From NCBI GenBank assembly GCA_038503065.1, contig JBCAMK010000014.1:1364001-1428000 (forward strand): 64,000 bases of DNA. The letters are read 5' to 3'. A program made the translations under genes and the position numbers. Positions 1 to 64,000 of this stretch are shown here, piece after piece. Source of the stretch: Paragyromitra xinjiangensis (lineage: Eukaryota > Ascomycota > Pezizomycetes > Pezizales > Discinaceae). The notes under the pieces are model-generated. The model was not told the DNA's origin. It worked only from the letters and a program-made list of their open reading frames with translations, and did not search any database. The stretch's first letter is position 1, and each line of letters begins with the position of its first letter.

Positions 1-1456
1 CTGATACTCCTTATCGTCTCGCTTTGGGCTGCTGACTAGCTCACCAAGTTGGTCTGACCTGACTTCGCACTTTGGGCAAGCGTTTTGCTGTAGGTTGTGA
101 AGTTGGATGTGCTCAGCGTGGTCAGCTATCCAAGCACAAAGGATTGGATAGCACATCCGATACTGAGCATCCCCACATACCAACATGACTCCTGTATGCC
201 CTGCCTTCCTCATATCCTGGAATAGGATACTCATCACCTCGTACAAGACCTCTCTATTAGCCTCCCGGCGGAGCCTATCCTCTCCACTGCGCCCAGCAAA
301 TTTGGGGGGGATAGGGAGTAGCGCCACGAGCATCATAGCCATATTCGTTGGCTTGTTTCGAATCTTAGAGGGGATATTCCCTATCGTCAGGTAGACTGGC
401 CAAGCTTTCTTATCGCCTGAAAAATTGGTGAGATGTGTACCATCCGACGCGCAGATTACTGGGACTACTGTAGCCCCATCAGGTAAGCTCCCCTGACAGT
501 GAGAATTAGCAGGATAATAGATATCCAGCAGCGAAGACTTGAAACTTCCTCCTTAGCCTCCTTAGCCTCCAGGGGAGCTATAGAGGCTATTGAGGAGTTT
601 GAGACTCCGCTGATAGAAGGGGGAGTTAGCTAACCTGTACATCCCACCACCAGTCTGCTGTATGCATCTCCGAGTACATTCTCTCGCCATTATCGTTGTA
701 TTCTCGAATGGGACGATAGACCATATCCTCTGCATATGCGGGCTGTTTAAGCAAATATTGGATACAAGCAAGCACGGGCCTAAAGTAATACCGTGCCGTC
801 CTTTTCCTAGTCCCTTCCATGACTTCACAGCTCCCCCGCTGCCATTGCGCCTGACCTAGATCCGGATCTATCCTGTCGAGGAGCTTGTGCATCGTGTAGG
901 CAGATCCAAATCCTGGCGTAGGAGTGCCTGCCGCAGGAGTGCAGAGCTCTTCGTTGAAATACTCATTAATACGGGTCTTCGCTATCCCGCTCTCTATCAT
1001 CCATCGGGCGAGCTTGAAGTCAAAGGCAGTCTCAAACGGGATATAGGGGTTCGAAAGAAGGAATTCGACGACCTCCTGACGACCCTCCACATCCCCCAAA
1101 GAGCATGCTGCACCAGTAAATTGAATGGACCTAGCACCAGACTTCTGTGGAGGCTCTGCAGCTGTGTCTGTATCCTCTGTATCGGATGGCGGAGGATGCT
1201 GGTCATCGTCCTCACTACCGCTCTCAGTGCTTCCACCGGAGGGCTCACTTCCTCCAGAGCTGACATCTTCCCAGTCGCTATCCGGATTATTTCTGCGCCA
1301 TGCCAGTGAATCACCATCCTCTTCGGATTCAGAGCCTCCATGGCTAACCTTTTGGGAGGCTTGCTTGGAATGCATATCCATTATGTGCTTCTGCAACGAA
1401 ACCACTGATTTGTAGGTGCGACGACACAGAGAGCAGCGTGTTCTTATAATCTCCAT
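1..1456 (-). CDS. Plavaka-like transposase, copy A (3' end outside window)
   Basis: DNA transposase of the Plavaka/CACTA-like kind, acting in the nucleus on its own element ends. Exon 1 (1456 to 635) begins with a C2H2 finger (CSLCRRTY...H...H near residues 8-29), then an acidic serine-rich linker and the conserved block ending ADWWWDVQ. A GTTAGC donor and an acceptor at 493 join exon 2 (492 to 1), which starts GSLPDGATVVPVIC and holds the family signature SDGTHLTNFSGDKKAW. The reading frame is open to the window edge. It is about 80 percent like copies B and C by eye. It runs divergently from the companion gene at 2042. The intron is longer than in copy B because of a small repeated CTCCTTAGC stretch. 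Family assignment is by recognised motifs, not by a search. Confidence 0.85.
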
Positions 1457-2041
1457 TTTGACTAGAAAGGATTGTGTATATCGGTTGAGGAGTAAGGTGG
1501 TAGGGCTGGAGTAGGATGCTCGAGGCAGAATGGTCTGCTTGATCTATTTCCCGCAATCGCTGGAAATCACTCTCGCAGGCTGTTAGCTACTGATACTCGC
1601 CATGAGAACGTAGGATACCCATACTCACTGTGGGAAAGCGTGATGATGATACTCGTTGGGAGGAAGTAGGATGCTGCTGCTCGCTGAGGTAGGATGCTAT
1701 TGCTTGCTGGCTGCTGGTGCTCGTTCCGAGGAGGGTTTAGGGGGTAGTTTGTTGACATGAGGTTGAAATTATAGGTAGGCTAAACCTAAAGGAGCATGTG
1801 TATCCATAAGCGAGAGCAGGCTTGGCGACTCGGCACTGGGTTAGGGTTGGCCTGCGCACAGAGCCTATCGATATCTCACATATGACCTCATAGGCACTGC
1901 CAGAGGCAAGCAAATCCTGCTTCTCCTCCGCTTCAGCTTCAGCTCCCTCCTCGCTCTCCTTCAACCTCTTCAACCTTCTCTCCTTGCTTGCCTGCGCCCA
2001 CGATACCATATATCCTACCAACTTGATACTACTGTTTCAAG
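1457..2041. promoter_or_regulatory. Divergent promoter spacer of element A
   Basis: Spacer between the transposase start (1456, minus) and companion start (2042, plus). It holds several copies of a GTAGGATGCT-like motif, also present in the equivalent spacers of copies B and C, plus a block conserved in all three (CGCACAGA...CACATATGACCTCATA). I infer shared control of both genes, or transposase binding; no TATA box is convincing. Confidence 0.5.
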
Positions 2042-3545
2042 ATGCCCAATATCCTCAGAATGGCAGTCGAGTCGGAAGAGCTTCCGGCTCCGCGGTGGAT
2101 GGTAAGCAAACTTGAGCCTGGAGCGGGGTATCTTGATACTTCGATACTAATATAAATAGGCGGTCAATACCTCCCTTAAATCAAATCCAGAACCAGAACC
2201 AAGTGCTATTCCAGATCCTACAAAAGATACAAAGAATCCACCGAAAGAACCAAAGCGCAGAAAGCTTGCTCCCGATTCAACAGCCCCAACTACCGATACC
2301 CCCACTCCTGTTTTACCAGAAACCCCTACTCGGAGGCTAGACTTCCATCAAACCTCAGGCAAGCGTCTTTTTCTCTCCCACGTGCTTATACCTCCGAGGG
2401 ATACCCAGGCTCCTACTCCAACTACCGATATGGCGGCTCCTGATAAGGGTAAAGGTCCAGAAACTCCGAAGAAGAAACTTTATCTAAACGCGGCGCAATA
2501 TAAGCAATTGCTTGGCTTTGGAGACGATAACCCACATCATTACACCGTTTTTAGGAGTGATATTGTGTCCTATATGAGGATGTATCGTATCCGAGGCACT
2601 GCTAATCCTAGCGCTGAAGCATGGGCTCGTTTGGTTAGGTGGGCTAAAAGGCATGATTCCTTTACCCTATTCCGTGCACTGCACTCGGAGGATGAAGCAC
2701 AGCTAGAGCGAGCGATTAGCAGTATCCTCAGGGATTGCGTGCATCAAGTGCAGCAAGGCGAGACCAGGCTCAAAAAGGAGCTTCTAGAAATGGGAATGAT
2801 CCCAAAGGCAAAAGCATTGACAGCAGCGGCAAAAAGTAAGCTTTGATTCCTGTTTCCTATTCGTTTGATTGATTGATTGAAGGATGCTTACTATCGTTTA
2901 CTAGGAGCTGCGGCCACATTTGAGGAGAGAGCAGTTCGAGTGATCATATGTGATCCTGACAACTGGCATAGAGACCCCAAGATCGATCCTGCCTATGAAT
3001 GGGAAGGCAATCTAAGCGTAGTAACCCATTGGGTTGGAGTCATCGGGACTCCTACTTTTGGCGAGTGCTTGCGACTGATAAGCAAGCGTTTGCCTAAGAC
3101 CCGCATCCCCCGGAGGATCCTTGGAGCCCTTGAGGATGCCACGGATAAATCTAGTACAGCGGATCCGGCTAGCGTTATTTTGGCTGATGATGAGGATGTT
3201 GCTGGCTGGCTGGGTCAAACACGGAGCCTAGCTGCCTTGAGGATGCTAGTCATCCTTCGTCGGCCGCCTGGCGAGGACACGGACACGCCACCAAATGAAA
3301 TGGAGGGTCCGTATCTTACCGCGGAATTGCTACTCAAAGTTCTGACTCGTCTAGTTGCCGAGCAAGGGATTCAGCAGGGCTTGGGCTTGGTGGAGGGAGA
3401 GGATGCGGAGGATGCGGGTGCGGATGCGGATGCCGACGCTGACGCTAGGGATTTGATGGATGAGGATGAGGATGAGGATGCGGAAGCTAGGGCTAGGGAA
3501 TTGATGCGGCAGGAAGATAATGCTGGTGGCTCCTCGAGCAAATAA
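2042..3545 (+). CDS. Plavaka-element companion gene, copy A (unknown function)
   Basis: Uncharacterised 458-residue protein encoded with the transposase. Three exons: 2042-2101, 2160-2835 and 2905-3545. The joins use GTAAGC donors and TAG acceptors, and the second intron has a CTTACTATC branch point. Exon 1 encodes MPNILRMAVESEE; the same short first exon occurs in copies B and C, which supports the start. Residues about 20-140 are Pro/Thr/Lys-rich and disordered. They are followed by a conserved block (YKQLLGF.DDNPHHYTV.RSD.VSY) and a second conserved block (VRVIICDPDNW). The tail is very acidic (ADADADAD, EDEDED). It has no recognisable enzyme motif. The charge pattern and co-occurrence suggest a DNA- or chromatin-interacting accessory protein, but that is inference. 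Confidence 0.75.
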
Positions 3546-4006
3546 GGATTGGTATAATCCCATCTAGACACCACAATTCAGTTAACATTTACTAATATTT
3601 GGCAGGATTTTACTTTGGTAAGGGAATTGGCGTTTGGGGGCTTATGGAGGATACCGTCAGGATGCTCGGCATCCTGGAGATCTGCTATCCGTGTACTATT
3701 CGTTTATTTTTGGCGCATATGGAGGATATTGGGCTTCCTTTGAGACTTGTTGTCTGTGTATTATTTATTTATTTTTTTAGAGGTCGAAGCGTTGTGTCAG
3801 TCAAATTATGGCAGGGTTAGGGTTAATTCAATCGTATGTCTTAGTTCAGACCTCTCTTCTTATAATCGCCCCCTTCAGCCAGTCCTCTAGAGGGTCTCGC
3901 TTCTCCATAGCACTCCCCTTCTCCACAGCACCCTCCTACTCCGCAGCACTCTCCTACTCCAAACGATTCCGTGACTCCTACTTCGTTCTAATTTCCAAAT
4001 ATCAGT
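3546..4006. other. Spacer between element A genes 2 and 3
   Basis: AT-rich stretch followed by a CTCC-rich tract (about 3890-3970, repeated CTCCTACTCC) just upstream of the next gene. No gene seen; it may be the third gene's promoter and leader. Confidence 0.4.
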
Positions 4007-5986
4007 ATGACGACCAAAAGAAGCGTCGAAGCAGGCAAACGGATGCCACCACCCCCTCGCCCCCCTCCTGGTCCCAATGCTGGAAGAAGGAAGCGTGCTG
4101 CTGCGAGTCAGGATGTTGAGCTTCCCAATTTAAGTGCAAGGCGTAGTAGAGAAAGGGGGGTAGGGGGACGAGAGGAAGAGGAATTGGGCGGGGAAATGGC
4201 AGAGGAGGAGGAGGAGGATGAGGAGGAGCAAGAGGAGCAACGAGATGAAGAAGATTCAGCGGATGAGGACTTTTATGAGGATGAGCTGCCTCCCCCTCCG
4301 AGCCAGAACCCAGCTAGGAGGTCCCAGTCCCAGACTAAGATACAGGCTGCTGCGACTCAAATGGCTCGTAATGCAGTCTATCGAGGGCAAGCCCGTTTAG
4401 TAAGTGCCCCCTACGGTATCGTGAATCCTTGGATATTGAGAATCGCCTCTAATGATGTGAGGCAGCGTGTCCCCGAACCTCTAGAGCGGACGCCAGCTCG
4501 GCGAAAAAAGGCAGGACGCCCTCCAGTAGCAGCAACACCTGCCAACTCTCCAAACAATACATCAGACGAAGGGTCAGATCCCCCAACAGAGGATAGCGAG
4601 CATCTCCCTGGAGATAACCTCAATAGAAGACGTGGTAGGAGCATCTATGCGCTGGAGAGCCCAATTCGGGTACTGGTCCACGCATCCCAAGAATACATCT
4701 TCTATAAGACCTTATTTTGCGAGCCTTTGCCCGCTCCTAAGACCTTGCTCTCATGGATACGTGCTGCCTGGGCCAAAGCTTCGCAGGATATAGAGCGACA
4801 GGCTCCTCTAGAGGTTTCCTGTACCCGTCAGGTAATCATTTCCCACCCAGAGAAGTCTATCCATCATTTTGCAACACTAGTTGCCCTAGAGAGCTTAGAG
4901 CTGACAGGTGAAAATCAAACTCAGGTAATTATCCCTTTCCCCTGAAGGATATTGTATATCCTCCTGATGCTGTATATCCTTACACGAGCTATAGATCAGC
5001 CAACATCACTCCCGGGTGCGCTCTCATGTTGTCTGTGCGGCGAAGGCAAATATCGTCCGGCTGTATGAGCTGGATGACCAGAATCCTCAGAACGTGAGGA
5101 ATAAAGTTGACTATCTATTAGCTAAGGATAGATTTATGTGCATGGAAGCTAGCATGGAGGTACGTCACATCAAGTGGTAATACTGCGGGAGGCTAATCAT
5201 CGTGATAGGATTGTGGCAATCGCTTCTTGAATGATGCCATTGCGGAGCTGATATTCCTCAAGTACTATAAGGGGAGGAGGATGAGGGGACGCGTTGATTA
5301 AGTCGGCTTTATATCCTCCATCAATAAGGAGTTTGTATGCCTTATCACGGCAGCACTCTATTACTCGTTGAAGGCTTGGACGACTGGTATATATGAGGAT
5401 CCTGTTGACTTCACACGCGAGACTTGCTTTGGTATTCCCCTAGCGCTCCTTGCCTCCTTTAGCAGGAAGACTGACATCCTTAATAGCGATTTGGCTCAGG
5501 CACTGCAACACGTGGGAGAGCATAGCAATGAGAGCTCCAGGCTGGGAGGTGGAGATTTTAAAGGCGATTCGCCACGAGGTGGAGCTGAAGGTCTTCAGAG
5601 CGACTAAGAAGCCTGTGGACGAGCCCACAACTCCTTGGAGTGATAACGAGGAGGAGGATCCTATGAAGGAGTTGCGGTCTCGCAAGCGCGTGCGAGAGCT
5701 CGAAAGGGGAGGCTACCAGCATCCCTGAAGCAAGAGCAGACGAACGGGTTCAGATTCTCCTCATCCTGAGGATCTGGAGCAGCAGAAGGCACCTGTCAAC
5801 ATCCCGACCCTTTTCTTAGAGGTAGAAAGTGGGAGCGAGACTGAGGTTGATACCCCTCCTGCTTCCGCAGATGATGCCCACGCTCCGACTACTGCATTCA
5901 ACGCCCCTCCGACCACTGATGACATGCAGGTAGACCTCGCCGGCGCTGTCGAAAGCTTTGAGCAGGAAAGAGAGGCACGGGAATAA
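4007..5986 (+). pseudogene. Third element-A gene, DUF6532-like, decayed
   Basis: Gene downstream of the companion in element A. Exons by eye: 4007-4924, 4995-5159, then 5209 onward. The N-terminus is basic/proline-rich then strongly acidic (EEEEEDEEEQEEQ). The central part (IRVLVHASQEYIFYKTLFCEPLPAP, RSHVVCAAKANIVRLYEL, NDAIAELIFLKYYKG, EFVCLITAALYYSLKAW) resembles DUF6532 proteins common near fungal transposons; this is from memory. Lesions: an in-frame TAA at 5299 after GRVD, a frame change near 5450-5530, and a TGA at about 5727 where the downstream frame stays open to a stop at 5986. The acidic tail after 5730 still looks coding, so decay seems recent. Copies B and C show no counterpart in this window. 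Confidence 0.55.
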
Positions 5987-5994
5987 GACTTTGA

Positions 5995-6290
5995 GGATAT
6001 GGAGCATCTACTCGTTCGTTCGTTTTTGGTCTGTTTTGATTGGATATGGGAGCCGTGAAGGATATACCGCATCTTTAATTTCGTTTGTTTTGGTCTCTTT
6101 GTTGGTCTGATTTGGGAGCCGTGGAGGATATGCAGCATCTTTGCTTTCGTTTGTTTTGAGTCTGTTTATTGGTAGGATATGGGGCCCGTGGAGGATATAC
6201 TGCATCTTTGCTCTCATTTGTTTTGGTCTCTTAGTTGGTTCGATATGGGAGTCGTGGAGGATATACAACATCTTTCCTTTTGTTAGTGTG
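5995..6290 (+). repeat. Tandem repeat, ~66 bp unit, about 4.5 copies
   Basis: Diverged units of the form GTTTTGGTCT...GATATGGGAGCCGTGGAGGATAT.CAGCATCTTT. The GCATCT mark recurs at 6004, 6069, 6135, 6202 and (as ACATCT) 6268. It sits just after the third element-A gene and may be subterminal sequence of that element. Confidence 0.8.
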
Positions 6291-6379
6291 CGTTATAGTC
6301 ATAATAGTAATTTTGGTTCAATTGTACCCTATTCCGTCGGTCCGAGTGATATCATGTGAATGGCTTTAAGCCCCGAAGC

Positions 6380-6913
6380 GTAGAGCTCCTGGGGGATTTT
6401 GTGCATCGCCTAAGGGATTATGGAGAAGAGGGGTAAGAGGTGTTGTCTCCCTGGGAGGAAGCTACATATCCCGTACGCCACAGGAGAATAAGTCATGCAT
6501 CTATCCGCCCCGGGAGGAAGCTTAATATCACGTACGCCATGGAGGAAGAAGTCGTGCTTCTATTCTCCCCAGGAGGAAGCTCGATATCGGGTACTCCACA
6601 GAGGAAGAAGTGATATTTCCTACCTCCCTGGGAGGAAGCGTGATATCACAGACTCCATGGAGGAAAAGGCTATTCGTCGGCTCTCCCCCAGGAGTATGAC
6701 TAAATACAAGCCGATTATGGAGGCACCTGGAGGAGCTGTAGTATCTCCATGGAGACCCAGGGAGCAGGCGCGTACTCCTCCAGGAGACTCCTGGAGGAGG
6801 TGGCTCACAACCAGCACATCCCTGAAGGCACAACATTTCCCTGGGTCTCCCGAGGCTCCCGAGGCTCCCGAGGCTCCCGGAGCTCTGGGAGGAGATAATT
6901 GTTTTTGCTGATG
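6380..6913 (-). mobile_element. Insertion truncating the copy B companion gene; ends in CATCAGCAAAAA
   Basis: Read on the minus strand, the companion coding sequence stops matching its homologues exactly where CATCAGCAAAAACAATTATC begins (6913 downward). The inserted stretch holds about four 50-59 bp units containing CCCTGGGAGGAAGC and GATATC (6440-6680) and a GGGAGCCTC triplication. The same terminal words interrupt copy C at 11947. The far end is not defined. Confidence 0.5.
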
Positions 6914-7640
6914 CTCTGTTAATGCTTCCCAGGCATTGGCGCTAGGATTGGCGATGCCTCGGATACCATGCATCCTCAAATAGGATACAACATCACTCCG
7001 AAGGACGGTATAATGATGAGGATTATCCTCTCTGAAGCCAAGGAGTGGTTTGTAGTCGGTGGCCTTCATGAGTTTTTTCTTTGGCGTTTCCTTCTTTGGC
7101 GCCTTTCCCTTTATTACCACTTTCTTCGGCGTTTCAGGCTTCTTCGGGGGTTTTGGGTCCTTCTTCGGAGTCTCCGTATCCTCCTTTGGGGTTTCCGGAT
7201 CCTCCAATGGTTCCTTAGCTTTGCCTTTACCTTTATCCAGAGCAGCCATGGGAATAGAAGGAGACTGCGTATCCTTGAATGGTATAAGTACCTGGTCCAA
7301 AAAGAGGTGCCAAGCTTGAGTTGGGGGGGGAGTCGCGATATCAGTCCTCCGAGTGCGAGGAGTAGGAGATGTGGGAGATGAAGGACCTGCGGAGAGGCGG
7401 GCAAACTTTCTGAGTTGATAGCCGTCGCTGCTAGACGGGCGTTTTCGTTCTTTCGAGGGAGTCTCTGTATTTTTTGTAGGATTCTGAATAGCACTTGGTT
7501 CTGGTTCTGGATTCGATTTACTGGGAGTATTCACCGCCTATTTATATTAGCATCAACGTATCAAGATACCCTGCGCCATGGAGTTTGCTCACCGCCCACT
7601 TCCCTGCGGAGTCTACTGCCGATTTGAGGATATTGGACAT
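6914..7640 (-). pseudogene. Plavaka-element companion gene, copy B (3' truncated)
   Basis: Copy of the gene at 2042-3545. Exon 1 is 7640-7593 (MSNILKSAVDSAGKWA) and exon 2 runs from 7537 to 6914. It encodes the same Pro/Thr-rich region, here with a Lys-Pro-Glu repeat tract (ETPKKDPKPPKKPE), and the block LLGFREDNPHHYTV. Coding homology ends at ANAWEALTE, where the CATCAGCAAAAA sequence starts, so the second half including the CDPDNW block is lost. It is divergent from the intact transposase at 8341. Confidence 0.75.
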
Positions 7641-8340
7641 CTTGAAACAGTAATATCAAGTTGGTTTAGGAAGGATATATAGTATCGTGAGCTTAGGCAA
7701 GCTAGGAGAGAAGGTTGCAGAGGATGGAGGAGAGCGAGGAGGAAGCTGAAAAGGAGGAGAAGCAGGATTTGTTTGCCCTGGCAGCGTTTATGAGGTCATA
7801 TATGAGGTATTGATAGGATCTGTGCGCAGGCCAACCCTAACCCACACCGAATCCTCTAAGCGACGCCTGCACCTCCTATTTTAGGATTAGCCTACCCCCA
7901 TAGTTCAACCTCATATCAACACCCCCTGAACTCTGACGAGCAACAAACGAAAGCCTCCTACCTTTGCAAGCAGCAGAATCCTACTCTAGTGATCAATATC
8001 ACTCCACTTCAGCGAGTTACAGCATCCTACTCCCTTCCAGCATCCTACTCCCTCTCAGCATCCTACTTCTCCTCGGCATTAGCATCCCCGAGGCTGATTT
8101 CCAGCGATCGCCGCAAATCCTCCACGGGGCAACATTCCATTCCCGCGCAAGCTCTAGCCTGCATCCCCCTAATAGTGAGCAAATATCCTACTTTCTACCA
8201 GCGATTATCAGCATCCTAATTTTTCATAGCAAATATTAATATCGTACTTCCAGCAAGGGCATTCTACCGTTAAGCGAGCTCCAGCATCCATCCCTTAGCA
8301 TCTTGCTCCGCAGTTGATACACGGCATCCTTCAAGTTGAT
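7641..8340. promoter_or_regulatory. Divergent promoter spacer of element B
   Basis: Equivalent to 1457-2041. It holds the conserved CTCATATATGAGG/CTGTGCGCAGGCCAACCCTAACCC block (near 7790-7850) and at least three AGCATCCTAC(T) copies in tandem around 8028-8070. No gene seen. Confidence 0.5.
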
Positions 8341-11300
8341 ATGGAGGTTTCAAGATCCCGCTGCCAATTGTGCCGCCGCACCTACAGCTCAGCTCTGTCG
8401 TTGCATACTCACGTGATAGATATCCATCCTAAGCATGCCTCTATCGTATTTGGCCAAGGAGGCTCTCAATCCGAGGAGGATGAACGGGATGGTGCAGCAG
8501 GCTCATGGCGCAAACAGAATCCAGACAGCGATTGGGAAGATATCAGCTCCAACTCGGAAGGAGGCACATCATCGGATGGGAGCACTGCAGGCGGAAGTGA
8601 GAAGGATGACGAGAATCCTTCTGATACGGAGGATAATGACAGGAATACCAACACAGGGCCCATGCAGCTGCCTGGCCCAAGGATAATTCAATTTGCCGAT
8701 GCAGCGTGCTCTTTGGGGGATGTGGAGGATCATCGAGAGGTTGTCGAATTCCTCCTCTCAAACCCCTACGCTCCGTTTGAGACGGCTTTTGACTTCAAGC
8801 TCGGTAGGTGGATATTAGAGAGTGGGATAGCACAAACCCGCATCAACGAGTATCTCAACGAGGAGCTCTGCACTCCTACGCCAGGATTTAGGTCTGCCCA
8901 TACGATGTACAGACTCCTCGATAGGATAGATCCTGATTTAGGCCAAGCACACTGGCAGCGAGGGAGTTGTGAAGTCATGGAGGGGACGAGGAAAAGAGTG
9001 ACGTGGTATTACTTCAGGCCAATACTGGCCTGTATCCAATACTTCCTCAAACAGCCAGCATATGCCAAGGATATGGTCTATTGTCCAGTTCGAGAATACA
9101 ACAACAGCGGAGAGAGGATGTATTCTGAGCTGCATACAGCAGACTGGTGGTGGGAAATACAGGTTAGCTATTCCCTCCTACGTATCCATTATTCTGCTAA
9201 TTCTCGTGGCTAGGAAAGCTTACCTCACGGAGCCACGGTGATTCCAGTCATCTGCGGCTCGGATGGCACACATCTCACCAATTTCTCAGGTGATAAGAAG
9301 GCTTGGCCAATCTACTTGACGATAGGGAATATCCCTTCCGAAGTTCGAAATAAGCCAACGAATATGGCTATGATTCTCGTGGCGCTCCTCCCAATCCCTC
9401 CAAAGTTTACAAAAGACAATTCAATCAATAGACTCCGCCGAGAAGCCAATAGAGATATACTGCACGAGGTCCTCAGCATCCTTTTCAAGGATATGAAAGA
9501 GGCTGGGATGACTGGAATCCGATTAGCATGTGCGGATGCTCAGTACCGAATGTGCTATCCAATCCTTTGTGCTTGGATGGCTGACCACGCAGAGCATTGC
9601 CAACTCCACAACCTGCAGCAAAACGCCTGCCCAAAGTGCGAGGTCAAACCAGACCAACTTGGTGAGCAAGCCAGCAGCCCGAAACGAAACGATAAGGAGT
9701 ATCAGGAAGTGGCGCAATCCTTCGCCGATACTGGAGATCCTCAGGAGTTGGAGTATCTCGTCGAACGAGGGCTGAAAGCGCCATTCAACGTCTTTTGGGG
9801 GATGCCACACCTCCCTCGCGCTGGGGACCTCCACAAGCCAGACCTCCTACATAACATCTATCTCGGTTTATTGAAGCATCTGATGGAGTGGATAGAGAGC
9901 TTCCTTGAGAAACACAAGAGGCTGCAAGCATTTGACGAAGTCTGGATGTCGATACCCCCCTTCCCAGGCCTGGCTAGGCCAACTAAAGCCTATCGAGAGG
10001 TTTCCCAGTGGCAGGGCAAGGAGATGCGCAATCTCGGCCATATCCTTCTCGGAGCCTTTGCAGTTGCGCTGCTCCATCCGTCGAAGGATGAGCTATATCC
10101 TTTCAAGCGAGCTATCCTTTGCGTGCGGAGTTTTATCGATTTCCACCTTATGGCACAGTATCGGAGCCATACACCTGAAACCTTGCGATATATGGATCAA
10201 TACCTCGCCGACTTCCACCAGCATAAGGATATCTTCCTAGAATTCAGAGCCTCGAAGAAGGCAAGCGCAAAGGCACGGGCAACAGTCAAGCGCTTGAAGC
10301 TATCGCAGGATGCCCGACCTCCTCTTGCAGGATCAAGAAAAAGACGATTGGAGGATGCAGATAGGCTTGAAAGGAGAGAGCTACTCGTTGAAACGCAGCA
10401 GGAAGAAAGCCACTTCAACTTTCCAAAGATGCACCTCCTAATGCACTTCCATGAGCATGTTGAGCGGTATGGAGGGATCCCCATGTTTTCTACCGAGGTT
10501 GGGGAGACAGCACATCGGCAGCAGATCAAAGAAGGATATAGGGCATCCAATAAAATCGATTCGACGAAGCAAATCCTGCGCTACTATGCACGTCGACAAG
10601 CATTGGGTATGCGTATATTGAACCTCCGGGCCCTTTCTAGGGATGCTGAGCCTCCCAATTACGGGGATGCTGAGCCTCCCAATTCGCAGCTGCACAATAT
10701 CCTTAGGCCCAGACGATCCGAGATCCAACATATAGGAGAAAGAGCATCCCTCCGGCGATTATGTGGTCGACAAGCGAAGATTTCCCTTCTGCATGACATC
10801 ATCTCCCTAATGAATATTCCGGATCTACCGGAACGAATACTATATTACAGCAGTCAGAATTTGAAGGATGAGCGTCGTCTTGAGGAGGATACAGAGGCTC
10901 TTCTTACATACTCAGCTGAGATGTTCTCTCACCTTCGAGTCCCTGTGCCTATGTTTCAGCGGCCTGAGGAGTTTGAGCTTCATTGTGTGAGATGCACAGG
11001 GGAGCGAGCGTTTAGGGGTCGAGCTCCACGAAACGATTGGGTGTGGGTCCAGGTAGGAGACGAGAGCCAGTTTGGTGCTCTTCGAGGACGCCTTCCAGCC
11101 AAGGTGCTTTGCCTCTTTAAGATTCGAGATCCTCATACCGAGTACACACATCGGCTAGTCCTTGTGAGGATGCTACGAGCCTTTCCAGGTGGAGGTAGGA
11201 TTACGGACATCCATGGGATGGTGAGAGTATCTACTAGGCTGAAGGATGATCGATTCGTTGTGGGGATAAAGAATATCATGGGAATCGCGCATCTCATTCC

Positions 11301-11397
11301 CGAGCAGCCGGAGCTCCAGGAGAATAATACTAAATGGCTGGTCAACAACCGAATTGACCTTACAACGTTCAATGAGATATATACATTAGAGAATTGA
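8341..11397 (+). CDS. Plavaka-like transposase, copy B (intact)
   Basis: Full-length 1001-residue transposase in two exons (8341-9162 and 9214-11397), 51-bp intron with GTTAGC donor and TAG acceptor. I chose the ATG at 8341 because copies A and C start at the same MEV/MEI and the C2H2 finger follows at once (C8, C11, H24, H29). Further on are an acidic linker, the block CSLGDVEDHREVVEFLLSNP, ADWWWEIQ, then the core: SDGTHLTNFSGDKKAW, DAQYRMCYPILCAWMADHAE, a CPKCEV knuckle, and HKPDLLHNIYLGLLKHLMEW. These are the regions where Plavaka/CACTA DDE residues lie; I do not assign the triad exactly. It is the only copy here with no stop or frameshift, so it may be, or recently was, active. GDAEPPNY is duplicated near 10651-10690. 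Confidence 0.9.
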
Positions 11398-11649
11398 GGA
11401 TGCAGAGTATCCTCGCAAGACTAGGAACTTGGAAGCATGAGTGGATTAGGAAACTGGGCATCCTCGAGGATTAGGAGCTTGTACATAGTCAGGGACTCGG
11501 ACTCGGAGAACATAGAGTAGACGAAGGATTAGAGAGAGTAGACGAAGGATGAGAGCAGGAGTGAGATGGAAGTAGGCGTAGGATGCTTAACATCCTACGT
11601 GGCAACACTGCCTCATTTGAACGAATAGAGCCAATAAAATCTAAATACT
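11398..11649. other. 3' flank of transposase B
   Basis: Contains repeated AGTAGACGAAGGATgAGAG and GTAGGATGCTTAACATCCTAC, a short palindrome (about 11578-11600). These may be element B's subterminal sequence. No gene. Confidence 0.4.
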
Positions 11650-11947
11650 GCGTACTTGGCTGCAATTACTAAGCAAAGCACTTGAAAATTTGCGGGAAAG
11701 AGAAGCATTATCCTCCTAGAGATATGAATAAGTTGTTAGGCGCTCCACGAGCTAACTGCAGCGACGAAGAGCACCCATTTCCTCCAGGAGATAGCTGGAG
11801 TCGAAAGGATTAGGTATATCCTCCAGGAGGAAATCGTAGCGCAACCACTCCTCAAGGAGGTCAGGGAGCACACGGAGGTTGAGGAGAAAATTGCCTCCCC
11901 GAGAGACGTGCCCAAACTCCAGGAGGCGATAATTATTTTTACTGATG
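11650..11947 (-). mobile_element. Insertion truncating transposase C; ends in CATCAGTAAAAA
   Basis: On the minus strand, copy C matches copy B up to GTGAGAGTATCTA, then switches to CATCAGTAAAAATAATTATC at 11947. The inserted stretch contains several TCCTCCAGGAGG-type palindromes. It is the same family as the insertion ending at 6913. The other boundary is uncertain. Confidence 0.5.
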
Positions 11948-14900
11948 TAGATACTCTCACCATCCCATGGATGCCCGTAATCCTCCCTCCACCTGGAGAG
12001 GCTCGTAGCATCCTCACAAGGACTAGTCGATGTGTATACCGTGTATGAGGATCTCGAATCTTAAAAAGGCAAAGCACTTTGGCTGGAAGGCGTCCTCGAA
12101 GAGCGCCAAACTGGCCCTCGTCTCCTACCTGGACCCACACCCAATCGTTTCGTGGAGCCTGACCCCTAAACGCTCACTCCCCTGTGCATCTCACACGATG
12201 AAGCTCAAACTCCTCAAGTTGCTGGAACTTCGGCACAGGGACTCGAAGGTGAGAGAACATCTCAGCTGGGTATGTAAGAAGAGCCTCTGTATCCTCCTCA
12301 AGACGACGCTCATCCTTCAAATTCTGACTGCTGTAATATAGTATTCGTTCTGATAGATCCGGGATATTCATTTGGGAGATGATGTCATGCAGAAGGGAAA
12401 CCTTCGCCTGTCAACCACACAATCGCTGGAGGGATGCCCTTTCTCCTGTATGTTGGACCTTCGATCGTCTGGGTTTAAGGATATTGTGCAGCTGCGAATT
12501 GTGAGGCTCGGCATCCCCATAATTGGGAGGCTCAGCATCCCTAGAAAGGGCCCGGAGGTTCAATATACGCATACCCAATGCTTGTCAACGTGCGTAGTAG
12601 TGCAGGATTTGCTTCGTCGAATCGTTTTTGTTGGATGCCCTATATCCTTCTTTGATCTGCTGCCGATGTGCCGTCTCCCCAACCTCGGTAGAAAACATGG
12701 GGATCCCTCCATACCGCTCAACGTGCTCATGGAAGTGCGTTAAGAGGTGCATCTTTGGAAAGTTGAAGTGGCTTTCTTCCTGCTGCGTTTCAACGAGTAG
12801 CTCCCTCCTCTCAAGCCTATCTGCATCCTTCAATCGTCTTTTTTTGGATCCTGTAGGAGGAGGCCTGGCATCCTGCAATAGCTTCAAGCGTTTGACTGTT
12901 GCGCGTGCCTTTGCGCTTGCCTTCTTGGAAGCTGTGAATTCTAGGAAGATATCTTTATGCTTGTGGAAGTCGGCCAGATACTGGTCCATATATCGCAAGG
13001 TTTCAGGTGTATGGCTCTGATACTGTGCCATAAGGTGGAAATCGATAAAACTCCGCACGCAAAGGATAGCTCGCTTGAAAGGATATAGCTCATCCTTCGA
13101 AGGATTGAGCAGCGCAACTGCAAAAGCCCCGAGAAGGATACGGCCGAGATTGCGCATCTCTTTGCCCTGCCACTGGGAAACCTCTTGATAGGCTTTAGTT
13201 GGCCTGGCCAGGCCTGGGAAGGGGGGCATCGACATCCAGACTTCGTCAAATGCTTGCAGCCTCTTGTGCTTCTCGAGGAAGCTCTCTATCCACTCCATCA
13301 AATGCTTCAATATACTGAGATATATATTATGCAGGAGGTCTGGCTTGTGGAGGTCTCCAGCGAGAGGGAGATGTGGCATCCCCCAAAAGACGTTGAATGG
13401 CGCTTTCAGCCCTCGTTCAGCAAGATACTCCAATTCCTGAGGATCCCCAGTATCGGCAAAGGATTGAGCCACTTTCTGATACTCCCTGTCGTTTCGCTTT
13501 GGGCTGCTGATGAGCTCACCAAGTTGGTCTGGCCTGACTTCGCACTTTGGGCAAGCGTTTTGCTGTAGGTTGTGGAGTTGGCAATGCTCTGCGTGGTCAG
13601 CCATCCAAGCACAAAGGATTGGATAGCACATTCGGTACTGAGCATCCGCACATGCTAATCGGATTCCAGTCATCCCAGCCTCTTTCATATCCTTGAAAAG
13701 GATGCTGAGGACCTCATATAGTATATCTCTATTGGCTTCTCGGCAGAGCCTATTGGTTGAATTGTCTTTGGTAAACTTTGGAGGGATCGGGAGGAGTGCC
13801 ACGAGAATCATAGCCATATTCGTTGGCTTATTTCGAACTTCGGAAGGGATATTCCCTATCGTCAAATAGATTGGCCAAGCCTTCTTATCACCTGAGAAAT
13901 TGGTGAGATGTGTGCCATCCGAGCCGCAGATGACTGGAATCACCGTGGCTCCGTGAGGTAAGCTTTCCTAGCCACCAGAATTAGCAGAATAATAGATATT
14001 TGGGAGCAAATAGCTAACCTGTACTTCCCACCACCAGTCTGCTGTATGCAGCTCAGAATACATCCTCTCTCCGCTGTTGTTGTATTCTCGAACTGGACAA
14101 TAGACCATATCCTCGGCATATGCTGGCTGTTTGAGCAAATATTGGATACAGGCCAGTATTGGCCTGAAGTAATACCACGTCACTCTCTTCCTCATCCCTT
14201 CCATGACTTCACAACTCCCTCGCTGCCAGTGCGCTTGGCCTAAATCCGGATCTATCCTATCAAGGAGTCTGTACATCATATGGGCAGACCTAAATCCTGG
14301 CGTAGGAGTGCAGAGCTCCTCGTTGAAATACTTGTTGATACGGGTTTTTGCTATTCCACTCTCCATCATCCACCTAGCGAGCTTGAAGTCAAAAGCCGTC
14401 TCAAATGGAGTGTATGGGTTTGAAAAGAGGAATTCGACAACCTCCTGATGATCCTCCACATCCCCCAAAGAGCCTGCTGCATCGGCAAATTGAATTACCC
14501 CTGGGCCAGACAGCTGCATGGGCCCTATACTAGTATTCACGTCATTATCTTCCATATCAGAAGGATTCTTGTCATCCTTCTCACTTCTGCCGGCAGTGCT
14601 CACTTCTGCCGGCAGTGCTCACTTCTGCCGGCAGTGCTCACTTCTGCCGGCAGTGCTCCCATTTGACGATGTGCCTCCTTCTGAGTCAGAGCAGATATCT
14701 TCCCAGTTACTGTCTGGATTCTTTTTGCGCCATGAACCAACTGTTGCACCATCCTGTTTATCCTCTTCGGATTGGGAGCCTCCTTGACCAAATACGATGG
14801 AGGTATGCTTAGGGTGGATATCCGCCATGTGGGTATGTAATGATATAGCTGAGCTGTAGGTGCGGTGGCACAGTGGGCAACAGGATCTTGAAACCTCCAT
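11948..14900 (-). pseudogene. Plavaka-like transposase, copy C (decayed)
   Basis: Close copy of the gene at 8341-11397, minus strand. Exon 1 is 14900-14019 and exon 2 starts at 13967. Lesions seen by alignment with copy B: a TGA inside a fourfold 19-bp repeat (14619-14621), and three CGA-to-TGA changes at 12585-12587, 12411-12413 and 12174-12176. The last ~45 codons are replaced by the inserted sequence at 11947. The rest is co-linear and open (C2H2 finger, SDGTHLTNFSGDKKAW, HKPDLLHNIYLSILKHLMEW). All three point stops are C-to-T at CpG, as expected from deamination of methylated cytosine or a RIP-like process. The divergent partner starts at 15558. Confidence 0.85.
14581..14656. repeat. Perfect 19-bp tandem repeat, 4 copies, inside transposase C
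   Basis: TCACTTCTGCCGGCAGTGC repeated four times. Copies A and B have one equivalent unit. Three extra units (57 bp) keep the downstream frame, but the shifted phases introduce a stop at 14619-14621. Confidence 0.95.
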
Positions 14901-15557
14901 ATCAACTTGAAGGATGCTGGAACTCGCTTGGCAGTAGAATGCCCTTGCCGGGAGAAAGTATGATATCAATACTCGCTAAGAGAAATTAAGATGCTGACAC
15001 TCACTGATAGGAAGTAGGATATTTACTCGCTATTGGGAGGATCCAGGCTAGAGCTTGCGTGGGAACGGAATGTTGCCCCATGGAGGATTTGTGGCGATCG
15101 CTGGAAATCAGCCTCAGGGATGCTAATGCTGAGGAGAAGTAGAACGCTGAGAGGGAGTAGGATGCTGGAAAGAAGTAGGATGCTGTAACTCGCTGAAGTG
15201 GAGTGATATTGGTCGCTAGAGTAGGAGTCTACTACTCGTAAAGGTAGGAAGCTCTTGCTGCTGCTCGTTGGAGTTCAAGGGGTGTTGATATGAAGTTGAA
15301 ATATGGGAGCAGGCTAATCCCAAAATAGGAGGTGTAGGCGTTGCTTAAGGGTTGGCCTGCGCACAGATCCTATCAATACCTCACATATGACCTCATAAAC
15401 ACTGCCAGGGCAAACAAATCTTGCTTCTCCTCCTCTTCAGCTTCCCCTTCAGCTTCCTCCTCGCTCTCCTCCATCCTCTGCAACCTTCTTTCCTAGCTTG
15501 CCTAAGTTCGCGATACTATATATCCTTCCTAAATCAACTTGATATTACTGTTTCAAG
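14901..15557. promoter_or_regulatory. Divergent promoter spacer of element C
   Basis: Counterpart of 1457-2041 and 7641-8340. It carries GAGTAGGATGCT and AAGTAGGATGCT around 15165-15185 and the conserved GGCCTGCGCACAGATCCTATC...CATATGACCTCATA block at about 15350-15400. Confidence 0.5.
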
Positions 15558-16880
15558 ATGCCCAATATCCTCAAATCCGCAGTAGACTCTGCGGAGGAAA
15601 TTCAGCGCTCAAGTTGGGCGGTAAGCAAACTCCCTGGTGGGGAGTATCTTGATACGTTGATACTGATATAAATAGGCGGTGAATACTCCCAGTAAATCAA
15701 ATCAAGACCCAAAACCAAGTGCTATTCAGAATCCTGCGAAAAATACAGAGACTCCCTCAAACGAACGAAAACACCCGTCCAGCAGCGATGACTATACACA
15801 AAGAAAATTTGCCCGCCGCGCCGCAGCTCCTTCAACTCCAACTTCTTCAACTCCTACTCCTTGTGCTCGGAGGACTGATATCCCAACCACTCCCTCCAAC
15901 AATATAGGTTGGCGCCTCTTTTTGGATCAGCTACTTATAACATCCAAGAAGGAGACACAGACTCCATCCCCCTCCATGGCTGCTTTAGATAAAGATAAAG
16001 GCAAAGCTAAGGAACCATCGGAGGATCCGGAAACCCCGAAGGAGGATACGGAGACTCCGAAGAAGGACCCAAAACCTCCAAAGAAGCCTGAAACGCTGAA
16101 GAAAGTGGTAATAAAGGAAAAGGCGCCAAAGAAGGAAATGCCAAAGAAAAAACTCATGAAAGCCACTGACTATAAGCCACTCCTTGGGTTAGAGAGGATA
16201 GTCCTCATCATTATACCGTCCTTCGGAGTGATGTTGTATCCTATTTGAGGATGCATGGTATCCGAGGCATTGCTAATCCTACCGTAGATGTATGGGAGTT
16301 ATTAACGGCATGGGCGACAGAGCACCATTCTATTGTAACCTACCGCTCAAGGCATGTGGAGGATCAGGAGCAGGTAGATCAAGCGATGCAGAGTCTCCTC
16401 CGCGATTGCTTGCATCAGGTGCAGCAGACGGATACCAAGATCCGTGTGGAGCTAGTGGCTACTGGTATGATCAAGGCAACGGAAAAAGATGTGGAAGGTA
16501 AGATTCTGTTTATAGTTCTCAATTTGTTTGACTGAAGGATGCTTACTATCGTGTGGGTGATTCAGGTTTCAAGGAAGTCACAGTCCGAGTGATACTCTGT
16601 GACCCGGATGCCTGGTGGAAGGTTTCCACCAAGGTGACTCGTTATCCCTGGGAAGCACCGGCTGAGGCCAATTGGGGTTTAACCAAGTCTTGGGTTGCCG
16701 TAATTAGTGCTCCTACCCTTAACGAGTGCCTTCGCATAACCATAAAACGATTACCTGTGGGATGTACTCCTTGAAGGATGCTAGGAGCCCTTATGGATGC
16801 TGTTCTTGGAAAGCTTTCTACAACTTACCCAATCTCTACTATTCTTGCCGACGATGAGGATGTCACTGGCTGGCTATACT
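15558..16880 (+). pseudogene. Plavaka-element companion gene, copy C (frameshifted, truncated)
   Basis: Copy of the gene at 2042-3545. Exon 1 is 15558-15620 (MPNILKSAVDSAEEIQ), exon 2 starts at 15676, and exon 3 starts after a CTTACTATC branch point with ...VTVRVILCDPDAWW. A one-base deletion near 16187 breaks the frame at LLGF.REDNPHHYT: upstream reads LLGLERIV, while downstream resumes as RMHGIRGIANP. Homology ends at DDEDVTGWL about 16880, where a repeat fragment begins. The Lys/Pro/Glu tract is as in copy B, so C and B are closer to each other than to A. Confidence 0.75.
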
Positions 16881-16990
16881 AAAAGTGAAAAATTGCACCT
16901 GGTACTTCTGAAGGAATGTGGCCTTCCAGAAGATCAGGATGCACCTGAAGGCCAAAACACACTGGGTGACAATTAATTTTTTTGCTGATG
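16881..16990 (+). repeat. 110-bp fragment of the CATCAGCAAAAA repeat family
   Basis: Runs from ACTAAAAGTGAAAAATTGCA to TTTTTTTGCTGATG. It is the near-perfect reverse complement of 19539-19652. It lies at the junction between the broken copy C companion and transposase D. Confidence 0.8.
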
Positions 16991-17958
16991 AAGCATAGTT
17001 CGCTGACTTCACCAATTAACTCAATCTCATTGGCCGTCTAATATATAGTCTACTAATATACAGAATAATAGGTATCCAAATCCATATGATTGTTTATGAG
17101 CCACACCTTCGGTTGGCTAGCAGTTTCATCACCTTCTCTTTCTGGTACCAAGTGTACAGCTCCCTCTATGCTCGACACAGGCGTGACGTATCGATCTCTA
17201 GGGTCCTCCTCTACCGCAATGCATCTGTGATATCGATCTGGCAGTCCGCTCGTTTTGTAGTATTTTGTTCCAATTATCATTGCGAGTTCTACTACAGAGG
17301 GTGAAGGACTATATATGCTTTGTCCGCTTTTGGTAGTTTTCAGAACGTGGGTCTTAATTCGGTTAATCGCATTTGGTACTAGTAGAGTGGGTGCTGGGGG
17401 TGTGTAGCTGAAGTAGAGTAATGGGATTGCTGTCTTACGTCCTTGGAGAGTACCTTGCGTATGGTCCTCGGAGTGCCGTGTCCAGATGGTGTGTCAAAGC
17501 CCACCACCGTTTCGCCAATTGGGGGTGTACCTCAGAAGTTGCTTCTCCACATCCAAAGGCCTTCGAAATGGCTGATAGAAGTATGCGATAGAGTTGTAAA
17601 CCTTGATATGTGTTCGTTGTGGATAGTCTGCGTCCTCCCCACATATTGACCTAAAGAGATCTACGTCCCATTCTTCGATCATTCTATCCTTAAAGCATGA
17701 GGCTAAGTCGCTAATGCCAAAAATCATTTGAGCTTGAGCTAGCGAAACTAGTTTCATTCCTTTGATTGCTCCAGCTAATTTAGGTGGAGATAGCACAAGT
17801 GGGGCAGGCGTGAACGGCACATCTTTGGTCGGTATGCAGACGGACTGCTCCGGATTTTGAGCTGTGTGGCGCTTAAGACGTTTGGTCCGCATATTCTTCT
17901 TTCGAACTAGATTTTATCAATAATGAGGCTCATGAATTCTATTGTAGCAGTGTACTTA

Positions 17959-18450
17959 CAGTGCGCGGCGAAACTTCTGCAAATTAGTGCTTAGCAATGA
18001 AATTAATGACGCATTTCTCCCAAAGCTCATACCACAACAACATTGAGGTATTAAAGGTTGGTGAAGAATATTAAGGTCAAATAAGTATCCCTGAATACAT
18101 AGCTGAATTTAGAGAAATTTATCCCCCTGATTTTGTGGAGATTTTGGGCCACTGTGATTGTGAGAATTTATCTTGGCATTTCTTGGCAGAAGTTTTGCCA
18201 GCTGCTGCTGCTCCTTAGCAACTGGTGAAACAGATGTAAAAACGCAAGTTCCTCTACTCCTCAACAAAAAAGTATTCTTCCACCTAGATAAGTCTCAAAA
18301 AATATTGCCCTGTATTAGAACTTGTATTCTTAAAATATCCAGACAGTTACTGGTAATTTTGGTGGTGGTGGTGCATATTTTCCGGTTTGAAAAAATAGTG
18401 TTCCATTTCGGTTGCTAAGCTCTAATTTGCAGAAGTTTCGCCGTGCACTG
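17959..18450. mobile_element. 492-bp MITE with ~38-bp TIRs and TA duplication
   Basis: Left end CAGTGCGCGGCGAAACTTCT and right end its reverse complement with one or two changes; the match continues through TGCAAATTAG.GCTTAGCAA. It is flanked by TA at 17957-17958 and 18451-18452, so Tc1/mariner/pogo type. No coding capacity. It lies inside transposase D. Confidence 0.85.
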
Positions 18451-19538
18451 TACTATTGGGGTGGGAAAGTTTTAATACACGCGCACTCTCAGGCTTGTGG
18501 TAGCCCCTTGAAGCAAGAAACTTGAGTGTCCAATCCATATATGCCAGGTTCAGTTTCCTGTCGTTCCAACGAAGCATTTGTTTTTCGTAATTCACTTTGT
18601 TTGACGCTCGGTAGGCATCCTTAATGCTTTCTACGTGTAGAAGCTCTGAAATGTCTGTATTGAAGTTGTCCGGTGAGCCCATATATCGGACACAGTCAGC
18701 AATATGTATAGGCAAGTGCATTTTAATGAAGGAAAAATTGTTGACTTTCAACTCAAGCGCATGGCGTGCTCGTTGGATTTGGGCCTCAGTCATTGGTCGT
18801 CCAGCCTCGGACCGTCTGCAGATCAGCTGATCCAACATTCTGGTAACTCGCTTCTTTCGGGCGGGTGTTTGGTGGAATCAGCGGAATATTGATTTTGTCT
18901 GGTGGAAGGTTACTAGTCTCTTATGTAGCTACCGTAGGGTTGCCTCTGATAGGCTTCTTTGGGAAGCAAGAATCATAAACTCGCACATCGCACGTGTGGA
19001 TGTCATAACCTTCGTACGGCTAATCAAGAGTGGTGCCAAGCAAACCAACAGAAATCTTAGCATCGTCCTCATTTCCTTACCTTTCCACTGACTGACATCC
19101 TCATATTCCCTCTTGAAGGGTGAAAATCCGAGATAATTGGGCATTTTTTTGAATCACTGGTTGAAGCGGATTAATAGCCCCTCCTTCCTAAGAAAGGCTA
19201 TGATCCAACTTATTAGATGCTTAAAGAGCCCTAGCATAAACTGATGTAACCAGTCAGGTTGCCATCGCTTATAAGGATTACATAGTGGGTAGTCCCAAAA
19301 GCTATTTTCTACAGGTTCTGCGAACCGTCTGTGCAATTCCTCCTGACCGTCCGGAGACCGTGCGAGTTCTCTGTACTTATCGGGATTTCGTGCATCTCCG
19401 GATACGATACGAGACTCTGCATCCTTTAGTTCGTGTCCCAGCTTGTCGCGGGCTATCTCACACATCAGACAGCTTCCATGTTTGATGCACATGAGGATAA
19501 CATGTTCTTGATAATCGGCAATCCAAGCAGCTAAAATA

Positions 19539-19786
19539 CATCAGCAAAAAAATTAATTGTCACCCCGTGTGTTTTGGTCTTCAGGTGTATCCTGATCTTC
19601 TGGAAAGCCACATTCCTTCAGAAGTACCAGGTGCAATTTTTCACTTTTAGTATGTTATCATTCAGCCTAATCCGGTAACAATATTTTTGGCACCCAGTAT
19701 TATTTTGGCACCCAGTGCATCCTGATCTTCTGGAAGGCCACATTCCTTCAGAGGCACTGGGTGCCACTTTTTTTTTTTGCTGATGC
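19539..19786. mobile_element. ~248-bp insertion with CATCAGCAAAAA termini and TA duplication
   Basis: Starts CATCAGCAAAAAAA and ends TTTTTTGCTGATGC, with TA at 19537-19538 and 19787-19788. Removing it and one TA joins transposase D as CYP-ILAAW, matching CYPILCAW in copy B, which fixes the boundaries. Inside are two inverted copies of a ~75-bp block (CCTGATCTTCTGG.AAGGCCACATTCC). Confidence 0.8.
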
Positions 19787-20631
19787 TAGGATAGCAATCT
19801 CTATGTGGGCCATCTGAGCAATCCATCAAGATGCCGCATTCAGATAAATCCAAATTACGTAGAGGTTTGAGTACTCGTTGGACAGCACAATGCCATGTGT
19901 TGTGGATTTCGCCGTTTTCTGAATTTTTAGGTGGTACTGGAAGAAGAGCCATCAGAATCCAAGCTCTTTTGGATGCTTCTTGGCGGATATCTTTGCGAAT
20001 GTTTCTGATGCTCATGTAAAGAGGCCATGCCGCTTTGTCTCCGGAGAAATTTGTGAGATGGGTTTTATCAGATGCACATAGCACTGGTATAATTGTTCCA
20101 CCTTCCGGTATTTGTTCCTGCTAGGTAGCTCACAGTTAGCACAAACCACCCCACAGTAATCCCAGACCGTACGCACCTGTGTCTCCCACCACCAATCCCC
20201 GGTGTTGATTTCATTATAGATTCTTTTACCTTGTGAGTCATGCAATTTCATGGGCGTGTAATCAATGTCCTCACAGAATGGCAGATGTGATAGTAATAAT
20301 TGAATGCATTCCAGGACATCCCGTTTGTAGAGCCTCCCCCCTTCTATATCTTCCACAGTCCAACTCTTTGGTCCTAATCCAAAATCGATTCGTTCCAGTA
20401 GAGCCTATAGATCGTCCGCGGATTGAAAACTTCGATTCGTATCACCATCAAACCCGTGTTCCATGTAGTCATGTATAGCCGTCTTCGTCGTATTTGAATC
20501 CATAAACCACTTCGCCAGTTCATAGTCTTTTGCGTTCTGAAAGGGTTTCCAGGGATTCCAGTCTGCACGTTGATGCTCCGAGTAGATTGACGCTGCACCA
20601 TACGTTTTCCCTGCAGAATTTGGGCCATAAA

Positions 20632-22166
20632 CATCAGCAAAAAAAAAAAGTCGCCCCGACACATTCCTGTCTTCTGGAAGGCCATATTCCGCCCGCTGAG
20701 TTTGTGGCCTTCCCGACCGCCTAGGCGAGCTGCTCCAAGCGCTGGTCTGTGTGGGCGCAACCTGCACACTGCACTGACCTCCTGGCGCTTGACTGCGGCC
20801 ACCTGCGCCCAGATGTGGTACTTAGCGAAATCCAGTGGGCTGCACCCATCGAATTTTTCTAAGTCCCTGAAAACTCGGGACTTAGCAAAATTCACGTCAC
20901 CTCCTCCCAGGCACTTAGCGATTTTCAAAAATCTCCAGGTCGCTTAGTCGTCGCTTAGTCGTCGCCAAAGCAATGCCTAATAAGACACCAATCTCCACCT
21001 CTCCCGTCCTTCCTACTATTGCTTCCCCCTATTTCCTCCCACCCATCCCCTATTCACTCCCACCGATCCCCTACCTCGCTGTACCATAGTACTTTGCTAA
21101 CATCGTGACTTTTAGGCTTGAAGTACTAAGCTCTGCTTGCAAAGAACCTCCTAGGTAACGTCCTGATTCCGTTTATTTGACTCACGCTGATATGCCTCCT
21201 AGACTCGCTTCGATCCGCTGCTTCAGCTTCCTCTGCCTCTGCTGGCTACCTGCTTCACTGCTTCCGCCTAAGCGAGCTCAGGAGGCGGCTCAATTGGCTG
21301 GTCGATTTGCTGCCTGAGCTTCCTGAGCTTCCTGAGCTTCCGCCGCCTCCTGGAGGTCGTCGATCCGCTGCCTGAGCTTCCTCCGCCTCCGCCATATGGT
21401 CAATTCGCTGCTTGAGCTTTCGCTGTCTCAGTCAATTAATTGATTCACTGCAGCAGCCTCCGCTGCCTCCGCCACATGGTCGATCCGCTGCCTAAGCTTC
21501 CGCTGCCTCCGCCATATGGCCGATCCGCTGCCTGCGCCATATGGTCAATTCGCTGCCTGAGCTTCCGCTGCCTCCGCCATATGGCCAATCCGCTGCTGCA
21601 GCCTCCGCTGCCTGCGCCATATGGTCGATTCGCTGCAGCAGCCTCCGCTGCCTGCGCCATATGGTCGATTTGCTGCCTGAGCTTCCGCCGCCTCCGCCAA
21701 TTGGTCGATTCGATGCCTGAGCTTCCGCCGCCTCCGCCAATTGGTCAATTCGCTTCCTGCGCCATATGGTCAATTCGCTGCTCAACCCCCCCCCCTACCC
21801 GTAGAGTACGAAGAACAGACACATGTACATATAGAACTATATAGATCCATAGAAATAATAGAACAATTGTAAACAAGCATATGGGCTAAAGCCTCCAAAC
21901 TAGACTACAGGGCGACCTGCTGAAAATGTGATTCTGTGGGCGCACTGCTCTCCCCCCGCTGTCCTCCAGACACTCGTCAACCCTCCGTGGTCGCCCAGAG
22001 AATAGCTTCCTGATCCTAGGGCGCCCCCATGCCGACCTCTAGTAAGCTGTTGCCCAGACGTGAAGGGCAAAATTTACAACCTGAGGGAGGGCTATATTCC
22101 GCCCCGACCGCCCCGGTCGCCTGATGCATTGGGCAGACCAGGCGACAATCCGTTTTTTTGCTGATG
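20632..22166. mobile_element. Possible 1.5-kb non-autonomous element with CATCAGCAAAAA ends
   Basis: Left boundary TAAACATCAGCAAAAAAAA (20628 onward) mirrors the right boundary TTTTTTTGCTGATGTTTAT (22150-22171). Both sides carry GTCGCC and CCATATTCCGCCC/GCTATATTCCGCCCC words near the ends. The left boundary coincides with loss of transposase D homology. The interior is a minisatellite and no gene. No clear target duplication, so this is tentative. Confidence 0.4.
21280..21790. repeat. Minisatellite, ~40-bp unit
   Basis: Imperfect repeats of the form CCATATGGTCGATTCGCTGC followed by CTGAGCTTCCGCTGCCTCCG. Units vary by swapping CTGAGCTT with CAGCAGCCT and CCATATGG with CCAATTGG. They create long spurious open frames on both strands. 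Confidence 0.9.
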
Positions 22167-24399
22167 TTTATTAGGTCCTTAGGGAGGTGAACATTCTAGA
22201 TCTGGAGTGTGGGGGATCGCGGGCACAGGTAATCCACATCGCCAAGGCCTAGCCCTGGCTTCTGAAGAAACATCAGAGCTTCTTAATCGTCTAAAAAATT
22301 ATTACATCTCTTTTTCCCTCTGGAAGCACTGAATTTATTTTATGGTGCTCAAGATTTGTGGGCGTTCCTGTGGGCGCTCCCGGGGGTGTTGCTTAGTAAG
22401 GCGAGGTGTTGGTGTTGCCATTTCCTTAGGCTATGGCGTTATTACCACCTTGCCTCTAACGAGACTGGCGTGGCGCATACTTGAGGTGGTGGTTTCTAGC
22501 AAGCGAGCCTTGGCATAGGCCGGCGCTGATCACGCAAAATCACTCGGCTCAATATGGGATCGGGGTGTTGTGAGGCTGAATGCCTAGACTGGAAAACGAG
22601 GACTTTAGTGGGATTAGGGTTAGATGGCCTTAGTCAGCATCTTGACTATATATACATGTAATGTCGGAGATCATCTCCTAAGGAGGACATGACAAGTTGA
22701 GGAATAGAAAGCCCTCAATTTCTTCTCTTTTCGTGGAACAAAACTCGGGGGGCAGAAAAGACTTAATTAATTGACTCGACACCATGAGGCCCGAGTTTAT
22801 AGACAGAGCCGCACATACTAGTACAATAAAATTCCTCAACCCCTAGGACTCCCAATGCTCTCCCCGGCCCCACTAGACTCTACTACAGTAAAGTCTAGTA
22901 TCGATACTAGTAATGTCGACGAGACAAGACATCTCGGGATCAGAACTCGAGACCTGATCTCGAGGCTGGACAAGACAGACTCTCTACAAGACAAGGTATC
23001 TCTGTGGGAATTTGTTAAACCTTGAGATAAGTCTCAAGATTCCGAGTGATATTAAATGATCGGGTTCAGCGATAGGTCCAAGCGACAGGTATCTCATCTC
23101 CCCCTAAATCATGCAAGTTGGCAGCTAATCTCTAAGCCTCAACTATTCTATGATTCTATCATTTGCATCCATTCAGACTCTTACGATCACCAATTCCCGA
23201 CGCTAGTGTCACAAAACTCCCAACCCACCCCCAACAGTATACTTCCTCCTACTGAAAATGATGAGACAGCAGCCCTTCGGGTCTCGATGAGAAACCTCGA
23301 GCTAGAGCTCAAGACCAGTTCGATATCTCGAGGCCCACAAGACCGAAAACCCACGAGACGATAAAAATCAAGACATGCCCGATATGGGTCGACATCACTA
23401 AATCGATACCCGATCAGGAAGCCCATAAAGTAGCTACCGAATACTCTGAATTTTTGGATAGCTGTCCGAATAGTTCATGGCCCACGAAACACCTGGGGCA
23501 GTAGTGATACGCTAGGAGAAGCATAAGCAACGGGGAAGAACAAGGTTAAATAATTGAATAGGGTGTAAATATCTCTAACACAGTCCATTGTAAAATAGTG
23601 GGTACATGAGGTAGGAACGGATCGATTACTGATTCTCTGAAGACTGGTAGGGTGTCTCTATTTATACTTATGCAAGCCCAAGAGGCTTTTGTGTTCGGGT
23701 GCCTGTGTCCCTCTCATTCCCAGCTAGAAAGTACTCAAGCGGCCGGAATCCTTTCAGGTCATGTTACGCTAAGTCTAGCAGAAATTGAGGGAAATCGTTG
23801 GGTGTGGCAACCACGTGACCTGAAGAGATTCTGGCCTTGGGTATGGGAGGGGACGAGAATAACTCTCACATCCCTTATACCAGGCATCGACGATGCCACC
23901 GTATTCATTTCTAGTCATTATGCCGATCCGGTCCCTACACTTCACCAACAGTCCCCCCTCACGCTATCAAAGCTCATTATACGCCACCAACTCCTCGAAA
24001 AACTCCTGTTCCGTCCGAGTAGGACTCCCCGCACCGCTACTATATCCCTTCACAACCTTAACGCAACTCCAAATAATTACTTATCTCCACCAGCCCTATA
24101 TCCCTCCAAACCTCCCTCCTCCTCCCACCCTAGCTTAAAAACAACAACACTTTTCATGGGCGCAAAAAAAACCCTAAGACCCTCCACCGAATTTGGCATA
24201 CTCCTAATCTTCCCATGCTGCAGCCAAGACACGTTTGCGCCTAGCGCGCCCATGCGTACAGTTTGCATATTCACATCCACGTTCAAGAGGCCGACAACTT
24301 GGAGGGGTTTCACCCCAGTGCTGTCGTAGTCGACGAGGGCGTGTAACCGTAGAAGCATGGCACAGAGAGCGTGTACCAGTTTTGCAGAGTCGAGGAGCC
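22167..24399. other. Gene-poor stretch
   Basis: No coding region I can support. 22870-23040 is rich in CTCGAG/TCTAGTATCGATACTAG palindromes and TCTCGAGATC words. A 225-codon plus-strand frame (23652-24329) has low-complexity Pro/Ser/Thr composition and no recognisable domain. Confidence 0.4.
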
Positions 24400-25440
24400 A
24401 CTTTTTGGCGCGCGTGCTCTCGAAGGTTAAGTGAAATCGGTCTTGCTTTTCTTAACTTCAGGTTCGGCGGCTATTCCATTTTCTTATTCGCTTTCTGTTG
24501 TCGAATAAACTGGATGTGATAATATTTGAATATACCTTTCTGGCTCGGAGTTGTGGCTACCTCGTTCCAGTAATTGGGCAACCTCCCCTTTTCCCGCACT
24601 TCATTGGAAGCTGACTTCTTGCGTGACCCTTGGGCAACAGGGGATTCATCAACGGATTCGGATTCGGAGACTTGCTATAGTGAATAAGCTACAAAATAGC
24701 TTAGAAAAACATGATTGATGCGACTTACACCCGAGTACGAATCCAGCTCGCTGTCAACCACATCATCGTCTCCCGTGGCAGCTGAAGAATCCCCCCTACT
24801 TGCACGTTGATGGGTTGTTGTGTTACTGATTCGTCTTTCAAGAACCACGCTGTCCTTGTAGATTTTTAATCACGGCCCACTCTTGGCTTTCTTACTCTTC
24901 GTGGTCTTCTGGCTGAGCCATTCTCGGGCGCGGCTGCGATCAGAGCTGTGACCCTATCCAAAACATTAGCGAATATTCAAAACCCCACTCACTGAGCTAA
25001 AGAACAGAGGAGTTTGCAGGTCCTCTGGGAGCCCGGTGAAGCCCACGGGGGCAGAGAACAGACGGGCTAGCGGGCCGTCTGTGGCTCCCGTGGAAACCAC
25101 CGCTGGGTTCGCAAACTTACCGGTTGAACGACAGATAAGCATACAGGTCATCAGCATCCCAGCGGTAGTTGAATGATGTGGTGGAGGGGATGGAGCGATC
25201 GGATTGTTCGCTGCCTACGCAACAGGGGACTACCGTATCCTTGTACTTGAGCAGGAAAGCTCGAGCCTTATCACGTTGTTCTTCGTAGTGGTCGTCGTTC
25301 GCAATGGCAGTTAAGACTTTCGTCCATTTGATGATCGCAGTTCGATGGTCGTAGGAGGGGTCGTTGGGTCATGTTGGTTCAGGTAGGCGATGATGTCACA
25401 GTGGCTGAGAGGTTGGTTTAGCGGCGATAATGATGAGTCA
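24400..25440 (-). pseudogene. Decayed multi-exon gene of unknown function
   Basis: Minus-strand coding pieces joined by good splice signals. The first reads PSYDHRTAIIKWTKVLTAIA, continues through ARAFLLKYKDT and ends YLSFNR at a GTAAGT donor (about 25360-25128). Next comes KFANPAVVSTG...LFFSS with a GTGAGT donor (about 25110-25000), then GHSSDRSRAREWLSQKTTKS. A further exon reads DDVVDSELDSYSG before a GTAAGT donor (about 24730), followed by QVSESESVDESPVAQG. A one-base shift near 25375 separates HCDIIAYLNQH from PNDPSYDHRT, and a TGA follows KAKSGP. The family is not recognised. The frame breaks argue for a pseudogene, although missed exons could explain some. Confidence 0.4.
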
Positions 25441-25641
25441 TCAATGAGTCATCAGATCAAACCTTACATGATGAACTCGCAACAGTAGAACTTTTGAGAA
25501 GCAAGAAGACGGAGGAGAAGACGGAGGAGGAAGAACCTGGTTGCCTTGCTATGTAGTAAGGATTAAAGGTACGTTGTGAAAGACGATAATTGTAGTAGTA
25601 GAATTGTAGAAGGTAAGGGACGGACCGACCACCATAGGTAG

Positions 25642-26114
25642 TATGGTGGAATGACTCTATAACCGACACCTGGAAAGCAGCTTACCCCGAGCTCGTATAA
25701 CTAAACTCAACAATAGAAATTAACGCGAAAAAAACCCGCAAGATGTACGCCTTCCCAAGTGCTATCTCACCTAGGTTTTATTTCCCTCAAAAGTGATGTT
25801 GATGGCAAGAAATAGAAGCAATGAAATGCGTTTTTTTGGTGAGAGTGAAACTAGTGCTCAGGTGTACATAGGGTCATGATGAAAAAAACACGCTGTTTGC
25901 CTCACCAAAACCACAATTGATTACAGCTTCCCCAATTCCCCAATTCTCCAATGCTATATTTCACCAAATCAATACGCGGGATTATCTCTCTAAGATAATA
26001 GTAATAACTTTAAAGTTGAGTGACTATCCAAATTGTACTTCTCTTTGGGTTGTTGGCGTGCCGGTTGAGTTACTGGTTTCATGCCGGTGTCGGTTATAGA
26101 GTCAATCCACCATA
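25642..26114. mobile_element. 473-bp element with 29-bp TIRs
   Basis: 25642-25670 begins TATGGTGGAATGACTCTATA; 26086-26114 is its reverse complement with one mismatch over 29 bp. The interior is AT-rich, noncoding and has no long frame. A 3-bp AGT duplication is possible if the first T is flank. The superfamily is not clear. Confidence 0.65.
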
Positions 26115-26897
26115 GTCTCGGTACCCCTCCCCTTGCCGTGTCTTGGCGCGCTCCATAGAATTGGTTGCGCTAGACCCGACGACCTCCGAATCTAAGATCT
26201 GATAAGATAAAGAGGGTTGCCAAGCAAGTCTGGGCACGAGACTACCACCATAGGTCTAGGTATTTCGGAAATGTCTCCAGCATAAGTCTTTATATAAAAG
26301 TCATTGATATGCTAGGATCTTCTCTACGGTACTTAATTGGGAAGCTTGTTCATGCTGTGAGAATAAGCAATGGACCTTGTTACCAGCAATTTCTAGAATT
26401 CGATAAATTTATTGATAAAGCCTTTGTTTCCTGAGTAGAAAGAACTAACTGAGCTCGCACTGGTTCCGGGTTTCTTTGTTGCTTTGTCCACACACTCCCG
26501 GATTAGGAAGCTATACTCTATAGTAACACAAAATATCACTTGCTCTTCGAGTGACAAGCCGCGCTTGAAGTAGAGATAAAGATTTGATTGATTTACTCCC
26601 GACTGTAACACAGGCGCGAGTTTACCCCTTAGTCTGGTAAAAAATGCTGACCCCTGTCGCTGTGGCTCAGCTGAAAAACTGCGTATACTAACTGGATATA
26701 GCAAGTATGATCGGCTGAACGCCGATAATGTAGGTTCAGGTCTTGGTTGGGCATGAAGAATTATACTCAAGTTCTCTAGTTACTGTATCATGCCTACTAT
26801 ATCTAGTTAGTAGTCTCAGCTTTGCTTACTACGTCGCGGAATGACCAATAAAAAGTCTCCGCCCGGACAAGGGGATCAGCTTTACTAGACAAATGTA
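26115..26897. other. Noncoding stretch with a repeat shared with 31080-31215
   Basis: 26400-26560 shares two modules with 31080-31215 in swapped order: TGATAAAGCCTTTGTT.C and TTCCGGGT.TCTTTGTT...CTCCCGGATTAGGAAGCT. This suggests both derive from a tandem array. No gene supported. Confidence 0.5.
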
Positions 26898-27112
26898 CAG
26901 TCGTGCCCTACAAACTATTGAAAGCAAACCAAACTGTTGTAGATCGAGCTAGGGAAAAGTAAATTAAAAGAGAAGAAAACTATGGAAATACTGAGATCTG
27001 AATAACATCTAACAACTTCATATCACTACCTCCTTCAGAAATTATAGTCTCAATCTGCTAGCAGTCGTGCTCAACAAAGAGGAAGAGTGCCAAGACTTTT
27101 CGAACGGGATTG
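26898..27112. mobile_element. ~215-bp MITE, copy 1 (degraded left end)
   Basis: Inverted homologue of 30508-30739. Right end GTGCCAAGACTTTTCGAACG; the left TIR has an internal deletion (CAGTCG then TGCCCTACAAACTATTG). Flanked by TA on the left and CA (decayed TA) on the right. Confidence 0.7.
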
Positions 27113-27781
27113 CACAGCGTAAAGGTGTTTAAGTTTATAAAGCCGACACTACAATGTAGGCTGCACCAACGGTTTCCCCCTGCTATCCCTTTCAGCTCAA
27201 TATGCATCAGCAGCTTACTTGACCTTGCATTCTGTAATGCGATACAAATCAACCCACTTAATCAATCCCATAGACTTAAAAAGCCGTTTAAGAATAATAA
27301 ATCGGAAAGAACCAGCTATTAAATATAAGATGCGTATTTTAGGAAGTACTTTTCACTACGATATACTAATCTTGAGCTCGATGCACCTAGCAGCTAGGCT
27401 CTAGGCTCTAGTTTTTCAGGTAGATATCTATGAGTCTTTTTTCACCCCTAGAACGGATTTTTATAAACCTCTATACTTCTAACCAAACGTAGGGTATCTA
27501 GCTTTGATGGGTAATCGACTGTGAGATCTTGCTAAGAATAATATAAACGAAAACGAACGAAAAAACGAGCGTACAAAAAAACCCCCCTGAAACGAACATA
27601 ATTTAGGGTGTCCTGCAAGATACAATAGATAACCTATGATTCATGCGAAGATAACACACTCCCAAAGCTCGCCATACAGCCTTATGATCGGTTCCTGATA
27701 CGTGTTACTTTGAGTTCACTAGTCACCTTCTAGTCTGCGTTAGTGAGTAGCGTATAAAGTAGGCTGGAAAGACTCATGCAG
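27113..27781. other. Noncoding stretch
   Basis: AT-rich, with an A-rich tract at 27545-27590 containing AACGAACGAAAAAACGAG. It lies downstream of the minus-strand membrane-protein copy. No gene seen. Confidence 0.4.
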
Positions 27782-29814
27782 CTACCCACTGGGAAAACTC
27801 TCACTAGTTGGCTTATCACTATTTGGGTCGTCCCCAAGCACATCATATCCCGAGTGTGATCTGCCCCATAGTCGCCTATCTCTCACGCCATTTTTCTCGG
27901 ACATTCCGGTGAACTCGGGGCCGTGGCTGTCATTAGAGTGTAGGATTTTTAGCGAATTGGTGGATGTAGGAACTGAAACACTGGCTGCAGGAGCTTCAAG
28001 CATTGAAGTTTTCTCACTTGCTGTTTCTATTGCGTCTGAGGCTTTACTTGGCATGGCACTGGATGTTTCAATCCACTGTACCTTATTAACATACGGCATT
28101 TCCCTCTCTTTCTTCAACCAATTCGAACAACCGGGCAGCTGTTCGCTCAGCAGCACATACATCTGCATGGGTGAGAGATCGACTGCTTCTAGGGTAAACT
28201 TGGAAGCTCCGTTGGCTGCTTTATTGTTGAATCTCTGGCGTGCGAAGAAGGCTCGGACTACCCAAAGGAGTAACCAGAGTAGAGGAACGACGATTAAAGT
28301 GTTAAGTGATAGTGACACGACCTCCCCACTGGTGATTACAAAGCTGCCAACACCAGGCTTGGGCTTACCAGAGTCATGGGCGCTATTGTTGAGTCCGTAC
28401 GTGTTGGTTATCATGACGCTATCTCGGAGGATGTTCCGCGTCGCAACATATGATATGAGAACCAAGCGCTGGAGGTCGGCAGTAGAGTTGGCTATACTCG
28501 CGTCGAAAATTTTGCCTTTAGAAGGAGAGGAAGCAAGGATCGAACTGCCTAGCGTAGTCCAAATCAGGCTCATCATTGGAGCGGTCAGCTGTTTTCGGAT
28601 GAGGTCCCGAATGACAACGGGAAGGTTTAGGCCAGGAAGCCCAGATCGTCTGTTGTTTTGGCGGCGTGTTCTTTATAGGTCCAAGTATCTTGCTGCCAGC
28701 AAGAAAGCACCGGCCGCCGATTCTCCACCTCAAAAAAACCATATTTATCGCGAAGAGCAGTAGTGGTGTACCATGGATCAGTCCCTTGGATGTAACTAAT
28801 ACGACCGACTGTCTCAGGGATGATGACATAAGACTTGTTTGATATTGGCTGATCTACAAAGCTAGTGTTTAGGAGGACTATTCCACTTGGGGCTCTCCTT
28901 AGTCCTATCCTGCTGACGCCCACTGGGATGCTGAAGGCGTCATAAGAATCTGTCACATTGGTGGACCTAGTCGTGTTAAACCACCCATATTCGAGGGTAC
29001 AAGCACCTTTGACTTTAACACTAAAATGGACAGCATCTTTGTGCTGCAGTCCAAAGTCTAAGCCTGTTACGGTGTAGTCGTACGCGATCCGCTCCACTCT
29101 CTCGCCGTCAGGCCCGGTCCAGTCCATCACCTCCTTGGGGTAAACATTGACGATTTTCTGAAGTTCATGTCTTGCAAATTCAACGATTCCTGTAGCTCTC
29201 TGAATCGCTGCTCCTCTCGTTTGCTCACTCCTCATGTACGGGATCATGTCCTTTTTGGTCACCGAGCTAAAGAAAACACTTGCGGGATTGGCCGGAGCGA
29301 CAGCGCCCTGCTCGAGAAAGCGGGATGGAACTATTATACCGGCCGCGATAGTGATCGCCCCTAGTAAGAGTGCAATAGCTATGATGGCAATGTCATAGAA
29401 GCTTGTTGATAAGTCTTTGGATTTGAAACACATGTTTGAGGCATGAATGACCAGCTGAGCTATGGCAGTCCACGGATCGGGGGCATTCCAAATCGCAACC
29501 AGAGCAACATATCTATTGAGATTTTGCTTCTGGGCTATAGAAAGGTCTCCTCCTTCAACGTAGGAACTGCCATTCTTTTCACGGTCCTTCGTTTCGAGCC
29601 GCTCTTCGGTCGGACAGTATCTGAGAGCGAAGTAAATGACTATCTGCCAGGCAAACCCGCAAACCCCAGCAATGAGGAGGGCATAGGCTGCGTTGAGGTA
29701 CTCATATTGCGTTCTAGTCACGGCTAGACCTTGAATTCCGCCTGTTTCGAGGGGAATTATGAAGCGGGTCCATGTGAGGTAGGCGCTGGGGAGCGGGTTG
29801 CTAAAGGTGTCCAT
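27782..29814 (-). pseudogene. Fungal membrane protein paralogue, frameshifted copy
   Basis: Tandem paralogue of the intact gene at 31766-33784, in the same orientation. The first part (29814 down to 28627) encodes MDTFSNPLPSAYLTWTRF, two predicted membrane segments (around residues 41-68 and 145-167) and an extracellular-looking domain. It runs into a stop after DDLGFLA. The second part resumes in another frame (PGLNLPVVIRDLI...) through DASIANSTADLQRL and a C-terminal membrane segment (SLNTLIVVPLLWLLLW) to 27782. Compared with the paralogue, four bases are missing between the DDL and PGL codons near 28643, which explains the shift. It could be translated as two pieces but is most simply a recent pseudogene. 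Confidence 0.75.
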
Positions 29815-30507
29815 TGCTGGAGCGCGGCGAGCTCGAGTGTAACCGTTTCTATCCTTGCTTCCAAGTCAAATTACTGCAAACAGAAAACGAAAGTTTAGGC
29901 ATCCCCGCTCTGGCTTACCGTAGGGCTTTCTAGGAATACTTAGGCTTGCGGATATAGGATCTATTGATCTATTGATTAAACGGGGGGTGAACTGAAGCCT
30001 TGAACAGAAAATATCAACGAAACGCGGTGGTAAACTGATATATCGATCTTGGCTAACCCGGGAGCTGTTTAGTGTTCATGTCTATACTGTAGGGATATTA
30101 TATCTATATATTTTATCCCTAAGAAACGAGGTATTTTACGTTACAGGCATCGAGAGTAGGCTCGTTCCCGTCTCCACTGCTTACGATTGCTGCGCAGTAT
30201 GGGGCTGAGGATAGCGTATGAGACTACATCGAGGGCACACGCCTGAGACTCTATTCGATGTTAACTTAGCTGCATCTACTTATCTGAGATTTCGAACCGT
30301 CCACCCGCCCACAAACCGAGTTTTTTGGGAGAGTCTGCTGGCAAAAGAGGGGTTGAGGAAAAACAAAAACATCAATTCAATGGTTGGCGGGCCTACCCCT
30401 TCCCCAGGGGTTTCTATCGATACCCCTCAAGCCTCAGGCAGCGAATAGAATACATAAGACTTTGAAACCTTATGCGTTTGAAAACTGGTTTGCTGCGCAT
30501 GCATGTA
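29815..30507. other. Upstream region of the frameshifted membrane-protein copy
   Basis: Resembles the upstream region of the paralogue (GATCTTGGCTAA... near 30045 against 34047) and contains TATATCTATATATTTTATCC. 30150-30215 (GGCTCGTTCCCGTCTCCACT...GCAGTATGGGGCTGAGG) recurs in diverged form near 38085-38150 and 38850. No gene. Confidence 0.45.
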
Positions 30508-30739
30508 CAGTCCCGTTCGAAAAGTCTTGGCACTCCTCCTCTTCGTTGAGCACAACTGCCAGCAGATTGAGACTATAATTTCTGTAGGAAGTAGTGATAT
30601 GAAGTTGTTAGATGTTATTCAGATCTCAGTATTTCCATAGTTTTCTTCTCTTTTAATTTACTTTTCCCTAGCTCGATCTACAATAGTTTGGTTTGCTGTC
30701 AATAGTTTGTAGGGTGCTAGGACTTTGCGAACGCGACTG
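30508..30739. mobile_element. 232-bp MITE, copy 2 (intact ends)
   Basis: Left end CAGTCCCGTTCGAAAAGTCT, right end complementary to CAGTCGCGTTCGCAAAGTCC. Flanked by TA at 30506-30507 and 30740-30741. The interior matches 26920-27100 in inverted orientation. Confidence 0.8.
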
Positions 30740-31765
30740 TAGTCCTCTAGCGCAACCGGGGGTGATGAAGATGAAGATGAAGATGATGATGGGGATTGGG
30801 ATAGCAAGCGTGAGTTGCTTTGTCATTTATTCGCTTAGAGAAAAATTACTTCTATGGCATGCACCCTTTCTAAAGTTAGTTCGTGCTGCTTACATCAGAA
30901 CCTCAAACACTCTCCTACGTATACGCCTCCCTAGGTTTTATTAATTTTCTCCAAAAGAATTCTGTAAAGGGAGTGCTAAAGTGACTCCCAGCCGCATGAC
31001 GAATCTGGCCGGATGGCGAATTCGGACAAAAACCCTTTTTTAACTTACATACAAAAAACCAGTACCCATCTCTTATCCATACCCATTTGTTCCGGGTCGC
31101 TTTGTTCCACACGCTCCCGAATTAGGAAGCTCTACTCCAACACAAAGTATCACTCGTTCTTACGCTTACTGACAAAGCCCTTGTTCTCTGAGCACAAAGA
31201 ACTGACGACAATCTGTGAAACTAGCTACATAGGGTGAGTGTTTGCGAACCATCTTTTCACGCCCGGAGCTTACTTCGAGAGATTTATATGCATTTAACTC
31301 GAGTTGGAAGATTTAATCTTATTAAATGTGGGTTTTGATCCATCGCACTTAAGACCCGCCAAAACTAATATAGATCGAGAACAAAAGAGAGAAGAGCAAA
31401 TAGAAAAAATTCCAAAAGAAAATAATCAAAGGCATCGCATCTTTCAAGATAGCTTATATATAACTCATGCAGGGATAAAACTTAATCCAAAACCTTGGGT
31501 CTTAATAGCTTTTATGCGCTCTACGCCGACATACACGCCTCGAGTTCTCTGCTACGTCCTGTTGAGGATAAGCTTCCGTGCACGTGATGGGTTAGCCAGC
31601 AGGACCATATTGGACGCTAGTTGTACCTTTATAAATGTTGCTCGCTTTGCTCTACCTTGTTTTTTCTATACTCAATACATTCCATCAAATTCATCAAGTC
31701 AAACTGCCGTTTAACACGTCCTCATAAACTGTTTACGCTATCTCGTCTCAGTCTCCTGCAGCACG
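30740..31765. other. Noncoding stretch downstream of the membrane-protein gene
   Basis: Contains a GATGAAGATGAAGATGAAGATGATGAT-type microsatellite (about 30762-30790, unit GATGAA) and the repeat module 31080-31215. A 136-codon plus-strand frame (31304-31714) has no supporting feature. Confidence 0.4.
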
Positions 31766-33784
31766 TTAGCAGCTAAACCACAAAGTAGGATGACAAAACT
31801 CACGGGGCTGCTCGCCGGAAGTGGCCTCACTAACAACATCATATCCCAAGTGTGATCTGTTCAGTGGCCATGTATTTTTCAAACTCTTTCTTTTAACGAG
31901 TCTAGTGGCCCCGGGGTTGTGGCTATTGGCAGGGGGTGCAGGAATTGAAGCGGTTCCTAGGGGGGTTCCGAGCATCGCGGTTTCCTCGCTTTCAACTTCT
32001 GCCATATCTGGAGCTTGGCTTGGCTCGACATGATGTGCTTGGGTATGCTTCTCTCTCTTAACATACGGCATCTCTTTCTCTTTGCCCAACCACTTCGTCT
32101 GAAAGCTGGACCATTGCTCAATTAGGAGTGCATACATCTGCATAGGCGAGAGATCGACTGATTCCTCGGTAAACTCGACAACATCCTTAGCTGCCCTGAT
32201 GTTATATCTGTGACGTGCGAACATGGCTCGGATCACCCAAAGGAGTAGCCAGATTAACGGAACAACAATCACAGTGTTGAGTGATACCGATACGACCTCA
32301 CCACTGGTGATCACAAAGCTACCAATACCAGGTTTGGGCTTGCCAGAGTCTCCATGAGCGCTATTGTTGAGTCCATTCATGTAAATGTTGGTTATCATGG
32401 TGGTATCTCGTAGGATGTTTCGTGTCGCAACATATGATGCAAGAACCAGGCGTTCGAGGTCAGCAGCGTAATTAGCTATACTTGCATCAAATACCCGACC
32501 CCTGGCACCTGTGGAAGAAAGAAGGATCGAGTTTCCCAGCGCAGTTCCAACTTCGAATATCATCGGAAGACCCATCCGGTCCGGAATGAAGTCGTCTAGA
32601 ACGGCGGAAGGAATATCTAGGCCAGGAAGTGTGCTTAGGTCATTGACTGTTTCAGCGATATGTCCTCCGTAGGTCCAGGTATCTTTTTGCCAACAGGAAA
32701 GTACCGGCCGCCGATTGTCCACCACGAACAATCCTCCGGGAGCGGCAATCGTGGCGTACCATGGATCAGTTCCTTCGAAAAAACTGGAGCGGCCAACTGT
32801 ATCAGGGATGATGGCATAAGACCTGTTTGATGCTATCAAGCCAGCTGTTAACACCAAAACCGTTCCGCCTGTGGGCCTCACTATCCCCACCCTGCTGACG
32901 TTTACTCGAGTATTAAAGACGGTATAGAGGTCGGTTTCATCGCTGGACATAGCTGTGTTAAACCACGCATACTCAAGCGTACAAGCCCCTTTAACTTTGA
33001 CAACAAAGTTGGCTGCGTTTTTGTGCTGCAGTCCGAAGTCTAAGCCTGTTACGTTGTAGTCGTACGTAGCCCTCTCAATCCTCTCGCCGCCAGGTCCGGT
33101 CCAGTTCATTACCTCCCCAGGGTAAAAGTTGACCTTTTGCTGAAGCTCGTGTCTTGCGAACTCAATAATTCCCATAGCTCTCTGAGCCGATGGCGCTTTT
33201 GTTTGCTGGATTTTGACATATAGCCCAGGGTCCAGTGAGTTTGCATAGAAGATGCTCACAGGATTGACTGGAGCGACTGCACCGTGTGCGAGATACTGTG
33301 ACGGAACTAGTATGCCAGCCGCGACGGTAGCCGCCCCCACCAGAAACGCGATAGTTATCATCACGACATCGTAGCAGCTTGTCGGTGAGTCTTTGGCTTT
33401 GGAGTACGTTGTAAAAGCATGAATGCAGAGTTGTGCTATGGCGGCCCACGGATTGGGGGCATTCCAAATCGCGACGAGAGTAATATACCTATTAAAATTT
33501 CGCCTTTGGGCCCCGAGTAGGTGCTCATTCTCAGATTCGGGGATCCTTTCTTGGCCTTTTATTTGAGGTCGCTCATTAGTTGGGTAGAATAGAAGAGCGA
33601 GGTAGACAACGAGCTGCCAGGCAAACCCGAAAATTCCAGTGATAAGAAGAGCGTAGGTTGAGTTGAGATACTCAAATTGAGTTTTGGGCATCGCCAGGCC
33701 TAGAATTCCGCCTGTTTCTAAAGGGATTGTGAAGAGAGACCATGTGAGGTAAGTGCTAGGGAGTGGGTTGCTGAAGGCGTCCAT
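31766..33784 (-). CDS. Fungal multi-pass membrane protein (unknown function), intact copy
   Basis: Single-exon gene for a 672-residue protein beginning MDAFSNPLPSTYLTWSLF. Hydrophobic segments lie at about residues 41-68, 139-161 and 498-520. Between the last two is a ~330-residue region with several N-x-S/T sites and a conserved CTLEY...RRPVLSCWQKDTWTY stretch, so probably exposed outside the cell. The C-terminal ~150 residues are polar and Ser/Glu-rich, so probably cytosolic. This architecture is common among uncharacterised fungal membrane proteins; I cannot name the domain with confidence. The frameshifted paralogue lies ~2 kb downstream in the same orientation, and homology extends into the 5' flank. 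Start chosen because both copies share it. Confidence 0.8.
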   Translation of the reverse strand: MDAFSNPLPSTYLTWSLFTIPLETGGILGLAMPKTQFEYLNSTYALLITGIFGFAWQLVVYLALLFYPTNERPQIKGQERIPESENEHLLGAQRRNFNRYITLVAIWNAPNPWAAIAQLCIHAFTTYSKAKDSPTSCYDVVMITIAFLVGAATVAAGILVPSQYLAHGAVAPVNPVSIFYANSLDPGLYVKIQQTKAPSAQRAMGIIEFARHELQQKVNFYPGEVMNWTGPGGERIERATYDYNVTGLDFGLQHKNAANFVVKVKGACTLEYAWFNTAMSSDETDLYTVFNTRVNVSRVGIVRPTGGTVLVLTAGLIASNRSYAIIPDTVGRSSFFEGTDPWYATIAAPGGLFVVDNRRPVLSCWQKDTWTYGGHIAETVNDLSTLPGLDIPSAVLDDFIPDRMGLPMIFEVGTALGNSILLSSTGARGRVFDASIANYAADLERLVLASYVATRNILRDTTMITNIYMNGLNNSAHGDSGKPKPGIGSFVITSGEVVSVSLNTVIVVPLIWLLLWVIRAMFARHRYNIRAAKDVVEFTEESVDLSPMQMYALLIEQWSSFQTKWLGKEKEMPYVKREKHTQAHHVEPSQAPDMAEVESEETAMLGTPLGTASIPAPPANSHNPGATRLVKRKSLKNTWPLNRSHLGYDVVSEATSGEQPREFCHPTLWFSC

Positions 33785-36700
33785 GTCTGGAGTGTGGAGG
33801 AGGTAAGTACTACCCCAGATTCAAAATCGAGTTGTTAGAAACAGAAAACATAGATTCGAGCCTGTTCATTCTTGTTTACCTGAAAGCCTATCTGATAGTT
33901 GGAAACATAAGGCGTATCAATTTGTTGATAAAGTGGATTGCGGGTTGATCAAAAATTTGTCGAAGTAGTATAAATCGTGTGCGGCAGGATTCTATACCGT
34001 GCGCTAGCGCCAAAAGAAACTGATGATAAACGAGCCCGTAATAGATCTTGGCTAAATTATGGGCCATCTAGGAGGTATTTAGCATATCCCTATATAATTA
34101 CTAGATATAAAGATACTATATACTATACTATCTATGGAAATAAAACTACGGAGACCACTCGTGTTACGATCACAGCTATTCTCATGTCCAGCCCCATGCT
34201 GCGTAGCTTGCTGCGGCAGATTACAGCCATCTAGAGCAAATTCTTGATGAGATAAATAAAGACTATCTGATGTGTTGACTAAACTGACTTCAGATTGGCC
34301 AAGGCTTACTTGAAGCCTGGCGAAATTCCACAAGATTAGCAACGATAATCGAACGGTCCATTATTTTGCCAGTTATTTTTGGGCATGGACTGCTGGTAGA
34401 AGTGGGGTTTGAGAAAAACAAAACATCAACTAAGTATTTGGCTTCTCCTTCTCCGATGCGGTACCAGGCATGTGATTTCTCAAGGGCCCAACACCTTGCG
34501 GACTAATATGTTGCGCACAATGCCCCGAATCCCTTTGCCCACATTCCAATTTTACAAAAATAAGCTGGAAGTTTGCAATTGGTTAATCAGGAAAAGTGTG
34601 CATGAATCGTACAGCCGGCCAGCTCGCACCATCGGGAGATGCTGTGCACAGTTCGTGGGTGAATGAAGTTTGTAAACTAGGCCACCTTTGCATCTCATAT
34701 AAAGTCACATATTCAGCACGGTTTTGTATGGCATACGAACTTAGCGTATCGGTATATATACCCCACAGACGTCATTCACCAACGAGTAAGCAATTGCTTC
34801 TCTGCAGATCTGGCAAGCACCAAGTAGGCACAGCCTCCCACAAACTAGTTGCCGCTGTCCTTTTGTTGTTGTGGAGGTAAGGTATAACATAGGTCTTTAG
34901 CTATATATACTATTACTTAGTGCGCGACCACTTTACTCTCTTCGTGCGATGGTTTGTATCCCAGCCCACATAGAATATAATATATATTTCACTATAGTTA
35001 TGCAAATATATTACCACACAACGACAATAAAAAGGCAGCTGCAGCTAGCCTGGATAGGTAGGTTTCTGGTGGCTTGATATAAGATGACTATTTTTTGGAT
35101 AAGGCGCATGCGTAGGCTAGCCATAAAAAAGGAGCTGGTCGTGAGATCTTTCCTAGGGAACATCAAAGCTGGCTGTGCGACCAATATTTGCAGTATTCCT
35201 AGCTCAAGCTTGCGTTTGGAGCCGTGGGGGTTTCGGACTCGCCCACACCTTTCATATTGTTTCTTTTGGTGTCTTAAGTAGAAAAACAACTTTCTACTTT
35301 TACTAACTGTCATAGAATATAAGACGTGGGAAGCCAGATTACCTTTCGGGTTCTATAGCTTAATTAATGAGCAACGAATATATGTGCACAAATTTCTCCC
35401 TAGAGAATTTATCTCGGGGAATCAATATATTCTTGGAGAGTATACACATATTTTTGGGGCATGCCTTAAACAAGTCAGTACAACTTTCATTAAAGAAAGT
35501 TGTAGAGTTCGAGATGGATACGGCGTAACACTCCCTGGCCGCTCATCCGGTTAGCAGAGCCGGATTTTAAGGGAATAATTCTCTACTCTTAAGTGGTTGA
35601 TGTTTGTGCACCAGGCTGAGCCCATGCCTCATATATCTAGGATTTTGTATGATTGGGGGTGTTTCACAGAAACATGCCTCGAAAGCTTCGCTAGCGTTGG
35701 CGTTGCTTTGGCACCAGTGGCGTGGTGATCCTCTGCTCTTGGTTGGCGAATCGAGCGCGAATCGAGCTCCATCATGAAGGATCAATAAGCCACCCTTGCC
35801 GGACTGCCGAGTCGACACCAACGCTAGCGAATTTTTCGGGTTTTCACGGTGCTGGTATTGAGTCCTGGCATGATAAAATAATGTACCGGAAAGGGAAAAA
35901 AAACATGACATCATCATAAAGGTGATTTTTTATGATTGTGTTTTTCTCGAGTGGAAAACAAGCCAATAGAGGAGATGATTGACCTAAAAGCACTATAGAC
36001 CTGTAGCTATTTTCACGTGGGCTCAAAGTTATCTCACAAACCGACCCCCAAAGCGGTGGCGACTCAACGCAGTGTTGACTGAAACCTGATTAATGAGACA
36101 AGCTCTCAACAGGGGGGGTCCAGCTTTGCCAGTCTACCTATGGGGTAACGACCCTAGACCTCCTAACGTTTCACTTATTTTCCTCGCCGGGTTTTCGCGG
36201 TATCACTAACCTCAAGATTCAATCACACTACGAGAAAAACGCCGATTTAGAGGCTTCTGTCATATTGCATCCGCCATTCGTTACATTCGTTAAGCCTTTA
36301 CCAATGACCCGCCTCGTCTGCTGAAATTTGCAAACAAAATTGAAAAGCACACCTTATGCAAGGCTTCAGGCTACAGCCTAGGTGCAAGACACTAAAAACC
36401 GCGAAGCACAAAGGTAGTGTAAAAAGGTAGATTTATGCAATAATAAATGTTGGAGCCGCTAGAGTACGGGTTCAGATCAGTTGATAAGCGGACCCTAACC
36501 CCGGAAACTAGCGGATGAAAATTAAGACTAGGCATTGAGATACCGTATTATCTCGGGAATAGGGGATTAGCCTGGACTAGGCTTCTAAACCGGCCCTCCA
36601 AAAGGCTAGGGAAAATGTTAAAAGTGACTGCTAAGCATCAGAAATCGCTGCCCAGCCGACAATTTACTTTCCTACTGAAGTAATTTTGATTAAATTATGG

Positions 36701-37259
36701 GATATTTTGGCCTAGCCTAGTCCAGGCCGGTTTCGGTAGCTATTTCAAAAACCCATGCAAAGATGGCTTCTAAACTTAAAGAGCATTTGTGCACTATCTT
36801 CAGCTGGAGCACCCACTTTGACGCGCTTTATGCTATCCCTGCCCACGGATCGGGCAAAGCAAAATATTCGAGCACAAGCTTCAAATGTGATTTTACGAGG
36901 GCCAATCCGGAATCTGCCCGCTCCTTCTCCCCCGCATCCCCGATTCCCGTTCTCTAGAGGAATATCTACGATCTTTCGTGGTAACGGGGAGGTGAATTCA
37001 CATCCTATTGGGACCTGCAAGCACAATTGGCGGAAGAACGAACCCTCGGGCGTTTGGTTTCTGCCAGCCAAGGCTGAAGCCTCGGTAAGCTGAAAGCTTG
37101 TACAGCTCCTCACTAAAGCGGGTGAAGAAATTTGAGGCTCAGAAGCGAGAGTCTTATTGGACTCTCGGGTTTCTGATAGAGATTCTAGCAGTCGGAGTTG
37201 GTCATATAATTCCGTCTACTACCGCTTGTTTCTAAAGTAATCTTGATCTTCAGCGGACA
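33785..37259. other. Long gene-poor stretch
   Basis: No supported gene. The upstream part (33970-34140) resembles the flank of the paralogous gene. Short AT-rich blocks and degenerate repeats only. Overlapping frames on both strands at 36745-37113 lack codon bias or domains. Confidence 0.4.
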
Positions 37260-37399
37260 CAGTCGCTCCTGGGGTCACAGCTGCAAAGCTGCATTTTGAA
37301 TGTAGGGTAATGAGGAATGAGACTTGGAACTAGAAATCTCTATGGTTGTGACCTTCGTTCGTCAAAGCACTAGTTTCGTCATGACCTTAGGAGCGACTG
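37260..37399. mobile_element. ~140-bp MITE, CAGTCGCTCC family, copy 1
   Basis: Left end CAGTCGCTCCTGGGGTCA and right end its complement (...CTTAGGAGCGACTG), followed by TA at 37400-37401; the left flank is CA. The interior (GCATTTTGAATGTAGGGTAA) matches 38665-38832. A ~30-bp TIR segment is missing from its left arm. Confidence 0.75.
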
Positions 37400-38664
37400 T
37401 AGTTTGGAACATATGCATAAGGCATCAACATGTCTTATGAATATATTGGAATAAACTGTAGGAGATGATCCTATACATACCCTACTTTCATGATGGGCAG
37501 GAGCTCAAGACGTGTTGGGCTTCAGTTGGTTCGCTATTACTTACGGAGATCGATGTCCGATCGAAATACAGGGGAGAATGGCAGTGGACAACACCATAAC
37601 GCACCTATAAGATCCAGTGTGCATGCAACACCTATTAGTATTGAAGATTCCTCAATCAAAACACGATACCAAATGTTACCCTAATCCCCTAACTCGGTTC
37701 ACTCGAGTGCAATGCCCATAAAGTACTACTCATCGAGCGGGAGACGTAACATAGATGCACAAATGGGGCACTCGACTTGAAGCTCGGAGAATCGCCGAAC
37801 AGGAATTCCTACCTGGAAATTTGGCACCCCATATAGCTCTTAGTGCCAGAGCCTTGTAGTGAAGTTCAGTAAACTTGATCTTAGGGAGCTAGCTCCATAC
37901 TTCGTTCCCCACATCCCCGCTCGCTAGGCCTGAAAAACGGAGGCCATATGCACCTTTCCGTCTTTCCGTTCCGTATGCTAGCTAGGCACGGTGGCCAATG
38001 GAATTGTTTGAATAGAACAACCTTGGCTTCACATGCGATCGGCTCCCCACAATTTAATCAGGCAGTGGTGGACAGTATATGGTAGGCTCGCTCCCATTCC
38101 CACTTACCATAGGTTGTCCTACGATGCACAGTATGGGCTAGGCACGAGGCTAAGTGTATGGTAAGTACCGAGTTTCCGAAATCCATTTGTGGAAGCGACC
38201 CTGCCAAAACCTGAGATTTTCCCAAAAACATGCAGGTTAGAACGGTAGGTTTTTTCAAACGAAAGCTTCATTGAGCTTCATAGAAGTTTCCGGCTATGGC
38301 CCGGTAGAGACAAAAAGAGTTCTAGGCACCTTCCCATAACTTGCTGCAAATTCAGCCAGGCTCGATGCACATAGCTTATTCCTGTAGTTAATCCATGCCC
38401 CGCTAAAATGAAAATCGGATACCAATGGCGGTGATAAAACAAGCCACTTTAAGGAGTTAGGGAGATGAGTATTAGCTAGTAATTGGTGAGATATTCCAAA
38501 GACATAGCCGGTTTTTCTCTAACAATCGAGCTGGTACCATGGCTATGGTACCGGACCGAATCCTAGGAAACAGCACAAAAGTAGCCATGATCATATGAAC
38601 CGAGTTGTGGCATAGATAGATAGGTTGTAGTGTCTCGCCCACTCTCGTGCCTAGCCTCATACTA
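37400..38664. other. Noncoding stretch
   Basis: Nothing supported as a gene. 38070-38160 is a diverged copy of 30150-30215 (GTAGGCTCGCTCCCATTCCC, CAGTATGGGCTAGGCACGA). Confidence 0.4.
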
Positions 38665-38832
38665 CGGTCGCTCCTAGGGTCACGACGAAACTGGGGCTTT
38701 GACGAAAGTAACCTGCAAAGCTGCATTTTGAATGTAGGGTAACGAGGAATGGGGGGTTGGAACTAGAAATCTCTATGGTTGTAACCTTCGTTCGCCAAAG
38801 CACCAGTTTCGTCTTGACCCCAGGAGCGACTG
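38665..38832. mobile_element. 168-bp MITE, CAGTCGCTCC family, copy 2
   Basis: TIRs of about 50 bp: left CGGTCGCTCCTAGGGTCACG, right complementary to CAGTCGCTCCTGGGGTCAAG. Flanked by TA at 38663-38664 and 38833-38834. No coding capacity. Confidence 0.85.
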
Positions 38833-39787
38833 TACTGTATGGCATGCAGCAAGCTGCGGAGTATGGGGCTGGGCACGATACTATGTCTCACCTCCAACTG
38901 CTTAGGTAAGGTTTATAACCCAATTTTATCAGGCAAGGATTGACACAAACAGGTATATTTCCTAAGGCTGAAGTTTAGCCGAGGACTTATATCACTTTCA
39001 GGCATCTGATCCGTATGGAGGAAAGCCCCAATAATTTAGTCCTAGCCCGAGCAACTATTGAGAATCAAGGATTGCTTATCGCTGGCGATTTTTCTTCCTA
39101 GGGATTGCAGCCGCTGAAAGGGTGGTTCTAGGACAGAATTGCTCTGGCATCTCAACAAGAGCAGTGGAGGGGTATTGATCTCCTTTCTATAACGAAATAT
39201 TCGATTTGTTACCCAAGTCTCGTTATATATACCCTCTGCCTTGTTGTCCCCTCCGCCGCCCTGTTTGAATCGTAGTTTCAACTACTTATCATTGTATCTC
39301 AAAATAATTAGTACTTGTAACCCGACTTGATACTAATGGATTCCTCCGCCATTGGTACGATTCACCACTTGAGACATGTTGCCTAAACACTTCCGCAGTC
39401 GTAATACATCCGCAGAATTATTTGTTAAAGCACTGCGGCGGATCGACGAATAGGACTTAAGTGAAGTTACACTTACGGCTGAGTATGTTATACTTTCCTT
39501 AGCTATAGGCAAGCTGAGTTGCTCTGCTGCAGGTTTTCAGCTGGCCGGCACGCCACCTGCAAGAAGCTGCAATTGAAACTTTTGGGTTGTACTTGTTTTA
39601 GAACTTGCTGGCGGTGGTTTGGGCTGGGGATAACTATCCCCGATAGCGAGATTCCGCGCAGTTCCTTATTTTCAACTATATATAGGACGTTTTCTTTATA
39701 TAACTACAAGTGAAAACCCTCTGTGATCCTAGCTATAGTCCATTATCTCCAGCACCCTTCTCTAGCCTATTCCATCTCATATTCAAA
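38833..39787. other. Upstream region of the fasciclin gene
   Basis: Noncoding. CTATATATAGGACGTTTTCTTTATATAAC at about 39673-39702 contains TATATA boxes 85-115 bp before the chosen ATG and may be the core promoter. Confidence 0.4.
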
Positions 39788-40790
39788 ATGTCGAAATTTC
39801 TTGTGCCTTTTATCATCTCGATTTTTCTGACTTCCCCCGTTCTTAGCCAAGTCCGTGATATTCAAGATGTCTGCGACCAAACACCAGATATGCAGTTGTT
39901 CGGTCAACTTATGAGGCAATATCCAGAGATCTATAACCTTTATGCCGGAAATACGAACAGCACTATCTATGTTCCTTCCGACGATGCAATGAGAGCCCAT
40001 TTTCAGACTACCGGCCGTATTTTCCGCCGGAAAGACCCTTCTACTGCTCAGGGCAACATGCAAACAGAACATTCGCTCAACTGGGCGTACTCAAGAAAGG
40101 TAAAGAGAGCAACAGATACATTGAGATCGGTAAGGATCACAGCCGACAGAGAGACTTCCCCGACTGGAAGAAACACTGTCATTGTAAAAGTCAGTCCTGG
40201 TTCCGGGCCCGGCAATAGCAAGCGTCAGCTCCAAACCCCTGCAACACGACCATCAACAAATGTCACTTTGTATACTGGCGCTGGCGAGAAATCTAATATC
40301 CTCTTTGGCGATATCGCGTGCCGTCAGGGGGTTGCCCATGTAGTCGACGCGTGAGTTTATTCCCTGAGCCTAGGCTCATATATACAGTTAGCCCTAGCTC
40401 TCTAGCTAACCCAGCCAAAGTGTCTTCAAACTCCCGATTTCAGTGACAGACACTCTCGCATACACCAACCGCACGGCGTTCCTACGCTCTATAAATACGG
40501 CGAGTCTTGCAAACAGCTATAATACCGCTGACCAAATTACCATCTTTGCACCCACCGATGCGGCGTTTGCGAACCAAGCAATTCTCGTCAGTGAAGGCAT
40601 CCAATACCATGTTGTTAACAATACTGCCCTCTACACCCCGTATCTCAAAGATGGCGACGTACTCGGGACTACCCAGGGGAACCTCTATGTTACTGTTGTT
40701 AATGACACATATTACATCAATTGCGTCCGCGTGGTGCAAACTGACGCAATCACATATAACGGCGTGATCCATGCTGTTGAGAAGGTTTAA
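39788..40790 (+). CDS. Secreted two-domain fasciclin (FAS1) protein
   Basis: 312-residue protein from two exons (39788-40350 and 40415-40790). The 64-bp intron has donor GTGAGT, branch CTAAC and acceptor CCCAG; only this acceptor keeps the frame (VVDAQSVFKLPISVTDTLAY). I chose the ATG at 39788 because it begins a clear signal peptide (KFLVPFIISIFLTSPVLSQ). FAS1 domain 1 covers about residues 25-190, with YNLYAGNTNSTIYVPSDDAMRA (positions of the H1 box) and a closing GVAHVVDA. Domain 2 covers about 190-312, with ITIFAPTDAAFAN and ITYNGVIHAVEKV. Fungal FAS1 proteins are extracellular adhesion or wall-associated proteins. No GPI anchor or TM is seen, so it is probably secreted. It is small and not in an obvious cluster. 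Confidence 0.85.
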
Positions 40791-42455
40791 ATTTCAAACT
40801 CATTTTTTTGGATTTGCTCTGACTTAGTGCCTCTAGATCTTGACCCCTCTGTCTACTCCACCATACTGCGGAGGTGGAATAACCCCTCAATCAAATTCAA
40901 CTGGAGTCTTGCAATACACAGGTGTTGGACCGGTGAATAAAGTAATAAGTTTAATGGCTATCATTGGTATTGTATCTTCTGTGGTAGCTTTGTCTCTTTA
41001 GATGCTCTCTCTATTCTCTGGGGGTTTTGGGTGTGGGTTTTTCCCCCTGTTGGAGAGTAATTCGGCACAACACCATCTCTCATTTAAATAATGTACTTAC
41101 TCGGTGGTTTTTGAAATTCTTAGCCTGGAATTTATATCATCTGAAGTAGCTTTATGGTTCCGTGGCAAGCGGTGAGTTGTTGTGGTCTACGTCTCAGGTG
41201 TTTGCTCGGTGGTTCGTGTGGCAGTTATGTATATTAAACACTTACAACCATTGAGATTAAAATAAGAATTTTGATCTAGGCTAGGCTTGGCCATCATTGT
41301 GACACCCCTTATGTTACTGTACCAGTAAACTCGTCAAAAACATTGTTCTCGTAGCTCCATCAAACATGGTCACTCAGCAGTAACGCCATACCCGGACGCC
41401 CCTAAATCTGATCCCACCGGTATAGTGGCTCACAGTATATGTACCAATACCTATATGGAATTACTCGGCTCTTATCTGCTACGGCTTAGTACTGCTTTCG
41501 GGATGTTGCCCTAAGGACTGAAGAGTCGAGTGTCAGAACATATACATAAATACAATACCAAGGGGACGGCAAATTATAGTTACAAACCAAGATTTGGGAG
41601 ACGGCACAGACATAGTGTTTTGGAAAGAGTTCTAATTCCATATAGGTAGCGATCGGGATATGATAGTTTTTGAAGCTAGACGCTGAGTTGTACAGTATTT
41701 TATGTTATATCAGCGTATATTGTAGTCTATCGGAACCCTGTCAGTGATCTTGGGAACGATATAATACAAACAAGAATCAATGGTAGTCACCATATTTTAT
41801 CGAAAGAAATGGCATTTCGGTAGTGATCCTTGGGAGGCTCAATAATTGCCGTTTTGGTTTGCCAGAACCAGAGATATAAGGCCCCAGGACTACCCGCCAA
41901 TATGTTTCTTGTCTGTATTACGAGGAGGTAATGACAAAGTGTCCTATGAATCCCCTAGGGGCGTCAATGGGGGAGAATCAAAAATAAATGAGCTCCTGTG
42001 GCATTGGCAAATGATTTCATCTGGTACATCATGATCTCTAGTGAGGTGAGTAATAAGGCCGGCTAAGAATCGGGGACCGAGACACCAACTACAGAATGAA
42101 CGTGCGCGGGGACGAATGGATCTCCGGAATTAAGGATGGTAGGGATTATTAGTTAAGGATTAAACCTAGAGCGACAGCATGTGAGAGGGTCGGTGGCGCG
42201 AATATCTTAGGCTAGTGTCAGTCTTAGGGTTATTGCGCTAATTCTCTTCGCGCAAAACACTATGGTGGTAAACGTGATGATTGCGGAAAAGTTATACTAT
42301 GAGTGACTGTAAATCTTAGGGTAGATGGCCCGCAGCATAAGGATATAGAGATGCCAGAGGAAGAACAGCGGAGACAAGGAGAAAAAAGATAGATAAAAAT
42401 GCAGATTAAGCATATCTCTGTGTATACAGCTTAACCAAACGACAGGCGATAAATC
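40791..42455. other. Gene-poor stretch
   Basis: No gene or element boundary I can support. 41340-41560 has scattered short palindromes only. Confidence 0.4.
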
Positions 42456-42970
42456 TCAAAGATATTCCTTTAACTTCGACCCTGCACCCATAACGCCGTT
42501 TTCGATATCCTCAAATTTACTCCTTTCATTCCACAATAGCCACTCCAAAACCGCCATCACTAGCTGCTCCTTGAACACTGGCACCTCGCTTATCCTGAAT
42601 GTCGCTAATCTTAGTAAATCGCGGACGTAGATAAACACCCCCACTGCGTCTTTATCGCTCATCTTTGCCACCAGTCGCGCCGGTCGAGGGTTAGGGTAAG
42701 TATAAGTTCTACTACCAAGTTTATCAAGAAATTCGATCAAACTCCTAATCGCCAGCATTTCGAAGATCCTGTAATGGTTATATCTTTTATTGTTCTGCTG
42801 TTGGAGTAGTTGGTAGATCTCGAAATGGGTTTCGTAGAATTTGCCCGGAGCAATATTTTGCGCGGCTTGGTACTGTTCAAAAATATATTCTGGCGGATCC
42901 CTTATTCTAGTCTCGCCTAATGGGAGCCCTAATTGGTCGTTTCCAAGGCTAGATTCGCTTGCTGCCGGCT
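42456..42970 (-). pseudogene. Paralogue of the unknown ORF at 43009-43647 (start missing)
   Basis: Minus-strand frame open from about 42970 to 42456. It encodes PPEYIFEQYQAAQNIAPGKF, then FEIYQLL, then a conserved core: RPARLVAKMSDKDAVGVFIY, FKEQLVMAVLEWLLWNERSKF, ending GSKLKEYL. The neighbour has matching elements in the same order (HLEIYRMLHS, RPAKLVSKMDDDLANEIFFM, FGEQLFIAFLEWLLENNRPFF, PLKEYTG). The only in-frame ATG (42758) lies inside the conserved region. Either the true start is in an unseen exon or the gene has lost it. Confidence 0.55.
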
Positions 42971-43008
42971 ATTATCTCATCACCCAAGTTACTACCAAAA
43001 ACCACTTC

Positions 43009-43647
43009 CTAAAGGGGAATAAAAATCAATACCCCGGTATACTCCTTCAATGGGCGATGATCTTCCAACGCCTCAAAAAACGGGCGATTATTTTCTAAAA
43101 GCCACTCCAAAAAAGCGATGAAAAGCTGCTCCCCGAAGACCTCCGTTAGGGTCCCCGTACCACTTCCAAACATCGATGCCCGTCCCCCTGTAAGCCCTAA
43201 CATCCTCGCCATCATGAAAAAAATCTCATTCGCAAGATCGTCGTCCATTTTTGACACCAGCTTTGCAGGCCGAGGTAGATGGGGTCCTTGTGCGTATAAG
43301 GGCTGGGGTGTGCGCGTGTGCGTGAACCGAACACGCGAAAAGCCGGTGACCGCTTCTTGGAGGATGGCACTCTCGAGCTGATCTCGATAGATTTTACATC
43401 GATGGTTATTTGCAATTGAGGCTTCGGTGCTATGGAGCATACGATAGATCTCCAGATGTTTTGCCCAGAGCTGACCGGCAGGCGCAGGTTTTTGGTATCG
43501 TGCGATAATTTGTAGGAAATAATTTTCCCGCGGAGGGTTGGACGAAGGCTTAGGGCCGCCGCCGCCGTTACGTTTTTTCTTCCGATTTCCCATTGCGTGT
43601 GGTGATGGCTTAAGCGTTAAGGTTGGGGACGAGAGCCAGGCCCGCAA
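43009..43647 (-). CDS. Unknown fungal protein, tandem paralogue
   Basis: 212 codons. A likelier start is the internal Met (residue 19, MGNRKKKRNGGGGP). After a basic disordered N-terminus comes a helical core: FLQIIARYQKPAPAGQLWAK, HLEIYRMLHS, RPAKLVSKMDDDLANEIFFM, and FGEQLFIAFLEWLLENNRPF. No known domain recognised. The 43-kb pair diverges strongly in sequence but keeps motif order, so the duplication is old and both were probably under constraint. Subcellular site unknown; no signal peptide. Confidence 0.55.
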   Translation of the reverse strand: MRAWLSSPTLTLKPSPHAMGNRKKKRNGGGGPKPSSNPPRENYFLQIIARYQKPAPAGQLWAKHLEIYRMLHSTEASIANNHRCKIYRDQLESAILQEAVTGFSRVRFTHTRTPQPLYAQGPHLPRPAKLVSKMDDDLANEIFFMMARMLGLTGGRASMFGSGTGTLTEVFGEQLFIAFLEWLLENNRPFFEALEDHRPLKEYTGVLIFIPL

Positions 43648-45223
43648 GCTTCGGCGGCCTGATTCAATTCAGGCAACCAACGGATTAGATAATTGGCGAC
43701 CCCGCATTTCAGCACGTTTTACAGCTAAAGTGCAATATCTTTCTCGGGCAAGCCCATTAGTAAGAAATTGCAAAATATGGCCCCCTTCATGAGTCAAGCC
43801 CGGCATGCGAGATTAGTGGTTGTAAATATTATATGGTTTTAATTAACTACGGCAGGACTATCGGAAACTTCCAATTTGACAGCAATTTAATACTAAGCAT
43901 TCATCAGTGCCTATACAGTGCTGTTCCTGCAACAAATATAAAAATATCCAATGATATATCTCATAAGAATGTACTTCGGTTAGCGTTCTGGTAAGTTTTG
44001 TTAAATATTAGAAATATTAGCGAAGCTTGATTAGTACTAGCGCCATAGCCCTAGCCAACGAACCAGAATCTTAAAGCACCAGATACCAATAGAAACACAC
44101 AAGGTGTGGAGGTTTGTAGGAAAGACACAAAAAATTGAATATTCCTCTGAAGATTCTGGATTAGCCCTATGAACTACTTGACGATTATTTGATTATTCAG
44201 ATGCCAGAAACCCTAACCCCACGCTCGAGCCGTATTCTCTGGCTCACCAACACTCATTTGACCCTTAATACAAGACTAAGTCAGGCCAGGTGCGGGTTAG
44301 GGTTTTTAGGCCATCTAGATACTTTAATTTTCGTCGAGTAGTTATATTTTATAGCGGACTACTGACCGAATACCTCAATCCCAGCTCCCAGCTCTTCAGA
44401 TCAAGAATCCGCAGCATTTGCGATATAATGTACCATTTCACATTTTACCTGAAGATTTAAGGAGAATTGTACTATCTTGGGATTATAATGCTACGCGAAG
44501 CAAGGAGTTTTGGAAAAAAATTCGTGGGTGACAGCCGGCGAATTTTATATCATGAACGCGTTTGATGTAGACTGGTACCAGACATTCGTGGCATGATAAG
44601 ATATTCGACGGTTTGAGGATGTGTATGATCATGAGTAAATTACGTCACTGAATCTCGATTTTGAGTAGTTATTCCGACACTGCGCCCTAACAAACCCTAA
44701 GAATACTATGAATACTTCAAATTCTATCAGATGCGCTAATTGATCTTTTCTATGTCAGGAAAAAACTTCATTTATGATTGTAAAGTGTCTAAAGTAGAAC
44801 ATTCTGTGATGTACCCTGTATGTGACAATACATACACAAAGATTATATACTTGAGGGTATATCGAATAATTTTAGGCAGCAGAAAGCACAAGATGATGGA
44901 TTCCGTTCATGCCATAGATTGCAGTACATGGTACTCTAGTATATAGTGGAGATGAAACTGCGTGTACAAAAAGGACGATGAAACGGGCCCGGGGAGCACA
45001 GATTAGATTTAAATTTAAAGATAGGATTATCATGGTGGGAAAATTAAGTTAGCCTATGTTTAAGCTAGCACGCGCAGTAGATTGCTCTACTGTTGCCACT
45101 TGACTACATGTAGTAAGAATGGCGCTAGCACTTTTAGTACGCAGTACACTAAAGCTCTACCACTCTAATTTCCCCACCCTCACCCTAAGGGAGTGTGACA
45201 GACTAACCAATAGCCAAAAAGAA
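43648..45223. other. Gene-poor stretch
   Basis: Nothing supported as a gene. GGTGGGAAAATTA (45034) and its near complement TAATTTCCCCACC (45168-45180) could be a short TIR pair of a ~147-bp element, but matching decays quickly. Confidence 0.3.
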
Positions 45224-45323
45224 CTCTCTGGCGGGGAATTGAACCCCGGTCACTCGCGTTCAACAAGTGTTATCAAACACTGTTTTTGACAGGCGAGTAT
45301 ACTAACCACTATACTACCAGAGA
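45224..45323 (-). tRNA. tRNA-Asp (GTC) with intron
   Basis: Minus-strand cloverleaf. The acceptor stem TCTCTGG pairs with CCAGAGA; discriminator G at 45224. D arm with GTATAGTGGTTAGTATAC. Anticodon stem CTCGC/GCGAG with loop CTGTCAC, so anticodon GTC. T arm CGGGGTTCAATTCCCCG. A 28-nt intron (AAAACAGTG...TTGAA) follows position 37, the usual site for nuclear tRNA introns. Mature length 72 nt. The internal A and B boxes should suffice for Pol III. Confidence 0.95.
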
Positions 45324-46100
45324 ATTTGTTGAAACTCTATCAGATCTGCATACCAGATATTGAATGGCTATACTTCAGCCACTACCTAGACCCCTGATAC
45401 AAATATTGTACAAGTGAAGCTCCCACTCGGTGCGTCCTTTTTCTTTAAAGTTGCATGTTTTTTCCTGTTACGTTGCCATTCTGTTAGGCCTGGTTTTGGA
45501 CATTAGAAAATAAACTAGTAAGATCATATTGTAAAGGGGCCCTCCTATAGACAAGGAGTATGGAGCCTGACCATGCAAATGTGTAGAGAAAGAAATAAAA
45601 CAGTCAAGTAGTAAAGTAGCTCGCAGAAACTAAATATAAATAAGATTCGTCTTCGCAAGAAAACAAGCTTGTTCGCAATACTCAATGAGAGGATAAGGAT
45701 TCAATAATGGCAGTTGGTGTATATGGGGTTTGGAAAGAGGAGAAGGGTGCGCGTACTTATTGGGAAAAAGCGCGCTAGTCTTTAGCAAGGGCTTGGAGCT
45801 CATTCGAGTTGTTTTCGGATTTTTTTCCACGCTAGTTACTCACTAAGGTCAGGCATATGGAGATGGTCTCACAGTTTTTGTATGGTGACCTCGCAGAACG
45901 GAAAATTCCGGTGTTCTGTCTCCACTATCTTGACTCGAGTAATACTTAGTCTCGTAGTCGACTTGCTACGTAACAATCCTCTCCCATATTGGGTGTTGAC
46001 GCATTGTGAAAGAGCTCCACCAAAAACCTTGGTTTTAGCGAATGAGCGTCCGATTGCGAAACTACTGAGACTACTTGATACTCCTATAATAATGATAATA
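45324..46100. other. Noncoding stretch
   Basis: No gene supported. The upstream flank of the tRNA gene carries no recognisable element. Confidence 0.35.
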
Positions 46101-46272
46101 CAGTAGGCTCTCGATATAAGTATACGCTCGGGACCAAAAAATGTATGCTTATATCGAGGCTATGCTTGGCTCGAGGTAGACTTTATATGTGCAAGTGAAA
46201 ACGGGACCGCCGAACCGTATGCCTACGGCACGAATATGCTTCTAAAGAGTATGCTTATGCGAGAGTCTACTG
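46101..46272. mobile_element. 172-bp MITE, CAGTAGRCTCTCG family
   Basis: Left end CAGTAGGCTCTCGATATAAG, right end complementary to CAGTAGACTCTCGCATAAGC. TA at 46099-46100; right flank CA. The interior is GC-rich in the middle with no frame. Termini and target suggest pogo/Fot1-type mobilisation. Confidence 0.8.
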
Positions 46273-47587
46273 CAATATAGAACATCGTCGGCGATTGGTG
46301 GTGACGTGAGGAGGTTAGCCCTCAAGCAGCCGAAACCCTCCTCTAGATCCTACTCGGTTAGACTAGTTGAGAGGCGGTATCCCTTACTATGTCCGCGTTT
46401 CAATCACTTTTAGACAGGAAACTACTTGAAGGAGGGTGTCGGATTTGGAGGTAGTCAGTCCATAAAAGGTGGAATAGGGCCTTTTTCTAGTGACTTCACC
46501 GCCATCACGGTGTGATACTAACTGTTTGCTACCCTTTCGGGTTTGGATAGCGTGCCTGAGAACGAACGAAGGGATCCTCTTGGCGTAGGAGACTATCTTT
46601 CTACCGGGTCTGGCTATTTTCAACATTTAGTCTCGTGCCTAGCCCTAACCTAGTAGCTTGCTGACGGCAACAGCACGTTGCTGGGTTGGGAGTAGGGATG
46701 CCCTCGGAAACTTACAAAGTGTATCATACGCGTATGATACGTTCGTTACCTATACGTACAGTAAAAATACGGCTGAATAATGCAAACTCCTGTCAGTTTT
46801 TATTATTCGCTGGGAATACAGCTCATCACAGGCTAGTTTTGTAAAGTTAGTCCTGGCTTATGTGGCAATGAGTCCCATTTCATGTGGTAATGAGTTTGGG
46901 TTTTTCTTTCCATACGTACGATACAGAAAGATACGTATGATTCGGGTAAGGAACGTAACGTGCTGAAATTAAGGCTGCCCTAGTTGGGAGACTGCCGTTG
47001 TATTTGGCGAAGCCCATGGCATAAAGCAAAATGGAGAGAAAGATGGCGTGGAATAGGCCAATTGGATTGCCAGAGCCCCAGGGTTGGGGTTATGTACCAC
47101 GAACAGCACTTTTCTGTTTTAACGTAGCCTAGATATCTGATTGGCCCCTTTTGCCCATACGGGCTTTGTTTGATAATCAGGATAAGAGATATAATCCGTC
47201 GTTTGTTTCTCAAGTTGAGCGCTCGAAGGATCTGGGCCAATTCCCAATAACTCTGGCTCAACCGCTCAAACAGTGCACTTTCAAGTGTTCTGGCAATTTT
47301 CAGCGATGATGAGTTACAAGTATTATTATAAGCCCGCCTCTATCAAACTAGGTTGTTTAAACGATAAGAGAACAATGGGGAGGTGATCACGTGAGGGGAG
47401 AGGGGGAGCTAACCAATGACCTAACTGTGAGGTTTAGAGATAGAGATCTTCCTCCCCACTAACAACGCAACTTCATCAACATCAAACCTTGCTGACGATA
47501 GCTTGACCTCTTGTCCTCCACCAACAGAAATCAGCATACTATTCTCTCGTACGATCTATCAACGTCTGCTCAACCATCTCAGACAGG
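46273..47587. other. Noncoding stretch upstream of the interrupted host gene
   Basis: 46715-46735 contains the palindrome TATCATACGCGTATGATA; related CATACGTACGATACAGAAAGATACGTATG occurs at 46911-46940. No gene. The last 250 bases are CA/CT-rich and probably the host gene promoter and leader. Confidence 0.35.
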
Positions 47588-49081
47588 ATGTCTGACTCTG
47601 TGCCTCGCAACCATCCAATCGATGAAGAACATGATGGAAATTATCCAATCGACGAGGCGAATGATGTAAACACCGCTCAGCAAGAACTTGTGTTAGATCA
47701 ACATCCAAGCTTGGTTCTAGGCAACGATAATAGTATCATAGAGGTTGTGCAGAGAACACCCACCTTGTCACTATCCACAGAAGTATGTCCTCCACGATTA
47801 AGCGCGTGGCGATGTTAAAGCTAACGTTTTTATCCAGCGGAGTTTCCAGCACAGAAATACCACCAGTACTACCCAGGCGACCACTAAAGTAGGTAAAGAA
47901 AACGCTAGCCGGTCTAAACCTAACGCCCGACCGCCACCTAGCAGCATAATGCCAAACACTGGGAGAGATTCTGTCTACCAGGATACTACAAGTAGCACTC
48001 CTAAAAATGTCCCCGTCCCTCGTGAAGCATCGGTACACAACGGAAGGTTCAGCCAGCAGAAGGTGTTCGTCCAGGGTCGTGGGGGGTCTATCCCTCGGGC
48101 CGCTCGCTTCCAAGCTGACGCTACACAAAAAGGTATCCGTACCAGTACACGAGCAACATCAAAACTAGCCGTTAAAGGAGACGTTGGCCCGCCGCCAGGC
48201 TCGAGTAGGCCTGCCAGCCGTGGCGGCAGTGCCCTTGTGGGTCGGGTTACTCCCCATAGGTACTCAGAGCGCATCATACGGAGTACGGCGCCAGTTGTCC
48301 AAAATTCTGAAGAGGGATGCAGCTCTGCCGCTACCCCAGATATCGTCGACGACAGCGGCAATAACACCACGGGTCCCAGTAAAAAGCAACAGGGCAGAGA
48401 TCGCGATAAGTCTGCCTTAGCTCTAGCTATAAGTGCACCAATCACCGTCACAGTTCCACACAAGAGGAGACCGTTGCTGATACATACTGTATTTCTCTCC
48501 TTGAACAAAATCTGGCATGACACTTGGGTCAAGCTGGGGCCTAGCCGAGGTCGGCACCTCTTGTCTATGCGCTTCTCACGCTGGGGTAGGGTGTACTTCT
48601 CTAGCGTCGTCCGCGAGGTGAGAGCGGATGAAAAAGAAGAGGTTATGATTCTCCTCAACAATGTATTCTGCGTCATCGCTCAACAGCTGGGTAGGTGTCT
48701 TGGTATATATTCAAGATCTTTGACTGTCTAGCTAATGCATTTAGGGCAGCGGAATGTATGGAACTAGTTGGGATGGAAAAAGGAGACGCAGATTGGAGTG
48801 TAATTGATGCTTTCTTGGAGGAAGCAGAGGAGGATGAAATAGAAGTGGGCAACGACAAAGAAATTTCCCAGGAGATCGAGGACCAGGGGAATATGGAGAA
48901 TGGGGAAGGGAATGAGCAGGCCAGGGGTGGTGGTGCAAAGAAAGATCGAGCGGACGAGAAGGATGAGGAGAATGAGGAGTTGGGAGAGGTTGAGAAACGA
49001 CTGAACCCCCTTTTTGAGAGCCTAAAAAGTCAAGTTGAGGTGCTAGAGTTACGGCGGCCTATAGCGACCATCCCGCCATAA
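47588..49081 (+). CDS. Host gene of unknown function, last exon interrupted by transposon
   Basis: Three exons: 47588-47782, 47838-48694, and 48745 onward. Intron 1 has GTATGT, branch CTAAC and CAG; intron 2 has GTGTCT, branch CTAAT and TAG. Residues 1-250 are disordered, with Ser/Arg/Gly. A compact conserved-looking part follows: FLSLNKIWHDTWVKLGPSRG, MRFSRWGRVYFSSVVREVRA, LLNNVFCVIAQQLGRAAECM, then an acidic DWSVIDAFLEEAEEDE and a Glu/Asp/Lys-rich tail. The transposon entered at codons LE of QVEVLE; the frame now ends inside the element's inverted repeat (LRRPIATIPP then TAA at 49079), giving 462 residues. Without the element it would continue from 57141 to a stop at 57182-57184 (466 residues). 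So the product may survive with a swapped tail. No known domain. Confidence 0.7.
49043..49049 (+). repeat. 7-bp target duplication, left copy
   Basis: CTAGAGT immediately before the left inverted repeat, identical to 57134-57140. Removing the element and one copy restores an open host exon. Confidence 0.9.
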
Positions 49082-49095
49082 TTCAGAAAGTCAAA
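49050..49095 (+). repeat. Left terminal inverted repeat (46 bp)
   Basis: Begins TACGGCGGCCTATAGCGACC and ends AGAAAGTCAAA. Identical to the complement of 57088-57133. Beyond it the arms remain loosely similar (C-rich then A-rich). Confidence 0.95.
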
Positions 49096-49455
49096 TTTAC
49101 CCGAAACCACCCCAAAAAAAATATTTCCCAAAACCACCAGTATGATAAATATAATACACTAGAATACCCCAGGAGTATACTAGGACACATCAGCAAGTGA
49201 AATCACACCAAAACTGCCGCCGAGACGGCCGAGTGATATCCCATGATTCTTGTGTTTGTGATTTTTTTAATTTATGAAGACTGCATCAAAAAATCTGAAT
49301 AAATCAGGATAAATACTTTAAGATATAACAAGTAGATTCCCGCTTTCGTTCATGGGTTTTGAAGGCTTGGCGAAAACGCGATTTGATTTTGAGTGGAGAT
49401 TGTAAGCTATTATGAAAAAAATACACCTGCTAGACCTATACCCCTCTTCTCCTAA

Positions 49456-50956
49456 CTACTCCTCATCCTCTAAAACATATTCCTCACTTTTAATCTCGCC
49501 CTGAGCCCCTCCCTTTGCCTTTGCTTTCCCCTTTCCCAATTTTTTCCCCTCTACTGTGTCTTGAATCAAGTCCAAGTCTAAAACAATGGGTTCAGTAGGA
49601 GCATTCTCACAATCACAGGGTTGGTACTTTCTCCCCTCCTCAATCCAATCCTCGGTAGCAAAGTTCATAGCCTCTGCTAAATTCCAACCACTATTAATAC
49701 CTGAGTGGTAGGCCCCTGGAAATAGTACCATCATATCTCCTTTTTCCTGAGTAAATTGATGACATGGATAGCCACATTTCACCCAATCCTCAGGTGTTAA
49801 AGGAGGAGCAGAAAGCACAAAACCCTCATGACGAAGAGCTTGGGGGCAGGTGGTTAAGGTGAGTTCTGGTATAGTAGCTACAAAATTATATTAGCAAAAA
49901 TTAAAAATTAAAATAGGAGATATACCTTTAGCTTGAGCTACAAATCTATGCATGGAATGACCAGGAATAACATGCCAGATTTTCGGAGCCCCATCCAATA
50001 AAGTATTTGCAGAATGACAGTGATAATCTTCCACATGCCAGGAAAAGGCTGTACCTGGTTGTCCAAAATAGACATAGGGGGTGGTAATACCAGGTATAAA
50101 AGTCAGGCCAGGTGTCAGAAGCAGGTTAAACTCGTCATCAAATAGAGAGGTCCTGCTTTGCTCCATAGAAACCAAATGGGCTAAAAAATGTTAGTAAAAT
50201 TAAATATTAAGAAAATTGGTATATCAAGTACTTACTTTCAGTGTCAACCCCATAAAAGCGATTTTGTGAACTCCCTTTCTCCTCCACCTCTTTTGCAACC
50301 TGTGCCCAAAACTCCTGCATTGTACCAATGTATTCAAAATCCTCCTTTTTAACCATATGAGAATGCCAAAGGGACATGGGCTTTTTTTTGGGTAAAAAGG
50401 CAACCCTGTAAGCCTTGCTACCATTAGGGGCGTTACATTCCAGCTCTTCAAACACCTGTTGCCTAACATCCAACCTGATAGTGCTAAGTGGCTTGGAACT
50501 GGGTACATGGTACCAGGGATTGCCAGACTCAAGAGAAGGAAGATGCAACTTTAAAGCTCCATAATGACGTCCAAGTTGTGAAAGGATTTGCAGTAGCTTG
50601 GGGAAGTTCTCAAGACCATAGGGGGTGACAGTAATAGAGGGTGGGTGAAGGGTATTGGGATGGTGAATGGTAGCATATTGAGCAGGAATAAGGTGAAATC
50701 TGAATGGCCTGGGAGTGTAGGGATCTGGCAACAAAGTAGAACTCTGTGCGTCAGGTAGATTGATAGGCAATTTACCTAAGAAATAGTTATTATATGATAA
50801 AATTTAATGAAGGTAGAGGGGTGAAATACCAGTAAGAAGGGCTCTGGAAACCTGATTATATTTCCGCTTTTTTTGGAGTTTGAGGAGATCAGTCCCCTCT
50901 TTGACAGGTCTTTCTTTATTTTTGATAGACTGAGGAGTATAGTTGATAAAACTCAT
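49456..50956 (-). CDS. Transposon-borne KDM4-like JmjC histone lysine demethylase
   Basis: 447 residues from four exons (50956-50830, 50775-50236, 50180-49926, 49877-49456), all joins in frame with GT/AG and short introns. A JmjC Fe(II)/2-oxoglutarate oxygenase: GITTPYVYFG, then SWHVEDYH supplies iron ligands H271 and E273. N281 and K289 (APKIWHVIP) sit where KDM4 binds 2-oxoglutarate, and the third ligand H365 lies in FPGAYHSGINSGWNLAEAMN, followed by NFATEDWIEEGR. This is the KDM4/JMJD2 pattern almost motif for motif, so H3K9/H3K36 tri-methyl removal is the best guess. After it comes a CDC pair that may be a relic of the KDM4 zinc site. The C-terminus is Lys/Gly/Glu-rich. No PHD or Tudor domains, and no clear JmjN, so shorter than cellular KDM4. 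The start at MSFINYTPQ follows no better ATG in frame. It lies inside the transposon and is transcribed towards its left end. Confidence 0.9.
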
Positions 50957-51099
50957 GATGGCAGATGGTGGATGATAATATAAAATTGTGGTTGTGGTTG
51001 AGGTTGAACAGAGTGGGAAAAGATAAGGTGGAAAATGACAACACATACTCCTCTTTTACTAGATATGGTATGGAGTGGCGCATTTTTTTTAGTTACCCT

Positions 51100-52320
51100 A
51101 CCTACTTTAACCTTATGTCCTCACTTACCTAAAAAGGTAAATGAGGACTTTCACATAGTGGCGGGTTTTTTTTAGTTACCCTACCTTATCTTATTATGCT
51201 CATACTACATATTATTTAGCTGGCGGGTTTTTTTTGCATTTATTATTAAAGGGCCTATTAGGTGTCCTCATTTACCTAAATAGGTAACTGAGGACTTTTA
51301 TATAGTGACGGGTTTTTTTTAGTTACCCTACCTTACTTTAATATGCCCCTGGTATTAATTATTTAGCTGGCGGGTTTTTTTTGTATTTATTATTAAAGGG
51401 TCTACCAGGTGTCCTCAGTTACCCAAATAGGTAACTGGGGACTTACACATAGTGGCGGGTTTTTTTCAGTTACCCTACCTTACTCTGTCATGCTCCTAGT
51501 ACCTATTATTTAGCTGGCGGGTTTTTTTTGATTTAATGTATAAGGTGTCCTCAGTTACCCAAATAGGTAACTGAGGACTCTAATATAGTGACGGGTTTTT
51601 TTTAGTTACCCTACTTTATCCTACAATGCCACTAGTACCTGTAATTTAGCTGGCGGGTTTTTTTTGTATTTATTATTAAAGGGTCTACTAGGTGTCCTCA
51701 GTTACCCAAATAGGTAACTGGGGACATGTCCATAGTGACAGGTTTTTTTTAGTTACCCTACCTTATCTTATCCTGTTTCTAGTACCTATTATTTAGCTGG
51801 CGGGTTTTTTTTGTATTTATTATTAAAGGATTTATCAGGTGTCCTCAGTTACCCAAATAGGTAACTGGGGAATTACACATAGTGGCGGGTTTTTTTTTAG
51901 TTACCCTACTTTATCCCACTATGCCACTAGTACCTGTAATTTATCTGGCGGGTTTTTTTTCATTTATTATTAAAGGGTCTACCAGGTCCTCAGTTACCCA
52001 AATAGGTAACTGAGGACTTCTACCTGCTGGCGGGTTTTTTTAGTTACCCTACCTTACCTTGTCATGCTCTTACTAGATGTAATTAAGCTGGCGGGGGTTT
52101 TTCTCATTTTTGTATAAAATGTCCTCATTTACTTAAATAGGTAACTGGGGACTTGTTAGATTGTAACGAGGTTTTTTTATAGTTACCCTACCTTTCCGCA
52201 CATGTCCTCAGTTACTTGAATAGGTAAATGAGGACTTATTACATAGTACCGAGTTTTTTCTCAGTTACCCTACCTTTTTCTACCTGCCCTCAGTTACTAA
52301 ATTAGGTAACTGATATCAAA
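51100..52320. repeat. Array of ~10 hairpins in ~146-bp tandem units
   Basis: Between the JmjC and transposase genes. Each unit holds a palindrome GTCCTCAGTTACC-(6 nt)-GGTAACTGAGGAC at about 51117, 51263, 51411, 51547, 51693, 51841, 51986, 52121, 52203 and a weaker one at 52286. Units also hold two GGCGGGTTTTTTTT tracts and AGTTACCCTACC. Spacing is 135-148 bp, then ~82 bp at the right end. Compensating changes keep several arms paired (CAGTTACC with CATTTACC). It may bind transposase, form cruciforms, or act as promoter or boundary of the JmjC gene. Not CRISPR: eukaryotic, palindromic, no unique spacers. Confidence 0.9.
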
Positions 52321-52351
52321 TAAAATAAAATAAATAAACAAAAATTCTACA

Positions 52352-54203
52352 TTAATCCTCTAATCTATTCCCAATATCTTCTGCCAGCATATTCTCTTCC
52401 TCGTGATCTCCTTCAAGCATATCTTCTTCATCAATTTCTAGCATCAAATCCTCCCCAATATTTGATGGTGTCCAATCATAAGCTTGAGAAGGAACCTCAG
52501 AGAGGCCTAAATATCCTCCTTTGTCAAAAAATTCCAGTATAGCTACCCGTAAATGACAATAGGCTTTTAATTGTGGGGATACATTAACAGTGCTTGGGCC
52601 ATAATTATCTTGAGAAGATATCGCTAGCAATGTAGGAAGTTGAATTTTTGTTGCTTCTAATTCTTCTTTGCACCATCTTATTGTTTCAGTTGGTAGGTAT
52701 TCGTCTGGGTCTATGATTAATTAGTTAATTATTTAAAATAACTATAAGCATATAACATGATATTTACCATATCCTTCAAGCTCTTTTCGTAACTCTGATA
52801 TCAACTCAACTGGTGGAATCTGGCCATAATCTTTAATTCCCTCTGGTGGTGTATGATACATAACCAGTGGTTTACCAGTTGGTAAATAAGTGCGACTGTG
52901 TTGGGCTCGAATTCTATGTGCATTCCACAATTTTGCAAACTCATAAATCTCCTGACGAATAATAGGAAGATATACATATAATAATGCAATTTTACATGGT
53001 GCATTATCAGTAAATAGACCTGAATCCCGAAGATGGTCCAAATGAGTCTATTGTTTTCTTAGTTATTGTTTTGCTTATCTTTTTACTATGCACTTACCTT
53101 CCATGTAATTGTCTGGCTTTTACTCATCTGACGCCACCAACTTTCAATTCGAACATTAAGAGTTGAAGTACCAAACCAATAAACTTCATTGAATTTGACG
53201 TCCAGATCTAGAGCTTGATGTAGCTTCCAATGTGCATTGGCCATCATTGGAGTTTCAGTACCTCTATCAGACCTGATTGCACGGGGTAAAATGCCTGTAT
53301 CTTCAATTGCATCAAGATATTGACATAATACGGCGACTGCAGTTCTAGTGGAAATCCCAACATGTATCCAAGTAATAAACCTGGTTCATGGCCATGTCAT
53401 TAGTCAAGATTAAAATCTTGGTAAGACAGTGAGTTGGTTACCGTGAATACCCATCAATAGCCGCATAGATCTCGATCCCATACATACTCATCTTATGATG
53501 ACCATCAACTGACCACAGAAAATTTGGGCCAGGTACTGTGTATGTACTACGTGGCGTCTTCTGTAAACCGAAAGGGCGCTGTTGAACCCCAGCTGGATCC
53601 AACTCGCGTAGGATGGTATACATTCGATCACGGGCTACTGGAAGCCCACTTTGTCTTAAAAACTGATATGAAAGACTTCGGCCATAAAGCACGCTTTGAC
53701 CCGATTCAAGTTGCATTTTTAGTGCATGTCTCATAGCTGTATTGTGAGCTGTAAAATTTTGTCTCTCACTACGCCTAAACATGCCACATGCAAGTCTAAA
53801 TCGGATCATTCTATGTGCCATCAGTAATTAAAAAAGTAATGAAAATTGTGGCTTCTTACGTTCTTTTGGTAATTGCTGTGTTATCCTTGTTGATGAATCC
53901 CATGATCTCATCATCATTGAGACCATAGGTGTAAAACAGGACCCACAGACGTTGCATCAATTGATTTTTTTGTACTTCATTAAGTGGCATATTTCGTTTT
54001 TGGAAATCAGAACCCCATGACTGGATTGCTCGCTCTAGTGTGCGCAAAGATGGGTAGTCAGGCCGAGTAGTATTAACGATTTCTGGATGATGCTCATGCA
54101 AAAGATCCCGTGTTATCTGAAGGGAGTGGTTATCTGCGATATACCAAGACCAAATGACAGTCTTGTAAGGTTCTAAGGAAAATGCTGGTCGTCCTGCAGG
54201 CAT
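52352..54203 (-). CDS. Integrase-like DDE transposase of the JmjC transposon
   Basis: 544 residues from five exons (54203-53860, 53810-53442, 53380-53098, 53047-52768, 52710-52352), all joins in frame. The N-terminal 110 residues look like a helix-turn-helix DNA-binding region (MPAGRPAFSLEPYKTVI, LRTLERAIQSWG). A linker helix region is followed by the rve-type catalytic core: NFLWSVDGHHKM gives D217, AIRSDRGTE gives D276, and FGTSTLNVRIESWW gives E317 (40 residues between the last two). IDGYSR and WNAHRIR are also typical of eukaryotic integrase-like transposases. The C-terminus is acidic (EIDEEDMLEGDHEEE). No frameshift or stop seen, so it may be functional. The start was chosen as the first ATG before conserved GRP.FSLEPYK. 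Confidence 0.88.
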
Positions 54204-54420
54204 GTTGGGTGTAGATTGAAGTTAGAAAGATGGGTATTATAGAAGGGGCATGGAAAAATATCTTGTTATGATTAAGGGGCCAGCTTGTCTTTAAATACTT
54301 AAATTTCATGACCATCTCCTACTAATCTTCTTCATTAGCAAACACGATCCCCGAGTCCTCCCAGTCTTCTCACTCAAATTTCACAATTCCATCAAACTGT
54401 CTTTCTTCTTATACTATATC

Positions 54421-56849
54421 ATGTCACAACAAGAATATTGTCCAGCTTGTACTCATGCTTTATCCCGAAAACCTAGTTCAATTTTTCCCTTTTGTGGTAG
54501 CTGCAGAGTTCAACTTTATTGTTATACCTATGGCTATAGGCGTGCAGTGGTCTCCCTGTTACCCTACCTACGTAGGGAGTTACCCTACCTTCCATTTGGT
54601 CACCTTCCCGTCTTCGTTGGACCCCTCAGTGGCTGCCTATTGACTTCCCAGCCTATTCTCAGGCAGTTACCCTGCCTTCCCCGGTTACCCGGCCGTTACC
54701 CTGCCTTCGGTTGCGCTGCTGGCAGCGCTGGATCGAGAAGGGGGGACACCCGCAAAATATCCGCGTCCCGGAGACTAAAAGTAACCCTTTGGTCGTCAAC
54801 GGCGCCCTTCCCGCGGAACGTGACCCGGAGGGTATGTATGAGAGGTCTTCATAGGGCAACTTGGGGCGCCGAGTCACGTGGGCTATTCGGATTAGTCATC
54901 AGAGGTCTCCTGCCTGCGCTACGGGGCTCCAAACACCAGCTGTCGCAACAAAACGATATCGTGTAACCACCTACTCGATCGGGCGAACGCAACCGTCGCA
55001 ACCGTATCATTGCCACGTCGAACCGAGGCGATCTGAGGATTACTGAACGAGGGGTAAGCGTCGGAAGTTGGAGATATCGAACTGAGATAGGATGTCGGAT
55101 ACATGGATAAGCGAGCTAGCACAATTTGTGGTAGTAGATAGTTCACTCGGTCGACCCAAGCTACAAAGAACACACACAGTAGTAAAGAGGACGGGATATA
55201 AATACTCTTGCATTGGACGTCAATTCTAGTCGATCATCATCGAGGAAGAACGAGCGCTATCAATATTATTTTGTTACCAACATACTTTGTTCCGTGATAA
55301 ATTCTCCATCGTATCGAGTTGTTTAGCGTAGATAGCCGCTTCAACACTCGTGTCCTTCCTATTGAGAAAGTTCTTTCAACGGAACAGCCCGACCCTTATC
55401 TCGCTTAAACTATTATTATTCTTTGTGCGGTTCATAAGAAGTTGTCAGGACGTGCGCTCGGGTATTGTGCTACGGATAGTAGCCGGTCGAGTTACAGAGT
55501 CTAGAGAGCTATCTAAAGCTTCGCTTAGAATTCAGTAGTGGTGCGAAGTACCGGTCTTACATTTATAATGATAAAGATGAAAGTCCTGCCATGGTAACTA
55601 TAGGTACTTCCAGTAGTACATTATCTAACGTAGCTACAACTGCAACTTCTGCACCACCTACTCCTTATTTTCAGCGCCGTGAATCTTTTGCTCTACTTAA
55701 AGCTGGAGGAGCAGTTGAGATAGTTAATGCTGCACGGAAATCTGGTAAAAGGAATACTGGTTTAGAAATCCGTAACTCTTCACCATCTTTAAGGCAAAAT
55801 CCTGCCATATCAACTCGATTTATACGTCGCATTCAACTAGTTCATGGCCCTGCGGGCCAACTGAATATCAACTACCGAAAATTCAAAATAATACCTGGTA
55901 CTGATTTATGGTATCCTAGTGATACTCTCTTAGATCAAGAGATCTATCCTGACGAATTTTCTTGGACTCAAGTGCTGTGGAGTATGCTTATTGAAAGCAA
56001 TCTTACAATATGGAAGGAGTTTACTCGTTATCAATGGAAGATGTTTGGACAAGGTATGTATTTGCATCTGTATTTATTTTTTTAATTATTACTATAGTAT
56101 TCTGACGCCTTTAAACATAGCTGGACCTGTTCCAGATAGATGTCAAATTATTTCCAATTGGAATGCACATGCTGGACCCGACTATCTTGGAGATGCCATA
56201 GCTCAACCTATAACCCTTCGAAAATTGCTTACAGAGAATTTTCCATACGACTCAACCAACCCTAAAGACAAAAAATTAGGTCCTCCAATTGTCCCAATCT
56301 TATTTGAGTACCGTTTAGATGATGACTCTGAGTCACAACGTGAGAAAGCTAAGATTGTTCTCTCTAAAGGACATCTTAAGTCCACCAAAAACTCACATAA
56401 GTCAGCATCTGTTGTGAAGTTTTCAACCAATACCAATGACGATAGTGGGCAAGTGGAAACTTTTTCTTTAGATAGTACAGATAACGAATCAACAATTCCG
56501 GATCCCAGTCCTAATTACACTTCTGGAAATGGGCCACAATTGATAGAGGATGATCAAAAGACAGATGATACTCAGGTTTTGGAGTCGGAAACTGAAGATA
56601 GAGGGAACTTCCAAGGGAAAGATACTGTATTGTCATCGTCTACCCATAATAGAAAGGTAATATATCTTCTAGTTAATCAAATCTAAACTGCATACTAATT
56701 TACTTTATCTTTAGCGTTCTTATTCTATTATTAAGTCACCATCTCCAGTTGAATCAAGGGTGCAATCCTCAGAACACCCTGTCCCTCCTCCTGTGGGTCA
56801 GATAGTTAAAAAAACTAGATCTGGAAGATTATTTTATGTTTCTGGTTGA
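54421..56849 (+). pseudogene. Zinc-ribbon companion gene of the JmjC transposon, split by a solo LTR
   Basis: Exon 1 begins 54421 with a zinc ribbon (YCPAC at C7/C10, FCGSC at C25/C28). At 54519 a 1042-bp LTR plus 5-bp duplication interrupts it; coding resumes in the same frame at 55567. Later joins are 56053/56121 (GTATGT, TAG) and 56656/56715 (GTAATA, TAG); stop 56847-56849. Without the LTR it would encode 418 residues: zinc ribbon, Ser/Thr-rich linker, a conserved-looking block (LVHGPAGQLNINYRKFKIIP, DLWYPSDTLLDQEIYPDEFS), PVPDRCQIISNWNAHAG, an acidic linker, and a basic tail KKTRSGRLFYVSG. It is divergent from the transposase (218 bp between starts). Unknown function; perhaps a DNA-binding partner. 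As it stands, translation from 54421 would run into LTR sequence. Confidence 0.75.
54520..55561 (+). mobile_element. Solo LTR (1042 bp) with TTTAT target duplication
   Basis: Starts TGTTATACC and ends GGTCTTACA (5'-TG...CA-3'), flanked by TTTAT at 54515-54519 and 55562-55566. No internal retroelement domain is adjacent. The last ~390 bp reappear inverted at 63609-64000. The first 200 bp are rich in GTTACCCTRCC motifs. It could be read in either direction; orientation is given only by TG...CA symmetry. Confidence 0.85.
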
Positions 56850-57087
56850 TGGTTTCGGGAAAGTGGTGGGTAGCTTTAGGATATATGGAAAGAGCTTGGA
56901 GGGTTTTGGGGGTTTTTTTCTAACTATTAGCGTCTCGCTTCATGAATTATCACTCGGGGGTTTTTTCATTGTTATTTTATTTGTATGGGATTTTGTATCA
57001 TGTGTCATGGTTTTCTAAAGGGCAGTTATTTTTTTTCTTATTTTGGAAGTGGTTCTGTGATTTTTTTTTCGGGGGGTGAATTCAAAT

Positions 57088-57133
57088 TTTGACTTTCTGA
57101 ATTATGGCGGGATGGTCGCTATAGGCCGCCGTA
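57088..57133 (-). repeat. Right terminal inverted repeat (46 bp)
   Basis: Complement of 49050-49095 without mismatch; followed directly by CTAGAGT (57134-57140). Confidence 0.95.
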
Positions 57134-57184
57134 CTAGAGTGCTTGAACTCGACCATAGTTATGGGAAGTTCTCCAAGGCGCTGA
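57134..57184 (+). pseudogene. Displaced 3' end of the interrupted host gene
   Basis: Begins with the right CTAGAGT copy. In the pre-insertion frame it reads LE-CLNSTIVMGSSPRR then TGA (57182-57184). It is now separated from the rest by the 8.1-kb transposon. Confidence 0.65.
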
Positions 57185-57769
57185 GTGGGTGTAGTTAGAA
57201 GCGATCATTGATTTTTGCCTGATATGTGCTCCTTCTAACGGGTCTGAAATGAGCTTTCATATCAAATTCCTGAGGTTTTCGGTATCTTGTCTCATAGCCG
57301 CTTCATCGTGCTAGACCTAGTTAGTCATGTGTTCCATCTACACTGTGTGCTTAGTCATCACTGCAACCTCGTTCTTTTAAGTCAGAAGTCCATTTGGAAA
57401 AATAGTTAGTTACACCATCATCGAAAATAATTACTACTCTATTCCTCCCCCACACCGAATACCTCCTTGATCTGCCTTCTAAAATATTTATATTGCGAAG
57501 CTGCATAACTAGAGGGATTTGGGTCTTATATTTGGGTTGGAATATCTAAGTGATAATTCCCTTTTTCAGATATTCATTCACGAGCCATAGTTCATGATCC
57601 TACAGCATCCAACGAAGCATCACGATGGCACATTGAAATTTCGACCCTCATTCTTCATTGCCGAATTCCCTAAAGCAATTGCATGTTCGACAGCAGTAAA
57701 ATGAAAACAACCCCATCCGGGGGCATGTTCGCTCCGTCTACAACATTGCCCTTAGCGAACCCTGAAGTT
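57185..57769. other. Noncoding stretch
   Basis: No gene or repeat seen; likely 3' flank of the host gene. Confidence 0.4.
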
Positions 57770-58986
57770 CTATTTCGGTAGCTTATGCTGCTCCACCCCG
57801 TCGCCATCTCTGATGGTCCCATCAAACGTTCCTTTCCCTGGCATCAGATCCCCAAAATTCACCTTACACGGACACGGTATCTCCGGAATCGCAACACCAG
57901 TCACACTCATCTGGATATAATCCGCTAGCTGCACACCGTACTCAATTGGCTGATCCTTCGCCGTGTCCCAAATGTCGCCGACCGTCAGCTGGCTTCCGTC
58001 ATCCCTGAGCACGCCCTGCGGAATCTCCATGTGGATGCGCATCGCCTGTGGCATCGGGCCACGCAGGCACTTGAAGATGTCCTTGGGGAGTGGAACAAGT
58101 TTGTTTGGGGCTAAGCAGAGCATCAGGTTGCTCGTGTCGTAGGATTTGATGTACAGCGCTACAGGTGTTTTGATTGAAACACTGGTGCCCAGGCAGCAAA
58201 GCGCATTGATTTCGGATCCAATCTGAATTGTTCAGGGACGTGTACTAACAGGGGTTGAAGAGAAGGGAGAAGGGATGGGGAAGTACCTTTGGGTCGGAGT
58301 TCCTCTCAGCATTGCCGTACTTACTGCAGCCGATGAGCTCAAGAGGGTTGGTGATTGGTTGGTTTTAGTCATTAACCCTCATAACGGTCGCCTGAGCAGC
58401 GATATCAATTTCCGCAGAGAGGGTATTGTTCGGCTAGCTAGAACATGGTATCTGGTTGATAATCGCCGAGGAATCGCCAGTACTTGGAGAAGTATTAGTT
58501 CTGGAGGGAAGACAAAACCCCTGGGCCCTCACAGGTGAATCTCACGGACGCGATCTTCTGGTCTTGGTTTCGCGCGACGGACCACTCGAGGTACTCGTCC
58601 TGCGAGAGTCGGGTCGCGTCGGCCATTTGCCAACGTAGGGGCTGGCGGCCGTGGTACCTGGTATTGATCTTCTCCAGTTAGCATTGACTCCCTGCTCCCC
58701 ACTACAAGCGGGAGCCGCGGAACAACGCAATCTCACGATATTTGGAAATGCATTCCACTCAATCACCGAGCCCTGCTGGTCCGTCTCAAAGGGCGTCTTG
58801 GTACCGTTAAAAAACTGGCGAAGCGCTGTTCTTGGCTTATCACAGGGGCCTGGAAGACCGCCTGCAATCTCATCGTTCATCCATTTGGAGACGTACTTCT
58901 CTGACTAAATCGCCTTGTTCTCGGGTGAGATCATCGAGGTTGCCAGGTGGGCTGGAGGCAGTGATGGTACTGGCACGAAGAGACAT
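57770..58986 (-). pseudogene. Decayed gene of unknown family
   Basis: Best part is 58123-57770 and its upstream exon: NPLELIGCSKYGNAERNSDP, a 64-bp intron (58289-58226, GTACTT...CAG), then GSEINALCCLGTSVSIKTPV, NLMLCLAPNKLVPLPKDIFK, MEIPQGVLRDDGSQLTVGDI and a stop. Farther upstream, coding pieces appear in shifting frames: MSLRASTITASSPPGNLDD (ATG 58986), ALRQFFNGTKTPF, VIEWNAFPNIVRL, and EYLEWSVARNQDQKIASVRF-TCEGPG, with stops between. Codon use in these pieces is GC-rich and natural, so a once-functional gene is likely. I do not recognise the family. Confidence 0.5.
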
Positions 58987-60063
58987 AGTGGCTGAGAGGA
59001 GAACGTTGCTTGCTAGTGATGGCACGGAGGCGGAATTGCGGTGCTTCGGGAGTTGGGATTTATAGGAAATTCATCGGACGATGGAGGGCAGGAACGGTAG
59101 AGTCCGTAGATGCGTAGAAAAATCCGCGATACGAGGGCGTAATGGGCAAGGCTAGCTGAATGCACATTTCCCCCCGACTGAAGGCGTGTATGGCTGGGTA
59201 TATCAAGGCCGCTCGTCCTATGCTTTCGACCAAAACACAACCTACCTCGGCCCGTTCAACGGACACGTAAGTTACATGGTAGGCAAAGATCGACTTCGGA
59301 CCGATGCCAACTTGCCAACTGAGTCTGTTATTTCTGTCTGATGTGGTGCGGCAGCATCCAAGTAGAGTGCTAGCGAAGATTCAAGCTCTTTAAATAGGGA
59401 TACAACCACCACGTTCAATAGATCGATATATATAGCGAGAGTTAAGTCTGGGAACATTTCCCTTCACCAATAGGTAGATAAATACGACATAAGTCATCTG
59501 CTAACTCTTTTATGGTCGGTATAGTTGTGTGGTTTGGCCCTGTTGTAAGCTTGCCCTGAAGTTTACCTCAGGGTTGAGCGCAGATGAGAGGGTCGATCAT
59601 TTTTCTACACTGCTTAGTCATTTCTTTTTTTACAGCTGCTTGCTTAAGCTAATTGCTACATGTACATAGCTATTCTAGATTTCTTCAGTTACATGCCGTG
59701 AGCAGCCTTGTCTGCAAATAAGATGTGGAACCATCATATATTTCCCGAAGTGCGAGCTCGAGCAGGGAGGGACTGGGCGCCGCGCAGCGGCACAAGAGCC
59801 CGAATGAGCGAGTAATTTGGTAAAAAAAAAAGCTACATCTATGTTCCCTCAGCCTAGGTACTTCATAGCGTTGAACACGGCGAAGCTCCAATCTTCTAAA
59901 CAGCTTTACCGATTTGTTATCGAAACGGAACTAGTGCAGGGATTAGTCATTGCTTAGTTCGCATTTTGAGAGTAGGAGTATAAAAGCTTCCCCTGAAGAG
60001 CTTCACTTGAAGGAGCAGCAAACACCCCAACCCTCCACCTTCTCCATCAACTCCCCTCTCACG
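58987..60063. other. Noncoding stretch upstream of the kinase
   Basis: No gene supported. An A-tract (59821-59830) and CT-rich leader (60025-60060) precede the kinase ATG. TATAAAAGC at 59980 is a plausible TATA box, 84 bp before the ATG. Confidence 0.45.
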
Positions 60064-61316
60064 ATGACTGACCATGCCGTGACGCCCACCTACAACTGGA
60101 TATCCGACGTCGAGGATATTGAGCGATACCAGAAGGGTGGTTTTCATCCTGTTAAACTTAACGATAAGATTCACGACCGCTATCGTATTGTGCACAAACT
60201 CGGTTACGGCTCATATTCCACGGTCTGGCTCGCGCTGGACGAGCAGCAGAATCAATACGTTTCACTGAAGTTCGTCGCCGCTGATTCCTCTATAGGCAGG
60301 GTAGAGATTGAGGTTATGCACCACCTTAGGCGAGGGGAAGGCTTGTTCTCTGATACTCCAGAACTCTGGCGTCCAGGTAATGAGTCAGGGAGCGAGTTTG
60401 TTATAAAAACATTTGATGAATTCGAAATTCAGGGCCCGAATGGCAATCATTTATGCATTGTTACTGAACCTCTAGGACCGAGCCTAAATAGCATGCTGGA
60501 ACATTTGGACAGTTGGCGGCTACCCCCTAATGTTGGCCGGAGAGTAGCTACGCAGCTAGCTAGGGGTCTATCTTACCTTCATGCGTGTGGCATTGTACAT
60601 GGAGGTATATATCAGTGTTCGTTGGGTGAAATACATAAGTGAACCGAATTCTAACTCACATCCCAATTACAGACCTCCACACTCATAATATCCTCTTCCA
60701 TATACCCGGCCTGAGCCTCTGGACCGCTGAAGAAGTCCAGGAGTATTTCGGCGAACCCTACAAAGTTAAAATCAAGCGACTAGACGGGCAACCACTCACA
60801 CATATCGCACCAGAGTATGTGGTCCGTCCTCCATCCTCGCACAAGATGCTCCCTCTCTGTCTGACCGATACCTGCGCTATCCGAATCGCCGATTTCGGAG
60901 AAGCGTTCATCTCAGCGGGTCAGTGTAATCCAAATAAGCGCCTCAATACCCCAGTATGGTACGCTGCACCAGAAGTATTGTTTCAAGATCCCGTAGGCCC
61001 ACCAGCCGACATCTGGGTCCTAGCCTGCTTGCTATACCACGTTCTTGGCGATCATGAGTTATTTGAATCATACGATGGACTTCGAGACGAGATTCTAACC
61101 CAAATGGTGCGCACGTTTGGTATTCTTCCTGAGCGCTGGTGGTGTCGATGGGAAAAGCGATCGCATTACTTTAGTGAAGATGGGAGATTTCAACCGGTTT
61201 CGGGGTTTACTGGACCTAGGACAAAGAAAATATTGGATTTGAACGCACGGCTGAAAGAGCTGGTCCGCGGATCGCAGGAGGAACCTTTGGTACGGCGGCT
61301 CGTATCTACCAAATGA
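60064..61316 (+). CDS. SRPK-like serine/threonine protein kinase
   Basis: 394 residues from two exons (60064-60604 and 60673-61316; 68-bp intron splitting the catalytic Asp codon). Typical fungal SRPK-type start (EDIERYQKGGFHPVKLND), glycine loop LGYGSYSTVW (G47, G49), ATP lysine K69 (YVSLKF), a helix-C Glu around E81-E83, catalytic loop VHGDLHTHNILF (D181, N186; HGD in place of HRD/HTD), DFG at 254-256, activation/APE segment WYAAPEVLF, and ADIWVLACLLYHVL. All catalytic residues are present, so it is probably active. The spacer that splits cellular SRPK kinases is short here. SRPKs phosphorylate Arg/Ser-rich proteins, often splicing factors; many expanded fungal copies have no known target. 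The start at MTDHAV is preferred over upstream in-frame codons because the SRPK N-terminus begins there. Confidence 0.9.
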
Positions 61317-61825
61317 TAAAATCGAATTTCGTGGGTAGCGACCTCGAGCAACCTCGCTTAGCAAAACCACCCGGCGCCCATGCAAGAACCTACACACACA
61401 CGCTGCCAGTGCTCACGGGTGGTAGTGCTGTCGCAGGTAGGAAGTACTATTGCAGGTAGTAGTGCTCAGGCTGTCGCAGAAAGGTGGTGCTATTGCGGGT
61501 GGTAGTGCTATTGCGGGTGGTAGTGCTATCGCAGGTGGTAGTGTTGTCGCAGGTAGTGGGTTAGGGGAGCGGAAGGACTGATGTGCGTAGTTGATGCGAA
61601 AGGATTGCTGATGCGGGAGGATTGTTGACGCGGGTATAAAGAAAGGGCTTCTTTCCCCAGTTCACAACACTTGTGGACTTTCACAAGCTGCTGGACTTCT
61701 TCGTCTGGGCCGGAAAGACGAGGGGGGGACGGCCTTGAGCTATAGTACTTAGTTACAATAGAAATATATAAAGTAATTCTGTGTTCTGTATTTTGTCTTC
61801 ACGATCCTACCTACCTATCAGCAAT
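61317..61825. repeat. Spacer with an 18-bp minisatellite
   Basis: 61410-61560 holds about eight diverged units of GGTGGTAGTGCTATTGCG / GGTAGTGCTGTCGCAG. The rest is noncoding. Confidence 0.75.
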
Positions 61826-62269
61826 ATGGCCTGTACTCGTGACGTGAAGAGATATATTTGCCGTATGAAATCTGTAAAGTGCCAGCGACGTATTTTTGAA
61901 TTACAAGGGCCCGGGTTCTCCTCTATGCGCCGTACTATTGCTCGTGCTACAGCATATACCCACAAGGGTTGGAGTCAAAGTTTCTGGATTGCGTTATCTG
62001 ATGAAGCAGTAAGAATTTACTACACTTGTATTAATACTAGTGACTATCTCAAGACATTTACTAAGTACTGGCAGCTTAATTGGGACACTACCACACTTTT
62101 TGACCCTGCCGATAATGAAGGTGATGGTAATTTTGGGCACCTTATCCGCAACCTTCAGTCTCAAATTGAGTGGGCAACAATTACACCCAGAATTAGAGAC
62201 CCTGATGCACGAAAAATTTTGTTTTCAAAAGTCTTGATGGAAGTGAGGGAAAGAACTGGATTGTGGTAG
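61826..62269 (+). CDS. Unknown small protein
   Basis: 147 residues starting MACTRDVKRYICRMKSVKCQ; I chose this ATG because the upstream part of the frame (MFCILSSRS...) lacks the same composition. Basic N-terminus with two cysteines, then GWSQSFWIALSDEAVRIYYT and a helical C-terminus (GHLIRNLQSQIEW, KILFSKVLMEVRERTGLW). No known domain. It faces the next minus-strand gene tail to tail. Base composition resembles the genes inside the JmjC transposon more than its other neighbours, so it may belong to another mobile element continuing past the window. Confidence 0.45.
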   Translation: MACTRDVKRYICRMKSVKCQRRIFELQGPGFSSMRRTIARATAYTHKGWSQSFWIALSDEAVRIYYTCINTSDYLKTFTKYWQLNWDTTTLFDPADNEGDGNFGHLIRNLQSQIEWATITPRIRDPDARKILFSKVLMEVRERTGLW

Positions 62270-62445
62270 AACAGGACTAGTACTATATATAGTAAACCGG
62301 ACCATTTTTGTAATAATTTCTGCTTTACACATATTTTAGTGATATATTTATTTCGCTAGATAATAACAAACATACCTTATATGCATTATAAATTTCGCAT
62401 ACATTCTACAATTCTAAATCAACGATCCATCACTTATACTTTTTT

Positions 62446-63608
62446 TCACCCTCCCCTCCCTTTGCCTCTACCCCTTCTGCCTCTACCAGCTCCATGTTTT
62501 TTATCCCGTTTACTTTCAGTCTCTATTGTATTTAAATCTCCTACCACATCATCTTGCCAGTCTTCTTCCACCTCCTCATCACCGCTCCGTAACTGACGCA
62601 TTACTGGAGGTGACAAGGTAATAGGAGGTCGTAAAGGTAAAGAAAAAACTAGATTTTCTGGTTCCATACCATCTGGAGCACAAGGTAGTGATAGTGGAGG
62701 AAGTTCAGGGAGATCTATAGAAGATGTATCTGACAATTGTTGATGACCATGCTTAGTAATAGGTGACGAAGATGATGAAGTTTCCCATTGTTGACACATA
62801 GAAATTGTTCGTTTACTAGGACCGGCTAGTGAACTAAGAGTAGATACCGAACCAGGTTTCTACCATAATCAGTAAATATTTAGCCAAACTAGGATAGAAA
62901 TACATACCGAATTTCCAACTGCAAGAATTGATAGCTCTCGTTTCACTTTATACCCCTCAAGACTTGCCAAAAACTTCTCCGACTCTTCTTTTTCTCTTTT
63001 AACTTCCTGTTTTTTCTCCTCGGGATCATGGTATCTAACAACAAGAAAGATCTTGGTGGTAGATCCACCAGGAAAATCTTGCAAAAAGTCATGAATAATA
63101 ATAAGACCTGTCCGAACCTCAAGCCTATGTGGTCCATCTTTTGCATTGAATTGAGTCGCTAAAATAACTTGTTTCACGTCCATGTAGTCAACATTAGAAG
63201 CTTCTGCCTCTATCCAGTTAGGAGACGTTTCAAGCAAGACAGATTGAATATAGTTCGGTAAATCATCAATTTGCTCGTTTAAATCACTGAAGGTTTTGGA
63301 GGATATTCCTATATATACTTTTTAACTTAATCCAATCTCTCACATGATACAACATGACATCTTATACCTAAGCATTTAAACGCAGACCATTTATCCACAG
63401 TAGAGCCAACATAGATAACCAACTTTCAACTATTCGTGGAGCTGTTTTTTTAAAACCTGTTGTTGCTATACGAGTACTGGCAGGAACAAGTAAAGCAGGT
63501 GGATCTCCCAGCCCGTATCTTGATATTTCATTTTTTACTTTTGTATCTGCTTGACTGCATTTAATGGAAGTCTGACGTGCCAGCTCTACAATTTTTCTTC
63601 AGGAAAAT
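62446..63608 (-). pseudogene. Unknown gene, 5' part cut by an LTR
   Basis: Minus-strand pieces: about 63608-63388 (ELARQTSIKCSQADTKVKNE, DPPALLVPASTRIATTGF, PRIVESWLSMLALLWIN), 63308-62908 (FSDLNEQIDDLPNYIQSVLL, VKQVILATQFNAKDGPHRL, LIIIHDFLQDFPGG, then a Glu/Lys-rich coiled segment), and 62859-62446 (KPGSVSTLSSLAGPSKR, Ser-rich, ending RGRRGRGKGRGG). Splice signals are GTATGT...TAG for the last intron; the first intron is less certain (GTCTGC or GTATAAG donor). Upstream coding is severed at 63609 by the LTR. The RGG-rich tail suggests nucleic-acid binding. Family unknown. Confidence 0.5.
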
Positions 63609-64000
63609 TGTAAGACCAGTACTTTGCACCACTACTGAATTCTAAGCGAAGCTTTAGATAGCTCTCTAGACTCTGTAACTCGACCGGCTACTATCCGTAG
63701 CACAATACCCGAGCGCACGTCCTGACAACTTCTTATGAACCGCACAAAGGCAACAATAGTTTAAGCGAGATAAGGGTCGGGGCTGTTCCGTTGAAAGAAC
63801 TTTCTCAATAGGAAGGACACGAGTGTTGAAGCGCGGCTATCTTTAAACAACTCGATACGATGGAGAATTTATCACGGAACAAAGTATGTTGGTAACAAAA
63901 TAATATTGATAAGGCTCGTTCTTCCTCAATGATGATCGACTCAGAATTGACGTCCAATGCAAGAGTATTTATATCCCATCCTCTTTACTACTGTGTGTTC
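63609..64000 (-). mobile_element. LTR, inverted copy, running off the window
   Basis: Starts (plus strand) TGTAAGACC and matches the complement of 55172-55561 with few changes and small indels. Same family as the solo LTR at 54520. Whether it is solo or part of a complete retroelement lies outside the window. Confidence 0.85.

Follow-up and report, generated by a model that had tools for sequence, protein, structure and literature searches.

A KDM4-like JmjC gene in an IS3EU-type DNA transposon of Paragyromitra xinjiangensis, with a possible role against silencing

Does a mobile element gain from encoding its own histone demethylase? This question, which is testable by chromatin profiling together with removal of the JmjC gene, is raised by a DNA transposon at positions 49050-57133 of a 64,000-nucleotide stretch of the Paragyromitra xinjiangensis genome (the window), whose mobility is seen as several insertions with TSDs. 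The left terminal inverted repeat (TIR; 49050..49098, forward strand) starts with TACGG and the right one (57085..57133, reverse strand) ends with CCGTA; the two match perfectly over positions 1-46, differ at position 47 and match again at positions 48-49. The 7-bp TSD CTAGAGT lies on either side (49043..49049 and 57134..57140), and the perfect 46-bp TIRs and 7-bp duplication of a preliminary description of this DNA are borne out. Within these ends, a JmjC gene (447 aa) and a DDE transposase gene (544 aa) are intact, while a third gene is interrupted. That description did not mention the third gene, on the forward strand, or a tandem array that separates JmjC from the transposase.

The transposase gene (52352..54203, reverse strand; exons 53860-54203, 53442-53810, 53098-53380, 52768-53047 and 52352-52710) has five exons and no internal stop, and its product matches the Pfam families rva_4 (E 3.5e-32) and rve (E 7.1e-8), so that the earlier call of an intact integrase-like DDE transposase holds. 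Its PF24764 relatives are animal and fungal. Fungal IS3EU elements have termini of the form TAYGG..CCRTA, TIRs longer than 30 bp and TSDs usually of about 6 bp, as given in the main text of PMC12730594. The terminal rule fits the window copy and the C18 copy (TACGG..CCGTA), the C20 copy (TATGG..CCGTA) and a sister family elsewhere in this genome (TACGG..CCGTA), and the TIRs exceed 30 bp, with 46 perfect bp in the window and 71 nt at 87% in the sister family. TSD lengths were 7 (window), 6 (C20), 7 (C18), 6 (L018), 5 (L019) and 5 bp (L021), and 6 bp for the sister copy L015; L020 has none, and L017 shows a 14-bp direct repeat with one extra base. Judged by its sequence, the element appears to be an IS3EU-type cut-and-paste DNA transposon. 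A search with the joined flanks matched only the window locus itself and a weak 74% piece on C2, and thus revealed no empty paralogous site.

The JmjC gene (49456..50956, reverse strand) comprises four exons (50830-50956, 50236-50775, 49926-50180 and 49456-49877) separated by introns of 48-55 bp, all GT-AG, and its reading frame has no internal stop. The 447-aa protein matches the Pfam JmjC family (E 1.9e-24), and its top relatives among solved structures are of KDM4 type (110.7 bits). At E <= 1e-25 it matches 37 distinct solved sequences. The names KDM4/JMJD2/JHDM3 or RPH1 apply to 36 of these; the remaining one, 2w2i, is named '2-oxoglutarate oxygenase', but is of KDM4 type by match. The Fe ligands HxE..H (H271, E273, H365) and the 2-oxoglutarate residues N281, K289 and Y217 (the last located by eye, beyond the aligned region) are present, as counterparts of the KDM4A residues with these roles. 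A KDM4-type zinc site is formed by C318, H324, C395 and C397, which align with KDM4D and which we take to be the zinc ligands. Together, these Fe, 2-oxoglutarate and zinc residues argue for catalysis. Five of them (H271, E273, H365, N281, K289) had been assigned to exactly these positions, in a gene that is indeed intact.

The label 'KDM4-like' from the preliminary description stands by best match, but not in two other respects. No JmjN was detected in the element protein by Pfam at E <= 1, in a search that had no positive control on the host JmjN and could miss a diverged form, and local similarity to the host JmjN was not above that of shuffled sequences (931/2000); a JmjN in this protein was dropped as unproven on the shuffle test. 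Moreover, in a small tree of six sequences the element JmjC did not branch among the KDM4- and KDM5-type proteins but outside them (local support 0.87). It shares 36.5% identity over 159 columns with the host KDM4 (C10:1304415), compared with 52.0% over 152 columns for the host KDM4 and 2w2i, and the tree separates the element protein from the host KDM4, contrary to a grouping with the host's cellular gene that had been named as evidence against the transposon reading. For the JmjC part, modelled as one sequence of exon 3, read-through intron 3 and exon 4, the predicted structure had a mean pLDDT of 30.3 and was left unused. In a protein database, the JmjC protein matched a single entry among 3997 candidates, from Alternaria burnsii (746 aa, 31% identity); the JmjC domain alone matched none of 79. 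These searches say little on the spread of JmjC because their length window omits the longer KDM4 proteins. Relatives of the JmjC protein or the transposase were not found in viral contigs.

Eight elements with both TIRs are present in the genome, three long and five short. Transposase and JmjC occur together in all three long elements, and both are missing from all five short ones. The C20 and C18 elements are nearly complete; each has its own TSD and still contains both genes, though in broken form, and because of these two the window element is more than a chance occurrence. JmjC is intact in one of the three long copies, C20 carrying a frameshift and C18 H271D plus insertions, and the transposase is likewise intact in one of three. 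The window element is young. Same-TIR copies without JmjC, which the preliminary description had counted against its own reading, do exist in the form of the five short elements, but these also lack the transposase and are therefore non-autonomous. In the sister family (two copies, with similar TIRs), a third gene accompanies the transposase and JmjC is missing; one lineage therefore either acquired JmjC or retained it. With JmjC-carrying and JmjC-less families of similar terminal sequence in one genome, the gain from an own demethylase becomes testable.

Counts of coding changes, simple and uncorrected, gave a JmjC pN/pS of 0.23 against a truncated C16 copy (9 synonymous and 8 nonsynonymous changes in 134 codons, p 0.002) and of 0.32 against a JmjC relic on C16 (46 synonymous and 56 nonsynonymous in 203 codons, p 9e-10). 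Judging from these older copies, the JmjC sequence was probably under purifying selection in the past. Between the window and C20, one synonymous and three nonsynonymous changes are too few for constraint to be visible.

Across the three long copies, C>T changes affected 29/624 CpG and 34/6024 non-CpG positions, with 18 of the CpG changes in C20, 7 in C18 and 4 in the window. This CpG C-to-T change is as expected from cytosine methylation. CpA-type RIP was ruled out as the cause of decay, C>T counts being 10/748 at CpA, 15/684 at CpT and 9/576 at CpC with each position taken in three copies. Solo LTRs show a CpG bias like that of the JmjC-family copies, and the JmjC-less sister pair differs at 89 positions, 66 of them transitions, of which 30 are CpG (not polarised and without statistical test). 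A JmjC-dependent difference in the CpG scar was thus not seen among long copies, solo LTRs and sister pair; since the sister pair looks similarly scarred, no protective effect is visible. The host encodes candidate genes for H3K9 methylation (two Pre-SET matches) and DNA methylation (four cytosine methylase rows). The Tet_JBP profile gave four rows in the genome (on C6, C15, C1 and C12; two over the family cut-off), none of them on the contigs of the long copies, and a TET/JBP gene is absent from the element.

From the sequence, we consider it about an even chance that the KDM4-like JmjC protein of this IS3EU-type transposon acts as an anti-silencing factor on the element's own copies. Acting in trans, it would strip a repressive histone methyl mark from them, with H3K9me3 as first and H3K36me3 as second candidate. 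In fungi, DNA methylation that depends on H3K9me3 falls when H3K9me3 falls, and removal of the mark would lower this methylation too. Copies unlocked in this way might express transposase long enough for transposition, and the role would parallel that proposed for TET/JBP dioxygenases in other fungal transposons. Putative DNA-methylation erasers are known in fungal DNA transposons; one with a histone demethylase would point to an attack on the histone arm of silencing as well. Speaking for an anti-silencing role are the anatomy of the element, the presence of JmjC in each long copy, the KDM4-type matches with their kept catalytic and zinc residues, the low pN/pS against two older copies, the CpG C-to-T change, the host's candidate silencing genes and the TET/JBP and VANC precedents. 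Counting against an anti-silencing role are the CpG scars that copies carry despite JmjC, similar in the JmjC-less sister, the survival of JmjC in only one of three long copies, and the undetected JmjN together with the branch outside KDM4.

Some of these observations would also fit a passenger gene, captured once and of no help to the element, with the observed constraint dating from before capture or from a short recent life. Decay of two JmjC copies, a sister family that moves without the gene, the lack of a JmjC-linked difference in the CpG scar and the changes between window and C20 all point that way. However, the transposase has survived no better, which means that JmjC is not alone in decaying, and the low pN/pS values come from two older copies, one of which still has the element's TIR; we regard a passenger as unlikely, though it deserves weight. 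The position of JmjC outside KDM4 and KDM5 in the small tree and the undetected JmjN also leave room for another target, be it H3K36 methylation, integration-site choice, excision-gap repair or a non-histone substrate, or for non-catalytic action like the non-enzymatic role that PMC7192584 proposes for fission-yeast Epe1. The complete Fe, 2-oxoglutarate and KDM4-type zinc residues favour catalysis instead, and this alternative seems improbable to us. Very improbable is a gene kept for its benefit to the fungus, with the transposon as vehicle. The JmjC relic at C16:232.8-233.5 kb, with no TIR or transposase in the surrounding 8 kb, would suit such a gene, but it is broken by stops, so that no domesticated copy is known, and the fungus has its own KDM4 on C10 with a JmjN recognisable by eye.

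A tandem array of ~1.2 kb (51080..52320) lies between JmjC and transposase, upstream of JmjC, with a spacing of mostly ~147 bp and a 56-nt core in nine copies. It contains a GTTACCCTACCT motif as well as a palindrome of 32 bp, GTCCTCAGTTACC...GGTAACTGAGGAC, and the palindrome array is nearly private to the JmjC-carrying family. The array is a candidate recruitment site. It is conceivable, if doubtful, that the palindromes form a landing array that focuses demethylation on the element's own copies. Such a self-addressed demethylase would do in a fungus what VANC does in plants, with an eraser of histone marks as its working part; it would have arisen in one lineage, while the sister family that shares the nucleus does without it.

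TET/JBP and JmjC proteins share Fe(II)/2-oxoglutarate chemistry. Fungal IS3EU elements encoding TET/JBP dioxygenases, the closest precedent and one that the preliminary description left unnamed, have already been published (Kojima 2025, PMC12730594), and as presented in its main text, in which 'JmjC' occurs 0 times, they resemble the present element in TIRs longer than 30 bp, TAYGG..CCRTA ends, a captured eraser beside the transposase and a further gene opposite in orientation to the transposase. Unlike there, the eraser here is a JmjC histone-demethylase-like protein and lies outside the pair of transposase and third gene, whereas TET/JBP is reported to lie between transposase and an alpha-kinase gene; for the third gene here, Pfam yields nothing at E <= 1, and hence no hint of an alpha-kinase. 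The Arabidopsis VANDAL elements with VANC are likewise DNA transposons with an added gene, one that counters silencing, and internal noncoding tandem motif arrays; anti-silencing by VANC is experimentally shown (PMC5735166), whereas that by JmjC is here inferred. As a further difference, JmjC belongs to an enzyme family. Divergent, multi-exon KDM4-like JmjC genes devoid of companion domains also occur in an invading element of Amoebidium, in a DNA-methylating host to which the present one can be likened; these are endogenised giant-virus insertions in a protist (PMC11244446), as against a small TIR transposon in a fungus. With the host KDM4 and RPH1, the element protein shares the JmjC core and matching catalytic residues, but it has no detected JmjN. 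Searches of open-licence papers, whose coverage excludes most subscription journals and Repbase reports, listed no DNA transposon with JmjC, judged mostly by titles and abstracts and, for PMC12730594, PMC10045372, PMC5735166, PMC11244446 and PMC11105155, by passages of the text. A histone-acting eraser in a fungal transposon appears to be new, the DNA-acting (TET/JBP) kind being known.

The third gene (54421..56849, forward strand) is divergent from the transposase. Its reading as an alpha-kinase was dropped, as Pfam gives no support. In the window copy it is interrupted by a solo LTR of 1042 bp (54520..55561, forward strand; TG...CA, TSD TTTAT), which is missing from the corresponding site in the C18 copy. 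By eye, the first residues of the third gene's product look zinc-ribbon-like.

The JmjC/transposase transposon occupies window positions 49050-57133 (8084 bp) in a genome searched over 48.2 Mb and 22 contigs (window, G000:C14:1364001-1428000); it measures 7042 bp without a 1042-bp solo LTR, and 7037 bp if the extra copy of the LTR's target site duplication (TSD) is also subtracted. Its TIRs are perfect over the first 46 bases, mismatched at position 47 and matching again over the next two, and the TSD CTAGAGT is present at either flank. The minus strand carries a JmjC gene (four exons, 447 aa) and a transposase gene (five exons, 544 aa), both without stops and with GT-AG introns of 48-61 bp; the TIRs, TSD and stop-free genes of the preliminary description were borne out in all details checked. 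Fungal relatives of the transposase, together with the short GT-AG introns, HET-domain genes and Plavaka transposons, point to a filamentous fungus as the host. The plus strand holds a third gene, which begins at 54421 and is read away from the transposase gene. The third protein matched no Pfam family at E <= 1, and its relatives (~26% identity) adjoin the transposase of a sister family, likewise divergently. The solo LTR (54520-55561; TG...CA, 1042 bp, TSD TTTAT) is inserted in the third gene of the window copy; the C18 copy lacks the LTR at this site, and its reading frames continue across.

The C-terminal half of the JmjC protein matched 37 distinct solved sequences at E <= 1e-25, 36 of them bearing the name RPH1 or a KDM4A-D name, older ones included, and one, 2w2i, named '2-oxoglutarate oxygenase'. 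With the whole protein, scores were 102-111 bits for KDM4/RPH1, 90 for plant JMJ14 and 75-85 for KDM5. The residues corresponding to the iron, 2-oxoglutarate and zinc sites of KDM4, with roles as in KDM4A, are present; Y217 was placed by eye, the alignment with solved sequences beginning past it. At A377-M378 the protein is closer to KDM4D (A-I, aligned) than to KDM4A (S-T). However, JmjN was detected in the protein neither by Pfam nor by comparison with the host JmjN, and in a small, weakly supported six-sequence tree the protein falls outside KDM4 and KDM5. The proposed KDM4 likeness was thus sustained by the best matches and site residues, while the undetected JmjN and the tree speak against a plain KDM4 label, and the protein is best termed KDM4-like. 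It is thus no recent duplicate of the KDM4 gene of the host on C10, with which it does not group in the tree and has 36.5% identity over 159 columns.

A search with the opening 101 bases of the element gives at least 18 places in the genome, which resolve into eight elements bearing both ends plus two isolated ends. Transposase and JmjC occur in all three long copies, i.e. the window copy, C20:1395215-1415701 and C18:1315330-1341059, the latter two enlarged by nested insertions. Five elements with both TIRs are short (1255, 1461, 2289, 1513 and 1383 bp, the 2289-bp one including a solo LTR copy) and gave no blastn match >60 bp to the element's genes; they look non-autonomous. The expectation that JmjC always accompanies these TIRs therefore held for the long elements, but not for the five short ones. 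Of the isolated ends, that at C16:1164262 belongs to a truncated copy, which keeps its left end and JmjC exon 4; at the other, C20:9811, the match is confined to the TIR. JmjC and transposase are both intact in one of the three long copies, that of the window, whose third gene is interrupted; all three genes are intact in none. In C20, JmjC is frameshifted by a 2-bp deletion, the transposase has one premature stop and the third gene is also disrupted, by insertions; compared with window 49400-51000, this copy shows 7 substitutions, one upstream of the JmjC gene. The C18 copy has H271D, a ~15-kb split and one more interruption in JmjC and one premature stop in the transposase, and keeps the third gene alone intact. 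One short same-TIR element (C16:214933-216187) has a 14-bp direct repeat at its flanks (the right one with one additional base) rather than the usual ~6 bp; for relatives of IS481, duplications of around 15 bp have been reported (PMC10045372).

Genome-wide, 12 PF02373 rows were obtained, five belonging to the element's own family (one each in the window, C18 and truncated C16 copies, two in C20) and seven at other places, each at least ~54 kb from every one of 28 transposase matches. A further JmjC locus, the fifth that resembles the element's gene, is a relic at C16:232.8-233.5 kb that was picked up by protein search only, outside these 12 rows; it is interrupted by stops, and the 8 kb around it showed neither a match to the transposase nor a TIR like those of the element. 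Within what was searched, this is the one transposon family that JmjC accompanies. The sister family lacks it: in the sister element at C18:1468395-1473289 (4895 bp, TSD CTAGGT), which carries the third gene, tblastn at E <= 1e-3 found no JmjC in 10 kb. Its TIRs (71 nt, 87%) start nearly as those of the window element, and the transposases share 49%, 65%, 45% and 32% identity over four stretches. A second sister copy, on C7 and covered except for its right end, shares 96.8% identity across 4726 bp; no JmjC was found in the sequence covered. Separately, the host encodes at C3:2986406 a JmjC protein (single long open frame, 637 aa) that differs from its KDM4 and KDM5 types and shares 35.3% of 156 columns with the JmjC of the element. 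The same genome has four Tet_JBP rows (C6:1157158, C15:1341155, C1:3431858 and C12:824328), two above the family cut-off.

Past selection on JmjC was evaluated by pN/pS from uncorrected one-step counts between the window gene and each other copy. The ratio was 0.23 against the truncated C16 copy (9 synonymous changes/81.7 sites, 8 nonsynonymous/320.3; Fisher p 0.002) and 0.32 against the relic (46/127.3 and 56/481.7; p 9e-10), the latter for a JmjC sequence that may or may not once have sat in the transposon. The comparison with C20 (1 synonymous, 3 nonsynonymous, ratio 0.83) has too few changes to be informative. Because truncated copy and relic are now dead, some of the change is neutral and past constraint was stronger than indicated by these ratios, which argue that JmjC was functional for some time in the past and are silent on who benefited.

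C>T changes were polarised by taking the base common to two of the three long copies as older, over eight stretches that together span 5620 aligned sites outside array and LTR. They affected 29/624 CpG versus 34/6024 other cytosines (odds ratio 8.6, p 3e-14; 4 CpG changes in the window copy, 18 in C20, 7 in C18), the trace expected from CpG cytosine methylation; the three aligned copies gave no sign of CpA-type RIP. A corresponding CpG bias is seen in five solo LTR pieces (21/678 versus 9/1567), and in the JmjC-less sister pair 30 of 66 transitions (unpolarised) are CpG transitions; in three of the five short elements the bias is not clear (14/274 versus 50/1597, p 0.10). Since long copies and LTRs share the scar and the sister pair looks similarly scarred, the element family was probably methylated like other elements, and protection by JmjC is not visible in these comparisons. 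JmjC action in short bursts of activity would be compatible with this record.

Precedent comes from PMC12730594 (Kojima 2025), which describes TET/JBP dioxygenases encoded by fungal DNA transposons of many lineages including IS3EU, proposed to oppose methylation-based silencing; its introduction refers to oomycete transposons encoding SET methyltransferases, and JmjC does not occur in its main text. KDM4-like JmjC genes are carried by endogenised giant viruses in Amoebidium (PMC11244446). None of the open-licence literature matches listed concerns a DNA transposon that carries JmjC; we therefore file the element as a putative IS3EU-like transposon of the eraser-carrying kind, here with JmjC. 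An anti-silencing role is a plausible hypothesis: the precedent is good and the gene bears marks of constraint in the past, but the mutation record reveals no benefit. The JmjC-bearing and JmjC-less sister families form a natural pair in which the question can be tested, hence its high interest.

Between JmjC and transposase lies a tandem array of ~1.2 kb, spaced mostly near 147 bp, in which the GTTACCCTACCT motif occurs alongside a 32-bp palindrome. Of the 22 genome-wide rows for a 301-bp array piece, 20 fall within the long copies; the remaining two are 33-bp matches elsewhere, on C14 and C4, and the sister locus was absent from these matches. The palindrome pattern, derived from the array in which it was counted, gave 57 rows at <=3 mismatches, 50 in the three arrays and 7 (5 sites) outside, versus 0 genome-wide for the reversed control. 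With <=1 mismatch, GTTACCCTACCT occurs 15 times in the window against 0.26 expected (array 10, solo LTR 4, other 1). As a lead only, the array upstream of JmjC fits a candidate promoter or recruitment array; VANC of VANDAL elements likewise targets motifs in tandem repeats (PMC5735166). The solo LTR (54520-55561) bears four GTTACCCTRCCT motifs, as in the array, through a host-factor site common to both or by chance. Palindrome singletons outside the family lie at C6:508213, C10:1267080, C16:1548962 and in two fetched loci (L029 ~2029-2061, L030 ~1476-1508), where the surrounding sequence resembles the element little outside the palindrome.

Elsewhere in the window, a Plavaka transposase ORF at 8314-11397 (+) matches PF18759 (E 4.6e-56 at 9238-11394, 1.9e-16 at 8314-9210). 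Visual comparison places a near-identical partial Plavaka copy at 12585-13943 (-) and, at 626-1456 (-), a Plavaka ORF resembling 8314-9213. HET-domain genes gave four matches in the genome.
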